Shown in pieces: positions 1 through 64,000 of a stretch of DNA of 64,000 nucleotides (position 1 is its first letter; the number at the start of each line of letters is the position of its first letter). This stretch comes from Hymenobacter monticola (GTDB lineage: Bacteria; Bacteroidota; Bacteroidia; Cytophagales; Hymenobacteraceae), in the NCBI RefSeq assembly GCF_022811645.1, contig NZ_CP094534.1, positions 4,030,001 to 4,094,000 of the forward strand, written 5' to 3'. Under the pieces are notes generated by a model that made no database searches, had not been told where the DNA came from, and saw only the letters and a program-made list of their open reading frames with translations. Both the position numbers and the translations under genes were made by a program.

Positions 1-2849
1 GTGGCAATGGCGAACGCCTGGTCGACCGCAGGACCGCCCCCGGCCACCGCCCCGCGGTTGACCAGGCCCCGGCCCCTGTCGGCGTAGCGGGCCACGAAGA
101 TATCCCGGGCCCCGGCGCCGGGCAGGGTGGTACCCGCGATGGTCGCGCCCGCGCCGCTGGTGAAGAGCCCGGTCACGTACACGCTGGTGATGCCCGCGGC
201 GCTGCTCACGGCCAGGCCCAGCCCCTGGTCGACGCCTTCGGCGCTGCCGCCTTCCACGGCGCCCCCGTTAGCTAGGCTGGTGCCATTATCGATGTACTTG
301 GCCACGTACATATCCGCATTGCCTTTGCCGGCCAGCGCAGTGCCGGCAATGGTGGCGCCGGTGTTGCTCCCAAAATAGCCCGTGACGTATACGTTCGTAG
401 TGGTGCCCACGCTGGCCAGGGCCAGGCCGATGCTGCCCGAGTCGGAGCCGGTGCCGCCGCCCGAAACCGCCCCGTTGCCCACCAGGCCGGTGCCATTATC
501 GGTGTATTTGGCCACGTACATGTCCGAACCACCGGCCCCTGCCAGGGCGGTGCCGGCGATGCTGGCCCCCGTGTTGCTGGCGAAGAGGCCGGTCACGTAC
601 ACGCTGGTGATGCCCGCGGCGCTGCTCACGGCCAGGCCCTCCGCCTGGTCGGTGCCGGTGCCGCCGCCGCTCACGGCGCCTGCCCCGACCAATCCCGCGC
701 CGTTGTCGGTGTACTTGGCCACGTACATGTCGCGGCTTCCCGCCCCAGTGAGGGTGGTGCCGGCAATGCTGATGGGGTTCGCGGAGGTGCCGAAGGACCC
801 GGCGATGTATACGCTGGTGGTGCTGCCGGTGCGGCTCAGGGCCAGGCCGTAGCAGTCATCCGCACCGGAGCCGCCGCCCCTCAGGGCCCCGCCGCCGGTA
901 AGGCCGGTGCCCGTATCGGTGTACTTGGCCACGAAGAGGTCAGCATTTGTGCCGGTGCCGGTGAGGGTGCTGCCGGCAATGCCGGCGCTGGCGCTGCTGA
1001 CCGAGCCCGCGACGTACACGGTGGTGGTGCCCCCGGCGCTGCTCAAGGCGATGCGAATGGCTTGTTCATCGTTGACGCCACCGCCCTGCACGGCGCTGGT
1101 CCAGGCGCCGGCGGTGGCGTCCCACTTGGCCACAAACAGGTCGGACAAGCCCGCACTCAGCAGCTGGATGTCGCCGAAGGCCACCTGTCCGTCAAAGTAG
1201 CCGGTCAGGTACACGTTGCCGGTGCCGGCTTCCACGGCCAGGTCCCGCACGATGGAGGTGCCGCCGTGCAGCGGGAAGGCAATGGGTTGCCAGGCCAGGG
1301 TGCCCGCGTCAAGCGGGGCCAGGATGCCGGAAGTCGGCGGGGTGGCCATGGCCGGGCTGCTGCCAAAGTAGGCCATGTTGCTGAAGGTGCTCGTTGCCAG
1401 GTACACGGTGCTCGCCGTGGCGGCCAGGGCCGCCCCTTGCTCAATGCCAGTACCGCCGGCGCGCACGGCCCCGCCGCTGGTAAGGCCCGTGCCGCTGTCG
1501 GTGTACTTGGCCACGAAAATGTCGAGTGTATTGACTGGCCCGACCGCGGTCAGGGTCGTCCCGGCCACACCGGCAGGGGCGCCGCTTTCAATGTAGCCCG
1601 TCACATACACGCTGGTAGTGCTCCCGGCGCTGGCCACAGCAATGGCATTGCCGCCGTCGGTGCGCGGGCCGCCACCAGTGCGGGCCCCGGCCCCGACCAG
1701 GCCCGTGCCGCTGTCGGTGTACTTCGCTACGAAGATGTCAAGGCTACCGGCGCCAACTAGGGTGCTGCCTGCGATGCGGGCGCCGGAGTTCGTGTTGAAG
1801 TAGCCCGTGACGTACACACTGTTGGTGTTCCCGCTTTGAGCGACAGCAATGCCGCTGCCTTGGTCAAAGCTGCTGCTGCCGCCGCCCACGGCTCCGCCGC
1901 CGCTCAGGCCGGCACCGGTATCGGTGTATTTGGCTACGAAGACGTCGTACGTGCCTTCTCCAACCATGTTGGTGCCCGCAATGGTGTTGCGGTGCTGCTG
2001 TCGTAGCGGCCCGTCACGTACACGCTGGTGGTGTTGCCGCCACTGGCCGCGGCCACGGCAAACCCAAGGTCGCTGCCGGCGCCGCCCGCGCGCACAGCGC
2101 CGCTGTTAGACAAGCCGGTGCCACTGTCGGTGTACCTGGCCACGTACACATCGTCGTCGCCGGCCCCGGTTAGGGCGGTGCCGGCCACGTTCGCGCTGGT
2201 GCCGCTCTTGAAGGAGCCCACGGTGTAAACCCGGCTGACGCCGGCCACGCGGCTCACGGCAATGCCCGTGGCCGCGTCCTCGTCGGTGCCGCCGCCGCTC
2301 AGCGCCCCGCCGCCGGTGAGACCGGAGCCGGTATCGGTGTATTTGGCCACAAACGCATCAGTGCCCCCCGCCCCGGCCAGGGCAGCACCGGCAATGCTGG
2401 CCCCGGTGCCGCTGGCGAAAGTGCCCGTGACGTACACGCTGGTGGTACCCCCCCACACTGCTTACGGCAATGGCCGTGCAGGCATCGATGCCGGTGCCAC
2501 CGCCCCGCACCACGCTGGTCCAGGTCTTGGCCGTAGCGTCCCACTTGGCTACGAACGTATCCTGTCCGCCGGCGCTCACTAGTCGGATATTGCCGAATGT
2601 TACCTGGCCGGAGAAACTGCCGGCCACGTACACGTTGCCCGCCGCGTCTACGGCCGTGGCGTTCGCATCCGATGTGCCGCTGGTGGGCTGGTTGCTGTTG
2701 CCGCTAAACGCATCCTGCCAGGTAGGGGCCTGAGCACGGACTGCGTCGGGCAGCAGCGTGGCCAGCGCCAGCCCGGCGCTCGCCAGGGCCAGGCGGCCAA
2801 CGGCGGGTATTCGTGCAATTTGGGAATCCGGTAGCGTAAAAAAGGACAT
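1..2849 (-). CDS. Large secreted SBBP-like repeat protein, left-truncated, with two frameshifts
   Basis: This is the N-terminal part of an exported repeat protein whose C-terminus lies beyond the left edge. The chosen ATG at 2849 gives a signal peptide (LALASAGLALATLLP core, probable cleavage after AVRA). About ten units of roughly 70 residues follow, each with VYVTG, IAG, GAG and FVAKYTDTG motifs, as in beta-propeller SBBP repeats. Two units carry VAKWDATA instead (near 2540 and 1125), which suggests an internal block duplication. The frame is broken twice. A run of seven C at 2448-2454 needs six to stay in frame, and a base is missing near 1990. The two indels compensate, so the original frame resumes to position 1. 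These could be assembly errors or real inactivation. The function is unknown; such proteins are often cell-surface or secreted. Confidence 0.75.
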
Positions 2850-3103
2850 AAGCAGGTAGGAAAGGAACCAAAGCAACATTGCCTTCGCGCTCTGCGGAAC
2901 GGCTAACTGATAGAGGGTTGGCCGCAGGCAATCCGACAAAGATAGGAGCGTGGACGCGCCGGTAGCCGCTTCTCTCCAGCCCAATACCAAAAGGCTCCGC
3001 GCCGCGCCGGAAGCCAAAACTGCCGCCCCTGTGCAACGGTGGCTATCCGACCACGCGCTTGATGGCGCGGTGCTGACGCACACTCATCCTCCGCACCGGC
3101 GGG

Positions 3104-3775
3104 CTAGCTGCGCCGGCGCCGGAGGGCGTGAGCCATCAGCTCGCCCTTGGAGTTGACCTGCAGCTTGCGGTACACGCTGCGGATGTGGTTGCGCACGGTG
3201 TCGAGGCTGATGTGGTGGCGCTCGGCGATGAGCTTGTAGCTCAGCCCGTCCTCGATGCCGCGCACCACCTCCAGCTCGCGCGAAGTAAGCGGCTCGGGCA
3301 GGAGCTGGTCGAGGGAGATGTCGACTGGAGCGTCCGCCGGTTGCTGCCGAAATGCCTGCACCACGAAGCGGGCCACGCCCGGGCTCATGGGCGAGCCGCC
3401 GGCTGCGACCTGCAGCAGGTGCTCCTTGAGCTGGGCCAGGGGCGTATTCTTGAGCAGGTAGCCCACGGCCCCGGCCCGCAGGGCCTCAAACACTCGCTCG
3501 GCGTCGGCGTACACGCTGAGCATGAGCACCTGGGCTTCTGGCAGCTGCGCCAGAATGTAGGGGATGCCCTCGATGCCGGTCAGGCCGGGCAGGCCGATAT
3601 CGGAGAGGATGAGCTGGGGGGGCATGGCGGCCGCGGGCAGCAGGGCCAGAAATTCTTCCACCGATTCGGCAATGACCACGCAGCGGAACTCGGGCTGGGC
3701 GCAGAGGTACTCGTGCAGGGTTTCGCGGATGGCGGCCTGGTCTTCGATAATGGCCAAGGCGAGGGGGAAGGTCAT
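3104..3775 (-). CDS. LuxR/NarL-family response regulator
   Basis: This 223-residue two-component regulator has an N-terminal receiver domain (about residues 1-125). The phospho-acceptor Asp lies in LILSDIGLPG and the conserved Lys in GYLLKN. The C-terminal LuxR-type helix-turn-helix is recognisable from LTSRELEVVRGIEDGLSYK and the recognition helix SLDTVRNHIRSVYRKLQV. It should bind DNA when phosphorylated by a sensor kinase. It lies 89 bases downstream of a second, single-domain response regulator on the same strand. A kinase tail remnant lies further upstream, so its cognate kinase has probably been lost or moved. The target genes cannot be read from the sequence. Confidence 0.93.
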   Translation of the reverse strand: MTFPLALAIIEDQAAIRETLHEYLCAQPEFRCVVIAESVEEFLALLPAAAMPPQLILSDIGLPGLTGIEGIPYILAQLPEAQVLMLSVYADAERVFEALRAGAVGYLLKNTPLAQLKEHLLQVAAGGSPMSPGVARFVVQAFRQQPADAPVDISLDQLLPEPLTSRELEVVRGIEDGLSYKLIAERHHISLDTVRNHIRSVYRKLQVNSKGELMAHALRRRRS

Positions 3776-3864
3776 GGCGTAAAGGTCCGGCCCAAAACCA
3801 CGCGGCGGTATGACATAAAGATGTTGTTTTTCGGCCCGGCGCTAGCTGAGGGCTTGCCGTCGGC

Positions 3865-4284
3865 TTAGCCAGCGCTGGCGGCCCGTTTTTGCGCGTGCTG
3901 CGCAGCTCGCTCCTGAATGGCCTGCAGTCCGGCTTGGTTGAGGGGCTTTTGCAGCAGGCGCTCCACCAGCGGGTACTGTTGGGCGCGCGCCGCATCGTAG
4001 GGGGCAAGGGACGACGTGCAGACGTACACCACGCAGCGCCCCAGCAAGCTTGCTTCCAAGGGCTTAATGGCATCCAGTACATCCCAGCCGCTCATCAGAG
4101 GCATGTTCAAATCCAGCAGCACCACCTCGGGCGGCGTGCCGGCCTGCACCTGCTGCTGCAAATAAGCCACGGCTTGGGCCGGCGACTGCAAAACCGTCAG
4201 GGCATCGGCCAGGCCGGCCCGCTGAAAAAGGAGTTCGATGAAGAAGACAACAGTGGGGTCGTCGTCGATGAGCAGGGTTTTCAT
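3865..4284 (-). CDS. Single-domain response regulator (Rcp1/CheY-like)
   Basis: This is a 139-residue stand-alone receiver domain with no output domain. It shows the acidic pair IDDDPTV at the N-terminus, the phospho-acceptor Asp in VVLLDLNMPLMSGWDVL, and the Thr/Lys region in VYVCTSS and LLQKPLN. Such proteins relay phosphate from a histidine kinase or act by protein-protein contact. The ATG at 4284 lies 9 bases after the stop of a short kinase-like remnant (4294-4389). This is the normal kinase-receiver order in Bacteroidota and suggests the pair was once an intact operon. The LuxR-type regulator follows on the same strand. Confidence 0.92.
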   Translation of the reverse strand: MKTLLIDDDPTVVFFIELLFQRAGLADALTVLQSPAQAVAYLQQQVQAGTPPEVVLLDLNMPLMSGWDVLDAIKPLEASLLGRCVVYVCTSSLAPYDAARAQQYPLVERLLQKPLNQAGLQAIQERAAQHAQKRAASAG

Positions 4285-4293
4285 AGGCAGAAG

Positions 4294-4389
4294 TCAGGGC
4301 AAAAGGATGGAAAAGCGCGTACCCTCGTCTACCCGGCCGGACCCGCCAATGTGCCCGCCCAGCACTTCTACATACGGGCCACCCCCGCC
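4294..4389 (-). pseudogene. Vestigial C-terminal tail of a sensor histidine kinase
   Basis: About 31 codons in one frame end with a stop at 4294. They encode the hallmark end of a HATPase_c domain: a Gly-rich stretch, then VEVLGGHIGGSGRVDEGTRF and SILLP. This resembles the usual histidine-kinase ending (GGxIxVxSxxGxGTxFxxxLP). Directly upstream, at 4390-4392, is an in-frame stop, and no kinase sequence is visible before the next gene. The rest of the kinase therefore appears deleted. The Rcp1-like regulator starts immediately downstream. Confidence 0.6.
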
Positions 4390-4477
4390 TCAGGATTGCC
4401 ATTTTGCCACGAGCAGAACGGTAGCAAAGGCCCTTGGCTGTCTCTCAGTGGCCTTTTTATCCGGCTCTGCCTTCCTG

Positions 4478-5254
4478 CTAGCGCAGGTGCTGGCCCGGCT
4501 GCGCCTTGGCCAGCCGCCGCACCAGCCGGCGGCGGAACTTCGGCGAAATCGGCTTGCGCCGCCCCGCCATCTTACTCCACGACACCAGCGCCGCCGCGTA
4601 GCCGCCCGCCGCCGCCCGCTCCTGCGGGGTGAACACGACCAACTCGTGGAGAACCCGCACGGTCAGGAACCGGTCCAGGTACTGCTGCTTGGTCATGGGC
4701 TGGCGGTCCAGAAAAAAACCAAGCTGCTGATTCGTAAAATCGAAATCCGTGTCCGGCAGTATACCAGCAAAGTATTCGGCCTCACTGGCATTCAGACGCG
4801 GGCCGGCGGCCCCCAGGTTGGCGCGCAGCGCGGGGACGTACAATGCCTTCACCAGCCCGAGCACATCGGCCCGATGCATAGGCACGTGGTAACCGCTGCA
4901 CCGGCCCAGCACCAGCGAATCGGAGCGGAAACCAGGGTAGCCGGACAAGATGAACAGGTACTCTTCGCCCGGCTCGAAGTCGGTGCCGCAGCTGCTCTGG
5001 TCGGAATAAATGACAACCCGGGCTGCCGCGGCGCCTTTCCAAACCGTGCCCGGCTCCACCTCAAACCGCAGGGGGCCATACGGCTGGCCATGCACCAGCT
5101 GCCGGCTCACCACGCGCCCGCTGAAAATTAGGCGAGCGTCGGCCGCTTCCGCGGCAAAAGAAGCGTACCCAGAAACGCACCTGCACGCCCACGCCGTAAG
5201 CGGGGCGTGCAGGTGCGTCAGCAGCAATAATCCGAGCAGCCAGGCCCACCGCAT
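4478..5254 (-). CDS. TIMP/NTR-like secreted protein
   Basis: This 258-residue exported protein has a clear signal peptide (hydrophobic core LLGLLLLTHL). Cleavage after TAWA would leave a mature chain beginning Cys-Arg-Cys. A mature N-terminal Cys-x-Cys followed by LIFSGRVVS, a segment like VWKGAAAARVVIYSDQ, then SSCGTDFEPGEEYLFI resembles the netrin-like (NTR) fold of tissue inhibitors of metalloproteinases and their bacterial relatives. The C-terminal 120 residues have no motif I recognise. Whether it inhibits a protease is unknown. The WAC context is a poor lipobox, so I favour cleavage to a free N-terminal Cys over lipidation. Confidence 0.65.
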   Translation of the reverse strand: MRWAWLLGLLLLTHLHAPLTAWACRCVSGYASFAAEAADARLIFSGRVVSRQLVHGQPYGPLRFEVEPGTVWKGAAAARVVIYSDQSSCGTDFEPGEEYLFILSGYPGFRSDSLVLGRCSGYHVPMHRADVLGLVKALYVPALRANLGAAGPRLNASEAEYFAGILPDTDFDFTNQQLGFFLDRQPMTKQQYLDRFLTVRVLHELVVFTPQERAAAGGYAAALVSWSKMAGRRKPISPKFRRRLVRRLAKAQPGQHLR

Positions 5255-5265
5255 AACCTGGCCTC

Positions 5266-6492
5266 CTACTTCAGCCGCACCAGCGTGGCGCCGAAGCCGA
5301 ACTTGCCCTTTTGCGCATCCTCGAAGAACTTGATGTCCTTGTTGCGGCTCAGCTGGCGGTGGATTTCCTTGCGGAGCGTGCCATTGCCCAGGCCGTGAAT
5401 GAACACGATTTCGTGCATGTTGGTGGCAAGAGCACGGCTCAGCGCATCCTCAAACGCATCGAGCTGCAGGCGCAGGATGGCCGTGTTGCTGAGCTCCTCT
5501 TTATTATCAGGCCGCAGGGCTTCGAGGTGTAGGTCGAACTCGTGGGGCGGGGCCACCACGGGCGCGGCCGGCTTGGGCGGGGCGGCGGCCGCTACCACCG
5601 CAGCGGCCTTGGCGGGGGCGTCGCCGCTGAGCTGGGCCTTGAGGGCAGCGGCATCCACACCGGCCGGTTTGGCCGGGGCAGCTGAGGCCGGCGCTTCTTC
5701 GGCCATTTTCTCGGGCGCAATGGCCGCGGCGGCCTTCTCATCCAGTTGGAACAGATAAGCGTCCTTGCCTATCACCGGTGCGGGCTTCTGGCTGCCGTAG
5801 AACGTGCTGGCTTTGAAGGCCTGGCGTTTAGTAATCAGCTCGTAGGCAGCGTCGCCATTGAGCTTGGCGGGCAGCAGCTGGAACACGGCCGCCGGCCAGG
5901 TTTCAAAATCCTTGAGGTGCAGGAAGGAGAGGGGCTTGCTGCTGGCCTTGGGGCCGAGCTTGTCGGCCGCCAGGGCGCGGTAGGGACGGGTGCTGGTTTC
6001 CTCGCCGTAGGTAAACAGCACGTCGGACTCGGTGTTGTTGATGAGCGTGACGGCCAGCAGCTCGGGCGACTGGTGCACCAGGGCCAGAAACAGGCCTTTG
6101 GCCGCGGCCGGCTGCTTGGCTCCGGCGGCGCCCGGCCCGCTGCTGCCGGCCGGCTTGGCCACACCTTTCCCGCTGGAGGCCACGGCTGCCAGGGCTTCCT
6201 GCAGCGAGGGCTGCGCCGGCTTGGGCGCGGCGGGCGCGGCCGAGGGGCGCTTGGAGTTGTCTTTCTTGCTGGCGTTGGCGTTGCGGCCGGGCACCTGGCC
6301 GGGGCCGTAGTCGGGGGCGGCGCGGTCGAAATTCTTGCCTTCTTCCTGGGCCACCACCACCACCTCGCGCCGCAGCACGGGAATGGTAAAATCGTTGTCG
6401 ATGGCCACTTCCACCAGCTCGCTGTCGAGCAAGCGGGTGACGATGCCTTCTTCGGTGCCGGTCAATAGCCGGACTCTGTCTCCTACGTTCAT
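5266..6492 (-). CDS. DUF2027 protein with C-terminal Smr domain
   Basis: This 408-residue protein begins MNVGDRVRLLTGTEEGIVTR, an SH3-like start typical of DUF2027 proteins of Bacteroidota. A low-complexity Ala/Pro/Lys linker follows at about residues 70-125. The central DUF2027 domain (about 130-270) contains VTLINNTESDVLFTYGEE. A second Ala/Pro linker leads to a C-terminal Smr domain with LHLEALRPD and the signature HGLGNGTLRKEIHRQL. Smr domains of the MutS2 family bind or cleave branched DNA, or cleave RNA on collided ribosomes. The substrate of this stand-alone version is not known. The gene ends 11 bases before the start of the TIMP-like gene. Confidence 0.9.
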   Translation of the reverse strand: MNVGDRVRLLTGTEEGIVTRLLDSELVEVAIDNDFTIPVLRREVVVVAQEEGKNFDRAAPDYGPGQVPGRNANASKKDNSKRPSAAPAAPKPAQPSLQEALAAVASSGKGVAKPAGSSGPGAAGAKQPAAAKGLFLALVHQSPELLAVTLINNTESDVLFTYGEETSTRPYRALAADKLGPKASSKPLSFLHLKDFETWPAAVFQLLPAKLNGDAAYELITKRQAFKASTFYGSQKPAPVIGKDAYLFQLDEKAAAAIAPEKMAEEAPASAAPAKPAGVDAAALKAQLSGDAPAKAAAVVAAAAPPKPAAPVVAPPHEFDLHLEALRPDNKEELSNTAILRLQLDAFEDALSRALATNMHEIVFIHGLGNGTLRKEIHRQLSRNKDIKFFEDAQKGKFGFGATLVRLK

Positions 6493-6587
6493 AATGCTAA
6501 AGGTTTGCGCCGGGCGGCGCGGTTCTCAGGAAAATACGGAACTGGGGCCGCGCCCGGACGGATTCGTCAAAAGTAAGGCAACGCGCC

Positions 6588-6675
6588 GTAGCGCGAACTT
6601 TGTAGTTCGCGTGCCGAAACGACGCCCGAATGATGCAAGCGGCGCGGGCTACGCGAACTATAAAGTTCGCGCTAC
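6588..6675. repeat. Paired palindromic units (GTAGCGCGAACTTT family)
   Basis: Two 25-base units, 6588-6612 and 6651-6675, are inverted copies of each other with one mismatch. Each is itself a small palindrome (CGCGAACT, 4-base spacer, AGTTCGCG). The right-hand unit supplies the TAG stop codon of the DUF2279 gene. A third copy of the unit occurs at 31576-31600. This is the style of a REP-like repetitive element. No gene is seen in 6493-6671. Confidence 0.85.
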
Positions 6676-7658
6676 ATGTAAAGCCCGTGAAAGCCGAACC
6701 CGTCGCGCGGGTTGTATTCCAAAGCAGGGGCGGGGAGGTGGAAGATGCTGAGCGCATAAAATACCTTTTTCAGCACCGGGCTGCGGGTGGGGATGCGGCG
6801 CAAGTCCACATCGACCGATAGGTAGAACTGCCGGTAGGGGCGCAGGCCCTGGGCGGCGTTGGTGCCGTCGTCGTTGTACACCATGTCCTGGCCGCCGTAG
6901 CCCAGGGCCGGCTGCAGCCAGCGCGGCCAGCGGTTGCCGGGTTTTAGAAAAGCGCCCACGTCGGTGCAAAGCCAGTAGGTCTGGCCGTTGTAGTCCTTCA
7001 GCCAGCGCTCTACCACGGTTTTGCCCAGCACGTTGGGGCGCTGCCGAGCATAGCTGGTGAGGTGAAACGACCACTTGGGCATGATGCGCACGTCGTGCCA
7101 GGCCAACTGCTGGGCCAGCAGCCCGGCCGAGCCCAGAAAGTTGGCCGCCAAATCGGTGGCCGAGGCGCCGTAGGCCGGGTCGCGGCCGTCGAGCAGCTCG
7201 ATGGGGCTCTGCACCACGAAGCCCACGAAGGAGCCGTACCAGATGGCCTTTTTCTCGCTCAGGCCGGCCCAACGCAGCATGTCCACGGCGCCGCGGCTTT
7301 CCTGGAAAGCGCCCCAGAAGTGCCCGCACTTGTCGAGCTGCTGCCACTCGGGCAGGTCGTTGAACCAGTGCAGCGGCACCCGCTCGCCGGTGTACCAGGA
7401 GGTGGTGAGGCCGGTGTAGAGCACGCCGTAGCTCAGGGCCGAGCCGCCCACCACCAGCCGCAAGCGGCGCCGGCGCTGCGCAGCCGAATCGATAAGGGCC
7501 GACGAAACCGGCGCCGCCGTTGCCGCGCCAGTCAGGTTGTCGGGCTGCTGGGCAACCTGTGCTTCGGCGGGGGCCGCCAGGCCCAGGGCAAGGCCCGCCA
7601 GCAATACCGCCCGGCAGCCGCGCCGCGAGGGAACAAAAAAGCGGACCACAAACTTCAT
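6672..7658 (-). CDS. DUF2279 family exported/membrane protein
   Basis: This 328-residue protein is recognised as the DUF2279 (YfiM-like) type. It has an N-terminal signal (Arg-rich start, then AVLLAGLALGLAAPAEAQ). LRLVVGGSALSYGVLYTG and WYTGERVPLHWFND lead into DKCGHFWGAF, the conserved Asp-Lys-x-Gly-His motif of the family. FQESRGAVDML and SPIELLDGRDPAYGAS follow. The function is unknown; family members are predicted envelope proteins. I chose the ATG at 7658 because it starts the signal peptide directly; an ATG at 7670 is possible. The stop codon lies inside a repeat unit (6651-6675). Upstream it diverges from the amylase gene. Confidence 0.8.
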   Translation of the reverse strand: MKFVVRFFVPSRRGCRAVLLAGLALGLAAPAEAQVAQQPDNLTGAATAAPVSSALIDSAAQRRRRLRLVVGGSALSYGVLYTGLTTSWYTGERVPLHWFNDLPEWQQLDKCGHFWGAFQESRGAVDMLRWAGLSEKKAIWYGSFVGFVVQSPIELLDGRDPAYGASATDLAANFLGSAGLLAQQLAWHDVRIMPKWSFHLTSYARQRPNVLGKTVVERWLKDYNGQTYWLCTDVGAFLKPGNRWPRWLQPALGYGGQDMVYNDDGTNAAQGLRPYRQFYLSVDVDLRRIPTRSPVLKKVFYALSIFHLPAPALEYNPRDGFGFHGLYM

Positions 7659-7784
7659 AGCAACACCCATCACCGGCAAAGGTAGGCCGGTATCGGCGCT
7701 CACTATGCGGCCGTTTCGTATCTTGCGCTATCGTTTGCACACGCATGCGCCGGTCCTTCATTTTTCCCACCAAAAATTCCCCCA

Positions 7785-10652
7785 ATGCAAACATTTACCC
7801 GATTCACAACCCTGCTGCTGAGCCTGCTGGCTTGGGCAGCTCAGGCCCAGGTGGTCACCACCTCGCCGGTATTCTTCACCGATACCACGCCCGTCACCAT
7901 CACCTATGACGCCTCTCAGGGCAACGGCGCGCTGAACAACTTCACGGGCAACGTCTACATCTGGACGGGCACCGTGACCAACCTCAGCACCAGCAACACC
8001 AACTGGCGCAACGTGCACAGTCCCAGCTTCGGCGCGGCCGACCCCACGGCCCTGATGACCCGCGACGCCAGCAACCCCAACCTCTACCGCATCACCATCA
8101 CGCCCCGGACGTATTATCCGATTCCGGCCAACGAAACGCTGCTGCGCCTGGGCATGATTTTCAAGAATGCCGACGGCACCCTCGTGGGCCGGGCTTCGGG
8201 CGGCGGCGACATCTTCGTGGATGCCACCCAGGCGGGCCTGACGGCACGCATCACCAGCCCAGCATCGGGCGCCAACGGCAACCCGCTGTTTGTGAGCCAG
8301 AACGCGCAGGTGAGCGTGACGGGCACGGCCTCGGCTGCCGCCAGCCTGGCCTTCACCCTCAACGGCACGCAGGTGGCCGCGCAGGCCAACGCCACCACCC
8401 TCACCAGCAACGTGACCATCGCCCAGACGGGCCGCAGCGTGGTGCGCTTCACGGCCACTAGCGGCACTACCACGGCCGTCGATTCCATCGTTTTCGTGGT
8501 GCGGCCCACCGTGACGGTGGCGGCCCTGCCGGCCGGCGCTAAGGACGGTGTGACGTACCTGAATGGCGGCACGTCGGTGATTCTGAATCTGACGGCGCCG
8601 GGCAAGCAGTTTGCCTACGTCATTGGCGAGTTCAACAACTGGCAGACGCTCAACTCGGCCTTCATGAACCGCACGCCCGACGGCAACAACTGGTGGGTGC
8701 AAATCAACGGCCTCACGCCCGGCCGCGAGTACGCTTACCAGTTCCTGGTGGACGGCACGCTGCGCGTAGCCGACCCCTATTCCGAGAAAATCCTCGACCC
8801 GAACGACGACCAGTACATCCCAATTGCCACTTACCCCAACCTGAAGCCCTATCCCACGGGCGCTACCACGGGCATCGTGTCGGTGCTGCAAACCAACCAG
8901 ACTCCCTACACCTGGCAAGTAACCAACTTCCAGCGCCCCAGCCGCGCCGACTTGGTGATTTACGAGCTGCACCTGCGCGACTTCCTCTCCACTAGCCACG
9001 ACTTCCAGCGCCTGCGCGACACGCTGAACTACATCTCGCGCCTCGGCATCAACGCCATTGAGCTGATGCCCATCAACGAGTTCGACGGCAACGACAACTG
9101 GGGCTACAGCCCCGATTTCTTCTTCGCCCCCGATAAGTATTACGGCACCAAGACGGCGCTCAAGCAGCTCATCGACGAGTGCCACCGCCGCGGCATTGCC
9201 GTGATTCTGGACGTGGTGCTGAACCACGCCACCGGCCAGAGCCCCATGGTGCAGCTCTACGGCAGCACGGCCGGCCCGTCCGCCAACAACCCTTGGTTCA
9301 ACGTGACCGCGCCGCACCCCTACAGCGTCTACAACGACTTCAACCACGAAAGCGCCCTCACCAAGTACTTCTCGAAGCAGGTGATGACCTTCTGGCTGCA
9401 GGAGTACCACGTCGACGGCTACCGCTTCGACCTGGCCGGCGGCTTCACGCAGCGCCCCAGCACCACCAGCACCTACGGCAACTACGACCAGTCCCGCATC
9501 AACATCTGGCTCGACTACTACCAGCACATGATGGGCGTGGACCCCACGATGTACCCCATCCTGGAGCACTTCCCCGAAAACAGCGAGGCCCTGGCCCTGT
9601 CCAATGCCGGCTTCATGATTTGGGGCAATGCCACCTACAACTACAACGAGGCCACCATGGGCTACCTGCCCGGCTCCAATTTCAGCTACGGCTACTACGG
9701 CAGCACCGCCCAGGGCGGCCGCGGCTGGAACAGCCCCAACCTGATTACCTACATGGAAAGCCACGACGAGGAGCGCCTGATGTACAAGAACCTCACCTTC
9801 GGCAACTCTTCGGGCTCTTACACCACCCGCGACCTCAACACCGCCCTGGCGCGCATCGAGCTGGCCTCGGCCTTCTTCTTCACCGTGCCCGGCCCCAAAA
9901 TGGTGTGGCAGTTCGGCGAGCTGGGCTACGACAAATCCATCTTCATGTGCTCGAACGGTACCGTGCCCACGCCGTACCCCAATGACCAATGCAAGCTCAG
10001 CGCCAAGCCCGACGTGTGGCCATACTACCAGAATGCCAACCGCCGCCAGCTCTATGAGGTACAGCGCGCCCTCATCAACCTCAAGAAGAAAGAGCCCGTG
10101 TTTGAGAACCCCACCACTTACACGCAGTCGTTGGCCGGGGCCGGCAAAACCATCCACCTGAGCGACGCCAACACCAAAGTGACCATCGTGGGCAACTTCG
10201 ACGTGGTATCGACCACCGTGGACCCTGCCTTCCAGAACACCGGCAAGTGGTACAACTACCTCACCGGCGACAGCATCAACGTGAGCAATGTGAATGCCCT
10301 GCTCACCCTGCAGCCCGGTGCCTACGCCGTGTACACCTCGCGCCGCATCCGCCGGGCCACGCTGCTACCCACCCGCGTGCAGGCCACCACGGCCCTGCGT
10401 CTCTCGGCCGCGCCCAACCCGGCCACCGGCACCACGCTGGTGAACTACGAGCTGCCCACGCCGGCCGCTGTCACCCTCACCGTGCAAAACGTGCTGGGCG
10501 CCACCGTGCGCACCCTGGCTACTGGCGTGTCGCAGTCGGCCGGCCCGCACAGCCTGAGCCTGCCCGTCGAGGGCCTGGCCGCCGGGGTGTACCTCGTGCG
10601 CCTGCAAACGCCGCAGTTCACCCAAACCATCCGCTTGGTGGTGCAGCGTTAG
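7785..10652 (+). CDS. Secreted GH13 alpha-amylase with T9SS sorting domain
   Basis: This 955-residue extracellular glucan hydrolase has a signal peptide ending AQAQ (about residue 21). N-terminal beta-sandwich modules follow, including a CBM48-like domain (YVIGEFNNWQTL near residue 280). The GH13 TIM barrel begins at YELHLRDFLSTS. Catalytic motifs are DVVLNHATG (region I), GYRFDLAGGF with nucleophile D549, ILEHFPEN with acid/base E594, and MESHDEERL with D661. The end is a type A sorting domain (AAPNPATGTT to TIRLVVQR), which directs export by the type IX system and surface anchoring or release. The nearby sus operon suggests it starts extracellular starch breakdown. The gene is divergent from the DUF2279 gene and ends at a strong terminator. 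Confidence 0.95.
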   Translation: MQTFTRFTTLLLSLLAWAAQAQVVTTSPVFFTDTTPVTITYDASQGNGALNNFTGNVYIWTGTVTNLSTSNTNWRNVHSPSFGAADPTALMTRDASNPNLYRITITPRTYYPIPANETLLRLGMIFKNADGTLVGRASGGGDIFVDATQAGLTARITSPASGANGNPLFVSQNAQVSVTGTASAAASLAFTLNGTQVAAQANATTLTSNVTIAQTGRSVVRFTATSGTTTAVDSIVFVVRPTVTVAALPAGAKDGVTYLNGGTSVILNLTAPGKQFAYVIGEFNNWQTLNSAFMNRTPDGNNWWVQINGLTPGREYAYQFLVDGTLRVADPYSEKILDPNDDQYIPIATYPNLKPYPTGATTGIVSVLQTNQTPYTWQVTNFQRPSRADLVIYELHLRDFLSTSHDFQRLRDTLNYISRLGINAIELMPINEFDGNDNWGYSPDFFFAPDKYYGTKTALKQLIDECHRRGIAVILDVVLNHATGQSPMVQLYGSTAGPSANNPWFNVTAPHPYSVYNDFNHESALTKYFSKQVMTFWLQEYHVDGYRFDLAGGFTQRPSTTSTYGNYDQSRINIWLDYYQHMMGVDPTMYPILEHFPENSEALALSNAGFMIWGNATYNYNEATMGYLPGSNFSYGYYGSTAQGGRGWNSPNLITYMESHDEERLMYKNLTFGNSSGSYTTRDLNTALARIELASAFFFTVPGPKMVWQFGELGYDKSIFMCSNGTVPTPYPNDQCKLSAKPDVWPYYQNANRRQLYEVQRALINLKKKEPVFENPTTYTQSLAGAGKTIHLSDANTKVTIVGNFDVVSTTVDPAFQNTGKWYNYLTGDSINVSNVNALLTLQPGAYAVYTSRRIRRATLLPTRVQATTALRLSAAPNPATGTTLVNYELPTPAAVTLTVQNVLGATVRTLATGVSQSAGPHSLSLPVEGLAAGVYLVRLQTPQFTQTIRLVVQR

Positions 10653-10671
10653 GCTGAGAGATGATTAAATG

Positions 10672-10707
10672 AAAAGGCCACTCCCGCGCGGGAGTGGCCT
10701 TTTTTTA
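10672..10707 (+). terminator. Rho-independent terminator after the amylase
   Basis: A perfect 14-bp stem (AAAAGGCCACTCCC with its complement) and a GCGC loop are followed by a run of T. It lies 19 bases after the amylase stop codon. Confidence 0.93.
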
Positions 10708-10738
10708 TGACTGGTGTCGTCTGGGCGAGTCATTAAAA

Positions 10739-10826
10739 CGTACCCCGAAGCTGTGCTTCGGCCGGACGATACCCGAACGAAGAGTGGAAAAACCTTGCGC
10801 GGGCCGAAGCACAGCTTCGGGGTACG
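10739..10826. repeat. Intergenic palindrome, GTACCCCGAAGC family
   Basis: Perfect 25-base inverted arms at 10739-10763 and 10802-10826 are separated by 38 bases. The arm starts CGTACCCCGAAGCTGTGCTT. A related palindrome with the same GTACCCCGAAGC core lies at 32909-32992. It sits between the convergent amylase and BadF-kinase genes and has no coding content. Confidence 0.88.
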
Positions 10827-10860
10827 CTTCAACGGCATTTAGCCAACGAATATTCGCCCG

Positions 10861-11709
10861 CTAGCGGTTTTCCTCGTGGTAGCTCACCAGGTCGTCGATG
10901 GGGGAGCGGATGATTTTGCCTACTTCCATGCCGTGGCCTTTGGCTACCTGCGTCAGCACGTCGCGGAAATTGTAGCCTACCGAGCCGATGCAGTTGAAGG
11001 TGTATTCCTGGTAGCGCGGGTAGTGCAGCACCAGGTTCTGGAAGAAAGCCTCGAAGCCCTCATGCACGATTTCGCGGCAGTAGGGCACGTTGTTGTGGTC
11101 GTAGGCAAACTTGGCGAAGCTGGCCAAAAAGCGGTTGGGCAGCGGCTGATTGTAAAGCCGGTCAAGAATCTCGTTGCGCGTGCCCAGCTTGTATTCCTCC
11201 TTCAACGCCTCCTGCAGGCCGTCGGGCAGCAGGCCGCGCAGGTAGTCGCGCAGCAGGCGCTTGCCAAAGAACGAGCCCGAGCCCTCATCGCCCAGGAAAT
11301 ACCCCAGCGAATCGACGTTGTAGGTGATTTTGTCGCCGTCGTAGAGGCAGGAGTTGGTGCCCGTGCCCAGAATGGCGGCAAAGCCCGGCTTTCGGCCCAG
11401 CAGGGCGCGCGCCGCGGCCAGCAGGTCCTCGGTCACGTGGGCTTTGGTATTCGGAAACAGCTTGCGCAGGGCGGCGGCAATCACCTCCGCCTTCTGGGCC
11501 GACGACACCCCGGCGCCGTAGAAATACACGTCAGTCACCTGTTCACGCGGCAGCGTGTCGGGCAGGTTTTTCTCCAGCGAGGCCACGATGCCGGCCGTGT
11601 CAATGAAATCGGGGTTGTAGCCTTCGGTGTTGAAGTAAACGCGGTTGTTGGCGTCGTCGAGCTGGCACCAGCTGCACTTGGTGGAGCCGCCATCGGCAAT
11701 TAGAATCAT
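10861..11709 (-). CDS. BadF/BadG/BcrA-type kinase, probable N-acetylglucosamine or hexosamine kinase
   Basis: This 282-residue protein has the ASKHA (actin/hexokinase-like) fold. The phosphate-1 loop is MILIADGGSTKCSW at the N-terminus, the second motif is GTGTNSCLYDGDKI, and GDEGSGSFFGKRLL carries the conserved acidic/Gly motif. Bacteroidota members of this family resemble N-acetylglucosamine kinases that phosphorylate sugars in the cytoplasm. The exact substrate is inferred. The start at 11709 is the ATG directly before the phosphate loop. It lies downstream of the sus genes on the same strand, but a strong terminator (11796-11825) separates them. Confidence 0.85.
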   Translation of the reverse strand: MILIADGGSTKCSWCQLDDANNRVYFNTEGYNPDFIDTAGIVASLEKNLPDTLPREQVTDVYFYGAGVSSAQKAEVIAAALRKLFPNTKAHVTEDLLAAARALLGRKPGFAAILGTGTNSCLYDGDKITYNVDSLGYFLGDEGSGSFFGKRLLRDYLRGLLPDGLQEALKEEYKLGTRNEILDRLYNQPLPNRFLASFAKFAYDHNNVPYCREIVHEGFEAFFQNLVLHYPRYQEYTFNCIGSVGYNFRDVLTQVAKGHGMEVGKIIRSPIDDLVSYHEENR

Positions 11710-11795
11710 AGAAAACAGGTTGGGTTGGGAGTAGCTGCGAAAGTACTCAGGAGTTAGGGAAGGGCCGGCGCGAACCTTAGCCTTCTTTAAGCAAA

Positions 11796-11825
11796 AAGGG
11801 GCCGCTAGCATCCTAGCGGCCCCTT
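11796..11825 (-). terminator. Terminator of the susCDE operon
   Basis: A 13-bp perfect stem (AAGGGGCCGCTAG and its complement) with a CATC loop is followed on the minus strand by a T run. It lies downstream of the susE-like stop codon at 11885. Confidence 0.9.
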
Positions 11826-11884
11826 CTACACTGAACTACGGCTGAAACAGACTAGCGTTTCGGCGCAGTCATAAAACGACTGGA

Positions 11885-12697
11885 TTAGGGCGTCACCGTC
11901 ACGTTGCCTGTGGTGCTCGTGCCCGAGCCGGAAACCGTCAGCTTCACTGTGTAAACACCAGTGGTAGCGATGCTCAAGTTGGGGCCGTTATGAGCCAAGG
12001 CCACGCCCTGGGTCAGGTTGCCAGCCCCGCCGAGGTTGACAGTCCAGGCCTTGTCTTTACGGAACTTAAACTCACCGGCGTTGAGGGTGGTACGGGCCGT
12101 GTAAGCTTGCAGGGCGCAGTTCCAGGTCAGCGGAACGCCGTCTTCGGAAGCACCGCCGCTGGGCCAGCCCAGGCCGGCGGGGCCCACCAGCGCCCAGGTA
12201 TCGGCGTTGGGAGGCAAGCAAGCCGGGTAAGCCGTGGCCGTGAGGGTCACCGGGGCCGAGGCAAACGTGTAGGTATCGGTGCCCACCACGGCCACTACCC
12301 GGGCGTACACCGGCACGGCCGTCTGGGTGGCTATGCCGATGGCGTTAAGGCCCTTGTTCAAATCACTAACCGTGATGGTTTTCGTCAGGTTGGTACCCGC
12401 GTCAAACACCGCCGGGTAGCCGAACCCATCAGCCGTTTTGGCAATCTGCACCTGATAGGTTGCAGCCGGGGCTTTGGTGGCATCGGTGCCGCTCATCGCG
12501 AAGCTCACCGCGTTCCAGTTGTAGGTAATGGCGTTGTTGGCGTCGTTGAGCTGCGTCAGCACCACCGTGTTGGTCGAGGCCGTGAGCGACAGCGGGGCCG
12601 AAGGGGCCACGGTCGCCTTGTTCTCATCCTTGTTGCACGAAGCCAGGCTCGTCAGGGCAAAAGCGACGGCGAAGGCCTGAGTAAGCAAATTTTTCAT
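11885..12697 (-). CDS. SusE-like outer-membrane starch-binding lipoprotein
   Basis: This 270-residue lipoprotein has lipobox LASC with Cys21, followed by N-K-D-E. That matches the Bacteroidota surface-export signal (Lys plus acidic residues), so it should face outward. The N-terminal SusE domain (about residues 35-130) contains SLTASTNTVVLTQLNDANN. The C-terminal region has aromatic residues and KFRKDKAWTVNLGGAG, as in SusE/SusF starch-binding domains. At 270 residues it is shorter than typical SusE and probably has a single C-terminal binding domain. It is the third gene of the susC-susD-susE operon, 147 bases after susD with a hairpin between them. Confidence 0.87.
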   Translation of the reverse strand: MKNLLTQAFAVAFALTSLASCNKDENKATVAPSAPLSLTASTNTVVLTQLNDANNAITYNWNAVSFAMSGTDATKAPAATYQVQIAKTADGFGYPAVFDAGTNLTKTITVSDLNKGLNAIGIATQTAVPVYARVVAVVGTDTYTFASAPVTLTATAYPACLPPNADTWALVGPAGLGWPSGGASEDGVPLTWNCALQAYTARTTLNAGEFKFRKDKAWTVNLGGAGNLTQGVALAHNGPNLSIATTGVYTVKLTVSGSGTSTTGNVTVTP

Positions 12698-12805
12698 AAG
12701 GAGATTTCAGTTAAGGATTAAAGCAAAAACTAGCCGCCTAACAGGCAAAATTTAGCAAAAGTGTCGGCAGCAGAAAGAATTCTAATCGGCCGAGGTTCAG
12801 CTTAG

Positions 12806-12834
12806 CCGAGGCGGTGCAGGGGGCACCGCCTCGG
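12806..12834 (-). other. Strong hairpin between susD and susE
   Basis: A perfect 12-bp stem (CCGAGGCGGTGC with its complement) and a 5-base loop lie in the 147-base gap between the susD stop and the susE start. On the minus strand no T run follows, so it is probably not a full terminator. It could stabilise the upstream susCD message or lower susE expression. Confidence 0.55.
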
Positions 12835-12844
12835 GCTGTTTGCC

Positions 12845-14500
12845 TTAGTTGTAGCCGGGGTTTTGCTTCAGGTTGGGGTTGGCGGTCAGGTCCGAGGTGG
12901 GCAACGGAAACAGGTTCCGGAAATCGGGCACTGCCCGGCCGGCTGCCACGCCGCCTTTCCAGGGCCAGATGTAGGCGGTAGTGGTGAACTTGCCGTTCCG
13001 CACGAGGTCGGTGCGGCGCAGGGCTTCCCAGTGCAGCTCCCGGGCGCGCTCGTCCAGGATGAGGTCCGTGGTCATCTGCGCATCGGTGATGTCGGCGGCC
13101 GCGCTGGGGGTGTTGATGTCGAGACCGAAAGCCCGACGGCGAATCTTGTTCACGTATTCGCGGCCGGTGGCCCGGGTGGCCGCGCCGCGGGCAGCTGCTT
13201 CGGCGTAGATGAGCATCATGTCGGAGAGGCGCAGCATCGGGAAGTCGACGCTGGAGAAATTCCGCGAGCCCGGGATGACCGAACCGTCCGAGTTGATGTT
13301 CCGGTACTTGGTGACGCCCACACCTTGAGTAAACTGGCTCTGGTCGAGGATGTCCAGCGTCTGGCCGCGCGTCCAGAAGCGACCGCGCCGGTCAACCGTG
13401 GTGTCGGCACCCAACAGGAAAAACTTGTCGAACAGCGCGCGGGTGGCGCGCATGCCGCCCCAGCCCGTGGTTTGGCCCACGTAGCGCTGCCAGCCGGCCG
13501 AGGCGCCGTTGGTTGCACCATTCACCAGGAAGGTGGTGCCGCCGTAGGTGGTGGTGCGGGTGGCATCCAGCAGAATCGACCACACGATTTCGTTGGCCGC
13601 CGGAGCCAGGTTGTTGTCGGCCAAAAAGTTGCGGCCATAGGCCGAAGAGGCCGAACTGGCTTGCGTCACCAGCGAATAACCGCCGTTGATGACGTTTTGG
13701 GCTTCGGTGGCGGCCTTGGCGTACTGCGGCGTGCCGGTGTACACCTCGGCGTTCAGGTACAGGCGGGCCAGCATGCCGCTGGCGGCGGCTTGGTCTACAC
13801 GGCCGAACTCGTTGGTGCGGGTCGGCGCCAGGTCCGACTTAAGCGCCAGCAACTCATTTTCGACGAAAGTGTAAAGCTGCTGCCGGGTGTTGTAGGGCGG
13901 CGCTGCCACGCCTACTTCGTTGGCTTCGGTCACGAACGGACCCCCGCCGAACAGGTCGATGACGTGCATGTAGGCCACGGCGCGCAGGAAGCGGGCCTCG
14001 GCCCGGAAGCGCTTGGCTTCCGCCACGTCGCTGGCCGGCAGGCGGCTGGCCAGCTTGTCATCCGATGATTCGCGGATGAGCTCGTTGCAGATGCTGATTT
14101 CGTAGTAAGCCCGGTTGTAGAGGCCGCGCAACAGCGGGTTGTTGGCGTCCCAGCTCATGTTGTGCCAGTCCTGAATGCCGGGGTCGTTCCAAGCTATCAC
14201 GGCTTCGTCGGTGGTCAGCTCCTGGGCGCTCCACAGCTGGCGCAGGTAGTTGCCAGTGCCGCCGTCGATGCCCTTGATGTCGCTGTCGCCATCGGCCCCG
14301 CCCAGGCTGGTGAGGGCAAAACCGCCGTAGAGCTTGCCCAACACGCTTTTGTAAGCGGCCAGGTTCACGTACACCCTGTCGGGCGTGGGCTCATACTTGG
14401 GGGTCTGGTCAAGGTCTTTTTGGCAGGACGTAGCAAGCCCGGTCAGGGCCGTGCCCAATGCGAGGGTAATTAACCCACGGGAAAAAGAGTTATTCTTCAT
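12845..14500 (-). CDS. susD: SusD/RagB-family glycan-binding outer-membrane lipoprotein
   Basis: This 551-residue lipoprotein has lipobox LATSC with Cys26, followed by QKD, and is predicted to be surface exposed. The N-terminal SusD-like region contains YVNLAAYKSVLGKLYGGFAL and SAQELTTDEAVIAW. Tetratricopeptide-like helices follow (AKRFRAEARFLRAVAYMHVI). The C-terminal SusD domain ends with LILDERARELHWEALRRTDL and FPLPTSDLTANPNLKQNPGY, both family hallmarks. It forms a lid on the SusC transporter and captures oligosaccharides. The gene starts 12 bases after the susC stop codon. Confidence 0.96.
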   Translation of the reverse strand: MKNNSFSRGLITLALGTALTGLATSCQKDLDQTPKYEPTPDRVYVNLAAYKSVLGKLYGGFALTSLGGADGDSDIKGIDGGTGNYLRQLWSAQELTTDEAVIAWNDPGIQDWHNMSWDANNPLLRGLYNRAYYEISICNELIRESSDDKLASRLPASDVAEAKRFRAEARFLRAVAYMHVIDLFGGGPFVTEANEVGVAAPPYNTRQQLYTFVENELLALKSDLAPTRTNEFGRVDQAAASGMLARLYLNAEVYTGTPQYAKAATEAQNVINGGYSLVTQASSASSAYGRNFLADNNLAPAANEIVWSILLDATRTTTYGGTTFLVNGATNGASAGWQRYVGQTTGWGGMRATRALFDKFFLLGADTTVDRRGRFWTRGQTLDILDQSQFTQGVGVTKYRNINSDGSVIPGSRNFSSVDFPMLRLSDMMLIYAEAAARGAATRATGREYVNKIRRRAFGLDINTPSAAADITDAQMTTDLILDERARELHWEALRRTDLVRNGKFTTTAYIWPWKGGVAAGRAVPDFRNLFPLPTSDLTANPNLKQNPGYN

Positions 14501-14512
14501 GATTGGTGGGAA

Positions 14513-17500
14513 TTAAATGCCGAGAGCAATGCCCAGGGTGTAGGTGCGGGCGACAGGGTAGAAGTTGCGGTCAATGCCACCGTTGATTTCAGGCTCTACG
14601 CCTTTGTACTTGGTGATAAGGAAGGCGTTTTGCACGTTGCCGGTGATGCGCAGCGACGAAGCACCGAGTACTTTGCCCACGTTGTAGCCCAGCGAAATGT
14701 TCTGGCAGCGCAGGAACGAGGCGTTCTGCACGTAGTAGTCCGAAAACAGCTGCTGGCGGGTGAAGCCCGTGTTGCGCACGTCCGGCGAGATGTTGTTTAC
14801 AAACAGCGTCGAGCCTTGCGCGTTGGCGTAGGTGCCGCGGTCGGCGGCGTTGGCGTTGTACACGTAGTTGCCCAGGTTGCTGCGCAGCGTGAAGGCGAAC
14901 ACCAGCTTCTTATAGGTCAGGTTCGAGCTGAAGCCCAGCGTTACGAGGGGCGCCGGCTGCTTGTAGCGATACAGGTCGTCTGTGGTCGAGCCGTTGTTGT
15001 TGCGGTCCACGTACACGCCTTGCACGGGCCGGCCGTCGGGGCCGTACACCTGCTGGAATACATAGAAAGCATCGGTCGGGTAGCCCACGCTGCGAATCTG
15101 AATCTGGTTGCCGGTACCACCGCCAATGTCGCCCACCTGCACGCCGGGGAAACCGGCGTCCTGCAGGCCCAAGCTGGTGATTTTGTTAACATTGTAGGCG
15201 CCGTTCAGGTTCACGTCCCAGTTCAGGTTTTCCGAGCGCAGCACGCCGTAGTTCAGGCCCAGTTCGATGCCGCGGTTGCGCAGCGCACCCTGGTTGGCGT
15301 TGAGGCGGTTCACGAGGTTGGAGCCGGCCGGCACGTTCACTTCCTGCAGCAGGTCGCTGGCCGTACGCTGGTACACGTCGATGGTCGCGGTGAGGCGGTT
15401 GTCGAGGAAGCCCAGGTCCAGGCCGGCGTTGTAGGTGTTGGTGGTTTCCCAGGTCAGCACGGCGTTGTAGCCCAGCGGGCCGATGATGGGGCCCGTCGCG
15501 GCGTTGCCGAACAGGTACTGCGATTCCGAGTTGCCCAGCGCATAGCGCGCCTGCGTGTCGTAGGCACCGCCGATGTCCTGCTGGCCCGTGCGGCCGTAGC
15601 CAGCGCGCAGCTTCAGTTCCGAGAAGGTGTTGTTGTCCTTCAGGAATTCTTCGCCCTTCACGCGCCAGGCCAGGCCCAGGGCCGGAAACCAGCCGCTGTT
15701 GTAGCCATCGCGGAAGCGCGAAGTGCGGTCATTCCGCACGGTCGCCGTCACCAGGTACTTGTCCTGCACGTTCAGGGTAGCGCGGCTGAAGTAGGAAATC
15801 AGGACGTAGTTGTTGTAGAAGCCGGGCACCACCAAGCGGGCATCCGGATTCACGAGGGTCGTGCGGTCCGAGCGATAAGCCAAGAAGTTCGGGCCCTGGT
15901 CGCTGAAGTTCTGGTAAGCGTAGCCGCCTTGAATGTCAAACTTGGTGCCGCCAAACTGCTTGCTGTAGGCCAGGTAAGCTTCGAGCAACTTCATGTCCTT
16001 GTCCTGAGCCGACTGGGTGTAGTTGCCGTTGAGGCCAGGAGTGCTGGGCGCGTTGGCGTTGTAGTTGCCAAAGTCGGCCGGCGAAATGTCTTTGCTGCCC
16101 TTGCTGCGGGAAATGTCCAGGCCCAGGTTGAGGTTGGCGCGCAGGCCTTCTACGCCGTGCACCTTGTAGTCGAACTGCACGTTACCGATGAGGCGTTTCA
16201 CCGTGCTGATGTCGTTCGTGTTATTCAGCGCCGCAATCGGGTTGCCCGGGGCGTTGCCCAGCGGTGCGCCCGTGGGCCCCAGGTACTGGTAATAGCCGCC
16301 GTAGCGGCCGTACTGGGCCTCGTTGGAGCGAATCGGCTGCGTGGGGTCGAAGAAGGCCGCGATGCCAATCTGGTCGTAGTTCGCGAAGCGGTTGTCGAGC
16401 ACGCTGCCCTTGGCGTTCACGTCGATGCGCAGGTGCTCATCAAGCAGGGTGGGGCTCAGGCTGATGGAGCCCGTGTTGCGCTTCAGCTTGTTGGTGATGA
16501 CGATGCCCTCCTGGTAGAGGTTGCCGTACGATACGCGGAACGGAACCTTGGCCACGCTGCCAATCAGGCTCACGGTGTTGTCGTAGGTGGCGGCAGTGCG
16601 GAAAACCTCGTTCTGCCAGTTGGTGTTGGCCGTGCCCAGCGTCGCAATCTGCGCAGGGGCGCCGTTGGCCGTTACCAGGCCGCGGAATTCATCGGCCGAC
16701 AACGACTCGTAGCGACGGGCAACCGTCGAAACGCCGAGCTGCGAGTTCAACTCCACGCGCAGCTTTTCGCCTTTGAGGCCCCGCTTGGTGGTGATGAGAA
16801 TAACGCCGCCCGAAGCGCGGTTGCCGTAGATGGCCGTGGCCGAGGCGTCCTTCAGCACGGTGAAGGTTTCAATGTCGCTGGGGTTGATGAGTGTGAGCGG
16901 GTTCGAGGCGCCCTTGATATCGCCCTTGTCCACGGGCACGCCGTCGATAACGTAGAGCGGGTCGCTGTTGGCGTTCAGCGAGGAATTGCCGCGGATGCGA
17001 ACGGTCGAAGGCGCGCCCGGCGCCCCACCGCTGGTGGTGATGCTCACCCCGGCTACTTTGCCCTGAATGAGCTGGTCGGAGTTGGTGACCTGGCCCTGCA
17101 CAAACTGCCGGGAGTCAACCGTGGCCACGGACCCGGTCACGTCTTGGCGGCGCTGCGTGCCGTAGCCCACCACCACGGCTTCGGAGAGCTGCGTGGTGTT
17201 TTCGGTGAGGCCCGCCGACACTTCCGTGTTCTGGCCGGCTACGACCGTGATGGGGCGGCGAACCGAGTTGTAGCCCACAAACGAGATGACCAAAGTTTGG
17301 GGACCCACCGGCACGTTTTGGATGCTGTAGGTGCCGTCAACGTTGGACGAGCCGCCCAGCGTGGTGCCGTCGATGAGCACGGTGGCACCGGGGATGCCTT
17401 CGTTCTTGCCATCGGTGACGCGGCCGCTGACCGAGCCGGTTTGGGCCTGGGCCGCCAGCGGCAAGCCAAAGGCGGCGAACAGTAGCAGAAACAATAGTTT

Positions 17501-17521
17501 CGCTAGATAGTGGTGTTTCAT
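14513..17521 (-). CDS. susC: SusC/RagA-family TonB-dependent outer-membrane transporter
   Basis: This 1002-residue transporter has a signal peptide (LLFLLLFAAFGLPLAAQAQ). A CarboxypepD_reg-like beta-sandwich (GRVTDGKNEGIPGATVLIDG, about residues 30-115) and the SusC signature around VVVGYGTQRRQDVTGSVATV follow. The plug domain contains PLYVIDGVPVDKGDI and LKDASATAIYGNRASGGVI. The beta-barrel fills the rest and ends in ARTYTLGIALGI. With SusD it imports oligosaccharides using TonB energy. It is the first gene of the operon. The likely substrate is an alpha-glucan, inferred from the amylase and SusE next to it. Confidence 0.97.
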   Translation of the reverse strand: MKHHYLAKLLFLLLFAAFGLPLAAQAQTGSVSGRVTDGKNEGIPGATVLIDGTTLGGSSNVDGTYSIQNVPVGPQTLVISFVGYNSVRRPITVVAGQNTEVSAGLTENTTQLSEAVVVGYGTQRRQDVTGSVATVDSRQFVQGQVTNSDQLIQGKVAGVSITTSGGAPGAPSTVRIRGNSSLNANSDPLYVIDGVPVDKGDIKGASNPLTLINPSDIETFTVLKDASATAIYGNRASGGVILITTKRGLKGEKLRVELNSQLGVSTVARRYESLSADEFRGLVTANGAPAQIATLGTANTNWQNEVFRTAATYDNTVSLIGSVAKVPFRVSYGNLYQEGIVITNKLKRNTGSISLSPTLLDEHLRIDVNAKGSVLDNRFANYDQIGIAAFFDPTQPIRSNEAQYGRYGGYYQYLGPTGAPLGNAPGNPIAALNNTNDISTVKRLIGNVQFDYKVHGVEGLRANLNLGLDISRSKGSKDISPADFGNYNANAPSTPGLNGNYTQSAQDKDMKLLEAYLAYSKQFGGTKFDIQGGYAYQNFSDQGPNFLAYRSDRTTLVNPDARLVVPGFYNNYVLISYFSRATLNVQDKYLVTATVRNDRTSRFRDGYNSGWFPALGLAWRVKGEEFLKDNNTFSELKLRAGYGRTGQQDIGGAYDTQARYALGNSESQYLFGNAATGPIIGPLGYNAVLTWETTNTYNAGLDLGFLDNRLTATIDVYQRTASDLLQEVNVPAGSNLVNRLNANQGALRNRGIELGLNYGVLRSENLNWDVNLNGAYNVNKITSLGLQDAGFPGVQVGDIGGGTGNQIQIRSVGYPTDAFYVFQQVYGPDGRPVQGVYVDRNNNGSTTDDLYRYKQPAPLVTLGFSSNLTYKKLVFAFTLRSNLGNYVYNANAADRGTYANAQGSTLFVNNISPDVRNTGFTRQQLFSDYYVQNASFLRCQNISLGYNVGKVLGASSLRITGNVQNAFLITKYKGVEPEINGGIDRNFYPVARTYTLGIALGI

Positions 17522-18156
17522 GGGAAACGGTTGTTGGTGGGAAAATGGAGTGGTGGAGTGTGGGAGATTCCGGCGGTAGATAAAGAAGAACTTTTGAGGG
17601 CTGCAAAGTTACCGTTGAAACGGCATTAGCGCCTATGAATGACGACTTTCGGAGCTAAACCAAGCCCTCAAAAAGGTAGGCATGACTACTATTTCAAAAA
17701 CCCCGGAATTAGCTGATTTATTAGTGTAATTTATTGATTGTCAGATGAATGATGGTTGTCTTGCCGCAAAGTCGGCTTTCGCCCAATTATTGCGCTAAAG
17801 TAGTCATCTGCAAACGATTGCACAAAGGTTTGAAACGATAATTTTTCAGGACGATTTTTTTCTTCTTTTCCAACTTTTTTTTTGCAGGCTTCCCGGCCTT
17901 CTTCTCGCTCGGATAAAGCAGACTTCGGAATTCCGGCGGCTCGTTTTTCGAGTACACCTCCGGACAGCCCGTTGGTTCCAGGGCCGATGTGGGTGGCAGC
18001 ACCTCAACAGTACAGAGCGGTGGCCAGCGCTAATGACGAGTGCCACCGGCCTTAGGTTTCGCCTGGCGCTCCTGTGCCGGCCCTGGCAAGGCTGCCCATG
18101 CTGAATATTTCTGATTGGTATAGGACTTGCATGGCGCAAACTGTTCGCCAAATGCA
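17522..18156. other. AT-richer intergenic region between susC and the 18.2 kb gene
   Basis: This is the divergent regulatory region. On the minus strand TAACTTTG (17604-17611) fits the Bacteroidota -7 box TAnnTTTG and could serve susC, although no clear TTG lies at the right distance. The stretch 17640-17900 is AT-rich. Short open frames on the minus strand at 17787-18157 have Lys-rich, low-complexity translations with no recognisable domain. No RNA gene is apparent. Confidence 0.5.
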
Positions 18157-18187
18157 TTGCAGAACGAATTGCTGCTAGTTACTTTTG
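18157..18187 (+). promoter_or_regulatory. Bacteroidota-type promoter for the 18.2 kb gene pair
   Basis: TTG at 18157-18159 and TACTTTTG at 18180-18187 are separated by 20 bases, close to the consensus TTG-N19-TAnnTTTG. The ATG follows 15 bases later, giving a very short leader. Confidence 0.6.
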
Positions 18188-18202
18188 GCTTTTCCCTAGA
18201 AA

Positions 18203-18898
18203 ATGAAAAAGCACTTACTGCTCATTGCCTTGCTCGTGGCAACTGCCGGACTGGATGCGGCGGCCCAGTCGCGCCCGGGCACCCGCAAACCCGTTCCCAA
18301 GGGCAAAAGCAAAACTGTACCCGGCACCAAAGGCGCTCCCAAGCCTCCGCCCGTGTACTCGCCCATCCAGGCGGGCCGCGCCGACGAGGACGCCCCCCCG
18401 CCCATGGTGGTGCTCAAGGTTAAAATCAAAAAGCCCGTGCTGGTGTACTACGAGGAGCCCGCGCCCGGCAAGTCGGTGCAGCAGCTCATCATGGCCGAAG
18501 AGCACCTGGGCCTGCTCAAAACCCTCGACCTGGAGCACCTCATGAGCCGCCGCGAGGTGTTTGTGGACGGCCTCGGCAACCTAGCCCTGCCCGGCAGCGA
18601 CGTGAACAAGTTCCGCCTGCTGGGCACCAGCGCCGTGGCGGAAGATACCCGCCGCCCCGCCGGCGATGGCCGCAGCTTCTACTCCCGCCTGAAAGTGCCG
18701 GCCTCGGCCTTCCTATACGTGGTGCGCGAGTCGGCCGAGGAATACCGCCACTTCATCAAGGGGCCGCAGAAGAAGGGCTCGCTGCTCGACTTTCAGGCCA
18801 ATGGCTTGCCGGGCATCGACTCGGTACGGGCCGTGTATACGCTGCGCAAGATGGACGCCTCCGAGCGCGGCGCCGGCAGCGGCGAAACCATCCGGTGA
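18203..18898 (+). CDS. Exported protein of unknown function
   Basis: This 231-residue protein has a signal peptide (HLLLIALLVATAGLDAAAQ). A basic, Pro-rich stretch (about residues 24-75) follows, then an alpha/beta-like region with MVVLKVKIKKPVLVYYEEPA, DLEHLMSRREVFVDGLGNLA and SRLKVPASAFLYVVRESAEE. I recognise no family. Its stop codon overlaps the GTG start of the following esterase by 4 bases (GTGA), so the two are translationally coupled and probably cooperate. The promoter is at 18157-18187. Confidence 0.8.
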   Translation: MKKHLLLIALLVATAGLDAAAQSRPGTRKPVPKGKSKTVPGTKGAPKPPPVYSPIQAGRADEDAPPPMVVLKVKIKKPVLVYYEEPAPGKSVQQLIMAEEHLGLLKTLDLEHLMSRREVFVDGLGNLALPGSDVNKFRLLGTSAVAEDTRRPAGDGRSFYSRLKVPASAFLYVVRESAEEYRHFIKGPQKKGSLLDFQANGLPGIDSVRAVYTLRKMDASERGAGSGETIR

Positions 18899-20127
18899 GC
18901 CAGCCAAACCCATGGGTGGGGCAGCGCATGGCCGGTGGCCTGCTGCTGGCGATGCTCAGTGGCCCGGTGGCTGCCCAGAGTATTTTAAAAATCGACCAGG
19001 TGCCCGCCATCACCCCAGCGACGGACACGCTGTTTGTCGCGGGCTCCTTTAATGATTGGAACCCGCACTCGCCGAAGTATGCGCTGCGCAAAAGCACCGA
19101 TGGCACCTACCAGGTGACCTTGCCGGCCGGGCTCGGGGCGGTGGAGTACAAGTTTACCCGCGGCAGTTGGGCTACCGTTGAAATACACGATAAAAACCAG
19201 GGCATCGCCAACCGCAAAGCCGATTTGGCAAGCGCCAGGGAAGTGCACCACCGCGTGCTGGCCTGGGCCGACCAAAGGGGCGCGGCGTCCAAGCCGCGTC
19301 CGCACACGGCCACGCCGCAGGTGCACACACTGGCCACGGCCTTCACCATGCCGCAGCTGGGCCACCAGCGCCGGGTGCTGGTCTACCTGCCGGCCGATTA
19401 TGCGAAGCAGCCCGCCCGGCGCTACCCCGTGCTATATCTGCACGACGGCCAGAACGTGTTCGACGAGGCCACCAGCTACGGCGGCGAGTGGGGCGTGGAC
19501 GAGACCCTGGACCAACTGCGCCAAACCGGGCAGGACGCCACGGGCAGCATAGTGGTGGCCATCGACAACGGTAATGAGTTTCGCTCCGATGAATACATCC
19601 CGTGGGTCAGCACCGCGGACGAAATCAAAGACCAGCCGCATCGGGGCGGGCAGGGAGGCGCCTACGTCGATTTCCTGGCCCAAACGCTGAAGCCTTATGT
19701 GGACGCCCACTACCGCACCCGGCCCGACGTGGCGCACACCGGCATCGCCGGCTCAAGCCTAGGCGGGCTCATCTCCGTGTACGCGGCCCTGAAATACCCC
19801 AAGGTATTTGGCCAGGTGGGCGTGTTTTCGCCGGCGTTTTGGGTGTGCAACGACTCCTTAAAGGCCTACGCCAAAACGCACCGGGCAGCGCCCACGGCCC
19901 GCTTCTATTTTGTATGTGGGCCCAAGGAGTCGGAAACCATGCTGCCGCTGATGGCCCAATGGCGCGACGAGCTGCGGGCCGAAGGGGTGCCCGCCGCCAA
20001 TATTTCCTTTCGCGCGCCAGCCGATGGGCAACACCGCGAGTGGTTTTGGCGGCGCGAATTTCCGGCGGCTTATCGGTTTTTGTTCCGGCCCGCTGCAAAA
20101 GCCAATAGTTCAGCTTCTAAACGCTGA
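18895..20127 (+). CDS. Secreted esterase (esterase D/Fes type) with starch-binding-like N-domain
   Basis: This 410-residue protein, counted from a GTG start coupled to the upstream stop, has a signal-like segment (MAGGLLLAMLSGPVAAQS). An ATG at 18928 could instead begin exactly there. Residues around 45-110 form an AMPK/CBM48-like beta-sandwich (TLFVAGSFNDWNPHSPKY, GAVEYKFTRGSW). The C-terminal part is a putative esterase domain (PF00756 type): RRVLVYLPADYAKQP, YPVLYLHDGQNVFDE and the nucleophile elbow GIAGSSLGGLISVYAALKYP. The closing His lies in DGQHREWFWRREFP. It probably removes acyl groups from saccharides or another ester outside the cytoplasm. Its place beside the sus locus suggests a role with glycans. 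Confidence 0.85.
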   Translation: MSQPNPWVGQRMAGGLLLAMLSGPVAAQSILKIDQVPAITPATDTLFVAGSFNDWNPHSPKYALRKSTDGTYQVTLPAGLGAVEYKFTRGSWATVEIHDKNQGIANRKADLASAREVHHRVLAWADQRGAASKPRPHTATPQVHTLATAFTMPQLGHQRRVLVYLPADYAKQPARRYPVLYLHDGQNVFDEATSYGGEWGVDETLDQLRQTGQDATGSIVVAIDNGNEFRSDEYIPWVSTADEIKDQPHRGGQGGAYVDFLAQTLKPYVDAHYRTRPDVAHTGIAGSSLGGLISVYAALKYPKVFGQVGVFSPAFWVCNDSLKAYAKTHRAAPTARFYFVCGPKESETMLPLMAQWRDELRAEGVPAANISFRAPADGQHREWFWRREFPAAYRFLFRPAAKANSSASKR

Positions 20128-20218
20128 AGCAAGCCGCCGTCAGTAGGGTTGGCTTATTGCAATTGTGTTGGCAAATGCAACCAAAGTTTGCCAGGTTCGT
20201 AGGGAAATTTCATTGTCA

Positions 20219-20252
20219 TTGCCGGTTCTTTAAAATTGCCGCACTACCTTTG
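20219..20252 (+). promoter_or_regulatory. Probable trp operon promoter
   Basis: TACCTTTG at 20245-20252 matches the Bacteroidota -7 element TAnnTTTG exactly. A TTG lies at 20219-20221, a 23-base spacing that is slightly long. The leader ORF begins 33 bases after the -7 box. Confidence 0.6.
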
Positions 20253-20285
20253 TGCGGCGCTGGAAGCAAAAGCGCATTTACTGAG

Positions 20286-20363
20286 ATGAATTTTCAACAT
20301 ACTTCCCAGGCTTGGTGGTGGCAGTTCCGAAACCTCGGACCGGCCTGCCTGTGCGCTTGGTGA
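20286..20363 (+). CDS. trpL: trp leader peptide (attenuator)
   Basis: This 25-codon ORF translates as MNFQHTSQAWWW, then QFRNLGPACLCAW. Three consecutive Trp codons at 20313-20321 and a fourth as the last codon are far above chance. It lies between the trp promoter and a strong terminator (20392-20420) that precedes trpE. This is the classical ribosome-stalling design: when charged Trp-tRNA is scarce the ribosome pauses on the WWW codons and the terminator should not form. It fits the known class of Trp-codon leaders described in Bacteroidetes (the Bacteroid-trp RNA motif), although I could not test the structure against it. Confidence 0.9.
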   Translation: MNFQHTSQAWWWQFRNLGPACLCAW

Positions 20364-20391
20364 AGTCACGTTTGATTTTGCCTTCCATCAC

Positions 20392-20420
20392 AAAAAGCCC
20401 GGCCCCACGCCGGGCTTTTT
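20392..20420 (+). terminator. trp attenuator terminator
   Basis: A perfect 12-bp stem (AAAAAGCCCGGC and complement) and a CCCAC loop end in five T. It lies 28 bases after the leader-peptide stop and 34 bases before the trpE ATG. It is conditional on leader translation by inference. Confidence 0.92.
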
Positions 20421-20454
20421 GCATTTTAACCCTTACCCGCACGAGCTAAAGCTT

Positions 20455-21879
20455 ATGCCCCAACTCACCACCCACCACCGCCGCCTGCTGGCCGACACCG
20501 TGACCCCGGTGGGCCTGTACCTGCGCCTGCGCGACCAATATTCCAACTGCCTGCTGCTGGAAAGCGCCGATTACCACGGGCAGCAAAATGCCTTCAGTTA
20601 CCTTGTGTGCGAGCCGCTGGCCACGTTTGAGCTGCGCCGGGGCGGCGAGCTGCGGCAGCAACTGCCCGGCGGCCCCGCAACCAGTGAGCACCTGGCCAAC
20701 CCCCGCGAGGCGCTGGGTAAGCTGCGTGCGTTCGCCGCAGCTTTCGCGCCCGATGAAACGGCTGCCCGCCTGCCTTTCATCAGCACCGGGCTGTTTGGCT
20801 ACATCGGCTACGAGGCGGTGCAAAGCTTTGAGGATGTGCAGTTGGCAGTCGGCAAGGTGCCGGCGGGTGACATTCCGCTCATTCGCTACGGTGTGTACCG
20901 CTACGTCATCGCTTTCAACCACTTTCGGCAGGAGCTGCACCTGTTTTCGCACGGCGTAGCGGGCGAGGAAAAAGTGCAGGACGACGGCCTCGACCGGCTG
21001 GAGAACCTGGTGCGCAATCCCAGTGTGCCCAGTTTTGGCTTTGCCACGGCGGGGGAGGAGCAAACCAACCAAACCGATGCCGAGTTTCTGGCGCGGCTGG
21101 CGCAGGGGCAGGCCCACTGCCGCCGCGGCGATGTGTTTCAGATTGTGCTGTCGCGTCGATTCCAGCAGGGTTTTTCGGGCGATGAATTCAACGTGTACCG
21201 CGCCCTGCGCTCCATCAACCCCTCGCCCTACCTGTTCTATTTCGACTACGGCGACTACAAAATCTTCGGCTCTTCGCCCGAGGCGCAGGTACTGGTGCAG
21301 GGGCGCGAAGCCAGCCTGTTCCCGATAGCCGGCACCTACCGCCGCACCGGCGACGACGCGGCCGATGCCGCCGCGGCCCAGCGCCTCGCCGCCGACCCCA
21401 AGGAAAACGCCGAGCACGTGATGCTGGTAGACCTGGCCCGCAATGACCTGGCCCGCCACGGCACCAACGTGCAGGTGCGCACGCTGCGCGAAATCCAGTT
21501 TTACTCGCACGTCATTCACCTGGTCAGCAAAGTCACGGCCGACCTCGACCACGGCTCTGACACCCTGCAGGTGGTGGCCGACACTTTCCCGGCCGGCACG
21601 CTGTCGGGCGCGCCCAAGCACCGCGCCATCCAGCTAATCGACGGGCTCGAACCCACCGCCCGGGGCTATTACGGCGGCTGCCTGGGCCACCTGGGCTTCG
21701 ACGGCAGCTTCAACCACGCCATCATGATACGCTCGTTTCTGAGCACCGGCAACCAGCTGTATTTCCAGGCCGGCGCGGGCGTAGTGGCGGCGTCCAATGT
21801 GCAGTCGGAGCTGGAAGAGGTACACCACAAGCTGGGGGCCCTGCGCGCTGCTTTGCGCGCTGCCGAAGAAGTTAAATAG
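20455..21879 (+). CDS. trpE: Anthranilate synthase component I
   Basis: This 474-residue chorismate-binding enzyme makes anthranilate from chorismate with ammonia supplied by TrpG. The N-terminal domain includes LLLESADYHGQQNAFSYLVC, with the LLES motif linked to Trp feedback inhibition. The catalytic domain contains RGDVFQIVLSRRFQ, INPSPYLFYFDYGD, GSSPEAQVLVQGREASLFPI, the ENAEHVMLVDLARNDLAR motif and FPAGTLSGAPKHRAIQLID. I chose the ATG at 20455. A TTG frame opening at 20419 would lie within the terminator stem. It is the first structural gene of the operon, 3 bases before trpG. Confidence 0.97.
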   Translation: MPQLTTHHRRLLADTVTPVGLYLRLRDQYSNCLLLESADYHGQQNAFSYLVCEPLATFELRRGGELRQQLPGGPATSEHLANPREALGKLRAFAAAFAPDETAARLPFISTGLFGYIGYEAVQSFEDVQLAVGKVPAGDIPLIRYGVYRYVIAFNHFRQELHLFSHGVAGEEKVQDDGLDRLENLVRNPSVPSFGFATAGEEQTNQTDAEFLARLAQGQAHCRRGDVFQIVLSRRFQQGFSGDEFNVYRALRSINPSPYLFYFDYGDYKIFGSSPEAQVLVQGREASLFPIAGTYRRTGDDAADAAAAQRLAADPKENAEHVMLVDLARNDLARHGTNVQVRTLREIQFYSHVIHLVSKVTADLDHGSDTLQVVADTFPAGTLSGAPKHRAIQLIDGLEPTARGYYGGCLGHLGFDGSFNHAIMIRSFLSTGNQLYFQAGAGVVAASNVQSELEEVHHKLGALRAALRAAEEVK

Positions 21880-21882
21880 CTC

Positions 21883-22458
21883 ATGGCCATGAAAATCCTC
21901 GTTCTCGATAACTACGATTCCTTCACCTACAACCTCGTGCACCTGCAGCGCGAGTTGGGCCATGGTCCGAACCTGACCGTGGTACGCAACGACCAGCTGA
22001 CGCTCGATGCGGTGGCGGCCTACGATGCCATCTTGCTGTCGCCCGGCCCGGGCGTGCCGGCCGAAGCGGGGCTGATGCCGGCCATCATCCGGCAATACGC
22101 GCCCACCAAGCGGATTCTGGGCGTGTGCCTGGGCCACCAGGGCCTGGCCGAGAGCTTTGGGGCCGAGTTGTATAACATTCCCGCTGTGCTGCACGGGGTG
22201 GCTAATGAAGCCGAGGTAACCGTAGCGGATGAGCGGCTCTTCGCCGGCTTGCCCGAAAAGTTTCAGGTGGGGCGCTACCACTCCTGGGCGGTGCGGCCCG
22301 AGTCGATGCCGTCCACGCTGGAAGTGACGGCCCGCGACACCAACGGCGAGGTGCTGGCCTTCCGCCACCGCGAGTTTGACGTGCGCGGCGTGCAGTTTCA
22401 CCCCGAAAGCATCCTGACCGAGCACGGCGCCCAGATGCTGGAGAACTGGCTGTCTTAG
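21883..22458 (+). CDS. trpG: Anthranilate synthase component II (glutamine amidotransferase)
   Basis: This 191-residue class I glutaminase supplies ammonia to TrpE. It starts MKILVLDNYDSFTYNLVHL. It has the oxyanion strand LLSPGPGVPAEAGL, nucleophile C82 in ILGVCLGHQGLAESFG, and the His-Glu pair in VQFHPESILTEHG. The start is tightly coupled to trpE (3-base gap). It is a stand-alone protein, not fused to TrpE or TrpD. Either ATG, at 21883 or 21889, could initiate. Confidence 0.97.
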   Translation: MAMKILVLDNYDSFTYNLVHLQRELGHGPNLTVVRNDQLTLDAVAAYDAILLSPGPGVPAEAGLMPAIIRQYAPTKRILGVCLGHQGLAESFGAELYNIPAVLHGVANEAEVTVADERLFAGLPEKFQVGRYHSWAVRPESMPSTLEVTARDTNGEVLAFRHREFDVRGVQFHPESILTEHGAQMLENWLS

Positions 22459-22543
22459 GCTTCAAGCCACAAGTTATCTGCCATCTGAATCAGTTCCGAA
22501 ATAAGCGCTTGCAGCCTGTAGCCCGAAGCTTGCAGCTCCAATC

Positions 22544-23539
22544 ATGAAAGAAATTCTCACCAAACTTTTCGACCACCAGCCGCTCACCCACGCCGAGGCC
22601 CACGCCGCCATGCGCCAGCTGGGCGAGGGCGGCGCCAACCCGGCTGAAACCGCCGCTTTCCTGGCCGTGTACCGCATGCGGCCCATTACGGTGGCCGAAC
22701 TGGCGGGCTTCCGGCAGGCGCTGCTCGACCTCAGCCGCGACCCGCAGCTGGGCACCCACGAAGTGCTCGACATTGTGGGCACGGGCGGCGACGGTAAAAA
22801 CACGCTCAACATCTCCACGCTGGCCTGTTTTGTGGTGGCCGGGGCGGGGGTGAAGGTGGCCAAACACGGCAACTTCGGCGTGTCGTCGGTGTCGGGCGCG
22901 TCGAACGTGCTGGCGCATTTCGGCTACGACTTTGAGGCCGGCTCCGACCAGCTGCGGCGGCAGCTTGACCGGGCAGGCATCTGCTTTTTGCACGCGCCGG
23001 CCTTTCACCCAGCCATGCGGCACGCCGGGCCGGTGCGGCGCGAGCTGGGGCTGCGCACCTTTTTCAACATCCTCGGCCCGTTGGTGAACCCGGCCCGGCC
23101 GGCGGCGCAATTGCTGGGCGTGTTCAGCCTGGAGCTGCAGCGCCTCTACCACTACCTCATGCAGCCCACCGGCACCCGCTACGCCGTGGTGCACGCCCTC
23201 GATGGCTACGACGAGCTGGCCCTCACCGGCCCGGCCAAGGTAGTTTCTTCCTTCGAGGGCGAGCGCCTGCTGACGCCCGAAACCCTGGGCCTGACCCTTT
23301 GCTCGGCTACCGACCTGGCCGGTGGCAGCACCGTGGAGGCAGCCGCCGAGCTGTTTTTTGACGTACTGTCGGGCCAAAGCACGGCGGCCCAGCGCAACGT
23401 CGTCACGGCCAATGCGGGGCTGGCGCTGCAATGCGCCAGCCCCGGCCTCACCTGGGAAGATGCGCTGGGCCGAAGCCGCGAGTCGCTGGACTCGGGCGCC
23501 GCAAAAAAGGCATTTGAGACGATGCTTTCCATCAAGTAA
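22544..23539 (+). CDS. trpD: Anthranilate phosphoribosyltransferase
   Basis: This 331-residue enzyme joins anthranilate to PRPP, the second step of Trp synthesis. Its motifs are DIVGTGGDGKNTLNISTLA (PRPP and Mg binding), VKVAKHGNFGVSSVSGASNV, FLHAPAFHPAMRHAGPVR and RTFFNILGPLVNPARP. The length fits the family. The 85 bases after trpG hold a short repetitive stretch (CTTGCAGCCTGTAGCCCGAA) but no gene. Confidence 0.97.
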   Translation: MKEILTKLFDHQPLTHAEAHAAMRQLGEGGANPAETAAFLAVYRMRPITVAELAGFRQALLDLSRDPQLGTHEVLDIVGTGGDGKNTLNISTLACFVVAGAGVKVAKHGNFGVSSVSGASNVLAHFGYDFEAGSDQLRRQLDRAGICFLHAPAFHPAMRHAGPVRRELGLRTFFNILGPLVNPARPAAQLLGVFSLELQRLYHYLMQPTGTRYAVVHALDGYDELALTGPAKVVSSFEGERLLTPETLGLTLCSATDLAGGSTVEAAAELFFDVLSGQSTAAQRNVVTANAGLALQCASPGLTWEDALGRSRESLDSGAAKKAFETMLSIK

Positions 23540-23587
23540 AAAGCAGGATGACAAGTTGCTTGTCCATTCCTCAATTCCATTAAAGTA

Positions 23588-24409
23588 ATGTCCACCATCC
23601 TCGATACCATCGTAGCCCACAAGCGGAAAGAAGTAGCTGCTCGCCGCGAGCTGGTGCCCGTGAAGCTGCTGGAAAGCAGCCTGTTTTTCAACTCGCAGCC
23701 TTTGTCGCTGCGCCACTACCTGACGCGCTCGAACAGCAGCGGCCTCATCGCCGAGTTCAAGCGCAGGTCGCCCTCCAAAGGCTGGATAAACCGCTACGCG
23801 CCGGTGGAGCGCACCACGCTGGGCTACATGCAGGCCGGAGCCGCCGCGCTATCCATTCTAACCGATGCCGAGTTTTTTGGCGGGAAGAACGAGGACCTGA
23901 CCACGGCCCGGCGCTTCAACTTCTGCCCCATTCTGCGCAAAGATTTTGTGGTGGATGAGTACCAGATTCTGGAGGCCAAAAGCATCGGGGCCGATGCCGT
24001 GCTGCTGATTGCGGCCGTGCTCACGCCGTCGGAAATCGACTCGCTGGGGCGGCTGGCCCGCTCGCTGGGCCTAGAAGTGCTGCTCGAAGTGCACAACGCC
24101 GAAGAATTGGCCCGCTCGGCCAACGCCGACGCCGTGAGCTTGATTGGCGTCAACAACCGCAACCTGCACGACTTCAGCCTGAGCCTGAATACCTCGCTTG
24201 AGCTGGCCGCCGCCATTCCCGAAGAATTTGTGAAAGTTTCGGAAAGCGGAATTTCCAGCGCCCAAGCTATTGGCCAGCTACGCGAAGCGGGCTACCGGGG
24301 CTTTCTGCTGGGCGAAGTCTTCATGCGAGAGGCCCGGCCCGAGCGGGCCTGCGCCGCGCTGGTGCAGGAGCTGGGAATCTTAGCGCCAAAGGTTTCCGTT
24401 GGAGGCTGA
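23588..24409 (+). CDS. trpC: Indole-3-glycerol phosphate synthase
   Basis: This 273-residue TIM-barrel enzyme performs the fourth step. It begins with TILDTIVAHKRKEVAARREL. The catalytic residues lie in LIAEFKRRSPSKGWIN, LSILTDAEFFGGKNEDL, FCPILRKDFVVDEYQI, GLEVLLEVHNAEEL, LIGVNNRNLHDF and VKVSESGISSAQAIGQL. It is separate from trpF, unlike the E. coli fusion. It lies 48 bases after trpD and 18 bases before trpF. Confidence 0.97.
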   Translation: MSTILDTIVAHKRKEVAARRELVPVKLLESSLFFNSQPLSLRHYLTRSNSSGLIAEFKRRSPSKGWINRYAPVERTTLGYMQAGAAALSILTDAEFFGGKNEDLTTARRFNFCPILRKDFVVDEYQILEAKSIGADAVLLIAAVLTPSEIDSLGRLARSLGLEVLLEVHNAEELARSANADAVSLIGVNNRNLHDFSLSLNTSLELAAAIPEEFVKVSESGISSAQAIGQLREAGYRGFLLGEVFMREARPERACAALVQELGILAPKVSVGG

Positions 24410-24427
24410 ACCCCAACGGCCTCAAGT

Positions 24428-25099
24428 ATGAACCCTTCCCCTAAACCCCTGCTCGTGAAAGTGTGCGGCATGCGCGAATCGGCCAACATTGAAGCCGTGG
24501 CCGACCTGCGCCCCGACTTTCTTGGGTTCATCTTTCACCCGGGCTCGGCGCGCTACGCGGGCACGGCCTTGCAGCCCGAATTGCTGCGGGCGCTGCCCGA
24601 GAGTGTGCGCAAGATTGGGGTGTTCGTGGACGCCGGCACGGTGCCCATCTTGACCACCCTCGCGGCTTTTGGGCTCGATGGCGCACAGCTTCACGGGCAG
24701 GAAACGCCCGCCCAGTGCGCCGAGCTGCGCAATGCCGGGGTGCTGGTTATCAAAACGTTTAGCGTAGGCGACTCGCTCGATTTAGAAGCTTTGCGGCCTT
24801 ATGAAGGCACTTGCGATTATTACTTATTCGATACCAAAGGGCTGGCGCCCGGCGGCAACGGCATCGCCTTCGACTGGAAGCTGCTGCGCGATTACAACTT
24901 CAGGACGCCTTATCTACTAGCCGGCGGCATTGGGCCCGAAAACATTGCGACACTCACGGCCCTGCACTTGCCTGGCCTGGTCGGCGTCGACCTCAACAGT
25001 CGCTTCGAAACCGCGCCCGGCCGCAAGGACGCCGCCCGGCTGGCTCCGGCGCTGGCCCAGCTGCGGCGCGGAGCAGCGCCCCGCCCGCAGGCCGTTTAA
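24428..25099 (+). CDS. trpF: Phosphoribosylanthranilate isomerase
   Basis: This 223-residue TIM-barrel enzyme carries out the third step of Trp synthesis. It has the catalytic Cys in LLVKVCGMRESANIEA, then FLGFIFHPGSARYAG, IGVFVDAG, DGAQLHGQETPAQC and the catalytic Asp in YYLFDTKGLAPGGNGIAFDW. The phosphate site is YLLAGGIGPENIATL followed by GVDLNSRFETAPGRKDAA. It lies between trpC and trpB in the operon. Confidence 0.96.
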   Translation: MNPSPKPLLVKVCGMRESANIEAVADLRPDFLGFIFHPGSARYAGTALQPELLRALPESVRKIGVFVDAGTVPILTTLAAFGLDGAQLHGQETPAQCAELRNAGVLVIKTFSVGDSLDLEALRPYEGTCDYYLFDTKGLAPGGNGIAFDWKLLRDYNFRTPYLLAGGIGPENIATLTALHLPGLVGVDLNSRFETAPGRKDAARLAPALAQLRRGAAPRPQAV

Positions 25100-25126
25100 C
25101 TCACCTTTGCACACCCTCCCCAACGC

Positions 25127-26320
<1,194 letters not shown>

Positions 26321-26323
26321 AAG

Positions 26324-26414
26324 TTACCGCAGAGGGCGCAGAAGAGAACGCAGAGGTTCGCAGAAGAACGTCCTCCGCGAACCTCTGCGTTCTCTTCTGC
26401 GCCCTCTGCGGTAA
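26324..26414. repeat. Perfect 38-bp palindrome between trpB and trpA
   Basis: Perfect inverted arms at 26324-26361 and 26377-26414 (starting TTACCGCAGAGGGCGCAGAA) flank a 15-base loop. The element begins 3 bases after the trpB stop and ends 14 bases before the trpA start, so it is transcribed within the operon as a very stable hairpin. No T run follows it. Confidence 0.95.
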
Positions 26415-26428
26415 TTTCCGTCAAAGCA

Positions 26429-27226
26429 ATGAATAGAATAGCCCAAGCCTTTGCCAGCAAGAAAAACCTGCTGAATACCTACTTCACTGCTGGCTATCCC
26501 AGTCTGCACGACACCATTCCCTTGGCGAAATCCTTGGTCGAAGCCGGGGCAGATATTCTGGAAATCGGCATGCCGTTCTCCGACCCGTTGGCCGATGGCC
26601 CGGTCATTCAGGGCAGCAACTCCGTGGCGCTGGCCAATGGCATGAACCTGCCGGTGCTGTTTGAGCAACTGAAGGAACTGCGCATCGCCGTGCCCACCAC
26701 GCCCGTGCTGCTGATGGGCTACCTCAACCCGGTGATGCAGTTCGGCATTGAAAACTTCCTCCAACGCGCCGCCGAAGCCGGCATCGATGGCCTCATTCTG
26801 CCCGATTTGCCGCTCGATGAATACGAGGAGCAGTACCACGCGCTTTTCCAGCAATACGGGCTGAAAGCCGTTTTTCTCATCACCCCGCAAACCTCGGAGG
26901 CCCGCATTCGTCGGCTCGATGCGCTGTCGGACGCTTTTCTATACCTCGTATCCGGCCCCGGCACCACGGGCGGAACCACCTTGCCCGATGCCGAAGCCCA
27001 GCAACAGTACTTCGAGCGCCTCGCCGGCATGAACCTCAATTCTCCGCGCCTCATTGGCTTCGGTATTGCCGACAAAGCCGGCTTCGACCGCGCCTGCCAA
27101 TATGCCGATGGCGCCATTATTGGCTCCGCCCTCATTCGGGCCCTAGACGGGGCAGAGGATGCACCCGCGGCGGCGGCCCGGTTTGTGCAGGGCATCACCT
27201 CACCCTCTGACCCTCTTTCCAAATAA
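26429..27226 (+). CDS. trpA: Tryptophan synthase alpha chain
   Basis: This 265-residue enzyme cleaves indole-3-glycerol phosphate. Its motifs are NTYFTAGYPSLHDTIPLAKS, the catalytic Glu in DILEIGMPFSDPLADGPVIQ, PVLLMGYLNPVMQFG, the catalytic Asp in GLILPDLPLDEYEEQ, and the phosphate site in YLVSGPGTTGGT and GFGIADKAGFD. The last residues (TSPSDPLSK) are encoded by the left arm of an intergenic palindrome (27197-27330). The element therefore appears to have replaced the native C-terminus. Confidence 0.97.
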   Translation: MNRIAQAFASKKNLLNTYFTAGYPSLHDTIPLAKSLVEAGADILEIGMPFSDPLADGPVIQGSNSVALANGMNLPVLFEQLKELRIAVPTTPVLLMGYLNPVMQFGIENFLQRAAEAGIDGLILPDLPLDEYEEQYHALFQQYGLKAVFLITPQTSEARIRRLDALSDAFLYLVSGPGTTGGTTLPDAEAQQQYFERLAGMNLNSPRLIGFGIADKAGFDRACQYADGAIIGSALIRALDGAEDAPAAAARFVQGITSPSDPLSK

Positions 27227-27330
27227 GGATAGGACACCGGCCCCGCGCTAACCCTAAAAACCAGAAAAGATAAATCGTCTTCACGGACCGGTGCCCCCTC
27301 TTTTTTGGAGAGGGGGTCAGGGGGTGAGGT
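27197..27330. repeat. Palindrome overlapping the trpA 3' end (CCTCACCCTCTGACC family)
   Basis: Imperfect 24-base inverted arms lie at 27197-27220 (ACCTCACCCTCTGACCCTCT) and 27307-27330, separated by 86 bases. The left arm codes for the trpA C-terminal tail. The element ends 17 bases before the DAHP synthase start. Confidence 0.85.
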
Positions 27331-27347
27331 CAACGCCAGAACAATCC

Positions 27348-28352
27348 ATGATAATTCAACTCGAAAAAAACGCTTCGGTGCCCGCCATCACCGAGCACCT
27401 GAAGCAGCAGGGCTACAAGGCCACCGAAGTCACCACCCAGCACGCGCACTACCTGGTGGCCATTGGCAAGCAGGAATTTGACATCCGCACCATCGGCCAG
27501 CTGCCCGGCGTGCGCGACGTGCACCGCGTGAGCGACGACTACAAGCTGGTGAGCCGCAAGTGGCGCGTGCAGCCCTCCGTGCTCGACCTCGGCGACGGCG
27601 TGACGATAGGCGAGGGCTCGCTGGCATTGTGCGCCGGCCCGTGCAGCATTGAGAGCGAGGCCCAGATGGAAAAGGTGATGGCCCACCTGCTCGAAAACGA
27701 CGTGCGGCTGATGCGCGGCGGCGTGTTCAAGCCCCGCTCATCGCCCTACGCTTTCCGCGGCCTGGGCATGGATGGGCTGAAGGAGTTCCACCGCATGGCG
27801 CGTGAGCGGGGCATCAAAATCGTGACCGAGGTGATGCAAGTGTCGCAGGTGGAGGAAATGCACGACTACGTGGACGTGTTCCAGGTGGGCGCCCGCAACA
27901 CGCAAAACTTCAACCTGCTCGACGCCCTGGGCGGCGTCGACAAGCCGGTGCTGCTGAAGCGCGGCATCTCGGGCACCATCGAAGAGCTGCTGTCGTCGGC
28001 CGAATACGTGTTTTCGGGCGGCAACGAGAAGTTGATTCTCTGCGAGCGTGGCATTCGCACCTTCGAAACAGCCAGCCGCAATACCTTGGATTTGAACGCG
28101 GTGCCCATCCTTAAAGCCAAAAGCCACCTGCCGGTCATCGTCGACCCTTCGCACGGCATTGGCATTCGGGAGTTTGTGCCCCAGATGGCGCTGGCCGGCG
28201 TGCTGGCCGGGGCCGACGGCATTGTGTACGAAACCCACGAAACCCCCGAAACGGCTGCCTCAGACGGTGCCCAGACGCTGGACTTTGACGAATCGGCCCG
28301 GCTGATTCGCAACCTGCGGCGCGTGTACCAGCTGCGCGGCGAACTGGAGTAG
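27348..28352 (+). CDS. aroF: 3-deoxy-7-phosphoheptulonate (DAHP) synthase
   Basis: This 334-residue enzyme commits carbon to the shikimate pathway. An N-terminal ferredoxin/ACT-like domain (residues 1 to about 75) is typical of type I-beta enzymes and may sense aromatic amino acids. The catalytic barrel shows ALCAGPCSIESEAQM, LMRGGVFKPRSSPYAFRGLG, IVTEVMQVSQVEEM, VFQVGARNTQNFNLLDALG, PVLLKRGISGTIEELLSSAE and VDPSHGIGIREFVP. The start is the ATG at 27348. It follows trpA in the same direction without a terminator, so it is likely part of the attenuated operon. Confidence 0.95.
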   Translation: MIIQLEKNASVPAITEHLKQQGYKATEVTTQHAHYLVAIGKQEFDIRTIGQLPGVRDVHRVSDDYKLVSRKWRVQPSVLDLGDGVTIGEGSLALCAGPCSIESEAQMEKVMAHLLENDVRLMRGGVFKPRSSPYAFRGLGMDGLKEFHRMARERGIKIVTEVMQVSQVEEMHDYVDVFQVGARNTQNFNLLDALGGVDKPVLLKRGISGTIEELLSSAEYVFSGGNEKLILCERGIRTFETASRNTLDLNAVPILKAKSHLPVIVDPSHGIGIREFVPQMALAGVLAGADGIVYETHETPETAASDGAQTLDFDESARLIRNLRRVYQLRGELE

Positions 28353-28376
28353 CGAAAAATTAATGAAACGGAATGC

Positions 28377-28406
28377 TTGCATTTCCGAAATCATTTTCTA
28401 CATTCG
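28377..28406 (+). promoter_or_regulatory. Promoter upstream of the phenylalanine hydroxylase leader
   Basis: TTG (28377-28379), 19 bases, then TACATTCG (28399-28406) matches the Bacteroidota promoter with one mismatch in the -7 box. The leader ATG at 28415 lies only 8 bases downstream, giving a nearly leaderless message. Confidence 0.6.
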
Positions 28407-28414
28407 TCCCACAC

Positions 28415-28513
28415 ATGCGCCACCAGTTCGTCAATTGCTTTAATTACCTGATGACCCCCTGCAAACAGGGCGGACGCGGGCTGCGATTGGCGCTACCAGA
28501 AGGAAAGGCATGA
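28415..28513 (+). CDS. Candidate Phe/Tyr leader peptide upstream of phenylalanine hydroxylase
   Basis: This 32-codon ORF begins MRHQFVNCFNYL, with two Phe and one Tyr within seven residues, and ends in EGKA before TGA at 28511. It lies between a promoter and an intrinsic terminator (28539-28575) ahead of the phenylalanine 4-hydroxylase gene. The aromatic codons suggest translation-dependent attenuation by Phe or Tyr supply. They are about 70 bases upstream of the antiterminator arm (28517-28525), farther than in textbook attenuators. Leader function is therefore an inference. Confidence 0.5.
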   Translation: MRHQFVNCFNYLMTPCKQGGRGLRLALPEGKA

Positions 28514-28538
28514 AAACCGACTTTCTCTTGTAACCTTC

Positions 28539-28575
28539 AAAAGCCCGAATCCGAAAGGAAGTCGGGCTTTTTTTT
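28539..28575 (+). terminator. Attenuator-type terminator with competing antiterminator
   Basis: Terminator stem AAAAGCCCGA (28539-28548) pairs with TCGGGCTTTT (28562-28571), and further T follow. An alternative 9-bp pairing, CCGACTTTC (28517-28525) with GGAAGTCGG (28557-28565), shares bases 28562-28565 with the terminator. The two structures are therefore mutually exclusive, as expected for a regulated attenuator before the hydroxylase start at 28623. Confidence 0.8.
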
Positions 28576-28622
28576 GGCCCGCCTCGTCCTTTCTCACACC
28601 CAACTACCTTGTATTACTAGCT

Positions 28623-29333
28623 ATGTTCACCAAACTCACTCCCACCGCCAACGAGGACCAGCGCACCTGGAAAGTGCTGTTCGACCGCCAGACTGCCCTG
28701 CTGCACCGCCGGGCGGCCCCGGCGTTCAACCAGGGCCTGGCCCGGCTGGGTTATCGGCGCGAGTTTATCCCCGACATCGCGGAGCTGAGCGCCGTGGTGC
28801 AGGAGGAAACCGGCTGGCAGCTGGCCCCGGTGGGCCGGCCGTTCGAGCCCGCCGCCTTTTTCGCCCTGTTGGCCAAGCGTAAGTTTCCGATTGTGACACG
28901 CATCCGGTCCATGCACAACTTCGATTTCAGCCCGGAGCCGGACCTGTTCCACGACCTGTTCGGCCACGTGCCCATGCTGCTCGATGAAGGCCTGGCCAAC
29001 TTCCTGCACGAGCTGGGCCAAGCCTATCAGGCGCAGCCCAAAGGCTCGCCGGCCCGGGAACAATTGTGGGCGCTCTACTTTTTCACGGCCGAGTTTGGCC
29101 TGGTGCAGCACGAGGATAAGCCGTTGCTCTACGGCGCGGGCCTGCTGTCGTCGGCCGGCGAAATTCACCACTGCGTGAACGAGAACACCCCCCGCCCGGT
29201 GTTCGACCTGGCCACGGTGCTGCGTACGCCCGTGACCGGCGCCCGCTACCAAAACCAATACTTCGTGCTGCCCGCCTGGGAGCAGCTCACCGAGTGCGTG
29301 GAAGAGCTGGCCGGCCTATTGGCGGGGCGGTAA
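28623..29333 (+). CDS. phhA: Phenylalanine 4-hydroxylase
   Basis: This 236-residue pterin-dependent mono-oxygenase converts Phe to Tyr. The iron ligands are visible: H110 and H115 in FHDLFGHVPML and E157 in FFTAEFGLV. Further family motifs are FPIVTRIRSMHNFDFSPEPD and the active-site SSAGEIHHCVN. The length fits the compact bacterial form with no N-terminal regulatory domain. It sits next to the trp/aroF block but has its own promoter, leader and terminator, so it is separately regulated. It may supply Tyr as well as degrade Phe. Confidence 0.95.
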   Translation: MFTKLTPTANEDQRTWKVLFDRQTALLHRRAAPAFNQGLARLGYRREFIPDIAELSAVVQEETGWQLAPVGRPFEPAAFFALLAKRKFPIVTRIRSMHNFDFSPEPDLFHDLFGHVPMLLDEGLANFLHELGQAYQAQPKGSPAREQLWALYFFTAEFGLVQHEDKPLLYGAGLLSSAGEIHHCVNENTPRPVFDLATVLRTPVTGARYQNQYFVLPAWEQLTECVEELAGLLAGR

Positions 29334-29339
29334 CTAGAA

Positions 29340-29432
29340 AACGCCTGTCATCCTGAGCGCAGCGAGGGACCTTTTCACGTCAGGTTTTCTAGCGTGAAAA
29401 GGTCCTTCGCTGCGCTCAGGATGACAGGCGTT
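29340..29432. repeat. Palindrome, GTCATCCTGAGCGCAGCGA family
   Basis: Forty-base inverted arms (29340-29379 and 29393-29432) have one mismatch and a 13-base loop. The arm starts AACGCCTGTCATCCTGAGCG. It sits between convergent genes, phenylalanine hydroxylase and DUF962. Related elements are at 40959, 45061, 51576, 52121 and 58341. Confidence 0.92.
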
Positions 29433-29471
29433 CTTAGATTCCTTACCCTTCAATTCTCATCAAACGAGGCA

Positions 29472-29942
29472 TTAATACCCCCAACCAAGGCGGCGGTACA
29501 CGAAGTGCAGCAGCCACAGCGGCCCGATGAGTAGAAATTGCAGGTCTTTGAGGAAGCTGGGTTTCTTGCCCTCCACTTTGTGGCCCCAGAACTGGCCCAC
29601 CCAGGCCAGCGCGAAAATGATAAGGCAAACGGCCCATAGGGGAAGCGCCGAGTAGCTGACGACCATGCTCAGGGCCCCTGCCATCGCGGCCCATACCAGC
29701 AACATGCCCACGGCCAGGCGCGGACTTAAGCAGACGTAGTACCCCAGGGCCAGCAGCATCACCAACGTGCCCCAATTGAAAAGCGGGTCGATGCCGCGCA
29801 CAAGTATTGGCACGGGTATGGACCACAGCAGTCCGATAAGCGAGAACATAATCAGCGGCACGCACACCCAGTGCACCAGTTTGTTGGTGGGGTTTTGGTG
29901 GCTTTCGCCGTATTCGGCGAGGAGGGAGGATAGTGGGGCCAT
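29472..29942 (-). CDS. DUF962 (Mpo1-like) membrane protein
   Basis: This 156-residue protein has the DUF962 signature: the N-terminal SLLAEYGESHQNPTNKLVHW motif with its conserved His residues, about four hydrophobic segments, and the C-terminal FWGHKVEGKKPSFLKDLQF followed by GPLWLLHFVYRRLG. The yeast homologue Mpo1 is an iron-dependent dioxygenase of fatty-acid alpha-oxidation. The bacterial role is not established. I chose the ATG at 29942, directly before the conserved start. An upstream terminator (29994-30025) separates it from the dienelactone hydrolase. Confidence 0.9.
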   Translation of the reverse strand: MAPLSSLLAEYGESHQNPTNKLVHWVCVPLIMFSLIGLLWSIPVPILVRGIDPLFNWGTLVMLLALGYYVCLSPRLAVGMLLVWAAMAGALSMVVSYSALPLWAVCLIIFALAWVGQFWGHKVEGKKPSFLKDLQFLLIGPLWLLHFVYRRLGWGY

Positions 29943-29993
29943 GAGGTGGGTTTTGGAAGCAGGCAGCGGCGTAGCGGACAACAAATTAGCAAT

Positions 29994-30025
29994 AAAAAAG
30001 CCTTCCCAAACGGGAAGGCTTTTTT
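29994..30025 (-). terminator. Terminator of the dienelactone hydrolase gene
   Basis: A perfect 14-bp stem (AAAAAAGCCTTCCC and complement) with an AAAC loop lies 21 bases beyond the hydrolase stop codon. It has an A/T-rich base on both strands. Confidence 0.9.
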
Positions 30026-30045
30026 AGCTTTTGGCAGCTTGAAGA

Positions 30046-30918
30046 CTATACTTTCACTTTGAAGCGGCCGCGCAGGTAAGCCAGCGCGTGTTCGTGCGCC
30101 TTGCGGGCATCGTCCTTCTTGTACTTGGGGTTCGAGGGGTTGGCAAAGGCGTGGTCGGCGTCGTAGCTTTCCACGGTGAGGCTTTTGCCGGCCGCCGACA
30201 TGTCCTTTTTGAACTGGGCCACCACTTCGGGGTTAATCCATTGGTCCTGGCTGGCGAAAATGCCCAGCACGTCTGAATTCAGGGTTTTGAGCTTGGCCAT
30301 GTCCTTTTCCGGCATGCCGTAATACATCACGCAGCCCACCGTTTGCTTGCCGCCGAGCAGGGCCTCCTGTAAGCTCCAGCCGCCGCCGAAGCACCAGCCG
30401 ATGCTGGCCAGTTGGGCCTTCGGGCCGGCGTACATCTGGGCGCCTTTCAGGATGGCTACGGCGCGCTCGGTTTTCACCTCGCCCATGTACTTGCCGGCGT
30501 CTGCGGGCGTGGTGGCCACTTTGCCGTCGTAGAGGTCCACGGCAATGACGTTGACGCCGGGCAGCTCGTTGGCAAAAGCAGCGGCTTCTTTCTTGATGTA
30601 GTCGTTCAGGCCCCACCACTCGTGAATTACGAATAGGTACTTGTTGCTCGACTTAGCGCTCTTGATTTCGAAGCCTTTGCCAGTGCTGCCATCCGGGGTT
30701 TTAAAGGTGATTTCCTGGCCCGCGCCCTCGTACACGTAGGGCAGGGGCGAGTCGTGCCCGCCCGAAAAATCCTTATCAGCGGCCAGCATGGCGAAGGCTT
30801 CGGTGGCCGAGGCCGACAGGTTGGCGGCCGGCCGGGCGCAACAGCTGGCCATTTTTTGGGCCGAAGCCGGGAAAGTAAAACTCAGCAGAGTGGCTCCTAG
30901 AGTAAGCAGTTTTTTCAT
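30046..30918 (-). CDS. Exported dienelactone hydrolase family protein
   Basis: This 290-residue alpha/beta hydrolase has an N-terminal signal (LLTLGATLLSFTFPASAQK). Dienelactone-hydrolase motifs include FVIHEWWGLNDYIKKEAAAF, with the conserved Glu region, and the nucleophile elbow, where Cys replaces Ser as is usual in the family (ASIGWCFGGGWSLQEALL). The acid and His lie in GIFASQDQWINPEV and ESYDADHAFANPSNPKYKKD. The N-terminal Cys-rich stretch (MASCCARPAANLS) is unusual. The physiological substrate is unknown. Confidence 0.9.
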   Translation of the reverse strand: MKKLLTLGATLLSFTFPASAQKMASCCARPAANLSASATEAFAMLAADKDFSGGHDSPLPYVYEGAGQEITFKTPDGSTGKGFEIKSAKSSNKYLFVIHEWWGLNDYIKKEAAAFANELPGVNVIAVDLYDGKVATTPADAGKYMGEVKTERAVAILKGAQMYAGPKAQLASIGWCFGGGWSLQEALLGGKQTVGCVMYYGMPEKDMAKLKTLNSDVLGIFASQDQWINPEVVAQFKKDMSAAGKSLTVESYDADHAFANPSNPKYKKDDARKAHEHALAYLRGRFKVKV

Positions 30919-30958
30919 GTTTTTAGTGAAGTTGGAAACGAATGAGCAAGCGCAACAG

Positions 30959-31504
30959 CTAATCCGGCAAAACCTCCCGCATTACATTGCGAAGTTTGGG
31001 CAGCTCTCGTGCCGCCCGGCCGTGCAGGGCCGCTGATTTACTCGTGCTCAAGGCCTGCTCAGCAGTTGCCAGCACCTCCGCTGCCAGCTCCGGGTAGGGC
31101 AAGGCCAAGCGGGTGGCCGCACTCAGCGCATAAGCACGAATGGCAACCGGCTCGGCTGGGCGGCTGACCATGCTCAGGCAGATATCAAAAGCCAAGGCCT
31201 GCCACTCTTCCGGCACGGCCACAAATTGCAGCACCCGCGCCACGCTCCGTCGCACGGCCGGGTGGGTGCCCGTGCCCGGCTGGGCCGACGCCAGCAGCCC
31301 CGGCAGATGCGGCACCAGCCACTTGGGCCGCCGTTCGCCCACCCAGCCCAGCACATCGGCGGCCAGCTGCTGCTCGCGCGGCGCCCCGTACCAAAACAGG
31401 TGCAACAGCTCGGCGAAGTGTTTGGGGTGGGCGCAAGCGTAGTCCGTCAGCCGCCGCGTCTGGCGGGCCGAGTGTTCACGCAGTAATTCCTCGCGGAGGT
31501 TCAT
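30959..31504 (-). CDS. HEAT-repeat-like protein
   Basis: This 181-residue, wholly helical protein has repeated amphipathic helices: EQQLAADVLGWVGERRPKWL, HPAVRRSVARVLQFVAVPEE and VAIRAYALSAATRLALPYPE. This is the pattern of HEAT/ARM repeats, which act as protein-binding scaffolds. No catalytic motif is seen. ATGs at 31504 and 31507 are adjacent, and I used the one starting MNLREELL. It lies 40 bases upstream of the dienelactone hydrolase gene on the same strand. Confidence 0.7.
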   Translation of the reverse strand: MNLREELLREHSARQTRRLTDYACAHPKHFAELLHLFWYGAPREQQLAADVLGWVGERRPKWLVPHLPGLLASAQPGTGTHPAVRRSVARVLQFVAVPEEWQALAFDICLSMVSRPAEPVAIRAYALSAATRLALPYPELAAEVLATAEQALSTSKSAALHGRAARELPKLRNVMREVLPD

Positions 31505-31575
31505 CATACAAATAGCGCAGAAAGTAGTGCAAACATATCGTTCGCGTCCCCGCACCATTTGGCTATCGTTGTGGT

Positions 31576-31600
31576 ACGCGAATTATAAAGTTCGCGCTAC
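31576..31600. repeat. Third copy of the GTAGCGCGAACTTT palindromic unit
   Basis: The 25 bases ACGCGAATTATAAAGTTCGC plus GCTAC match the units at 6588-6612 and 6651-6675 with few differences. The unit overlaps the end of the ABC1-kinase gene and encodes its last residues and TAA stop. Confidence 0.85.
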
Positions 31601-32899
31601 TCCGGTTTCGACGGCGGCGCCCAGCTCCGTGAGCAAAGCAAATAGCCCCACGTAGGTTCGATTCAAATAAATGAAGTGCTCGGAGCCGCGCGGCTCGCGC
31701 TGCTTGCGCAACTCGGGGTCGGCCATCAGGTCGTCGCTGAGGGCGTAGAGGGCGGCCATGTAGGCGGGGTCGCCGAAGTTGAAGGTGGGCTGGCGGAAGG
31801 GGCGGCCCACCAATTCCAGCGACACCTGCAGGGTACGCAGGTAGAGCGCCTGCAGGGCCGGTGCATCGGAGGCACGCAGCACGCCGGCTTGGGTAAGCAG
31901 AGCCGTCAGGCGGCCTTCATCAGCAATGGTTTCGGGGGCCAACAGGGCGGTGAACAACTGGTAGACGTCGGCCGGCACTTCCTTCACGCAACCAAAATCA
32001 AGCACGCCGAGCGTGCCTCCGTCCTTGGCCTGCATCAGGAAGTTGCCGGGGTGCGGGTCGGCGTGCAGGCGGTGCAGCTCGTTGAACTGGAACTGGTAGA
32101 AGTCCCACAGCGCCTGGCCAATCTGGTTGCGCACCTCCTGGCTAGGGTTGGTGGCCAGAAATTCCTTCAGGTGTTGGCCCGAAAGCCAATCCATCGTCAG
32201 GATGCGGGCCGTGGAGTACTCCGGGTAGTAGCTGGGGAACTGCAGGTGCTTAAGCCCATGGCATTGGGCCGCTATTTCCTGGCCGCGGCGTAACTCCAGC
32301 TTGTAATCAGTTTCTTCGAGCAGGCGCGTTTCCACTTCCTCTAAATAGGGCCGCACCTGGGCTTCATTCAGGCCCATCACGCGCAGGGCAATGGGCTTCA
32401 CCAACCGGATATCCGACTTAATACTATCGGCCACACCGGGATATTGCACCTTCACCGCCAGCGCTTTGCCATCCTTACGCGCAAAATGCACCTGCCCGAT
32501 GCTGGCCGCCTGCCGCGCCTCGGGCTCAAACTCGTCGAACAACTGGTATGGCGACTTCCCAAACGCGTCCCGAAACGCCTTCACCACCAGCGGGCCGGAA
32601 AGCGGCGGCGTTTGGTACTGGGCCTGGGCAAACTGCTCGGCGTAGGCCGTGGGCAGCATGTTTTTCTCCATGGCCAGCATCTGGGCCACCTTCAGCACGG
32701 AGCCTTTCATTTCGCTCAGCGTCCCATACAGCTCCGCGGCATTGGCGGCGTGCAGGTCTTCGGTGGTCGATTCGGCGCCCACGGCCTTCTTAGCGTAGTG
32801 CTTGATGTAGTTGGTGCCCACATTGAAGCCGGTTTTGGCGAAGCGGGCGGCGCGGGCCACTTTAGTGGTCGGCAGGGAGGTTTGGGGTTCGTCGGACAT
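31583..32899 (-). CDS. ABC1/UbiB-family atypical kinase
   Basis: This 438-residue protein belongs to the ABC1/AarF/UbiB/COQ8 family. The family extension motif is GSVLKVAQMLAMEKNMLP (KxxQ) and the Ala-rich nucleotide loop is AASIGQVHFARKDGKALAVK. The catalytic-loop equivalent is LHRLHADPHPGNFLMQ, followed by the metal site GVLDFGCVKEVP. Such proteins support isoprenoid-quinone synthesis or act as ATPases. Its last residues, VARTL, and the stop codon are encoded by a repeat unit (31576-31600). It lies downstream of a TetR gene with a palindrome between them, so the regulator may control it. Confidence 0.93.
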   Translation of the reverse strand: MSDEPQTSLPTTKVARAARFAKTGFNVGTNYIKHYAKKAVGAESTTEDLHAANAAELYGTLSEMKGSVLKVAQMLAMEKNMLPTAYAEQFAQAQYQTPPLSGPLVVKAFRDAFGKSPYQLFDEFEPEARQAASIGQVHFARKDGKALAVKVQYPGVADSIKSDIRLVKPIALRVMGLNEAQVRPYLEEVETRLLEETDYKLELRRGQEIAAQCHGLKHLQFPSYYPEYSTARILTMDWLSGQHLKEFLATNPSQEVRNQIGQALWDFYQFQFNELHRLHADPHPGNFLMQAKDGGTLGVLDFGCVKEVPADVYQLFTALLAPETIADEGRLTALLTQAGVLRASDAPALQALYLRTLQVSLELVGRPFRQPTFNFGDPAYMAALYALSDDLMADPELRKQREPRGSEHFIYLNRTYVGLFALLTELGAAVETGVARTL

Positions 32900-32908
32900 G
32901 TAGAACGT

Positions 32909-32992
32909 GTACCCCGAAGCTCCTGCTTCGGTGGGTTGAACGATTAAAAGTTGCTTACTCTAACGCGAGCAGAAGCAGGAGCTTCGGGGCAC
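32909..32992. repeat. Palindrome between TetR and ABC1-kinase genes (GTACCCCGAAGC family)
   Basis: Arms at 32909-32929 and 32972-32992 (ending GAAGCAGGAGCTTCGGGGCA plus C) pair over 21 bases with one mismatch. It begins 9 bases before the kinase start codon, as read on the minus strand, and would form a hairpin in the shared transcript. It is related to 10739-10826. Confidence 0.85.
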
Positions 32993-32998
32993 AAGGGC

Positions 32999-33628
32999 TT
33001 ACCGCCGCACCAGAAACCGCACGAAATCCACGGCCGAATCCAGCGAGTTGCGGCCCACGAGGTCAAAGCTCAGCGTCACGGCTTTCTCCACGGCGGCATC
33101 GGTGCGCTCAAAATTCACGGTGTCGTCTTTGGCGAAGTAGCCCAGCACAAACAGCGCCTGCTGCCAGAAGAAGCGCGGGTAGCCGTCCTGCACCAGCGGG
33201 CGGCTGGCAATTTCGCCGCTCACGCGGCCGCTGCTGAGCAGGTCGCTCACAAAGTTTTCAAAGTCTTGGCGGAAGTCGTCGAGCACGCGGGGTGTAAGGG
33301 CCGGCATGCGGTGCAGCGAGCGCCGCAAGCTCATCAGGGCGTAGGAGCGGTTGCTTTTCAGGATTTCGAGCAGCGTGTAGTAGAAGGCCAGCAGCTTTTC
33401 GCGGCTGCCGTAGCTTTCCCACACAGGCTCGGCCGCGGCCGTTTCGCGGGCCTGACGGCCAAAATCAGCCCAGATTTCGCGGTCGATGGCGTCGAAATTC
33501 GGGTAATGCTGATAAAACTCGGCCTCCGCTAGGCCCAATTGCTGGGTGAGCTTGAACACCGATTGCGGCGAGTGACCTTCGTTGAGCACGAAGTCGAGGT
33601 AGGCTTGTTTGATGCGGTCCTTTTCCAT
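32999..33628 (-). CDS. TetR-family transcriptional regulator
   Basis: This 209-residue protein has an N-terminal TetR helix-turn-helix (MEKDRIKQAYLDFVLNEGHS, then VFKLTQQLGLAEAEFYQHYP). A long helical ligand/dimer domain contains LLAFYYTLLEILKSNRSYAL. In Bacteroidota this type often precedes an ABC1-family kinase, and here it is directly upstream on the same strand. The ligand and operator are unknown. Confidence 0.88.
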   Translation of the reverse strand: MEKDRIKQAYLDFVLNEGHSPQSVFKLTQQLGLAEAEFYQHYPNFDAIDREIWADFGRQARETAAAEPVWESYGSREKLLAFYYTLLEILKSNRSYALMSLRRSLHRMPALTPRVLDDFRQDFENFVSDLLSSGRVSGEIASRPLVQDGYPRFFWQQALFVLGYFAKDDTVNFERTDAAVEKAVTLSFDLVGRNSLDSAVDFVRFLVRR

Positions 33629-33666
33629 GCTGGTATAACCCGTTGGATGGCCCTACGGTTCGGGCT

Positions 33667-33739
33667 GTAGCGTGGACTCTGCGAGTCCGCGCATTTGCAG
33701 GCCATTCGCCCAGGCGCGGAATCGCAGAGTCCACGCTAC
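33667..33739. repeat. Palindrome, GTAGCGTGGACTC family
   Basis: Inverted arms at 33667-33692 (GTAGCGTGGACTCTGCGAGT plus CCGCGC) and 33714-33739 pair over about 26 bases with one or two mismatches and a 21-base loop. The right arm supplies the TAG stop codon of the photolyase gene. Confidence 0.9.
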
Positions 33740-35061
33740 GACGCCGCAATACGCGCCGCGCGAATGGCCTCCACCGCCCGCTCGCGGGCAAACTTGTGGT
33801 CGACGATGGGGGCGGGGTACGCGGCCGTGCCCAGCTCGGGCACCCAGCGCTTCACGTATTTTAATTCTGGGTCGACTTTTTCGAGCTGGCTTTCGGGGCT
33901 GTACACCCGAAACCAGGGCGCGGCCACGGCGCCGGTGCCAGCCATCCATTGCCAGTTGCCCACGTTGTTGGCCAACTCATAATCCAGCAGCTTGTCGGCA
34001 AAATATTTTTCGCCCCAGCGCCAATCAATGAACAGGTGCTTCACCAAAAAGCCCGCCGTGGCAATGCGCACGCGGTTGGGCAGGTAGCCCGTGGCGTTGA
34101 GCTCACGCATTCCGGCGTCGACCAGCGGGTAACCGGTGCGCCCCTCGCACCAGGCCTGAAATTCCTCCTCGTTGTTGCGGTAGGGGATGTGCCGCATTTT
34201 GGGGTCGTAGGCCTCGGTGGCGGTGTTGGGGAAGTGCCAGAGCAGCATCATGAAGAAGTCGCGCCAGCTGATTTCGGCCAGCAGCTTCGGGTTCAGGGCC
34301 CGGGCCTGGCGCACCACCTGGCGCACGCTCAGCGTGCCGAAGCGCAGCTGCACCGAGATGCGCGTGCTGCCGTTTTGCAGGGCGGGGGTGTTGCGGGTTT
34401 TGTGGTAATTGCGCACCACGTCTTCGGCGGGCAGGTCGGCGGTGGGCACGTACTGCTCTTTCCGCTCAAACCCCATGCCTGCAAGCGTGGGGCGCGGACC
34501 GGCTTTTTCGGCCGCCCGCGCCGCCAGGTTGGCTTTGGTAAAGGCATCAGCTGAGCCGTAGGGCAGCAGCATTTCGTCGGTCAAGCGCGAGAGGTAGGCT
34601 TTGTGGTAGGCCCCGAACACCTTGGGCACCGTGCCCGACTTGGTCATGATTTCATTCTTGGCGAAGATGACCTGGTCTTTATACAGCAAAAAATCCACGC
34701 CGTGCCGGCCCAGTATGTCGCCCACCTCGCCGTCGCGCTGGGTAGCGTAGGGCTCGTAGTCTTCATTGGTGTGCACGGCGGCCACCTCAAACTCCTTCAC
34801 GAGTTGCTCCAGCACTTCCACTGGCTTGCCGTGACGCGCCAGAAAGGTGCCACCCGCCGTTTCAGTCTGCTGCGCCAGGCGCTCCACTTCGTCGTAGATG
34901 AAGGTGAGCCGAGCATCGGCCTTGTCCGGCAGGTGGTCAAGAATATCAGAATCGTAGATAAACAGCGGCACCACCGGCACACCGCTGGCCAGGGCGGCGG
35001 CCAGGCCCGCGTTATCGTGAATGCGCAAATCGCGCCGGTGCCAGAAGATGCAAATTTTCAT
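33736..35061 (-). CDS. Deoxyribodipyrimidine photolyase (cryptochrome/photolyase family)
   Basis: This 441-residue light-dependent DNA repair enzyme has an N-terminal antenna-binding Rossmann domain starting MKICIFWHRRDLRIHDNAGL. The FAD-binding helical domain contains ISWRDFFMMLLWHFPN, CEGRTGYPLVDAGMRELNAT, RVRIATAGFLVKHLFIDWRW and ELANNVGNWQWMAGTGA, which carry the conserved Trp residues of the electron chain. The length is typical of class I enzymes. Whether it repairs CPD or 6-4 lesions cannot be decided here. It follows the SDR gene by 6 bases and is probably cotranscribed. Confidence 0.94.
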   Translation of the reverse strand: MKICIFWHRRDLRIHDNAGLAAALASGVPVVPLFIYDSDILDHLPDKADARLTFIYDEVERLAQQTETAGGTFLARHGKPVEVLEQLVKEFEVAAVHTNEDYEPYATQRDGEVGDILGRHGVDFLLYKDQVIFAKNEIMTKSGTVPKVFGAYHKAYLSRLTDEMLLPYGSADAFTKANLAARAAEKAGPRPTLAGMGFERKEQYVPTADLPAEDVVRNYHKTRNTPALQNGSTRISVQLRFGTLSVRQVVRQARALNPKLLAEISWRDFFMMLLWHFPNTATEAYDPKMRHIPYRNNEEEFQAWCEGRTGYPLVDAGMRELNATGYLPNRVRIATAGFLVKHLFIDWRWGEKYFADKLLDYELANNVGNWQWMAGTGAVAAPWFRVYSPESQLEKVDPELKYVKRWVPELGTAAYPAPIVDHKFARERAVEAIRAARIAAS

Positions 35062-35067
35062 TGTTTC

Positions 35068-35784
35068 CTACTTCAATTTGCCCATCCCGCCATCCACGGC
35101 CAGCACCTGCCCGGTCACAAATGAGCTGTGGTCTGACAGCAGGAACGATGCGGTGTAAGCCAAGTCCTGCGGCTGGCCGATGCGCTGCAGGGGGTGGCGC
35201 TTGGCGCCGGCTTCTAGCTTCTCGGGCGAGTTGAGCAGGGCAGCGGCCAGGGGGGTGTCGGTGAGCGAGGGCGCGATGCAGTTCACGCGCACACCGCTGG
35301 CGGCGTACTCGGCGGCCAGGGCGCGGGTGAGGCCTTCCACGGCGGCCTTGGCGGTGGCAATGCTGGTGTGAAAGCTCATGCCTGTATCGGCCGCCACGGT
35401 GCTGAAAAGCACGACCGAAGCTCCGCCCTCGGCCTTTTTCAGGCGCTTGATGGTGGCTTGAATGACGCGCACCGCGCCCAGCACATTGAGGTTGAAATCA
35501 GCCGCGAAGTCGGCCACCGGGATGCGCTCGAAGGGCCGCAGCTTGATGCTGCCGGGGCAGTACACCACGCCGTGCAACACCTCCGGCAAGGCGTCGAAGG
35601 CCGCGCCACCGTCCTGCGTGGCGTCGTAATCGAAGTGGGTGGTGCCCAGTGCGGCGAGCTCGGGCGAACGGTGCCTTGAGGCCGTAAATAGATTGGCCCC
35701 CAGGCCGCTGAGCAGCGTGGCAGTAGCTAGGCCGATGCCCGATGAAGCGCCGATGAGGAGAATGTTCTTGTCGGAAAATTGCAT
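35068..35784 (-). CDS. Short-chain dehydrogenase/reductase (SDR)
   Basis: This 238-residue Rossmann-fold oxidoreductase has the nucleotide motif LLIGASSGIGLATATLLSGL. The catalytic Ser/Thr region is VVLFSTVAADTGMSFHTSIA, where the usual Tyr of YxxxK appears to be replaced by His-Thr (SFHTSIATAKAA). The family end is SFVTGQVLAVDGGMGKLK. The missing Tyr makes catalytic activity uncertain. The gene is directly upstream of the photolyase gene, 6 bases apart, and divergent from pyruvate carboxylase. Confidence 0.88.
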   Translation of the reverse strand: MQFSDKNILLIGASSGIGLATATLLSGLGANLFTASRHRSPELAALGTTHFDYDATQDGGAAFDALPEVLHGVVYCPGSIKLRPFERIPVADFAADFNLNVLGAVRVIQATIKRLKKAEGGASVVLFSTVAADTGMSFHTSIATAKAAVEGLTRALAAEYAASGVRVNCIAPSLTDTPLAAALLNSPEKLEAGAKRHPLQRIGQPQDLAYTASFLLSDHSSFVTGQVLAVDGGMGKLK

Positions 35785-35980
35785 GGAATGAGCAAAAGGT
35801 GATGGCGCAGTCCCCTGTGCCGCGCAGGTTATCTATCGAAGTGCGACAAACCGGGCTCTTGGCATACCGAATACCAGCCAAATTGTTCGGCTTTTCGCTG
35901 AGGAAACCTCCACCGCTCGTTGGGTAATAATTTGATAACACCTGTTCTTCCAGCTTGGCCGATGGCTTTTTATAATTACC

Positions 35981-35992
35981 ACAAACGTTTGT
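35981..35992. promoter_or_regulatory. Candidate operator palindrome in the SDR-pyc divergent region
   Basis: The perfect 12-base palindrome ACAAACGTTTGT lies in the 274-base divergent intergenic region, 66 bases before the pyruvate carboxylase ATG. Its symmetry and size suit a LacI- or TetR-type regulator site. The rest of 35785-36058 shows no gene. Confidence 0.35.
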
Positions 35993-36058
35993 TGTGAAAA
36001 TTCAGCCAGCCTTTGACGTAGTTTCGCCGTAAGCGCGCCTATTACCCCACCAGCTTCT

Positions 36059-39000
36059 ATGAACATAACTAAACTCCTGGTCGCCAACCGCGGCGAAATT
36101 GCCATTCGCGTGATGCGCGCGGCAAACGAACTCAATATTCCCACCGTGGCCCTCTACACCTACGAGGACCGGTACTCGCAGCACCGCTACAAGGCCGACG
36201 AGGCCTATCAGATTGGCCGCGACGACGAGCCGCTGAAGCCGTATTTGGACATTGAGGGCGTCATCCGCATCGCCAAGGAAAACGGCGCCAACGCCATTCA
36301 CCCCGGCTACGGCTTCCTGAGCGAAAACGCCACCCTCTCGCGCCGTTGCGCCGAGGAGGGCATCATCTTCGTGGGCCCGCGCCCCGAGGTTATGGAAGCC
36401 CTCGGCGATAAGGTGCGCGCCAAGGAAGTGGCCCAGCAGTGCCAGGTGCCCCAAATTGAGAGCAGCGAAGCCGACCTGGTCGACTTCGAAACCGCCAAAG
36501 CCGAGGCCCAGCGCATCGGCTACCCCGTGATGCTGAAGGCCGCAGCCGGCGGCGGCGGGCGTGGCATGCGCATCATCCGCGACGACGAGCAACTGGAGAA
36601 AGGCTTTTTTGAGGCGCGCAACGAGGCCAAGAACGCCTTCGGCGACGACACCGTGTTCCTGGAGAAATTTGTGGAGCGGCCCAAGCACATTGAGATTCAG
36701 CTGGTGGGCGACCACCACGGCAACCTCGTGCACCTCTACGAGCGCGACTGCTCGGTGCAGCGCCGCTTTCAGAAAGTGGTGGAAGTGGCCCCGGCCATGA
36801 ACCTGCCCGACCACCAGCGCCACCTCTTGTACGAGTACGCCCTGCGCATTGGCCGGGCCGTGGGCTACGACAACGTGGGCACTGTGGAATTCCTGGTGAA
36901 CCCCGAGCAGGACCGCATCTATTTCATCGAGGTGAACCCCCGCATTCAGGTGGAACACACGGTGACCGAGATGATTACGGGTATCGACCTGATTAAAACC
37001 CAGATTTACATCGCGTCCGACTACAAGCTCAGCGACTCCGAAATTGGCCTCGGCCCCGACGTGGTGCCGCTGCGCGCCGGCTTCGCCGTGCAGTGCCGCG
37101 TGACCACCGAAAACCCCGAAAACGACTTCAAGCCCGACTACGGCACCATCGTGGCCTACCGCTCGGCCGGCGGCTTCGGCATCCGGCTCGACGAAGGCTC
37201 GGTGTACCAAGGCGCGGTGGTGTCGCCGTTTTTCGACTCGATGCTGGTCAAGATTTCGGCTCACGCGCCCACGCTGCACGGCGCGGCTCAGAAAATGCTG
37301 CGCGCGCTCGATGAATTCCGCATTCGCGGGGTGAAAACCAACATCCCGTTCCTAAAGAACATCGTGGGCAGCGAGGAATTCCAGACCGGCCACGCCAACG
37401 TTGATTTCATCAAGGACCGGCCCGAGCTGTTCCAATTTGAAACCCGCAAGGACCGGGCCACGCGCCTGCTCAGCTACATCGGCGAGACGGTGGTGAACGA
37501 CAACCCCGACGTGCGCAACCTGCTCGACTCACGCGCCAACCCGCGCCGCCCGCACCTGCCGCACTTCGACCACGCCGCGCCCGCCCCCGGCACCAAGCAG
37601 AAGCTCGATGAGCTGGGCCCCGAGAAATTCGCCGAGTGGCTGCGCAACGACCCGCTCGTGCACTACACCGACACCACCCTGCGCGACGCCCACCAGAGCC
37701 TGCTGGCCACCCGCATGCGCACCTGGGACATGCTCAAAGTAGCCCGTGCCTACGCCCAGCAGCACCCGCAAACGTTCAGCATGGAGGTTTGGGGCGGCGC
37801 CACCTTCGATGTGGCCCTGCGTTTCCTGCACGAAGACCCCTGGGAGCGCCTGGCCAAGTTGCGCGAGGCCATCCCGAACATCCTCCTGCAAATGCTCATT
37901 CGCGGGGCCAACGGCGTGGGCTACAAGGCCTACCCGGATAACCTGACCGAGCGGTTCGTGCAACAGGCGGCCGAAACCGGGGTCGACGTGTTCCGCATTT
38001 TCGACTCGCTGAACTGGATGAAAGGCATGGAAGCCTGCATCGGCTTCGTGCGCAACAAAACCGACCGGCTGGCCGAGGCCAGCATCTGCTACACCGGCGA
38101 CATCATGGACCCCAGCCGGACCAAGTACACGCTGGAGTATTACCTCAAGCTGGCCAAGCAGCTCGAAGATGCTGGCGCGCACATCCTCTGCATCAAGGAC
38201 ATGGCGGGCCTGCTAAAGCCCTACGCCGCGACAGAGCTGATACAAGGCCTGCGCGATACGGTGAAGCTGCCCATCCACCTGCACACCCACGACACGTCGT
38301 CGCTGCAGCCCGCCACCTACGCCAAGGCCGTGGAAGCGGGCGTCAACGTCATCGACGTGGCCATTGGCTCGCTCTCGGGCCTTACGTCGCAGCCCAACTT
38401 CAACTCGGTGGTAGAAATGTTCCGGGGCACGCCGCGTCACCGCGAATTCAACCAGCATTCACTCAACGAGTTCAGCGACTATTGGGAGGCCGTGCGCGAG
38501 ATGTACTACCCCTTCGAGTCGGGCCTGAAAGCGGGCACGTCGGAGGTGTTCCAGCACGAGATACCGGGTGGGCAATACTCCAACCTTCGCCCGCAGGCGG
38601 ACTCGCTGGGCTTGCTCGATAAGTTTGAGGAAGTGAAGCAGCGCTTCGCCGACGTGAACCAGATGTTCGGCGACATCGTGAAGGTGACGCCCAGCTCGAA
38701 AGTGGTGGGCGACATGGCCTTGTTCATGGTTTCGAACAACCTCACCCCGCAGGACGTAATGGACAAAGGCGAAGGCCTGAACTTCCCCGAGTCGGTGCGC
38801 GAGCTGTTCCGCGGCGACATCGGCCAGCCCGAGGGAGGCTGGCCCGCTGAGCTGCAAAAGCTCATCCTCAAGAACGAAACGCCCTTCACTGACCGGCCCA
38901 ACGAGCACCTCGCGCCCATCGATTTCGACAAAGAATGGACGGCGTTCCAGGAGAAATTTTCTGGCGCGAAGTTTACCGATTTGCTGTCGTGGCTGCTCTA

Positions 39001-39499
39001 CCCCAAGGTGTTCGAGGAATACTGGGCCTTCCGGCAGAAGTACGGCAACGTGAGTAAGCTGCCCACTTCTACCTTCTTCTACGGCCTGAAATCGGGCGAG
39101 GAAACCATCATCGAAATTGCCCGGGGCAAGTCGGTTATCGTGCGCTTGGAGTCCATTGGCGACATCAACGAGGAAGGCTGCCGCACCATCTTCTTCACCC
39201 TCAACGGCCAGACCCGCAACGTGCAGGTGCGCGACCAGTCGGTGGCCGTTACGAAAGTCAGCAACCCCAAAGTTGACAAAAACAACCCGCGCCAAGTGGG
39301 CGCGCCGCTGCAAGGCATGCTGAGTAAGGTGCTGGTGAAGCCCGGCCAGGCCGCGCCCAAAAACACCCCGCTCTTCGTCATCGAGGCCATGAAGATGGAA
39401 ACCACCATCACCGCCCCGCAGGACCTGACCGTGGCCGACATCAACCTGCCCGAAGGCACCCGCGTGAGCGCCGACGACCTGGTGCTGACCCTGAGCTAA
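36059..39499 (+). CDS. pyc: Pyruvate carboxylase (single-chain)
   Basis: This 1146-residue biotin enzyme makes oxaloacetate from pyruvate, replenishing the TCA cycle. The biotin carboxylase domain (about 1-460) has KLLVANRGEIAIRVMRAANE, KAAAGGGGRGMRII and FIEVNPRIQVEHTVTE. The carboxyltransferase barrel (about 530-810) has HYTDTTLRDAHQSLLATRMR and LCIKDMAGLLKPYAA. The C-terminal biotinyl domain carries K1112 in VIEAMKMETTI. All three units are on one chain, as in the alpha4 form. It is divergent from the SDR/photolyase pair. Confidence 0.98.
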   Translation: MNITKLLVANRGEIAIRVMRAANELNIPTVALYTYEDRYSQHRYKADEAYQIGRDDEPLKPYLDIEGVIRIAKENGANAIHPGYGFLSENATLSRRCAEEGIIFVGPRPEVMEALGDKVRAKEVAQQCQVPQIESSEADLVDFETAKAEAQRIGYPVMLKAAAGGGGRGMRIIRDDEQLEKGFFEARNEAKNAFGDDTVFLEKFVERPKHIEIQLVGDHHGNLVHLYERDCSVQRRFQKVVEVAPAMNLPDHQRHLLYEYALRIGRAVGYDNVGTVEFLVNPEQDRIYFIEVNPRIQVEHTVTEMITGIDLIKTQIYIASDYKLSDSEIGLGPDVVPLRAGFAVQCRVTTENPENDFKPDYGTIVAYRSAGGFGIRLDEGSVYQGAVVSPFFDSMLVKISAHAPTLHGAAQKMLRALDEFRIRGVKTNIPFLKNIVGSEEFQTGHANVDFIKDRPELFQFETRKDRATRLLSYIGETVVNDNPDVRNLLDSRANPRRPHLPHFDHAAPAPGTKQKLDELGPEKFAEWLRNDPLVHYTDTTLRDAHQSLLATRMRTWDMLKVARAYAQQHPQTFSMEVWGGATFDVALRFLHEDPWERLAKLREAIPNILLQMLIRGANGVGYKAYPDNLTERFVQQAAETGVDVFRIFDSLNWMKGMEACIGFVRNKTDRLAEASICYTGDIMDPSRTKYTLEYYLKLAKQLEDAGAHILCIKDMAGLLKPYAATELIQGLRDTVKLPIHLHTHDTSSLQPATYAKAVEAGVNVIDVAIGSLSGLTSQPNFNSVVEMFRGTPRHREFNQHSLNEFSDYWEAVREMYYPFESGLKAGTSEVFQHEIPGGQYSNLRPQADSLGLLDKFEEVKQRFADVNQMFGDIVKVTPSSKVVGDMALFMVSNNLTPQDVMDKGEGLNFPESVRELFRGDIGQPEGGWPAELQKLILKNETPFTDRPNEHLAPIDFDKEWTAFQEKFSGAKFTDLLSWLLYPKVFEEYWAFRQKYGNVSKLPTSTFFYGLKSGEETIIEIARGKSVIVRLESIGDINEEGCRTIFFTLNGQTRNVQVRDQSVAVTKVSNPKVDKNNPRQVGAPLQGMLSKVLVKPGQAAPKNTPLFVIEAMKMETTITAPQDLTVADINLPEGTRVSADDLVLTLS

Positions 39500-39510
39500 A
39501 ATTGGTTGAC

Positions 39511-39585
39511 GTAGGGGCGGGGCTTGCCCTTGCCCGCCACCACAACGATTTTGTGCAATGTAGGGTGGGGCAACTCCCGCCCTGC
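39511..39585. repeat. Degenerate GTAGGGGCGGGGCTTG element
   Basis: It starts GTAGGGGCGGGGCTTGCCC and ends in a partial inverse complement. The central ACAACGATT is shared with the element at 43581-43668, which marks it as a diverged member of that family. It lies between pyc and the M28 peptidase gene. Confidence 0.7.
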
Positions 39586-39609
39586 ATTGCTAAAAGACTC
39601 TAACCTCCT

Positions 39610-40944
39610 ATGAAAAATCTCCTTTTCCTCGGCGCCCTGCTGGCGGCCCTGCCCGCTGCCGCCCAGAAAAAAGCCGCCAAGCCCGCCTCCAAAACCACCA
39701 CCGTATCCGCCGCCACCGTCACCCGAGTAGTCAACGCCCTGGCCTCTGACGACATGCAGGGTCGTGGCACCGGCCAGCCCGGCGGCCTGAAGGCCGCGCA
39801 GTTTCTGGCCGCCGAGTTCAAGCGCATTGGCCTGAAGCCATTGCCCGGCAAAACCGGTTTCGAGCAAACCTTCACTGTGTACCAAGGCCTCACCAGCCCG
39901 GTTTCGGCTATCATCAATGACCAGACCATGGCCTCCGCGCAGGCCGTAGCCATTTCGGGCGAACCCACGTTGCGCTGGACCAGCCAGGATGCCCAGCCGC
40001 CGGCCATCGTCAGCATTGGGCCCGAGCCGAGTGAGCGCGGCAAAATGTTCTCCTACATTCATCCCACGGCCAACACGCTTGTGTTCGTTGATACGGTTCA
40101 CACCAAAATCTTCCGTCAACTGACCGAGTATATTGCCAAAGGCTCTACCAGCCCCGAGCAGCCAAAGCCCTTTTCGACGGTATTTGTGCTGGGCCCCAAG
40201 CCGGCCACGCTTACTTATCGAATCAGCGCCAGCAGCGTGTCGCAGCCGGTGGAGCTGCGCAACGTGGTGGGCATGCTGCCCGCCAAAGACCCCAAACGCG
40301 GGAAAGAAAACGTGGTTTTTGCGGGGCATTACGACCACCTGGGTTACCTAAAACCCGTGTCCGGCGACTCCATCGCCAACGGGGCCGACGACGATGCCAG
40401 CGGCACCACCGCCGTGGTGGCCTTGGCTGAGTACTTCAAAAAGCGTAATGACAACGCCCGCCCGCTCATTTTCGTGGCCTTCGCGGCCGAGGAGGTGGGC
40501 GGTTTCGGCTCCCAGTATTTCTCGAAGCAGCTCGACCCGCAGCAGGTGGCGGCGATGTTCAACATCGAGATGATAGGCAAGGAAGCCAAGTTTGGCCCCA
40601 ATACCGCCTTCATCACCGGCTACGAGCGGTCCGATTTCGGCAAGCTGCTGCAAGCCAGCCTGGCCGGCAGCAAGTTCCGCTTCGAGCCCGACCCATACCC
40701 CGAGCAAAACCTGTTCTACCGCTCCGACAACGCTACCCTGGCCCGCCTCGGCGTGCCGGCCCACACCATCAGCACCGACCAGATTCCGACCGACGGCCTC
40801 TACCACAGCGTCGACGACGAAGTGGAAACGCTGAACCTGGCCAACATGACGGCCGTCATCCAGGCCATCGCGCAAAGCGCCAGCGGCATCGTGTCGGGAA
40901 AGCAAACGCCCACGCGCATCCCGCCGCTGACGGATGATAAGTAG
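39610..40944 (+). CDS. Secreted M28-family metallopeptidase
   Basis: This 444-residue zinc peptidase has a signal peptide (MKNLLFLGALLAALPAAAQK). The N-terminal LASDDMQGRGTGQPGGLKAA is typical of Bacteroidota M28 aminopeptidases, and a PA-like insert follows at about 100-215. Zinc ligands are visible in VVFAGHYDHLGYL, NGADDDASGTTAVVALAEYF, FVAFAAEEVGGFGSQYF, MFNIEMIGKE and GVPAHTISTDQIPTDGLYHS. It is likely periplasmic or secreted and takes part in peptide degradation. A terminator follows at 41021. Confidence 0.93.
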   Translation: MKNLLFLGALLAALPAAAQKKAAKPASKTTTVSAATVTRVVNALASDDMQGRGTGQPGGLKAAQFLAAEFKRIGLKPLPGKTGFEQTFTVYQGLTSPVSAIINDQTMASAQAVAISGEPTLRWTSQDAQPPAIVSIGPEPSERGKMFSYIHPTANTLVFVDTVHTKIFRQLTEYIAKGSTSPEQPKPFSTVFVLGPKPATLTYRISASSVSQPVELRNVVGMLPAKDPKRGKENVVFAGHYDHLGYLKPVSGDSIANGADDDASGTTAVVALAEYFKKRNDNARPLIFVAFAAEEVGGFGSQYFSKQLDPQQVAAMFNIEMIGKEAKFGPNTAFITGYERSDFGKLLQASLAGSKFRFEPDPYPEQNLFYRSDNATLARLGVPAHTISTDQIPTDGLYHSVDDEVETLNLANMTAVIQAIAQSASGIVSGKQTPTRIPPLTDDK

Positions 40945-40958
40945 TGAGCTAGCGTCCT

Positions 40959-41127
40959 GTCATTGCGAAGCGCAGCCGAAGCAATCCGTCCTGTAAGCAC
41001 CAGACACTTTCTGAAGCGATAAAGCCCCGGTACCATACGGCACCGGGGCTTTTTATTGGGCTTGGCACGGTTCTAAGCTACTTGCTGAGAACAGGACGAA
41101 TTGCTCCGGCTGCGCCTCGCAATGACA
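40959..41127. repeat. Long palindrome with a terminator nested inside
   Basis: Outer inverted arms of about 35 bases (40959-40993, starting TGTCATTGCGAAGCGCAGCC, and 41092-41127) are imperfectly complementary. The inner 100 bases contain the terminator at 41021-41054. It belongs to the GTCATnnnGAGCGCAGCGA group. Confidence 0.82.
41021..41054 (+). terminator. Terminator of the M28 peptidase gene
   Basis: An 11-bp stem, AAAGCCCCGGT with ACCGGGGCTTT, encloses a short loop and is followed by T. It lies inside the palindrome 40959-41127. Confidence 0.88.
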
Positions 41128-41157
41128 ATTCATCAATCCGCCAATCCACCAACCCGC

Positions 41158-41613
41158 TTAATGCAGATACACCGCTTCCAGCCGCGCCACAGGCGCGTTG
41201 GCGGCGTCAAAAAGCCGGAGGGTGTCGCCGCTAATGCGGTAGGTGCGCGACTGCGCCAGGGCGCGGGTGAAAGCATTTTCGGTTTCAATGGCGGCACAAC
41301 TCATGCGCGTGCTTATCAGCGGGCTGAAAGTTAGTTCGTCGGCCTTCTCGCTGAAGAAGCTGCCGCGGAAGCGGTTGCAGCTGCCGTTGCCCTCGGCGGT
41401 GCCGTCGGTGCGGAGCGTGAGGTAGGGCTCGCGGGTATCGGCCGGCAGGCGCACGGGCTGGCCCGCCAGCTCGCGCGGCACCCAATGGGTTTCGCGCAGG
41501 GCAGCGGCCGGGGCTTGGCGGGCGGGCGGTGCAGGGGTAGCGGTGGTTTCCTGGGCAGGATGGGTCTGACAACCAGCGGCCAGTGCGGCCAAAATCAAGA
41601 AGGAAAAGCGCAT
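41158..41613 (-). CDS. META-domain lipoprotein (HslJ-like)
   Basis: This 151-residue lipoprotein has lipobox LAAGC (Cys15) and a Thr/Pro/Ala linker, then a META domain. Family motifs are ETHWVPRELAGQPV, EPYLTLRTDGTAEGNGSCNR, FSPLISTRMSCAAIETENAF, YRISGDTLRLFDA and VARLEAVY. E. coli HslJ of this family is heat-inducible and linked to novobiocin resistance; the role here is not known. It is convergent with the M28 gene and preceded by a terminator for the upstream gene. Confidence 0.92.
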   Translation of the reverse strand: MRFSFLILAALAAGCQTHPAQETTATPAPPARQAPAAALRETHWVPRELAGQPVRLPADTREPYLTLRTDGTAEGNGSCNRFRGSFFSEKADELTFSPLISTRMSCAAIETENAFTRALAQSRTYRISGDTLRLFDAANAPVARLEAVYLH

Positions 41614-41646
41614 GAAAAGGTAGGTAAGCGGCTCATTTTACGCAAA

Positions 41647-41672
41647 AAAGCCTGCGTTACTACGCAGGCTTT
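41647..41672 (-). terminator. Terminator of the outer-membrane protein gene
   Basis: Stem AAAGCCTGCG / CGCAGGCTTT with a 6-base loop is followed by six T on the minus strand, 26 bases after the stop at 41698. Confidence 0.88.
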
Positions 41673-41697
41673 CTTTAAGTCGTTACCCAAACGGATG

Positions 41698-42519
41698 CTA
41701 CCGGCCTACTTTAAACGTAAGGCCCGCGCCTACCGTGGAGGTGCCGGCGGCCAAGCCGCTGATACCCTGCCCGGCGGTTACGTCGACGCGCATCTGCGGG
41801 ATGGGGCGCCAGTAGAGGCCCGTGGTGGTGCCGGTGCTCAGGCTGGAGCGGCCGCCGCCGTAGGCTTCCACAAAGAAGCCGGTTTTGTCGGTGAGCGGGC
41901 CGTTGAGGGCCAGTGTGCCCAGAAACTGACCGTTCGAAACGTCTTTGGCGGTGAGGCCGCGCTGGCTGAAGCCGAAGTTGGCTTCGAGGCCAAACCGCTC
42001 GCCGATTTGCTCGCTCACCAGCAAGCGGCCGCCGGGAGCCCAGGTGCTGCTGCGCAGGCCGGCGCTGCCGGTGTTGGGCACGGCTGCCTCTACCAGGATG
42101 GCCACCTGGGTGCGGGTGTCGTAGTTGGGCGAGAGCATGAGCTTGGTGCCCACCACCACCGGCGCGTAGCCCTTGGCTACTACATTGCCCGCTTCCGTAA
42201 GAACGGTGGGACCGTTGTGCAGGTAGCCCTGCGTCACGCGCAGCTCCATGCTGTTGAAGAAACCGATGCGCAGCGTGCCTGCACTTTGGCTTTGGGCCAG
42301 GCTGGTGCCGCCAAACTGGCGTTGGAAGCCCGTTTCGAGCTGCACGCGACCAGGCTGTAGCACTTGGGCGGTCACGGTTTGGCCGGGACGGTCGGCGCGA
42401 ATATTCCGCACGAAGGGAGCGTCCACATTGGGGTTGTTTTCCTCGGCGGTGTTTTGGGCCAGGGTGAGGCCGGGGACGCTCAGCAGAGCGGCGGCGGCCA
42501 GCAGAGTGGTCTTTCGCAT
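41698..42519 (-). CDS. Outer-membrane beta-barrel protein (MetA-pathway/transporter-like)
   Basis: This 273-residue exported protein has signal peptide KTTLLAAAALLSVPGLTLAQ. It then shows alternating beta-strand segments such as RADRPGQTVTAQVLQPGRVQ, LETGFQRQFGG, ELRVTQGYLH, TRTQVAILVEAAVPN and GGRLLVSEQIGERFGLEANF, and ends in a strand (LTFKVGR). The DRPGQT opening resembles the 'MetA-pathway of phenol degradation' family of putative outer-membrane channels. I chose the ATG at 42519 at the signal peptide. It is divergent from the alpha/beta hydrolase gene. Confidence 0.8.
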   Translation of the reverse strand: MRKTTLLAAAALLSVPGLTLAQNTAEENNPNVDAPFVRNIRADRPGQTVTAQVLQPGRVQLETGFQRQFGGTSLAQSQSAGTLRIGFFNSMELRVTQGYLHNGPTVLTEAGNVVAKGYAPVVVGTKLMLSPNYDTRTQVAILVEAAVPNTGSAGLRSSTWAPGGRLLVSEQIGERFGLEANFGFSQRGLTAKDVSNGQFLGTLALNGPLTDKTGFFVEAYGGGRSSLSTGTTTGLYWRPIPQMRVDVTAGQGISGLAAGTSTVGAGLTFKVGR

Positions 42520-42654
42520 GCTAACCAGACCCGTTCGGCTACGGCATGGTTCACTTTTGGTTGCAAATCGAGTAATTTTCACTGAATAGTTCTAAAATAA
42601 TGGCGCATTATGCCAGTATTTGCCAATAATAAATTACTTCGTACAATTGCGCTG

Positions 42655-43584
42655 ATGATGAAAAAGCCCTTTTTACCCACCCTTCTGGCGCTCGGAGTGC
42701 TGGCTTCGCATCCGGTTTTCGCCCAGCAAACCCTATCGCTCTATAACGAAACCATTCCCGATTCGAAGCCCAGCGCGGTGCAGGAAACGAGCGTGACGCT
42801 AGCCAATGGCGGCGTGCGCATCTCCAACGTGGTGCAGCCCAACCTCACGGTGTTTCTGCCGCCGACGGGCACGGCCAACGGCACGGCGGTCATTATTTGC
42901 CCCGGCGGCGGCTATGCCCGCCTCTCCATCGACCACGAGGGCTACGACGTGGCCAAGCGCCTGAACGAGATGGGCATCACCGCCTTCGTGCTGAAATACC
43001 GCCTGCCCAACGACCAAAGCCAGCCCGACAAGTCCATTGCCCCGCTGCTCGATGCCCAGCAGGCGCTGCGCCTCGTGCGCCAGCAAGCCCCTAAATACAG
43101 CCTCAACCCCGAGCGCATCGGCCTGATGGGCTTTTCGGCCGGCGGGCACCTGGCGGCGTGGGCGGGCACGCAGTTTGCCCGGCCGGTGGGCGCCAACCCG
43201 GGGGCAGAATCGGTGCGGCCCGCGTTTCTGGTGCTGCTTTACCCCGTCATCAGCTTCAGCGACACGCTCAAGCACGGCGGCTCGCGCGACAACCTGCTGG
43301 GCAAAACCCCGACGCCCGCGCAAGTGCGGCAGTATTCCAACGAGCTGCAGGTAACGGCCCAGACGCCGCCCACCTTCCTGGTCCACGCACAGGACGACAA
43401 AACCGTACCCGTCAACAACAGCATCGTGTTTTACCAGGCCTGCCTGCGCCACGGCGTGCCGGCCGAGATGCACCTCTACCCCAAAGGCGGGCACGGCTTC
43501 GGCCTGAACAACAAAACCACCAAGGACCTCTGGACCGACCGCCTGCGCAACTGGATGGATGCCAACGGCTGGCTCACGAAGTAG
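42655..43584 (+). CDS. Secreted alpha/beta hydrolase (esterase/lipase, BD-FAE type)
   Basis: This 309-residue hydrolase has a signal peptide (LPTLLALGVLASHPVFAQ). The oxyanion segment is AVIICPGGGYARLSIDHEGY. The nucleophile elbow is RIGLMGFSAGGHLAAWAGTQ, the Asp is in TFLVHAQDDKTVPVNNSIVF, and the His is in YPKGGHGFGLNNKTTKDLW. These are typical of acetyl-xylan or carbohydrate esterases of Bacteroidota. The start at 42655 gives the best signal peptide; an ATG at 42610 is possible. The TAG stop lies at the left end of the palindrome 43581-43668. Confidence 0.9.
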   Translation: MMKKPFLPTLLALGVLASHPVFAQQTLSLYNETIPDSKPSAVQETSVTLANGGVRISNVVQPNLTVFLPPTGTANGTAVIICPGGGYARLSIDHEGYDVAKRLNEMGITAFVLKYRLPNDQSQPDKSIAPLLDAQQALRLVRQQAPKYSLNPERIGLMGFSAGGHLAAWAGTQFARPVGANPGAESVRPAFLVLLYPVISFSDTLKHGGSRDNLLGKTPTPAQVRQYSNELQVTAQTPPTFLVHAQDDKTVPVNNSIVFYQACLRHGVPAEMHLYPKGGHGFGLNNKTTKDLWTDRLRNWMDANGWLTK

Positions 43585-43668
43585 GGGCGGGGCTTGTCCC
43601 CGCCCGGACGTCTGCGCCAAAACAACGATTCCGTTCAACGTCCGGGCGGGGGCAAGCCCTGCCCCTGC
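43581..43668. repeat. Palindrome, GTAGGGGCGGGGCTTG family
   Basis: Arms of about 31 bases, 43581-43611 (GTAGGGGCGGGGCTTGTCCC) and 43638-43668, pair with two to three mismatches. The GTAG at its left end supplies the hydrolase stop codon. It lies between convergent genes and is related to 39511-39585. Confidence 0.88.
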
Positions 43669-43674
43669 GTCGTT

Positions 43675-45015
43675 CTACTTACAAAATGGCTCCGAACTCG
43701 CCACTGCCAACGCCTGCTCAATCTCACCAAACAGGGGCCGGCTGGCTGCTTCGGGCTGCATACAGCGCCGCTGCAGCTCCCGAAGCGCTGCAACTGGAGG
43801 AACCTCGGCGGCTTCGGGGCAATGGTCCAGCAATTCCTCCAGCAGGCACCCGAAGGCCCGTACCTCCAGCCGCTGCAGGGCCGCGGCTGTTTCCACCTCC
43901 TGAGCATCGAAGAAGCAGGCAGCGCCAAAGTCACCCAGCAGGGCATTGCCCTCGGTCGTGGTGAGAATGTTATGAGCATACAAATCGCCGTGCAGAATGC
44001 CTTGCGCGTGCAGGTGCTTGGCCGCAGCGGCAATGCCCTGCGCAATACTGAGAGCCGTTTCGAAGCTGAAAACGGTGCCCGATTTATACACGTCGCGGGT
44101 GCAGCTGGCCAGGCTGGGAGGGCCGGCCAAGTTGCCGAAGGCTTCGTCAATCAGCTCCAGTACCAGGCCCTCGGCGCCGGTGGGGTGGCCGGCCACGCGG
44201 CCCAGCACAGCAATGAGGTTGGGGTGGGCGCCGGCTTTGATGGTGGCCAGCATTTCGCAGTGGGGCAGGCCGTCGCTGGTCACGGCCCCTTTGAAAAGCT
44301 TCACGGCCACTTCGGTGTCCTCCGCGTTGGGCTGCTCCCAAAGGGCGCGGGAGATGACGCCCGATGCGCCTTCGCCCAACTGTTGCTCGATGGTCAGCTG
44401 GGTCCAGGCAATATCGCCGATGGTATGCAGCGACTCGGCAGCGGCTTCGCGAGGGCTTGAAAACGGGTTGCCGGCGTAAGCCAGCCATGAGAGGCGCGGC
44501 AGGGCCAGCAGCCACGCGGGCAGTTCGGTGAGCTGATTGGCGGCGATGCGCAGCAGTTCTAGTTTGGTGCAGCGGGCCAGCGTTTGGGGTAACTCGCGCA
44601 ACTGGTTGCCGGCCAGCATCAGCTTTTGCAGCTCCCGGCACTGCCCAATTTCCTCCGGTAGCGCTTCGAGCTGGTTGTCGGTGAGGATGAGCCAGCGCAG
44701 GGCAGGAGGGAGGGCCGCCCCGGGCAGCGTGCGGATTTGGTTCGCTTTGAAGCCCACCATGCGCAGGTTGGGGCACTGGCCCAGTACGGCGGGCACCTCG
44801 GCAAAAAGATTGTCGGAGCAAAACAACACTTGCAACCGGTGCAGGCGCGGCAAGTCGTCGGGCAAAGCGGAGAGTTGATTACCGGACAGATTGAGGATTT
44901 CCAGCGTGTCGGCGAGGGCGAAAATTTCGCGGGGAAACTCGGTGAGCTTGGCCGACAAATCCAGGCGGGTGAGGCCGTGGAGCTGCCCGGCGCGCAGTTG
45001 GGCAAGGGTGTGCAT
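43675..45015 (-). CDS. Leucine-rich-repeat protein fused to a protein kinase domain
   Basis: This 446-residue protein has about seven LRR units of roughly 23 residues (about 17-185), for example LEILNLSGNQLSALPDDLPR and LRWLILTDNQLEALPEEIGQ. A protein-kinase-like domain (about 205-440) follows. Kinase features are the Gly loop LGEGASGVISRALW, the VAIK-type Lys in TEVAVKLFKG, the catalytic loop HGDLYAHNILTT (Arg of HRD replaced by Gly) and DFG in ALLGDFGAACFF. There is no signal peptide or membrane segment, so it is probably cytoplasmic. The HGD loop is typical of RD-minus kinases that need no activation-loop phosphorylation. The substrate and partners are unknown. Confidence 0.9.
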   Translation of the reverse strand: MHTLAQLRAGQLHGLTRLDLSAKLTEFPREIFALADTLEILNLSGNQLSALPDDLPRLHRLQVLFCSDNLFAEVPAVLGQCPNLRMVGFKANQIRTLPGAALPPALRWLILTDNQLEALPEEIGQCRELQKLMLAGNQLRELPQTLARCTKLELLRIAANQLTELPAWLLALPRLSWLAYAGNPFSSPREAAAESLHTIGDIAWTQLTIEQQLGEGASGVISRALWEQPNAEDTEVAVKLFKGAVTSDGLPHCEMLATIKAGAHPNLIAVLGRVAGHPTGAEGLVLELIDEAFGNLAGPPSLASCTRDVYKSGTVFSFETALSIAQGIAAAAKHLHAQGILHGDLYAHNILTTTEGNALLGDFGAACFFDAQEVETAAALQRLEVRAFGCLLEELLDHCPEAAEVPPVAALRELQRRCMQPEAASRPLFGEIEQALAVASSEPFCK

Positions 45016-45060
45016 GGGGGCAAAGGTCGCAGTAGCACGCCCTACTGAACGAAAAAAAGA

Positions 45061-45162
45061 ACGTCATGCTGAGCAAGGTCGAAGCATCTCTACCGCGTTA
45101 GTAAACCCTGGTGATTGGATTACTGCTGCGGTAGAGATGCTTCGCTGCGCGCTGCATGACGT
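45061..45162. repeat. Palindrome, GTCATGCTGAGCAAGG family
   Basis: Imperfect arms at 45061-45096 (ACGTCATGCTGAGCAAGGTC) and 45128-45162, about 35 bases each with several mismatches, flank a 31-base centre. It is upstream of the LRR-kinase start and downstream of the 45.2 kb gene. Confidence 0.85.
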
Positions 45163-45189
45163 GCTTTCAATGGAATTCTGCGCTAGCCC

Positions 45190-45921
45190 CTAGTAGCTCT
45201 CCTTCCGGAAGCCCCAGGCCCGCAGCTCCGCCTCAAACGTGTCCGGGAAATTGGCCTTCAGCGCGTACACCACGGCTTGCAGCACCTTGCGCAGCTCCAG
45301 CTTCGCGGTGTCTTTCTGGCTCACCGACTTGCTCACCTGGCCGGCCAGGCCGCCGGTTTTGCCCAGCAGGTCTTTGTACTCATCAAAGCGGGTTTGCCAG
45401 AACTTGCTGCCGTAGTCGCGGCCGGCGAAGGGCGCGGCGGCCACGGCGGGCAGCAGCATCTCGCGCAAGGCCTTGAGGCGCTCGTCGCGGTCGTTGCTCA
45501 GGGCAAAGCCGCCGCGCTTGCGGGCCACCAGGCCGAAACCGGGCAGGCGGGCATCGGTTTTTTCTTTGCTGTAGTCGCTGTCTTCGTTGATGTACTTTTT
45601 GAGAATGCGCAGGCCCTCGTCAAACTGGTCGTCGAGTTCCTGCAGGCGCTGGCTTTGCGGGGTGCGGGCTGCGGCAGCGCTGCGCTTGTCGGTGATGGCC
45701 GCGCCGAAATCGGTGGCCAACTGGGCGAAGGCGGCCTGGGTTTTCCAGCGCAGCAAGAACCAGGTTTCCTTGCCCCAGGCCTCGGCCACGAGCCGGCCCA
45801 CCTCGGCCAGCGGTCCATCTTTTTTGGGGATGAGGAGCTTGGGGTTCACCACCGCGTCGGCGGGGGCGGGAGTGGGGGTAGAAGCGCCGGCCGCAGCGGG
45901 CGTGGAAGACTGGTCTGCCAT
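45190..45921 (-). CDS. Conserved-looking cytoplasmic protein of unknown function
   Basis: This 243-residue protein starts with an Ala/Pro/Thr-rich segment (residues 1-25). A largely helical, charged region follows, with VGRLVAEAWGKETWFLLRWK, LQELDDQFDEGLRILKKYIN and RDERLKALREMLLPAVAAAP, and the end is LKANFPDTFEAELRAWGFRK. There is no signal peptide or transmembrane segment, and I recognise no family. Codon use matches the neighbours. Confidence 0.75.
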   Translation of the reverse strand: MADQSSTPAAAGASTPTPAPADAVVNPKLLIPKKDGPLAEVGRLVAEAWGKETWFLLRWKTQAAFAQLATDFGAAITDKRSAAAARTPQSQRLQELDDQFDEGLRILKKYINEDSDYSKEKTDARLPGFGLVARKRGGFALSNDRDERLKALREMLLPAVAAAPFAGRDYGSKFWQTRFDEYKDLLGKTGGLAGQVSKSVSQKDTAKLELRKVLQAVVYALKANFPDTFEAELRAWGFRKESY

Positions 45922-46379
45922 GTGGTAAATAAGTAAGAATGAGGGTTGAAATGTGCCGTAGCACTACGGCCGGGCTAAGGTGCGCAGGAATTTTGACGAA
46001 GCAAAATTTCCCGCCCGGGCTCCGGGTTCGGCGCGCCCGTTGCGGGTGCGGGCCGCAACGGGCGTCGGCCGCCGGTGCTCGAACCCGGTGCGCCCCGCAC
46101 CGGCCCCCAACCGATGGTGCCACCCTGCCTTGCGGCCCGCAACGGCCCTCGGTACTCCGCGCCGAAGGCCCCTGCGCCCCGCAACTGCTCCCAACTCCCG
46201 GTGACAAGGGCCGTTGCGGATTTTTCCGTCCGGCTGGTGCGCCCGCCTATCTTCGCCCCACGCGTAGGTAGTCCCCGGCCAGCGGTTGCCCCTAAAAAGG
46301 CGAACCCCCGGCGTGTAGAAGACACCGAGGGTTCTGAAGCGGCGTTCTAGGAAAACCCTCGACTTCAATTAAATTAAAC
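45922..46379. other. GC-rich non-coding region with several stable hairpins
   Basis: No credible gene is seen. Strong inverted repeats occur at 46035-46063 (stem GCCCGTTGCGG), 46085-46103 (stem CCGGTGCG) and a long-range pair 46137-46149/46207-46219 (CCGCAACGGCCCT). A weaker one is at 46326-46361 (CGAGGGTT). The TTGCGG/CCGCAA core recurs. It could be a repetitive element or a structured RNA. Base composition changes sharply from GC-rich to AT-rich at about 46370. Confidence 0.6.
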
Positions 46380-47138
46380 TTATCTATAGGACTGCTGAAT
46401 CAAATAGCTGCTGTTCCATTCGTACCACTCACCACCAGCGTAGCAGTATTTTTCCTCTCCTAAGTTGATTATCGGAAACGCTCCATTTATTTTTTTCTTG
46501 GTCTCATTCTTGATTTTAGCGCCAACGATTATAAAGTCTTGAGAAATATTTTTCTCTGAGCTGCGAAAGACATTTCTGTTTTGGTCAAATGTTAAAACAG
46601 TAGTTATGTCGTGTTGATAATCGGGTTTTGGTTTATTAACCAACTTCCTTTCATCGTGAAACTTTATAGCTAACTTATAGGTGCCAATGCTATTTCCCGT
46701 CAAGTTCAATGCCGCTTCGTGAATAGTTTTTTTTGCGCTTGCCTTTATTAAAGCAGGTGTTGGTTTGCTCCAGTCCATGAATTCTTCATTGAATGTTGAA
46801 TTGATGTGCATTGACTCATAGAGGGTTTGATTGCGAACAGATAGAACCAACGTTTTAGCAGCATGCATTCCAGAGCCAGCACGGAAAGAATAAGCAACTA
46901 GTAGAAAATTTTTATTAAGAAGATGTACAGTATCAAGGTGATTGATGTTTTCAATATGAATGGCAGTATTTGCGCATTTTATGGTTAATGAGGCTCCGTA
47001 ATTAAGAGGCATCACCTCAATCAGTTGTTTGCTTCCATCTAACGATTCAATGGTAAACGCTTGACCATGTGATGTGCCGGCGAATAGCCCAATGAGCAGT
47101 GCCGTAATCATAAACATGCGTGTCAATTTGGCTTTCAT
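46380..47138 (-). CDS. AT-rich exported protein of unknown function
   Basis: This 252-residue protein has a signal peptide (MFMITALLIGLFAGTSHGQA). It then has a mostly beta-strand-like, polar chain with SLDGSKQLIEVMPLNYGASL, THLVLSV-type segments and an aromatic C-terminus (CYAGGEWYEWNSSYLIQQSY). No family is recognised. Its GC content and its A/T-ending codons differ strongly from nearly all neighbours, which suggests recent acquisition. The ATG at 47138 is chosen for the signal peptide. An upstream in-frame extension to 47192 would overlap the helicase stop. Confidence 0.78.
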   Translation of the reverse strand: MKAKLTRMFMITALLIGLFAGTSHGQAFTIESLDGSKQLIEVMPLNYGASLTIKCANTAIHIENINHLDTVHLLNKNFLLVAYSFRAGSGMHAAKTLVLSVRNQTLYESMHINSTFNEEFMDWSKPTPALIKASAKKTIHEAALNLTGNSIGTYKLAIKFHDERKLVNKPKPDYQHDITTVLTFDQNRNVFRSSEKNISQDFIIVGAKIKNETKKKINGAFPIINLGEEKYCYAGGEWYEWNSSYLIQQSYR

Positions 47139-47188
47139 TGTTCTACTGGTTTTTATAAAAGACAAAGCGTAGTAGTTGAGGGCATTCC

Positions 47189-50100
47189 TCACACCTCCAC
47201 CACTTCCCCCGTCCCGAAATAATAAATAACCCCGCGCACCTCCGCGTACCCCAATTGCTCAAATAGCGTGGCGTAGTTGCGCAGCAGGCGCTTGTGTTGC
47301 TCCTGCGGCGGGGGCAGGCGGAAATCCAGCAGCGTGACGCGCCCGCCGAGGCGGTGGTGCTCTTCGAGGGAGGGTTCGAGCACCACGCGGTCGGGCTTGT
47401 AGTCGCGCAGCTTCACGCCGCCCACCAGGATTTCGCGCTCCGTTTCCACGCTCAGGTGCGGGGCAAAGTAGGGGGCCAGGCGCGGGTCGCTCACCAGCGT
47501 TTCGAGGCTCTCGACCAGGGCCGGCCGCTCGCGGGCGCTCAGGATGCCCTCGGCCACGAGCTGGCTGGCCACGCGGCCCACGTCGGCGGCCGTGAGCAGG
47601 CGGCGCAGGGCGAAATGCAGCTTGCGGTTCCACTCATTCAGGGCCTTTTGCTCGTCAAAATCGAAGAGCGTGGTGGCGTGCCGGCGCAGCTTCAGCCGGT
47701 CTTCCCAGGGCGCGGCGGCCAAGTTGGTGAGGTTGTAGTTGGTGCTTGGTGCCGGGTGCTTGGTGCTTGGTTTTTCGGCGGCGGGGGTGCCTTGGGAGAG
47801 GACGAAGGACACTTGGTCGTCCTGCCACTGGCCGCGGCTGAGCAGGTAGCCGTGCAGCAAGTCGGCCACGGTGCGGGCGGCGGCCGTAGGCGCGGCGGCT
47901 TCCAGCTCGTCGGTTTTGGTGGTTTTCTTGTCGTCGGGCCGCTTGCTGATGACGTAGAGGCGGTGGCGCGGCCGGGTGAAGGCCACGTAGAGCGTGTTCA
48001 GCCCTTCGAGGAAGGTTTTCTCGCGCTCCTCGTCGTACTGCGCCCCCAGGGCCGTCTGCTGAATGCCCTTGCTCAAACTCACCACCGCCACGTCGGGCAT
48101 CTGCTCGATGGGCTTCTGGCCGGCCTCCAGGTGGCCCCAGAGCAGGGTGCCGCGGTGGGGCTCCAGGCTCCAGTCGGCGAAGGGCACGATGACCACCCCG
48201 TATGCCAGGCCCTTGGCCTTGTGTACCGTGGTGATGGTGATGGCCTCGCGTCCGCCCGGCGCGTTGATGCTGATGCGCCCCTTGCGCTCCTCCCAGTAGG
48301 TGAGGAAGTTGCCCAGGTTGTTGCCGAAGCGCAGGCTGTATTCCAGCGTCAAATCGAGGAAGCGGAACAGGTAGTCGCTCTCCCCGTTGCGCCCCAGCAG
48401 CCCGAACAGATTCAGCAGCCGCTCGGCCAGCTCGTAGAGACCCAGGTTGCCGGTTTCCTGCTCCCGCACGTCGTAGCCCAGGTCGCGCAGCTCGTCGAAA
48501 AACGAGGTGCCGCCCGCCGCGTTGGCCACTTCGGCAATGTGCCGGGCGCGGGCCGGCGTGGGGGCCAGCCCGCGCACCACCTTGTCCACGAGCAGCAGGG
48601 CCTCGGCTCGGGCCAGCGTATCGGCCGGCTGGTGCAGCACCCGCAGGATGCTCACCAGCAAATTCACCACCTCCGCAAATTCCAGCGCCAACGAGTCGGC
48701 CGAAATAATGGCGTAGCCCCGTTCTTTCAGGAACTTGGCAATGATTTTACTGGCGTAGCGCGTGCGGCACAGCACCGAAATATCGGCCAGCGCGTAGCCC
48801 TCGCGCAGGGCCTGCTCCACTAGTTGCAGGGTGAGGTAGCAGGTGCTTTCGTCGTAGCCCAGCAGCGCCTCGGGCGCGTGGCCGGGCAGGGGCTCGGCGG
48901 TGTAGCTGCCGGCCGCGGGGTCGTAGCGCAGGGCCGGAGCATCCTTTTGGGTGAACAACAATTCAACGTGCCCCTGCTGGTCGGCCCGCTGCGACTCGGG
49001 CACCTGCTGCCCAAAATGCGCGTCGAAAATCCCGGTCACCAGCCCCAGCGCCTCGTGCCGCTCACTCACCGCCTTAAAGAAAGCGTTGTTGAAATCAATA
49101 ATTTCCCGCGCCGAGCGGTAGTTCACCTGCAAGGCTTTGGGCTCTAGCTTGCCGCGAAACGCCTCGTAGCGACCCCGCAGCAGCTCGCGCATCTCCGGCT
49201 CGCGGGCCCGCGCCGCCAGGGCCTCGGTGTTGCCCTGGTGCAGGCGCAGAATCTGCTCCATCTCGCCCCCGCGCCAGCGGTAAATGGCCTGCTTGGCGTC
49301 GCCCACCGCCAGGCTGCTGTGCCCATTGGCCAGCGTGTTTTCCACCAGCGGCAGCAGATTGTTCCACTGCAAAACGGACGTGTCCTGAAACTCGTCAATC
49401 AGAATATGCTCGTATTTCTCGCCCAGCCGCTCGTACAAAAATGGCACCGGCTCGGTGAGCACAATGCTGGCAATACGCCGGTTAAATTCCGATATTAAAA
49501 CAACGTTGCGCTCACGGCTGATTTGCTCGACAATTTTATTTAATTCACTCAGCAGCGAAGCATGAAATAAATACGGCTGCATGGCCGCCAGCAGCACATA
49601 ATTCGGCAAAAAGTCCGCCCGCAATTTATCCAACGTAGCTACTAATTGGCTCAGCGGCTCCTTCACTGCATCCACCCGTTCGCGGTCGGCGGCGTTTTTT
49701 ATTTTGCCGCTATACCATTTGTCGTCGGCTAGCGTGGCGCGCACATAGCTGTTCGGCCCGGCCTCCGGCGCCAGCAAATCCACGCCCTTCTGCACGTAGC
49801 CAAAAATGCCGCGCTTACCCTGGAAAAAATCGGCTTCCGTAGCGCCCGCCGCGTCCAGCACCGCCAGCGCTACCTCGCGCGTCTGCCCAAACGCCGCCTC
49901 AATCTCTGTCCGTCGCGCCCGGATTTCCTTGTCCAGCCGTCGGAAATCGGCCAGACTCAGCTTGTCAAGCTGCGCCACCGCCTCCTGCACCGTCTCATTA
50001 AACAGCACCCGCCCGAAGCCCGCCAATTCCTCCGGCAGCCGGCTCCAGCTTTTGCCCTCGTCGGCCTGCCCCAGCGCATACTCCGCCAGCGTCTGCGACA

Positions 50101-50590
50101 GCAACTTGCTGTTCGGGTCGCGGTTCACCTTGTCGAGAAGCGCCGCCACGGCGCTTTGCAGCACCGCATCGGTATCCAGTTCCACCTCAAACGTGGCCGG
50201 CAAGCCCAACTCCCGGGTAAAAGCCGTCACAATCCGCTGCACAAACGAGTCAATCGTGCTCACCCCAAAATCGGCGTAGTGGTACAGCACCAGCCGGAAC
50301 GTCTCGGCCGCCCGCCGCCGCACCTCCGTTTCCGGCAGCTTCAGCTCGGCCGCAATGTCGGCCAGCAGACCATCGGTTTTCCCACTTTCCGGGTAGGCAA
50401 ACCGCCGCAGCGCCCCCACAATGCGCTCCTTCATTTCCCCCGCCGCGTCGTTGGTAAACGTAATAGCCAGCACCCGCTTGAAATACGCCGGGTCGTCGGC
50501 CCCCAGCGCCAGCAGCAGGTATTCTTTCGTTAATTGGTACGTCTTCCCCGAGCCAGCGGAGGAGGAGTAGATGCGGAAGGAGGGAGGCAT
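47189..50590 (-). CDS. AddA-like UvrD/Rep-family helicase-nuclease
   Basis: This 1133-residue superfamily 1A DNA helicase has Walker A in IYSSSAGSGKTYQLTKEYLL. Motif Ia is AITFTNDAAGEMKERI, motif II is HILIDEFQDTSVLQWNNL, and motif III lies in LAVGDAKQAIYRWRGGEM. Motifs V and VI lie in ITITTVHKAKGLAYGVVIVP and LYVAFTRPRHRLYVIS. The C-terminal 100 residues resemble the RecB/AddA nuclease domain (KLRDYKPDRVVLEP, VTLLDFRLPPP). The usual D-Y-K ending is DFR, so nuclease activity is uncertain. It probably works in double-strand-break repair with an AddB-like partner not in this window. An in-frame repetitive insert encodes STKHPAPSTN at 47738-47770. The start at 50590 precedes the Walker A region directly. 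Confidence 0.93.
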   Translation of the reverse strand: MPPSFRIYSSSAGSGKTYQLTKEYLLLALGADDPAYFKRVLAITFTNDAAGEMKERIVGALRRFAYPESGKTDGLLADIAAELKLPETEVRRRAAETFRLVLYHYADFGVSTIDSFVQRIVTAFTRELGLPATFEVELDTDAVLQSAVAALLDKVNRDPNSKLLSQTLAEYALGQADEGKSWSRLPEELAGFGRVLFNETVQEAVAQLDKLSLADFRRLDKEIRARRTEIEAAFGQTREVALAVLDAAGATEADFFQGKRGIFGYVQKGVDLLAPEAGPNSYVRATLADDKWYSGKIKNAADRERVDAVKEPLSQLVATLDKLRADFLPNYVLLAAMQPYLFHASLLSELNKIVEQISRERNVVLISEFNRRIASIVLTEPVPFLYERLGEKYEHILIDEFQDTSVLQWNNLLPLVENTLANGHSSLAVGDAKQAIYRWRGGEMEQILRLHQGNTEALAARAREPEMRELLRGRYEAFRGKLEPKALQVNYRSAREIIDFNNAFFKAVSERHEALGLVTGIFDAHFGQQVPESQRADQQGHVELLFTQKDAPALRYDPAAGSYTAEPLPGHAPEALLGYDESTCYLTLQLVEQALREGYALADISVLCRTRYASKIIAKFLKERGYAIISADSLALEFAEVVNLLVSILRVLHQPADTLARAEALLLVDKVVRGLAPTPARARHIAEVANAAGGTSFFDELRDLGYDVREQETGNLGLYELAERLLNLFGLLGRNGESDYLFRFLDLTLEYSLRFGNNLGNFLTYWEERKGRISINAPGGREAITITTVHKAKGLAYGVVIVPFADWSLEPHRGTLLWGHLEAGQKPIEQMPDVAVVSLSKGIQQTALGAQYDEEREKTFLEGLNTLYVAFTRPRHRLYVISKRPDDKKTTKTDELEAAAPTAAARTVADLLHGYLLSRGQWQDDQVSFVLSQGTPAAEKPSTKHPAPSTNYNLTNLAAAPWEDRLKLRRHATTLFDFDEQKALNEWNRKLHFALRRLLTAADVGRVASQLVAEGILSARERPALVESLETLVSDPRLAPYFAPHLSVETEREILVGGVKLRDYKPDRVVLEPSLEEHHRLGGRVTLLDFRLPPPQEQHKRLLRNYATLFEQLGYAEVRGVIYYFGTGEVVEV

Positions 50591-50621
50591 AACTTTACAG
50601 CTTATAAACAAAAAAACGCAA

Positions 50622-51125
50622 ATGTCCTGTCTCGGAGTCTTATTTTCAGTTGACCAAAAAACAGTCGATTTAATCAAGGAATTGCTTTCTGATGATGAAC
50701 GAGTCGATTATATTAGAGAGGTATTAGAAGTGGACTACTTTGAGAATAATCCGCAGTGGGTTTATGAGCTGGACAAAGCTTGGGATGGAATGCATCGGAC
50801 CCTTACAGATGGGGAATTAGAATTCGATAATGACGATTATCCCCTTAGCCACGTAATTCTTGGTGGCGAAATATTGTGCGAGAACGATAACTACATTATT
50901 GTTCTCAAGGACAAGGAACAGGTTTTAGAAATAGCGGCTGGCGTTTCAAAAGTGTCAAAAGAAGAATTTGCAAAGAAGTATTTCTTATTGGACCCTGATA
51001 ATTACGATAGTTCAGTTGATGAAGAAGACTTCGAATATACTTGGGCATATTTTGAAGACAGCATAAGTTTTTGGCAGAAAGCTGCGCAAGAAAATCGAAG
51101 CGTACTATTCACAGTCGACCAATAG
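50622..51125 (+). CDS. DUF1877 (YfbM-like) family protein
   Basis: This 167-residue, acidic, AT-rich protein starts MSCLGVLFSVDQKTVDLIKE. It contains VYELDKAWDGMHRTLTDGEL, YPLSHVILGGEILC and EFAKKYFLLDPDNY, the pattern of the DUF1877/YfbM family of unknown function. Low GC and A/T-ending codons contrast with its neighbours and match the 46.4 kb gene on the other side of the helicase. Its last 17 bases overlap the end of the convergent thioesterase gene. Confidence 0.85.
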   Translation: MSCLGVLFSVDQKTVDLIKELLSDDERVDYIREVLEVDYFENNPQWVYELDKAWDGMHRTLTDGELEFDNDDYPLSHVILGGEILCENDNYIIVLKDKEQVLEIAAGVSKVSKEEFAKKYFLLDPDNYDSSVDEEDFEYTWAYFEDSISFWQKAAQENRSVLFTVDQ

Positions 51126-51531
51126 AAACAGTCAGCCACCCCACCATCTCCGCCGTCACGCGCACCGGCCGGCCGCTCTTGGGGTCGAGCAGCACCCAGG
51201 TCGTTTCCGCCTCGCACAGCAGCACGCCATCGGCGGCGCGGGTGAGGCGGGTGTAGCGCAGCGACGTAGCCCCGCTGGTTTCGCCCACCCAGGTGCTGGC
51301 CCGCAGCGTCTCGCCCGCGAAGGCCGATTGCAGGTAGCGAATCCGGTGCTCGCGCACCACCCAGATAATCTGCTCACGCAGTTCGGCCGGGCAAATGCTC
51401 AACCAGTGCGCGCCGGCCACGTCCTGCACCCAGCGCACGTATTCCACGTTGTTGGCGTGGCCCAGCGCGTCAATGGCACTGGCCGGCACCTGGAATTCGT
51501 GGGAGAAAGCGTGGGCGGGCGCGTCGGGCAT
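51109..51531 (-). CDS. Acyl-CoA thioesterase (4-hydroxybenzoyl-CoA thioesterase type)
   Basis: This 140-residue hotdog-fold thioesterase shows the active-site motif IDALGHANNVEYVRWVQDVA with its conserved Asp, then VVREHRIRYLQSAFAGETLR and RAADGVLLCEAETTWVLLDP. It hydrolyses acyl-CoA thioesters in the cytoplasm; chain preference is unknown. I chose the ATG at 51531 nearest the domain start. It overlaps the convergent DUF1877 gene by 17 bases. Confidence 0.92.
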   Translation of the reverse strand: MPDAPAHAFSHEFQVPASAIDALGHANNVEYVRWVQDVAGAHWLSICPAELREQIIWVVREHRIRYLQSAFAGETLRASTWVGETSGATSLRYTRLTRAADGVLLCEAETTWVLLDPKSGRPVRVTAEMVGWLTVSIGRL

Positions 51532-51575
51532 GGGGGCGGCGGTATGCAGTGTGAAGAAGCAGGCCACAAAAGAAC

Positions 51576-51688
51576 GTCATGCCGAGCGCAGCCGAGGCAT
51601 CCTGCGTGCGGTAGTAGCTCAATCGTTCGCTAGGCTGACCTTCGGTTCAACGAAGCAAGCGAGATGCCTGGGCTGCGCTCGGCATGAC
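51576..51688. repeat. Palindrome, GTCATGCCGAGCGCAGCC family
   Basis: Arms at 51576-51601 (GTCATGCCGAGCGCAGCCGA) and 51661-51688 pair over about 26 bases with few mismatches, separated by 59 bases. The rest of the 316-base gap between the thioesterase and the cold-shock gene holds the latter's promoter and leader. Confidence 0.87.
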
Positions 51689-51753
51689 CGACTATGAGGT
51701 AGGAAGCATTGCAGCAGCCATTCTAGCCCGCATCGAAAAAAATATCTATCGAC

Positions 51754-51783
51754 TTGGTCATTTGGAAATTCTGCCTATCTTTG
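51754..51783 (+). promoter_or_regulatory. Promoter of the cold-shock gene
   Basis: TTG (51754-51756), exactly 19 bases, then TATCTTTG (51776-51783) is a full match to the Bacteroidota consensus TTG-N19-TAnnTTTG. The untranslated leader is about 60 bases. Confidence 0.85.
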
Positions 51784-51847
51784 ACGCAACCTAAGAAACC
51801 AAGCCACGGTGGCCCAAAAGCTTAGGGAAATTCCACAACCAACCACC

Positions 51848-52042
51848 ATGCCCACCGGAAAGGTAAAATTCTTTAATGACACCAAAGGCTTCGGTTTCAT
51901 TAAAAACGACGAAACTGGCGAAGACATCTTCGTTCACATCAGCGACCTGCAGGTTAGCTCGATTCGTGAAAACGACCACGTGCAATACGAAGTAGCTCAG
52001 GGCAAAAAAGGCCCGAACGCAGTGAAAGTATCGCTGATTTAA
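51848..52042 (+). CDS. Cold-shock domain protein (CspA family)
   Basis: This 64-residue single OB-fold nucleic-acid-binding protein carries both RNP motifs: KGFGFIKNDETG (RNP1) and DIFVHISDLQ (RNP2). It starts MPTGKVKFFNDT, as usual for the family. It acts as an RNA chaperone in the cytoplasm. A strong consensus promoter, a roughly 60-base leader and a clean terminator show a high-expression monocistronic unit. A DEAD-box RNA helicase gene follows in the same direction, a common functional partner. Confidence 0.98.
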   Translation: MPTGKVKFFNDTKGFGFIKNDETGEDIFVHISDLQVSSIRENDHVQYEVAQGKKGPNAVKVSLI

Positions 52043-52068
52043 TTCAGCTGTAGCTTTGCAATCCTAAG

Positions 52069-52092
52069 AAAGCCCGCCTTTGGCGGGCTTTT
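52069..52092 (+). terminator. Terminator of the cold-shock gene
   Basis: Stem AAAGCCCGCC / GGCGGGCTTT with a TTT loop is followed by a T run (TTTTTT), 27 bases after the stop. Confidence 0.94.
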
Positions 52093-52120
52093 TTTTGTGC
52101 CGGTGGGGCAAGGTTTAAAG

Positions 52121-52216
52121 AAGAACGTCATGCAGAGCGCAGCGAAGCATCTCGCGTGCTTCAACTAATCAGTGCCTGCGAGCGAGATGCTTCGCTGCGC
52201 TCTGCATGACGTTCTT
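52121..52216. repeat. Perfect 35-bp palindrome, GTCATGCAGAGCGCAGCGA family
   Basis: Perfect inverted arms at 52121-52155 (AAGAACGTCATGCAGAGCGC) and 52182-52216 are separated by 26 bases. It lies between the cold-shock terminator and the DEAD-box promoter, in tandem orientation. Confidence 0.93.
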
Positions 52217-52262
52217 TCCATTACTTATTCTCGGAGTATTAGCTTTTCTCGAATAAAAACCT

Positions 52263-52449
52263 TACCTTTGCACCCGCATTTGAGGACGGCCTAAGTCCGC
52301 GCAAGCCCGAGAGTGGCGCTAACGCATTGGTCGCGTAGTTTTTTGGTTGTTTTTTCCCGCCTGATTGTGACAAGGTAGAAGGAGGGGAAACGTCGCTGAG
52401 TACGGCTGTTTTCAGAGCTAAGTCTCTTTTTCCCTTATCAACTCCAATC
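52263..52449 (+). promoter_or_regulatory. -7 box and long 5' leader of the DEAD-box helicase
   Basis: TACCTTTG at 52263-52270 matches the -7 element. The TTG element is not clear (TTTT at 52244-52247). The presumed 5' leader is about 175 bases, unusually long for this region, with T-rich tracts (TTTTTTGG, TTTTTTCCC) and GTAGAAGGAGGGGAAA. Long leaders are common on cold-inducible RNA helicase messages, so post-transcriptional control is plausible. Confidence 0.55.
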
Positions 52450-54456
52450 ATGGAAGCTGAAAAAATTGTGGTTCGCTTTGACGAACTGAACCTCTCCGAG
52501 GAAGTACAACGCGCCATCACCGAGATGGGCTACGAGGAAGCTTCGGCCATTCAGGCCGCCGCCATTCCCGTGCTGCTGTCCGGCAAAGACGTTATCGGCC
52601 AGGCCCAGACGGGTACCGGCAAAACCGCTGCCTTCTCCATCCCCGCCATCGACAACATCGATACCGAGAGCAAAGACGTGCAGGTATTGGTGCTCTGCCC
52701 CACCCGCGAACTCGCGGTACAGGTGTCGGGCGAAATCCAGAAATTGGGCAAGTATAAGCGCGGCCTGATGGTGGTGCCCATCTACGGTGGCAGCCCCTAC
52801 GACCGTCAGCTCCGCGCCCTGGAGCGTGGCGTGCAGATTGTGATTGGCACGCCCGGCCGGGTGATGGACCACATCGAGCGCGGCACCCTGCGCCTCGATA
52901 AAACCACGAAAATCATCCTCGACGAAGCCGACGAAATGCTCGACATGGGCTTCCGCGAGGACATCGAGTACGTGCTCAGCAAGATGCCCGAAGACCGCCA
53001 GACGGTGTTCTTCTCGGCCACGATGAGCAAGCCCATCATGGAGCTCACCAAAAAATATCAGCGCGACCCGCAGATTGTGAAGGTGAACCATAAGACGATG
53101 ACGGTTACCAACATCGAGCAGAGCTACTACGAGGTGCGCGGCCCCCAGAAAAAGGACGTGCTGACCCGTTTGCTCGACATGTACAACCTGAAGTCGACCA
53201 TCGTTTTCGCCAATACCAAGCGCATGGTGGACGAAATTGTTGCTGACCTGCAAGCCAAAGGCTACTTCGCCGAAGGCCTGCACGGCGACATGGGCCAGCA
53301 GCAGCGCCAGAACACGCTGGACAAATTCCGCAAGTCGACGCTGGAAGTGCTGGTGGCTACCGACGTGGCCGCCCGCGGCATCGACGTTGACAACGTGGAA
53401 GCGGTAGTGAACTACGACCTGCCCGCCGACGAAGAATACTACGTTCACCGCATCGGCCGCACGGGCCGCGCCGGCAAGTCGGGCAAAGCCTTCACGTTTG
53501 TGAGCGGCCGCGACATCTACAAGCTGCGCGACATCATGCGCTTCACCAAGGCCGACATCAAATTGGCGCAGGTGCCGTCGTTTGCTGATGTGTCGGAGGT
53601 GAAAACCACGCTGTTCCTGAACCAGATTAAGGAAATCATCGAGAAAGGCAACCTGGAGAAATATGTGGGCCGCGTGCAGCGCCTGCTCGACCAGGGCGAC
53701 GAAATTACCTCGCTCGACATCGCCGCAGCCCTGCTGAAGATGACGATGAAGGAGGACAAGAGCGCTCAGCAGAGCCTCGACGCCAGCAAGGCGGCCGGCA
53801 CGGCCCGCCCCGGCTACACCCGCCTCTTCGTGACCATGGGCAAGAAGGACCGGATTCACCCCCGCGACATCGTGGATTTGATTTCGGAATCGACCAACCT
53901 GACCGGCGCCAAAGTGGGCGATATCGCCCTCTACGACAAGTTCAGCTTCGTGGAAGTACCGTCGGAATTTGCCGATGAGATTGTGAGCAAGCTGGGCCGT
54001 ACCAGCATCCAGGGTTCGCCGGTGAGCTTCAGCATTGCTACTCCGGTGCAGGAGGGCGAGGCCAAGCAGGAAGGCTTCAACCGCGGCGGTGGCCCGGGCG
54101 GCTTCGGCGGCGACCGTGAGCGTCGTCCCTTCAACGGCGGCGAGCGCCGTGAGGGCGGCTACGGCGGCGGCTACAAAGGCGGCAACCGCGGCGGTGGCAG
54201 CTTCGGCGGCGGTGAGCGCCGCGAAGGTGGCTACGGCGGCGGCTACAAAGGCAACCGCGACGGTGGCAGCGGCTACGGCAACCGCCCCAGCTACGGCGAC
54301 CGTCGTGAAGGCGGCACTGGCAAGTCGGGCTACGGCAACCGCCCGAGCTACGGCGACCGTCCCAGCTACGGCAACAAGCCGAGCTACGGCACGCCCCGCG
54401 AGTACGATACAACCCGTGCCCCGCGTGCTCCCCGCAACGAAAGCTTCGACGAATAG
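52450..54456 (+). CDS. DEAD-box RNA helicase with Gly/Arg-rich tail (DeaD/CsdA type)
   Basis: This 668-residue ATP-dependent RNA helicase has motif I AQTGTGKTAAF, Ia PTRELAVQV, II DEADEMLDMGF, III SATMS, V VATDVAARGID and VI HRIGRTGRAGK. A DbpA/CsdA-like RNA-binding domain lies at about 455-535 (RLFVTMGKKDRIHPRDIVDL). The C-terminal about 115 residues are low-complexity repeats of GGYGGGYKG and GYGNRPSYGDR, as in RGG/phase-separating tails. It works in RNA unwinding, ribosome assembly or RNA decay. It neighbours a cold-shock gene, is preceded by a long leader and is followed by a strong terminator. Confidence 0.97.
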   Translation: MEAEKIVVRFDELNLSEEVQRAITEMGYEEASAIQAAAIPVLLSGKDVIGQAQTGTGKTAAFSIPAIDNIDTESKDVQVLVLCPTRELAVQVSGEIQKLGKYKRGLMVVPIYGGSPYDRQLRALERGVQIVIGTPGRVMDHIERGTLRLDKTTKIILDEADEMLDMGFREDIEYVLSKMPEDRQTVFFSATMSKPIMELTKKYQRDPQIVKVNHKTMTVTNIEQSYYEVRGPQKKDVLTRLLDMYNLKSTIVFANTKRMVDEIVADLQAKGYFAEGLHGDMGQQQRQNTLDKFRKSTLEVLVATDVAARGIDVDNVEAVVNYDLPADEEYYVHRIGRTGRAGKSGKAFTFVSGRDIYKLRDIMRFTKADIKLAQVPSFADVSEVKTTLFLNQIKEIIEKGNLEKYVGRVQRLLDQGDEITSLDIAAALLKMTMKEDKSAQQSLDASKAAGTARPGYTRLFVTMGKKDRIHPRDIVDLISESTNLTGAKVGDIALYDKFSFVEVPSEFADEIVSKLGRTSIQGSPVSFSIATPVQEGEAKQEGFNRGGGPGGFGGDRERRPFNGGERREGGYGGGYKGGNRGGGSFGGGERREGGYGGGYKGNRDGGSGYGNRPSYGDRREGGTGKSGYGNRPSYGDRPSYGNKPSYGTPREYDTTRAPRAPRNESFDE

Positions 54457-54528
54457 TCTTTTGCTAGATTATCTGGGTTAACCAGTTGTGACGATTTATG
54501 TGTTTATAAAAGAAGAAGGTTAGAAGGC

Positions 54529-54557
54529 AAAAAAGCCGCTCATTGAGCGGCTTTTTT
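54529..54557. terminator. Bidirectional terminator between the helicase and DUF2383 genes
   Basis: Perfect 12-bp stem AAAAAAGCCGCT / AGCGGCTTTTTT with a CATTG loop. It can terminate both convergent genes. Confidence 0.93.
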
Positions 54558-54588
54558 GTTTGTATTCCAGTAAGGTTTTCGTCGGAAG

Positions 54589-55047
54589 TTATTTCGACGA
54601 GTCGCGCAGGGCTTTGATTTTATCGTGGCCTTCCATCACGCCTTGGTACTGCTTTTCGATGACCGATTTCAGTGCGGAAGGCAGGCCTTCAGCTTTCAGG
54701 GCAGTTTGGTAGGCTTTCTTGGCGTAGTCCTCGCCGCGCTCGCACTCGGCGAGGATGCTGTGGCGGTCTTTGCCGGTCACGGCCGATTTCAGGTCAATCC
54801 AGGTGCGGTGGATGGCCCCGGTGATGGAGCCCTGTGCGCCTTCGTTGGTATCGGGCTTGAGGTCGAGCTTGAACATCTGGTCTTCCAGCTCGGTGAGGTA
54901 GCTCGAACGCTGGGCAGCGAAATGCTTAAAGGTGTCTTTCAGGTCGGCGTCCTGCACGTCGGTCATCGCCTCGGCGTAGCCTTTCTGGCCGTCTTTGAGG
55001 GTTTCTACCAGTTCGTTGAGCAGGGCTTGGGTGGCTTTGGCTTCCAT
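54589..55047 (-). CDS. DUF2383 (PA2169-type) four-helix protein
   Basis: This 152-residue, all-helical protein of the ferritin-like DUF2383 family has ALLNELVETLKDGQKGYAEA, FKHFAAQRSSYLTELEDQMF, GAIHRTWIDLKSAVTGKDRH and SILAECERGEDYAKKAYQTA. Members are often induced by stress, but the molecular role is unknown. It is convergent with the DEAD-box gene across a shared terminator. Confidence 0.92.
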   Translation of the reverse strand: MEAKATQALLNELVETLKDGQKGYAEAMTDVQDADLKDTFKHFAAQRSSYLTELEDQMFKLDLKPDTNEGAQGSITGAIHRTWIDLKSAVTGKDRHSILAECERGEDYAKKAYQTALKAEGLPSALKSVIEKQYQGVMEGHDKIKALRDSSK

Positions 55048-55108
55048 TGGAAAGGGAAAATTAAGGTGAAAGTTTGTGCTTTCATTTACTCCCTGTCCGT
55101 GTGGAAGG

Positions 55109-56383
55109 TTACACGGCTACGGTTGGCGACACGGCCATGGCGCGACCGGCTAAGAAACCAGTGGTCCAAGCGGCCTGAAAGTTGAAGCCCCCGGTAATGC
55201 CATCAATGTCCAGCACTTCGCCGGCAAAGTAGAGGCCCGGTACGCGGCGGCTCTGCATGGTTTTGAGGTCGACTTCATCGAGCGAAACGCCCCCGCAAGT
55301 CACAAACTCTTCTTTATAAGTGGTTTTGCCACGCACGGCGAGTGGCGAGCGGAGCAGTAACTCCAGCAAACGGTTTTGCGCCTTGGCTGGCACGTCGCTC
55401 CAGCGCAGTTCCGGGCCGATGCCGGCTTGCTCGGTCAGGTTGCGCCAGAGGCGTTGGGGCAGACCGCATTGCGGGTTGGCAGCCACGGTTTTCTTGCCAT
55501 TTTCCTGCCGAAACTGTTGCAGCCAAGGGCGCAATGTTTCTTCGGTAAAAGTAGGAATCCAGTTAACCAGCGCGGTTCCGACGTAGCCCAATTCGCTCAG
55601 CCGCCGGGCGCCCCAGGCCGAAAGCTTCAGCACAGCCGGGCCGCTCACACCCCAGTGCGTGACGAGCAGCGGGCCTTCATACTGCAGCTTTTCGCCGGCC
55701 AGCACCACGCGGGCCTGGGGCACGCTCACGCCCATCAGTTCGCTTAGGGGCGAATCGGGCACATTGAAGGTGAAGAGCGACGGGACCGGCTCGGCAATGG
55801 TGTGGCTGAGGGCGCGGAGCCAGTCGTAGTTGGCGCTTTTCGGGTTGCCGCCGGTAGCAATGAGCAGGCGTGAGGCGTGCACCGTAGGGCCAAGCTGGGA
55901 TGCGCCGCTGCCGCTTATATTCAGTTGGAAACCACCATCCGGCAATGGTTGAATCTCATCGGCGCCGACGTTGGTGACGATGCGCACGCCGGCCCGGCGC
56001 GCTGCCTCTTCAAGAGCGCGGGCAATGGTTTCACTCGAATCGGTGGTGGGGAACATGCGGCCGTCGGCCTCGGTCTTCAGCGTCACGCCGCGCCGGGCAA
56101 ACCAGGCAATAGTATCGGCTACGCCGAATTGCTGGAAGGCGGATTTCAGCTGCTTGCTGCCGCGCGGATAATGGGCCACGAGCTGCGCGGCGGTTTCGCA
56201 GGCGTGCGTCACGTTGCAGCGCCCGCCACCCGAAATGCGCACTTTGCTCAGCAGCTTGCCCGTTTTCTCGAGCAGAAGTACCTGTAAATCGGGATTGGCC
56301 TCAGCGCAGGCAATGGCACCGAAAAAGCCGGCCGCGCCGCCACCCAGCACGGCAACAAGAGGTCGAGACGCATCCATGTTCAC
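55109..56383 (-). CDS. HI0933-family NAD(P)/FAD-dependent flavoprotein
   Basis: This 424-residue flavoprotein of the HI0933/YhiN/BaiN type has the FAD-binding motif VAVLGGGAAGFFGAIACAEA. The signature is KLLSKVRISGGGRCNVTHAC. Also present are RLLIATGGNPKSANYDWLRA, LVTHWGVSGPAVLKLSAWGA and the C-terminal FAD contact PGLYFAGEVLDIDGITGGFN. Some relatives reduce unsaturated steroids or dihydropyridines; the substrate here is unknown. ATGs at 56383 and 56377 are both possible. Confidence 0.94.
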   Translation of the reverse strand: MNMDASRPLVAVLGGGAAGFFGAIACAEANPDLQVLLLEKTGKLLSKVRISGGGRCNVTHACETAAQLVAHYPRGSKQLKSAFQQFGVADTIAWFARRGVTLKTEADGRMFPTTDSSETIARALEEAARRAGVRIVTNVGADEIQPLPDGGFQLNISGSGASQLGPTVHASRLLIATGGNPKSANYDWLRALSHTIAEPVPSLFTFNVPDSPLSELMGVSVPQARVVLAGEKLQYEGPLLVTHWGVSGPAVLKLSAWGARRLSELGYVGTALVNWIPTFTEETLRPWLQQFRQENGKKTVAANPQCGLPQRLWRNLTEQAGIGPELRWSDVPAKAQNRLLELLLRSPLAVRGKTTYKEEFVTCGGVSLDEVDLKTMQSRRVPGLYFAGEVLDIDGITGGFNFQAAWTTGFLAGRAMAVSPTVAV

Positions 56384-56410
56384 CCCGCAAAGGTACGGCC
56401 GCCGGCTTGC

Positions 56411-57289
56411 CTAGCAGTGCGCCAACGCCCCCAGCACATCGTCGTGCTGAAACTGGTAGGGCAGGAGTGAGCGCACCAAGCTGCTGTCGATGGTTTTACC
56501 CGTGCAGCCTTCTTCGTCCTTGAAAGTGGGCGGCTCCAGCTTGAGGTGTCGCGCTGCAGCCGAATAAAAATCGCGCCGCAGCGGGTGCTGGTCGGCACAT
56601 ACATTCAAGGTGTGGCCCCAGGCCTTATGCTGGATAATCGCCGATAGCACGCCCACCACATCGGTCAGGTGCACCAGGTTGACGGGGGCATTGCCCTGGG
56701 CCAGGTCGCGGCGGCCGGCCAGGAAGCGGCCGGGGGCGCGGTCGGGCCCGATGAGGCCGCCCAGTCGCACCACGGTGCTTTTCCACTGGCCGTAGCGGGG
56801 CACAAAGTGGCCTTCGGCGCGCAGCACGTCGGAGGCGGCGTCGCGGGTGCTGATGGCATCGGCTTCGCGCATCACGCGCGACTCGTTGGGGTACACGCTG
56901 GTTGAACTCACGAACAGCACGTGGGGCGTGCCCGCCTTGGCTACCGCCCGATGCACCGGCCGCAGCAGGGTGGGATAGGCGCCCGCGGCGGCGGCACGGG
57001 GCGGCACGTTCAGTACCAGCACGTCGGCCGCTTTGAGCAGGCGCATGAGTAGGGCTTCGGACGAAGCATTAAAATCGGCTCCCAATTGAAGCAAATGGGG
57101 CTGAATACCGTCGGCTTCCATGCCGGCGATGTTTTCGGGAGTGGTGGTGGTGCCCAGCACAACATGGCCCGCTGCAGCCAAGGAGCGTGCCAGCGCCAGC
57201 CCGAGCCAGCCACAGCCTAATACTAATACGGTGGGAAATTCCGCTCCCGATGTCGTGCTCGCGGAGCCTCCGGAAATGGAACTTGTCAT
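56411..57289 (-). CDS. NAD-dependent epimerase/dehydratase-like SDR protein (YeeZ type)
   Basis: This 292-residue extended SDR has the nucleotide motif VLVLGCGWLGLALARSLAAA (GxGxxG). VLNVPPRAAAAGAYPTLLRP and VLFVSSTSVYPNESRVMREA follow, as in the YeeZ/WcaG group. The usual YxxxK motif is not clear. The role is unknown; the group may act on nucleotide sugars. The ATG at 57289 is chosen; an upstream frame to 57364 lacks family similarity. It is 28 bases upstream of the HI0933-type gene and probably cotranscribed. Confidence 0.88.
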   Translation of the reverse strand: MTSSISGGSASTTSGAEFPTVLVLGCGWLGLALARSLAAAGHVVLGTTTTPENIAGMEADGIQPHLLQLGADFNASSEALLMRLLKAADVLVLNVPPRAAAAGAYPTLLRPVHRAVAKAGTPHVLFVSSTSVYPNESRVMREADAISTRDAASDVLRAEGHFVPRYGQWKSTVVRLGGLIGPDRAPGRFLAGRRDLAQGNAPVNLVHLTDVVGVLSAIIQHKAWGHTLNVCADQHPLRRDFYSAAARHLKLEPPTFKDEEGCTGKTIDSSLVRSLLPYQFQHDDVLGALAHC

Positions 57290-57386
57290 GTCAACCCAAC
57301 AAATAAATCGCCTTAATGGCACGAAGGTGCGAAAAAAATAGGGAATACTATATTCGGCAACCAAAATAATCTACTGAGCCCTACAG

Positions 57387-57415
57387 TTGGGGCTGGCCGG
57401 CTTCTAGTACCTTCG
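57387..57415 (+). promoter_or_regulatory. Promoter for the dienoyl-CoA-reductase-like SDR gene
   Basis: TTG (57387-57389), 18 bases, then TACCTTCG (57408-57415) is close to the Bacteroidota consensus with one mismatch. The ATG follows at 57460. Confidence 0.55.
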
Positions 57416-57459
57416 GGCGGCGGACTGTGCCGCACTTCCCACCCTCATTCTGCTTCCGC

Positions 57460-58332
57460 ATGAACACTCCCTACACGCAGCCCATGTTGCGCGACAACGC
57501 GCTGGCCGGCAAAACCATCATCGTGACCGGCGGCGGCACCGGCCTGGGCCGGGCCATGACCACCTACTTTTTGCAACTCGGCGCCAACGTCACCATCAGC
57601 AGCCGCAAGCTCGAGGTGTTGGAAAAAACCGCCGAAGAACTGCGCCAGCAAACCGGCGGCAAGGTGCTGGCCGTGGCCTGCGACGTGCGCAAATACGACG
57701 AGGTGGAAGCCATGCTGGAACGGACCATCCAGGAATTCGGCGGTGTCGACGTGTTGCTCAACAACGCGGCCGGCAACTTCATCAGCCCTACCGAGCGTCT
57801 GAGCCACAAGGCATTTGATGTGATTGTGGACATCGTGTTGCGCGGCTCCTACAATTGCACCCTGGCCGTGGGCAAGCGCTGGATTGCCGACAAAAAGCCC
57901 GGCACCATCTTGAACATCGTTACGACCTACGCCTCCGTGGGCTCGGCTTTTGTGGTGCCCTCGGCCACGGCCAAAGCAGGCGTGCTGGCCATGACCCGCT
58001 CCCTGGCCGTCGAATGGGCCAAGTACGGCATCCGCTCCAACGCCATCGCGCCCGGCCCGTTTCCAACCGAAGGCGCCTGGAGCCGCCTCTTCCCCGAGCC
58101 GCTGGCCAGCAAGCTCGACCCGGCCGCCAGCGTGCCGCTCAAGCGCGTGGGCCAGTATCAGGAACTTGCCAACCTGGCGGCTTACCTGGTGTCGGATTTC
58201 TCGGCTTATGTGAACGGCGAAGTGGTGACCATCGACGGCGGCGAATGGCTGAACGGCGCGGGTGAGTTTAACAAGCTGGAAATGCTGACGCCCGATATGT
58301 GGGACCAGATTGAAAAAACAATGAGAAGATAG
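57460..58332 (+). CDS. SDR oxidoreductase, 2,4-dienoyl-CoA reductase-like
   Basis: This 290-residue classical SDR has KTIIVTGGGTGLGRAMTTYF (GxxxGxG), VDVLLNNAAGNFISPTERLS and IRSNAIAPGPFPTEGAWSRL. The Ser of the triad lies in ILNIVTTYASVG. The usual Tyr position reads FVVPSATAKAG, so Lys is present but Tyr is replaced by Ser, as in 2,4-dienoyl-CoA reductases. This supports a role in beta-oxidation of unsaturated fatty acids. The gene is divergent from the YeeZ-type gene. Confidence 0.9.
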   Translation: MNTPYTQPMLRDNALAGKTIIVTGGGTGLGRAMTTYFLQLGANVTISSRKLEVLEKTAEELRQQTGGKVLAVACDVRKYDEVEAMLERTIQEFGGVDVLLNNAAGNFISPTERLSHKAFDVIVDIVLRGSYNCTLAVGKRWIADKKPGTILNIVTTYASVGSAFVVPSATAKAGVLAMTRSLAVEWAKYGIRSNAIAPGPFPTEGAWSRLFPEPLASKLDPAASVPLKRVGQYQELANLAAYLVSDFSAYVNGEVVTIDGGEWLNGAGEFNKLEMLTPDMWDQIEKTMRR

Positions 58333-58340
58333 GCACCCTT

Positions 58341-58420
58341 GTCTTCCTAAGCAAAGCGAAGGACCTTATCACGCGGGAAAATTCCGACGCGATAAGGTCC
58401 TTCGCTTTGTTTAGGAAGAC
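58341..58420. repeat. Palindrome, GTCTTCCTAAGCAAAGCGA variant
   Basis: Thirty-base arms at 58341-58370 (GTCTTCCTAAGCAAAGCGAA) and 58391-58420 have one mismatch and a 20-base loop. It begins 8 bases after the SDR stop and ends 9 bases before the convergent DUF1571 stop, filling the gap. Confidence 0.92.
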
Positions 58421-58429
58421 AGATGAGAG

Positions 58430-59305
58430 CTAGAGCTTATAATCCTTATAGTCTTTGGAAAACTCTTCGAGGGGAATATTCTGGTTAGGAACTACCTCGA
58501 GGAATTCAAACTTTTCAAAAAGGCCTTTGTCGTCGTTTACCTGCACCAAGGTGGGCAGATAGGTTTTAGGGTCGACGCAGAGCACGGTGCGGCGGCCGTA
58601 GGCGTTGGGGACTTGCAGCACCTTGCCTTCGGGAATTCTCTCGCCAATGGTCAGGTCGTTGCGGGTAATGATGCGGTATTCGCCGCAGCCAAACCGTTCG
58701 GCCACCGACTCGATGGTTTCGTTTTTGCCGGCCTTGTAGCTCACGTAGCGAAACTGGGGGAAGTCGGAGCGCAGCACATAATTGGTGCGGCCTTGCAGGG
58801 TGGTGTCGCCCACGTAGCGAAACGACTTGCTGTAGGAATTGTCCTGCCGCAAGCCGGTGGTGCGCAGCAAGTCGGAAATGGTACCGAAACCGGCTTCCAG
58901 CGCCGTGTGGTGTTGGTTGGCGCGCATGAGCTTGCCGTTGGGGTCGAGGCTGAGCGTGACGTAGGGGAAGCTGGCCGGGTATACCCAGGCATCGCCGCCG
59001 TTTTGGCCTTGCAGCCAGAGCACCTCCACGCCTTTCTGGTTTTTGATGTAAATGCGCAGCGGCTTGTAAGTCAGCTTCATGACGCTGCGGGCTTGGTTAA
59101 TGTTGCCGCCGATACGTTCCTGTGCCTTCACCACGCAGCGCAGAGTTTTCAGGCCCTCAATGGCGGCGCTCATACGGGCCGTCAATTGCTCTGTGGTGAT
59201 GGAAGGAGGGGGCGGGGTTGTTGCTGCGGCCAAGGTAAAAAGCGTCCCCGCAGCACCAGTAATTACACAGGCAAAGCGCCAATTGAATAATGAAATACCT
59301 TTCAT
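58430..59305 (-). CDS. DUF1571 envelope protein with embedded LysM domain
   Basis: This 291-residue exported protein has an N-terminal hydrophobic segment (VITGAAGTLFTLAAATTPPP). A DUF1571/LolA-like half-barrel follows: TLRCVVKAQERIGGNINQAR, SVMKLTYKPLRIYIKNQKGV, VLWLQGQNGGDAWVYPASFP and the C-terminal VDPKTYLPTLVQVNDDKGLF. Between strands, at roughly residues 190-235, lies a LysM-like insert (NETIESVAERFGCGEYRIIT, then IPEGKVLQVPNAYG) that would bind peptidoglycan. The combination suggests a cell-envelope function. It is the last gene of the minus-strand cluster that starts at 63536. Confidence 0.82.
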   Translation of the reverse strand: MKGISLFNWRFACVITGAAGTLFTLAAATTPPPPSITTEQLTARMSAAIEGLKTLRCVVKAQERIGGNINQARSVMKLTYKPLRIYIKNQKGVEVLWLQGQNGGDAWVYPASFPYVTLSLDPNGKLMRANQHHTALEAGFGTISDLLRTTGLRQDNSYSKSFRYVGDTTLQGRTNYVLRSDFPQFRYVSYKAGKNETIESVAERFGCGEYRIITRNDLTIGERIPEGKVLQVPNAYGRRTVLCVDPKTYLPTLVQVNDDKGLFEKFEFLEVVPNQNIPLEEFSKDYKDYKL

Positions 59306-59340
59306 TTTGAAAACAGCCAGAGGTGATAATTGCAGAAAAA

Positions 59341-59640
59341 TTAGTTTAAGCTAATGTGCGGAAAGCGGGACGCCGTGCTGTCGAATATAAACAACTCATC
59401 TATTTCCACACCTTGCAAATGCGGGTAGAGCGGAAACTGCTCGACCACGGCCTGCACAGCAGCAGCATCGTCGCCGTTTATCGTCACCCAGCCGCGGCTG
59501 CGGTCGCTGCTGATGGCGTATACCTCCACGATTTTTTCGTTGAGCAGCTGGTTGATAAATGCCCGGTGTTCTGGTATCAGGGAGATGAATTCTTCATCGA
59601 AAGTTTCCGGCAAGCGAATGGAAACGACAAACGTGGGCAT
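59341..59640 (-). CDS. YciI/muconolactone-isomerase-like small protein
   Basis: This 99-residue protein is predicted to have a ferredoxin-like dimeric alpha/beta fold: MPTFVVSIRLPETFDEEFIS, EHRAFINQLLNEKIVEVYAI, SSDRSRGWVTINGDDAAAVQ and VVEQFPLYPHLQGVEIDELF. The RSRGWVTI and FPLYPHL segments resemble the YciI and muconolactone delta-isomerase group. Enzymatic activity is unknown. It lies 23 bases downstream of the YkvA-like gene on the same strand. Confidence 0.75.
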   Translation of the reverse strand: MPTFVVSIRLPETFDEEFISLIPEHRAFINQLLNEKIVEVYAISSDRSRGWVTINGDDAAAVQAVVEQFPLYPHLQGVEIDELFIFDSTASRFPHISLN

Positions 59641-59663
59641 AGAAAACGAAATAGTAAAAGCAA

Positions 59664-60188
59664 TTACGAGTGGCCCAATTCAGCCACGCTGGGCTGAGCC
59701 AAATCGCCCTCAGCGGGGCGGGTAGCATTGTCGGGGCCAGTTGCAGTAGCTACTGCGGTGTCCTGGCCGCGGGCCGTTTGTTCCCAGTCGCGGAATTTGG
59801 TGATTTCGGTCTGGAACTTGACGACAAACCAGCTCACCAAGCTCAGGTCATCGAGAAAGCCCACTACTGGAATGAAATCGGGCACAAGGTCGATGGGAGA
59901 GAGAACGTAGAGCAACACTGCCAGCCCCGAAACAATGGTGCTCGTGGAAATGTCGCGGTAGTCGCCGCTGATGTAGCTGCGCACCAGCCGCACCAGGGTG
60001 AGGGCGACGTCGAACAGCTGACGAAATTTATTGTCTTTGCTGTCCTTGACGGCCAATTTGTCGGCCACTTCGTTGAGCACGGTTACGACCTTGAAAGGAC
60101 GGCCCAGTAGCTTGGTGGCACGACCAATGAAGACGTTGAACAGTACGTTTTTGGATAGTTTGAGGCCTTTTTCGGAGAGAGATGACAT
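59664..60188 (-). CDS. YkvA/DUF1232-family membrane protein
   Basis: This 174-residue protein has the DUF1232 signature: LVRLVRSYISGDYRDISTST, then VSGLAVLLYVLSPIDLVPDF and IPVVGFLDDLSLVSWFVVKF, which contains the conserved SPIDLVPDFIP-x-G-DD core. The acidic, Ala-rich C-terminus (about 145-174) is low complexity. YkvA proteins are membrane associated and of unknown function. The chosen ATG at 60188 leaves 87 bases after the ATP-grasp gene. Confidence 0.9.
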   Translation of the reverse strand: MSSLSEKGLKLSKNVLFNVFIGRATKLLGRPFKVVTVLNEVADKLAVKDSKDNKFRQLFDVALTLVRLVRSYISGDYRDISTSTIVSGLAVLLYVLSPIDLVPDFIPVVGFLDDLSLVSWFVVKFQTEITKFRDWEQTARGQDTAVATATGPDNATRPAEGDLAQPSVAELGHS

Positions 60189-60275
60189 AGAGGGAAACAA
60201 GTGAGTGAGGCTGCCTTTACGCGCAAGCCTTCCCGGGCGTTGTTGGGAGGCTTTCAAACACCGTGCCCGGCCTTG

Positions 60276-61466
60276 CTACCGCTCGAACAGCGGCGTGGTG
60301 CCGCCCACCCAATCCTTGTCTTTGTTGAAGTCTACACCAATCATTTCGCCCCGGCTCAACCGGCTCAGTCCCGTTAATAATTGCGGATGGGTTTCACCTT
60401 CGGGCCAGATGTAGAGCAGGCGAATTTCGCATTTCACCAAGCCATCGGGCGACTGCACCACGGGCTCGTAATTGACTTTACGCTGCAACAAATAATGCTG
60501 CTTGTCAGTCAGTGCATCCAGGTCTGCAGCGGTGAAGTGCAGCCGTACGCCGGCCCCGGCAAAAGAAAATAGCGGCTTCAAAACGTAATTCTCTAAATCG
60601 GCCGGATATTCTTCTAATTCATGCAGAAAATAGCTGGGCGGCACGAACAGGCCCTGCAGGAATGGAAGCGTGTATTTGCTGATGCGGAAAAACCAGTTGG
60701 GATGTCCAACCCATTTAACATCAACCTCATCGGTTAGTTTGAATTCGGTATTTAATTCCGGATAGCGTGCTAACTCATCGAATATAATTCGATTATAAAT
60801 GCGCTTTATTTCTATTTCGCGCCCGTCTTTCTCGTACAATAATTGTTTGCCACGCTTTCTGATTTTGGTGATGCAAACGGCTTCAATTTCCCAGAGCTTG
60901 TTGGTTAGCGCGAAATCGATGCGCGTCTTTTGCTTTTCTGGAAACAACTCCAGCAAAATGACGTTTTCGGCCGGCTGGTCACCTAAAATAAAGTCACGCA
61001 TGCGCGCCTGGTAGGTGTCAAAATCCGAAACCTCAATAAAAGGCGTTACCGAATCCGGAATGGGAAAGTGGCGCGCAAATACGCCCGGCAGCCACGATTG
61101 AAACGCGTAGAGCGATGGAAACCCTTGCATCTCAATCAGCTGCGGCTCCAACTCGCCGTTGGCATTGCGGCACACCGCGAAATCGAACGTCAGGAACTCC
61201 GGGCGAGCGTCTTCGTTCGGCACGCGCTGATGCGATGGGATGGAAGCCTCGGTTAGTTCTTTAAAATTGGGCTGCCCGATTACCTGTACAATGCTTTCGC
61301 CCGCGGCAATTAATTTATCCCGCAGACTTGCCGGAATAAAAACCGGAGTTTCGGCCACCCGGAAATCCAGTTGGCCAGGCAGCTGCTGGTCTATGTCGGC
61401 CAGCATTTCTTGGTAGCGGGCAGGGGTGAAGGCGGCGTTATAGGTGTGGCGAGGTTCCGGAATCAT
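60276..61466 (-). CDS. ATP-grasp superfamily ligase, substrate unknown
   Basis: This 396-residue cytoplasmic protein is recognised by its ATP-grasp-like C-terminal half: LENYVLKPLFSFAGAGVRLH (Gly-rich ATP-binding loop), HYLLQRKVNYEPVVQSPDGL and VKCEIRLLYIWPEGETHPQL (metal-binding acidic residues). The N-terminal half has FLTFDFAVCRNANGELEPQL and IEMQGFPSLYAFQSWLPGVF, suggesting a carboxylate substrate pocket. Such enzymes join a carboxylate to an amine using ATP. It lies 21 bases after the amidotransferase gene and in the same cluster as a YbdK-type ligase, so the three probably act on a shared metabolite or peptide. Confidence 0.8.
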   Translation of the reverse strand: MIPEPRHTYNAAFTPARYQEMLADIDQQLPGQLDFRVAETPVFIPASLRDKLIAAGESIVQVIGQPNFKELTEASIPSHQRVPNEDARPEFLTFDFAVCRNANGELEPQLIEMQGFPSLYAFQSWLPGVFARHFPIPDSVTPFIEVSDFDTYQARMRDFILGDQPAENVILLELFPEKQKTRIDFALTNKLWEIEAVCITKIRKRGKQLLYEKDGREIEIKRIYNRIIFDELARYPELNTEFKLTDEVDVKWVGHPNWFFRISKYTLPFLQGLFVPPSYFLHELEEYPADLENYVLKPLFSFAGAGVRLHFTAADLDALTDKQHYLLQRKVNYEPVVQSPDGLVKCEIRLLYIWPEGETHPQLLTGLSRLSRGEMIGVDFNKDKDWVGGTTPLFER

Positions 61467-61487
61467 GGCGTGTGACGGGAGCGGTGA

Positions 61488-62312
61488 TTACGCAGCGGTG
61501 GGTTGGCCGAGCTCGGCGAGGGCGCGGCGCAGGAAGGTGGGCACCACCACCGATTCGGTGTGCTCGATGGTGGTGGGGTCGGCCAGCAGGCGCACCATTT
61601 CGTGGTACTTGGCCTCGCCGTAGGCGGTGATGACCTGCTGCTTGCGCTCATCGGTGAGCATGTAGCGCAGCATGCCTTCGCCGTCGGCCTCGGGATGAAA
61701 CTGGGTGCCAATAACTTCGGGCGTAAAGCGAATGGCCATCACAGCGCGTTCCAGCGGCACATGGGGCCGCTCTTTTTCTAAACACAGCACCCGGGCGCCG
61801 AAGGCATTCAGGCGGTCCATGTCAAGGTTGGTGAGCTGGAAGTCGCGCGAGTCGACAATGTAAAAGGGCTCGGGCAGGCCCTGCAGCACGGGTTCGGCCT
61901 GGCCGGCGGGGGTGAGGTGCACCGGCAATACCCCGAAGGAGGTGGACTTGCGGCGGCTCACCGTGCCCAGGCCCAAGTGCCGGCTCACGAGCTGGAAGGA
62001 GTGGCAGATAAGCAACAGGTGCTTCTTGTTTTCCTGGGTTTGGTTGTGGGCCAGCAGCGCATCAATGAACGCGAAATACGGACGCTCCCAGGGCTCTTCC
62101 GATGGCAGCGGGCTGCCGGGGCCACCGCTGGAAATATAAATATCGTATTCCAGGCCGGGCACTACGTTTTCGGCCCGAACATTATAAGTATCAACATCAA
62201 AAGTAAGGCCGTTTTCAGCCGCGCTGCGGGCCAGCAGCTGCCGAATGCAGCGCATTCCTTCATTGCGGGCGTTATCGTACATGTCCAGAATGGCAACGCG
62301 AATAGCTTCCAT
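61488..62312 (-). CDS. Class I glutamine amidotransferase-like protein
   Basis: This 274-residue protein has the GATase triad. The nucleophile Cys lies in KHLLLICHSFQLVSRHLGLG, and the His-Glu pair lies in VIGTQFHPEADGEGMLRYML. The oxyanion region is YDIYISSGGPGSPLPSEEPW. The C-terminal 70 residues are an extra helical tail. As a stand-alone subunit resembling the GMP-synthase glutaminase, it may hydrolyse Gln, or a gamma-glutamyl bond, to provide ammonia to a partner. The ATP-grasp protein encoded 21 bases downstream is the obvious candidate partner. Confidence 0.88.
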   Translation of the reverse strand: MEAIRVAILDMYDNARNEGMRCIRQLLARSAAENGLTFDVDTYNVRAENVVPGLEYDIYISSGGPGSPLPSEEPWERPYFAFIDALLAHNQTQENKKHLLLICHSFQLVSRHLGLGTVSRRKSTSFGVLPVHLTPAGQAEPVLQGLPEPFYIVDSRDFQLTNLDMDRLNAFGARVLCLEKERPHVPLERAVMAIRFTPEVIGTQFHPEADGEGMLRYMLTDERKQQVITAYGEAKYHEMVRLLADPTTIEHTESVVVPTFLRRALAELGQPTAA

Positions 62313-62386
62313 AATTTGTTGAATAAACAGGTCGTTTCGACCAAAAAATAGAAATAGGCCAAGCTGACGCCAGGCTGAAAAAGAAA

Positions 62387-62412
62387 CAACGCCAACCGGG
62401 CGGCTGGCGTTG
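62387..62412 (-). terminator. Terminator-like hairpin between the YbdK-type ligase and amidotransferase genes
   Basis: Stem CAACGCCA-CC with its complement (62387-62412) is followed on the minus strand by TTTCTTTTT. It lies in the 120-base gap after the ligase stop, so read-through into the amidotransferase may be partial, or that gene may have its own promoter. Confidence 0.65.
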
Positions 62413-62432
62413 CTAAGGCAAAGATAAGAAGG

Positions 62433-63536
62433 CTAGAGCCCGTGCGTCGTCTCGGCCAGGATGTAGTCAACCACTTTGCTGAGGTCATTGGTTTCGCGGA
62501 AGACCTGGAGCTGGCGGTCGGCGCCGGTGCCCATTTCCATCATTTTCAGCACGTACTCCACTTCGTGGCGGCTGCCGAGGTCGTCCACCACATCGTCGAT
62601 AAAGTCCAGCAGCTCCAGGATGAGCTTCTTGGTGGGCACCTCCTGCTGAATGCCAAAGTCAATCATGTTGCCGTCGAGGCCGTAGCGGGCGGCGCGCCAT
62701 TTATTTTCCTTGATGAGAGCGCTGCGGTAGATACGGAAGTTGAGGTTTTGGGCCTTCAGCTTGTAGATTTTGGCCACCAGCGCCTGCATCACGGCCGCTA
62801 CCGCAATGGTTTCGTCGGCGCGCATCATCATGTCGCAGATGCGGTACTCGATGGTGTCGAAGAAGGGGTGCAGGCGCACGTCCCACCAGATTTTCTTGCC
62901 GTTGTCGATGCAGCCGGTTTTAATGAGCAACTGCACAAACTCGTCGTAGTCGCTGGCGCTGTGGAAGAAGCCCGGGATGCCCGTGCGCGGAAACCGCTCG
63001 AACACCTTGGTCCGAAACGACTTGTAACCCGTTTCGCGCCCTTCCCAAAACGGAGAATTAGTGCTGAGCGCGAACAAGTGCGGCAAAAAATACCGCAGCG
63101 TGTTCATCATGTACACGCCCATTTCGCGGTTTTCGATACCCACGTGCACGTGCATGCCGAAAACCAAGTTGGAGCGGGCAGCTTCCTGCAGCTCTTCCAC
63201 GATTTTGTCGTAGCGGGCATCGGGCGTGATGGGCTGCTCCTGCCAGCGCGAAAACGGGTGCGTGCCGGCCGCGCCAATTTTCAGCCCCTGCCGGTCGGCC
63301 AGCTCAATCACCTGGCGGCGCAGGTGCAGCACCTCGGTGCGGGCTTCGCTGATGTTGTGGCAGATGTTGGTGCCCACTTCCACCACGGCCTGGTGCATTT
63401 CGGCTTTCACTTGCTCCTGCAGCGTGACGCGGCCGCCCTCTACAATCTGCGACAGGTGGGAGCGGAGCTCCCGGGTTTCGGGGTCAATGGTCTGGAATTC
63501 TTCCTCGATGCCGAGGGTAAACGTGGGCATGGCCAT
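62433..63536 (-). CDS. Carboxylate-amine ligase, YbdK family (GCS2)
   Basis: This 367-residue enzyme is of the glutamate-cysteine-ligase type 2 superfamily. Family motifs are FTLGIEEEFQTIDPETRELR, VKAEMHQAVVEVGTNICHNI, AAGTHPFSRWQEQPITPDAR, NLVFGMHVHVGIENREMGVY and WWDVRLHPFFDTIEYRICDM. E. coli YbdK has weak glutamate-cysteine ligase activity, but the natural product here is unknown. It is the first gene of a minus-strand cluster with a class I amidotransferase and an ATP-grasp protein. The ATG at 63536 is used; one at 63530 is equally possible. Confidence 0.93.
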   Translation of the reverse strand: MAMPTFTLGIEEEFQTIDPETRELRSHLSQIVEGGRVTLQEQVKAEMHQAVVEVGTNICHNISEARTEVLHLRRQVIELADRQGLKIGAAGTHPFSRWQEQPITPDARYDKIVEELQEAARSNLVFGMHVHVGIENREMGVYMMNTLRYFLPHLFALSTNSPFWEGRETGYKSFRTKVFERFPRTGIPGFFHSASDYDEFVQLLIKTGCIDNGKKIWWDVRLHPFFDTIEYRICDMMMRADETIAVAAVMQALVAKIYKLKAQNLNFRIYRSALIKENKWRAARYGLDGNMIDFGIQQEVPTKKLILELLDFIDDVVDDLGSRHEVEYVLKMMEMGTGADRQLQVFRETNDLSKVVDYILAETTHGL

Positions 63537-63569
63537 GGGGCAGGACGAATACGATAAAGACAAAGACTA

Positions 63570-63618
63570 GCGCCCTGCCACCCAGTGTGGGAAAGAAACA
63601 CACCCGGAGGCAGGGCGC
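63570..63618. other. Inverted repeat between the right-edge gene and the YbdK-type ligase
   Basis: Arms GCGCCCTGCC (63570-63579) and GGCAGGGCGC (63609-63618) enclose GTGTG/CACAC inner complements. It is a stable hairpin without a T run, 9 bases after the right-edge gene's stop. Confidence 0.6.
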
Positions 63619-63626
63619 CAGCGCGG

Positions 63627-64000
63627 CTATTCCTTCTTTTTAGGTGCGGCTTTCTTAGCTGCGGGGGCCTTCGGAGCCGCCGGTTTCTTCGCGGCAGCCG
63701 CGGTACTGGCCGCCTTGGGCGCGGGCGCTTTCTTCGCGGCCGACTGCTCGCTGGCCGATACTTCGCCGGTGGGCGGTTCGGGCGTGGGGGCGCCGGCGGC
63801 TTTCTTCGGCGCGGCTTTTTTGGCGGTGGGCTGGGGGGCACCGGTGGCGCCGAGGTCGTTGGTTTCGCGTACCGACTGGCCCATTTGCACGTTCGAGCCG
63901 ATGGTGGGCGAGCCCTTGGGGGCAGCGCGCACCGAATCCTGCACGAAAGTGCCCCAGGTGAGGTTGGTGCGGCCGGGGCGGCTGGCTTTGGCCCGCTCGA
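63627..64000 (-). CDS. C-terminal part of a protein with Ala/Lys/Pro-rich tail (partial)
   Basis: The open frame runs off the right edge; about 124 residues are visible. The first part reads ERAKASRPGRTNLTWGTFVQ, then DSVRAAPKGSPTIGSNVQMG. A low-complexity tail of AAKKAP, PAAPKAP and AKKAAPKKKE follows, about 75 residues long. It resembles the histone H1-like tails found on some nucleoid-binding or ribosome-associated proteins. No domain can be assigned from the visible part. Confidence 0.75.
   Translation of the reverse strand, partial: ERAKASRPGRTNLTWGTFVQDSVRAAPKGSPTIGSNVQMGQSVRETNDLGATGAPQPTAKKAAPKKAAGAPTPEPPTGEVSASEQSAAKKAPAPKAASTAAAAKKPAAPKAPAAKKAAPKKKE

Follow-up and report, generated by a model that had tools for sequence, protein, structure and literature searches.

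In enterobacteria, the operons trp, his and phe are controlled by ribosome-mediated attenuators. Attenuation of the pyrBI type works through coupling of RNA polymerase and ribosome over a leader ORF without a regulatory codon run, and in the mgtCBR leader of Salmonella the ORFs are tied to separate stem-loops. The part of the mgtCBR report that deals with this leader describes tandem attenuators with two short ORFs in one leader (PMC3641672). For amino acid genes of Bacteroidota, attenuation has been suggested at amino acid operons of Flavobacterium psychrophilum (in the pertinent section of PMC9723704), and putative attenuators have been listed at tyrA operons, including the pheA-hisHb-aroA-aroQ-tyrA operon of Bacteroides thetaiotaomicron (Table 7 of PMC1173090). 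Where it treats phhA, the latter paper places this gene under the activator PhhR and not under attenuation (PMC1173090). In the open-access literature searched, we found no attenuator of a phenylalanine hydroxylase.

The window analysed here is a 64,000-nucleotide stretch of the Hymenobacter monticola genome, in which a DAHP synthase gene and a hydroxylase gene are separated by a leader. A preliminary description had put this leader forward as a possible Phe/Tyr-responsive attenuator. Attenuation of the hydroxylase is well supported by comparison with relatives, that is, by the frame of the leader ORF (ORF1), the pairing of strands 1:2, 2:3 and 3:4, the place of the leader before the gene and its recurrence in three genera. 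We therefore regard the leader as a probable (roughly 0.78) ribosome-coupled transcription attenuator of the hydroxylase gene. The names PAH-X, PAH-Y and 'window type' were coined in this analysis, and g4, g5 and g6 stand for genera.

The hydroxylase gene and its neighbourhood

The gene downstream of the leader, PAH-X (28623..29333, forward strand), encodes a biopterin-dependent aromatic amino acid hydroxylase (PF00351, 145.6 bits) that is 92% identical to its best named match, from H. properus. Its top NCBIfam model is phenylalanine 4-monooxygenase (NF008877), with a score of 210.8 bits that falls under the cut-off of 247. The gene on the 5' side of the leader encodes DAHP synthase (PF00793) and belongs to a co-directional series at 20419-28352 that also includes the trp genes for anthranilate synthase I, phosphoribosyltransferase, IGPS and TrpA. 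On the 3' side of PAH-X lies a long inverted repeat (29338-29432, with CCTGTCATCCTGAGCGCAGCGA). L230 and L233 have similar repeats in the space separating their tandem hydroxylases, and the repeat may be a palindromic element that recurs in the genus.

Distribution of the leader

Hydroxylase matches were found in 119 of the 120 Hymenobacter genomes. The leader set consists of 101 distinct Hymenobacter leaders upstream of the PAH-X ortholog group, the window's included, with L072 added by hand to 100 collected by script. As copies of L024 and L025, L057 and L059 were left out, L081 was cut back to its second ATG, and the minus-strand loci L046, L047 and L056 were read separately, the other minus-strand loci repeating ones already read. 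Tests on 51 leaders refer to those less than 90% identical. In 17 of the 120 genomes the hydroxylases are only ∼ 40–45% identical, and five leaders of this kind (L175-L179) were read, as were 20 second paralogs among the 40 genomes with two hydroxylase matches.

At E ≤ 0.01, a covariance model built on the 51 leaders had matches in 126 of the family's 204 genomes; in ten of the 120 Hymenobacter genomes it had none. Matches immediately 5' of a hydroxylase gene were found in all eight g6 genomes, in three g4 genomes and in five divergent Hymenobacter, with three genera (g1, g4 and g6) in which the element has this position. The weakest matches, such as L171, L174 and L180, lie beside no hydroxylase and are likely due to chance. 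One genome (G004) carries, ∼ 2.6 kb upstream of the intact copy, a degenerate second copy of the leader with a GTG start (L173, 150-304, E = 1.3e-7), which is followed by a short hydroxylase-like remnant.

The DAHP synthase gene that precedes the leader in the window might suggest that the terminator described below is simply the ordinary terminator of that gene, with a constitutive hydroxylase and a leader devoid of any regulatory role. A promoter box and ORF1 intervene, however, some relatives (e.g. L063, L066 and L069) show by eye no such gene end within 400 nt, and the element stays with the hydroxylase across three genera, all of which makes this explanation extremely improbable.

Promoter and leader reading frame

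The consensus-like promoter of the preliminary description holds as a Bacteroidota-type site and not as a sigma-70 promoter, since a sigma-70 scan of the window found none. The site is formed, on the forward strand, by TTG at 28377-28379, a spacer of 19 nt and TACATTCG at 28399-28406, which ends 8 nt 5' of the ATG of ORF1. A TAnnTTYG box lies 4–8 nt 5' of the ATG in 98 of the 101 leaders, with L058, L062 and L121 lacking a pattern match; the Bacteroidota consensus is given as TAnnTTTG in PMC7366714. Transcription would start at ∼ 28412-28415 and yield a nearly leaderless message. In Bacteroides, ∼ 3.7% of the 5' UTRs are reported to be shorter than 10 nt, leaderless messages being rare in the phylum (PMC7366714), and 5.5% of messages are leaderless in F. 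psychrophilum (PMC9723704).

The 32-codon leader ORF noted earlier is indeed present at 28415..28513 of the forward strand (ORF1, MRHQFVNCFNYLMTPCKQGGRGLRLALPEGKA followed by a stop) and covers both strands of the 1:2 hairpin. Between its ATG and the GGG of strand 2 there are 60 nt in 32 leaders, 63 nt in 60 and 66 nt in eight, which is a multiple of three in all 100 aligned leaders; from strand 2 to strand 3 the distance takes 14 different lengths, spread over all three frames. Within codons 2–16 of the 51 leaders, stops interrupt frame 1 in 48 leaders and frame 2 in 27, the open state of frame 0 being a consequence of how the leaders were chosen. Up to strand 2, the pN/pS of ORF1 is 0.67, 0.73 and 0.64 in three clades vs. 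0.86–1.15 off frame, and after strand 2 it is 1.04, 0.85 and 0.37 (values from unweighted pairs, kinship ignored). No codon beyond the start is fixed among the leaders, and past strand 2 the clades are separated by a 1-nt gap that alters the frame and the C-terminus. Judged by these comparisons, selection acts on the frame of ORF1, which is probably translated, and keeps its peptide only loosely. The stop codon that separates strands 1 and 2 in attenuators of the trp type is absent, as ORF1 reads through strand 2.

Alternative RNA stems

The predicted intrinsic terminator (3:4, 28539..28575, forward strand, −17.9 kcal/mol) lies between the leader ORF and the gene, as in trp-type attenuators; it pairs 28539-28548 with 28562-28571 and, in its inner part, 28550-28552 with 28557-28559, and has a run of eight T at 28568-28575. 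Its cores, GCCCG and CGGG, are invariant in the 51-row alignment. The antiterminator (2:3) joins strand 2 (28472..28482, overlapping P1b) to strand 3 (28542..28552, overlapping the 5' arm of the terminator), both on the forward strand, and at least 8 of its 11 pairs are kept in 89 of 100 leaders. The 1:2 hairpin (28429..28492, forward strand) comprises P1a (28429-28438/28483-28492), P1b (28447-28450/28477-28480) and P2 (28457-28461/28466-28470). Pairings 1:2, 2:3 and 3:4 are thus mutually exclusive, as in the trp type, P1a by itself being weak. Folded without strand 4, the window forms 2:3; with strand 4 it forms 3:4.

Of the two competing hairpins in the preliminary description, whose coordinates are exact, the terminator is retained, and so is the principle of alternative pairing, but through another stem. 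Formation of the antiterminator named there (28517-28525/28557-28565) is possible in the window, at −12.0 kcal/mol, but this stem was rejected as the switch, at least 8 of its 9 pairs being present in only three of 100 leaders, the window and two relatives. The earlier worry that the distance between codons and switch is unusually long falls away because the conserved strand 2 lies inside ORF1.

For P2 and 2:3, the paired share and the covariation score were reached by no more than 3 of 500 shuffled alignments and by none of the slid versions. Paired cells make up 84.0% in 2:3 vs. 81.8% in shuffles (0 of 500 as high) and 22–52% in slid versions, and 83.2% in P2 vs. 75.8% in shuffles (0 of 500 as high); in P2, 40 cells are changed on both sides vs. 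16.7 in shuffles (again 0 of 500). Other measures discriminate less. Pairs with changes on both sides were matched by 183 (P2) and 156 (2:3) of 500 shuffles and equalled or exceeded by slid versions, further pair types were equalled by 31 (P2) and 15 (2:3) of 500, and the count of 2:3 cells changed on both sides was reached in 22 of 500 shuffles, the version slid by −3 having 12 vs. 10. With all 100 rows, RNAalifold recovered only the terminator from the untrimmed alignment, and P2 and 2:3 from its trimmed parts.

P1a alone is unsupported on the MAFFT alignment, where its covariation score was reached by 125 of 500 shuffles; we think that this alignment misaligns P1a. Because of this failure we ran a strand-swap test, in which native combinations of strand 1 and strand 2 folded better than swapped ones by a mean of 2.9 kcal/mol (Wilcoxon p = 3.7e-7, a guide only, as the leaders are related). 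In single folds, which have no null model, pairing of strands 1 and 2 is seen in 50 of the 51 leaders and P1a forms in all 51.

Taken by itself, the window gives a weak test against chance: its fold has a z-score of −1.57, with 14 of 200 shuffles folding as well, and a terminator scan found three sites vs. 4.3 in shuffles. The case rests on the relatives. Covariation of the long-range stems, together with the lack of an obvious regulatory codon, would also be compatible with a small-molecule riboswitch over which an open frame extends by coincidence. Such a riboswitch should neither hold its frame strictly as far as strand 2, while the other two frames are often stopped, nor have Tyr runs in the leaders of paralogous genes (see below), and few positions are invariant outside strands 2–4 and the start. 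In Rfam 15, including the T-box and riboswitch families, the window has no match at the gathering score and four below it (best E 0.18). We consider a riboswitch very unlikely.

A second short ORF

In the window, ORF1 is followed by a mini-ORF (ORF2, MKTDFLL and a stop; 28510..28533, forward strand), which overlaps the ORF1 stop (ATGA) and ends 9 nt 5' of the GCCCG of strand 3. An ATG mini-ORF of 4–9 codons is present in 41 of the 51 Hymenobacter window-type leaders (81 of all 101) vs. 4.5% of dinucleotide shuffles. If NTG starts are allowed, the count rises to 90 of 101; we prefer the ATG-only count, which comes with shuffles. The ORF2 stop lies 8–15 nt 5' of GCCCG in 40 of the 41 leaders, and 11–13 nt in 32. 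Among other window-type leaders, ORF2 is found in all five divergent Hymenobacter, in none of the eight from g6 and in one of the 16 from g4; it is missing in ten of the 51 Hymenobacter leaders and in all 18 Tyr-run PAH-Y leaders. ORF2 may fill the role of the stop between strands 1 and 2.

The leaders L079, L107 and L108 are alike, and by eye the usual ORF2 stop is missing in them. Their genomes (G055, G017 and G002, respectively) are the three that are > 90% complete and have no 4-hydroxyphenylpyruvate dioxygenase (HPPD) match over the cut-off.

Conservation of both frames, and a Leu content of ORF2 of 47.5% (87 of 183 codons past the first) vs. 18% in shuffles, could mean that the ORF1 or ORF2 peptide is itself functional or arrests the ribosome, the stems being secondary. 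The weak constraint on the ORF1 peptide speaks against this, as does the shift of its frame and C-terminus between clades past strand 2, and we judge a functional peptide to be quite unlikely.

Codon content of the window-type leaders

In the simplest version of Phe/Tyr control, the ribosome would stall at F5, F9 or Y11 of ORF1 for want of charged Phe- or Tyr-tRNA. These codons of the window lie in the right stretch, given that the Tyr runs of sister leaders fall at about codons 8–15, and 80 of the 101 leaders have at least one Phe or Tyr within codons 2–16. The other 21 have none there, however, and 11 have none in the whole of ORF1. Phe and Tyr together account for 56 of 765 codons at positions 2–16 (7.3%; Phe 5.4%, Tyr 2.0%), which is no clear enrichment over 15 genes of the window (Phe 4.4%, Tyr 3.4%). 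The combination of F5, F9 and Y11 is found in the window and L001 only, two consecutive Tyr codons occur in none of the 101 ORF1, and none of 75 PAH-X upstreams (the L046-L128 set) has at least four Tyr within nine codons. Strand 1 accordingly lacks the series of cognate codons that marks it in trp-type attenuators, and Phe and Tyr find no support as regulatory codons of the window type, being neither universal nor clearly enriched. Plain Phe/Tyr attenuation of PAH-X thus appears unlikely.

The alignment across relatives proposed in the preliminary description therefore gave a divided answer, with the ORF and the alternative stems conserved and the Phe/Tyr codons not. Its suggestion that the enzyme is controlled by the supply of Phe or Tyr finds no support in the codons of the window leader and fits the paralogous leaders with Tyr runs.

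A Cys codon, at a shifting position, is present in 122 of 130 window-type leaders (within codons 2–16 in 94 of 101, 8 of 8 from g6 and 5 of 5 from divergent Hymenobacter; within codons 2–18 in 15 of 16 from g4), and Cys makes up 0.7% of codons in the 15 window genes. Arg, Asn and Leu are likewise nearly universal (101, 101 and 99 of 101 leaders). In codons 2–16 of the 51 leaders, Glu, Gly and Trp are missing and Asp occurs once; therefore, base composition shapes the leader codons, and the Cys pattern is to be taken as a lead, not a result. The excess of the rare codon CTA (45% of leader Leu codons vs. 4%) may also be an effect of base composition.

Leaders of paralogous hydroxylases

Among the second Hymenobacter paralogs (PAH-Y), 17 of the 20 read have a leader with a Tyr run, e.g. 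MLLFTSRYYYAATYYAPLRSGAAAAYARN followed by a stop. A weaker run (RYYRHY) is seen in L245, and the second paralogs L246 and L248 have upstreams without a Tyr-run leader, which may reflect leader loss or rearrangement. Genus g5 has a match in 42 of 50 genomes, and all 30 loci read there have a leader ORF of 26–61 codons (46–61 in 28 of them) with at least four Tyr in nine codons. This count allows ORFs of up to 70 codons; the strict definition (four Tyr in nine codons of an ATG ORF of 12–50 codons), which underlies the counts for PAH-Y, g4 and other families, gives 14 of 30. Three g4 leaders contain YYYY or YYYYY, and outside this family five of the 20 loci read in the order have Tyr-run leaders. 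As controls, 569 kb of Hymenobacter strand sequence contained no Tyr-run ORF of up to 70 codons, and 310 kb of g4/g5 flanks contained two, both being the leader of a tandem neighbour. All six Tyr-run leaders that were folded have a 1:2 hairpin over the ORF (less clear in L239 and L247) and a terminator, and all six form 2:3 when strand 1 is omitted.

In the hydroxylase tree (63 rows), a single branch (100/99) splits 27 rows from all 36 window-type rows. On the 27-row side, 21 have Tyr-run leaders; the exceptions are five rows from other families and L275, which groups with the Tyr-run rows though its own upstream (L248) lacks the run. Two g4 genomes carry both kinds of leader in tandem. By this comparison, leader type follows the hydroxylase gene tree, and Tyr control would fit the paralogs. 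The tree has no outgroup root, and either leader type may have arisen first.

The prephenate dehydrogenase domain PF02153 (TyrA) scores over the cut-off in 112 of the 120 Hymenobacter genomes, one of them (G006) by a 28.9-bit match only, which leaves 111 with a good match, and HPPD does so in 114; the HPPD step of Tyr breakdown is thus general in Hymenobacter. PAH as the sole Tyr route of the genus is ruled out by the TyrA count, and because of both counts PAH-X need not serve Tyr making. A second hydroxylase match was found in eight of the nine genomes without a good TyrA (G001, G003, G006, G022, G059, G087, G096, G097 and G117, of which G096 and G097 are 81% complete) vs. 32 of the 111 others (p = 6e-4, kinship ignored).

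Proposed mechanism

Under the attenuation that we propose, transcription would begin about at the ATG of ORF1, and strands 1 and 2, both within ORF1, would if undisturbed make one long imperfect hairpin early. With 1:2 formed, strand 3 would pair with strand 4 and transcription would terminate ahead of PAH-X. A ribosome slowed on strand 1, at about codons 5–15, would leave strand 2 free to pair with strand 3, so that the gene is read. Having finished ORF1, the ribosome may restart at ORF2 and stop just 5' of strand 3; taking the size of the ribosome footprint, it would there hinder 2:3 more than 3:4 and so favour termination. As Tyr runs are missing from the PAH-X branch, the slowing must come from something other than Tyr: possibly other codons, most often Cys, the Leu-rich ORF2, or the general speed of translation.

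This suggests, tentatively and with the balance of likelihood against it, that the hydroxylase has two branches, one under a Tyr-run attenuator and one, the window's, in which the same RNA switch reads a non-aromatic signal, so that the enzyme converting Phe to Tyr would be coupled to sulfur, leucine or the general state of translation. If true, one attenuator architecture would have two specificities on paralogous genes, side by side in several genomes, it would become possible to test whether the signal is set by the codon run, and Tyr-controlled hydroxylases would be predicted to be a Tyr-making route in the order.

Comparison with known attenuators

With the trp, his and phe attenuators of enterobacteria the window leader has in common the short leader ORF, the alternative 1:2, 2:3 and 3:4 pairings and the terminator before the gene. 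It differs from them in the lack of a cognate codon run, in an ORF1 that extends over strand 2, in its presumed nearly leaderless start, in the second mini-ORF and in its hydroxylase target. The codon run is missing, and so is a stop that would separate strands 1 and 2; for this reason we refrain from classing it as a Phe/Tyr attenuator. The pyrBI type likewise has no regulatory codon run but lacks a 1:2/2:3 switch of the window kind, and mgtCBR of Salmonella shares the two short ORFs in one leader, its sequence and genes being unrelated. The attenuators listed at tyrA operons (Table 7 of PMC1173090) share the aromatic amino acid pathway and the phylum and differ in the gene. The Tyr-run leaders (of PAH-Y, g5, three g4 loci and five loci from other families) have the same enzyme family as their target; the ORFs of PAH-Y and g4 have 25–29 codons, and the six folded share with the window a 1:2 hairpin across the ORF, the 2:3 pairing and the terminator. 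Unlike the window type, they have 3–11 Tyr codons, those of PAH-Y are without ORF2, and the ORFs of g5 are mostly longer.
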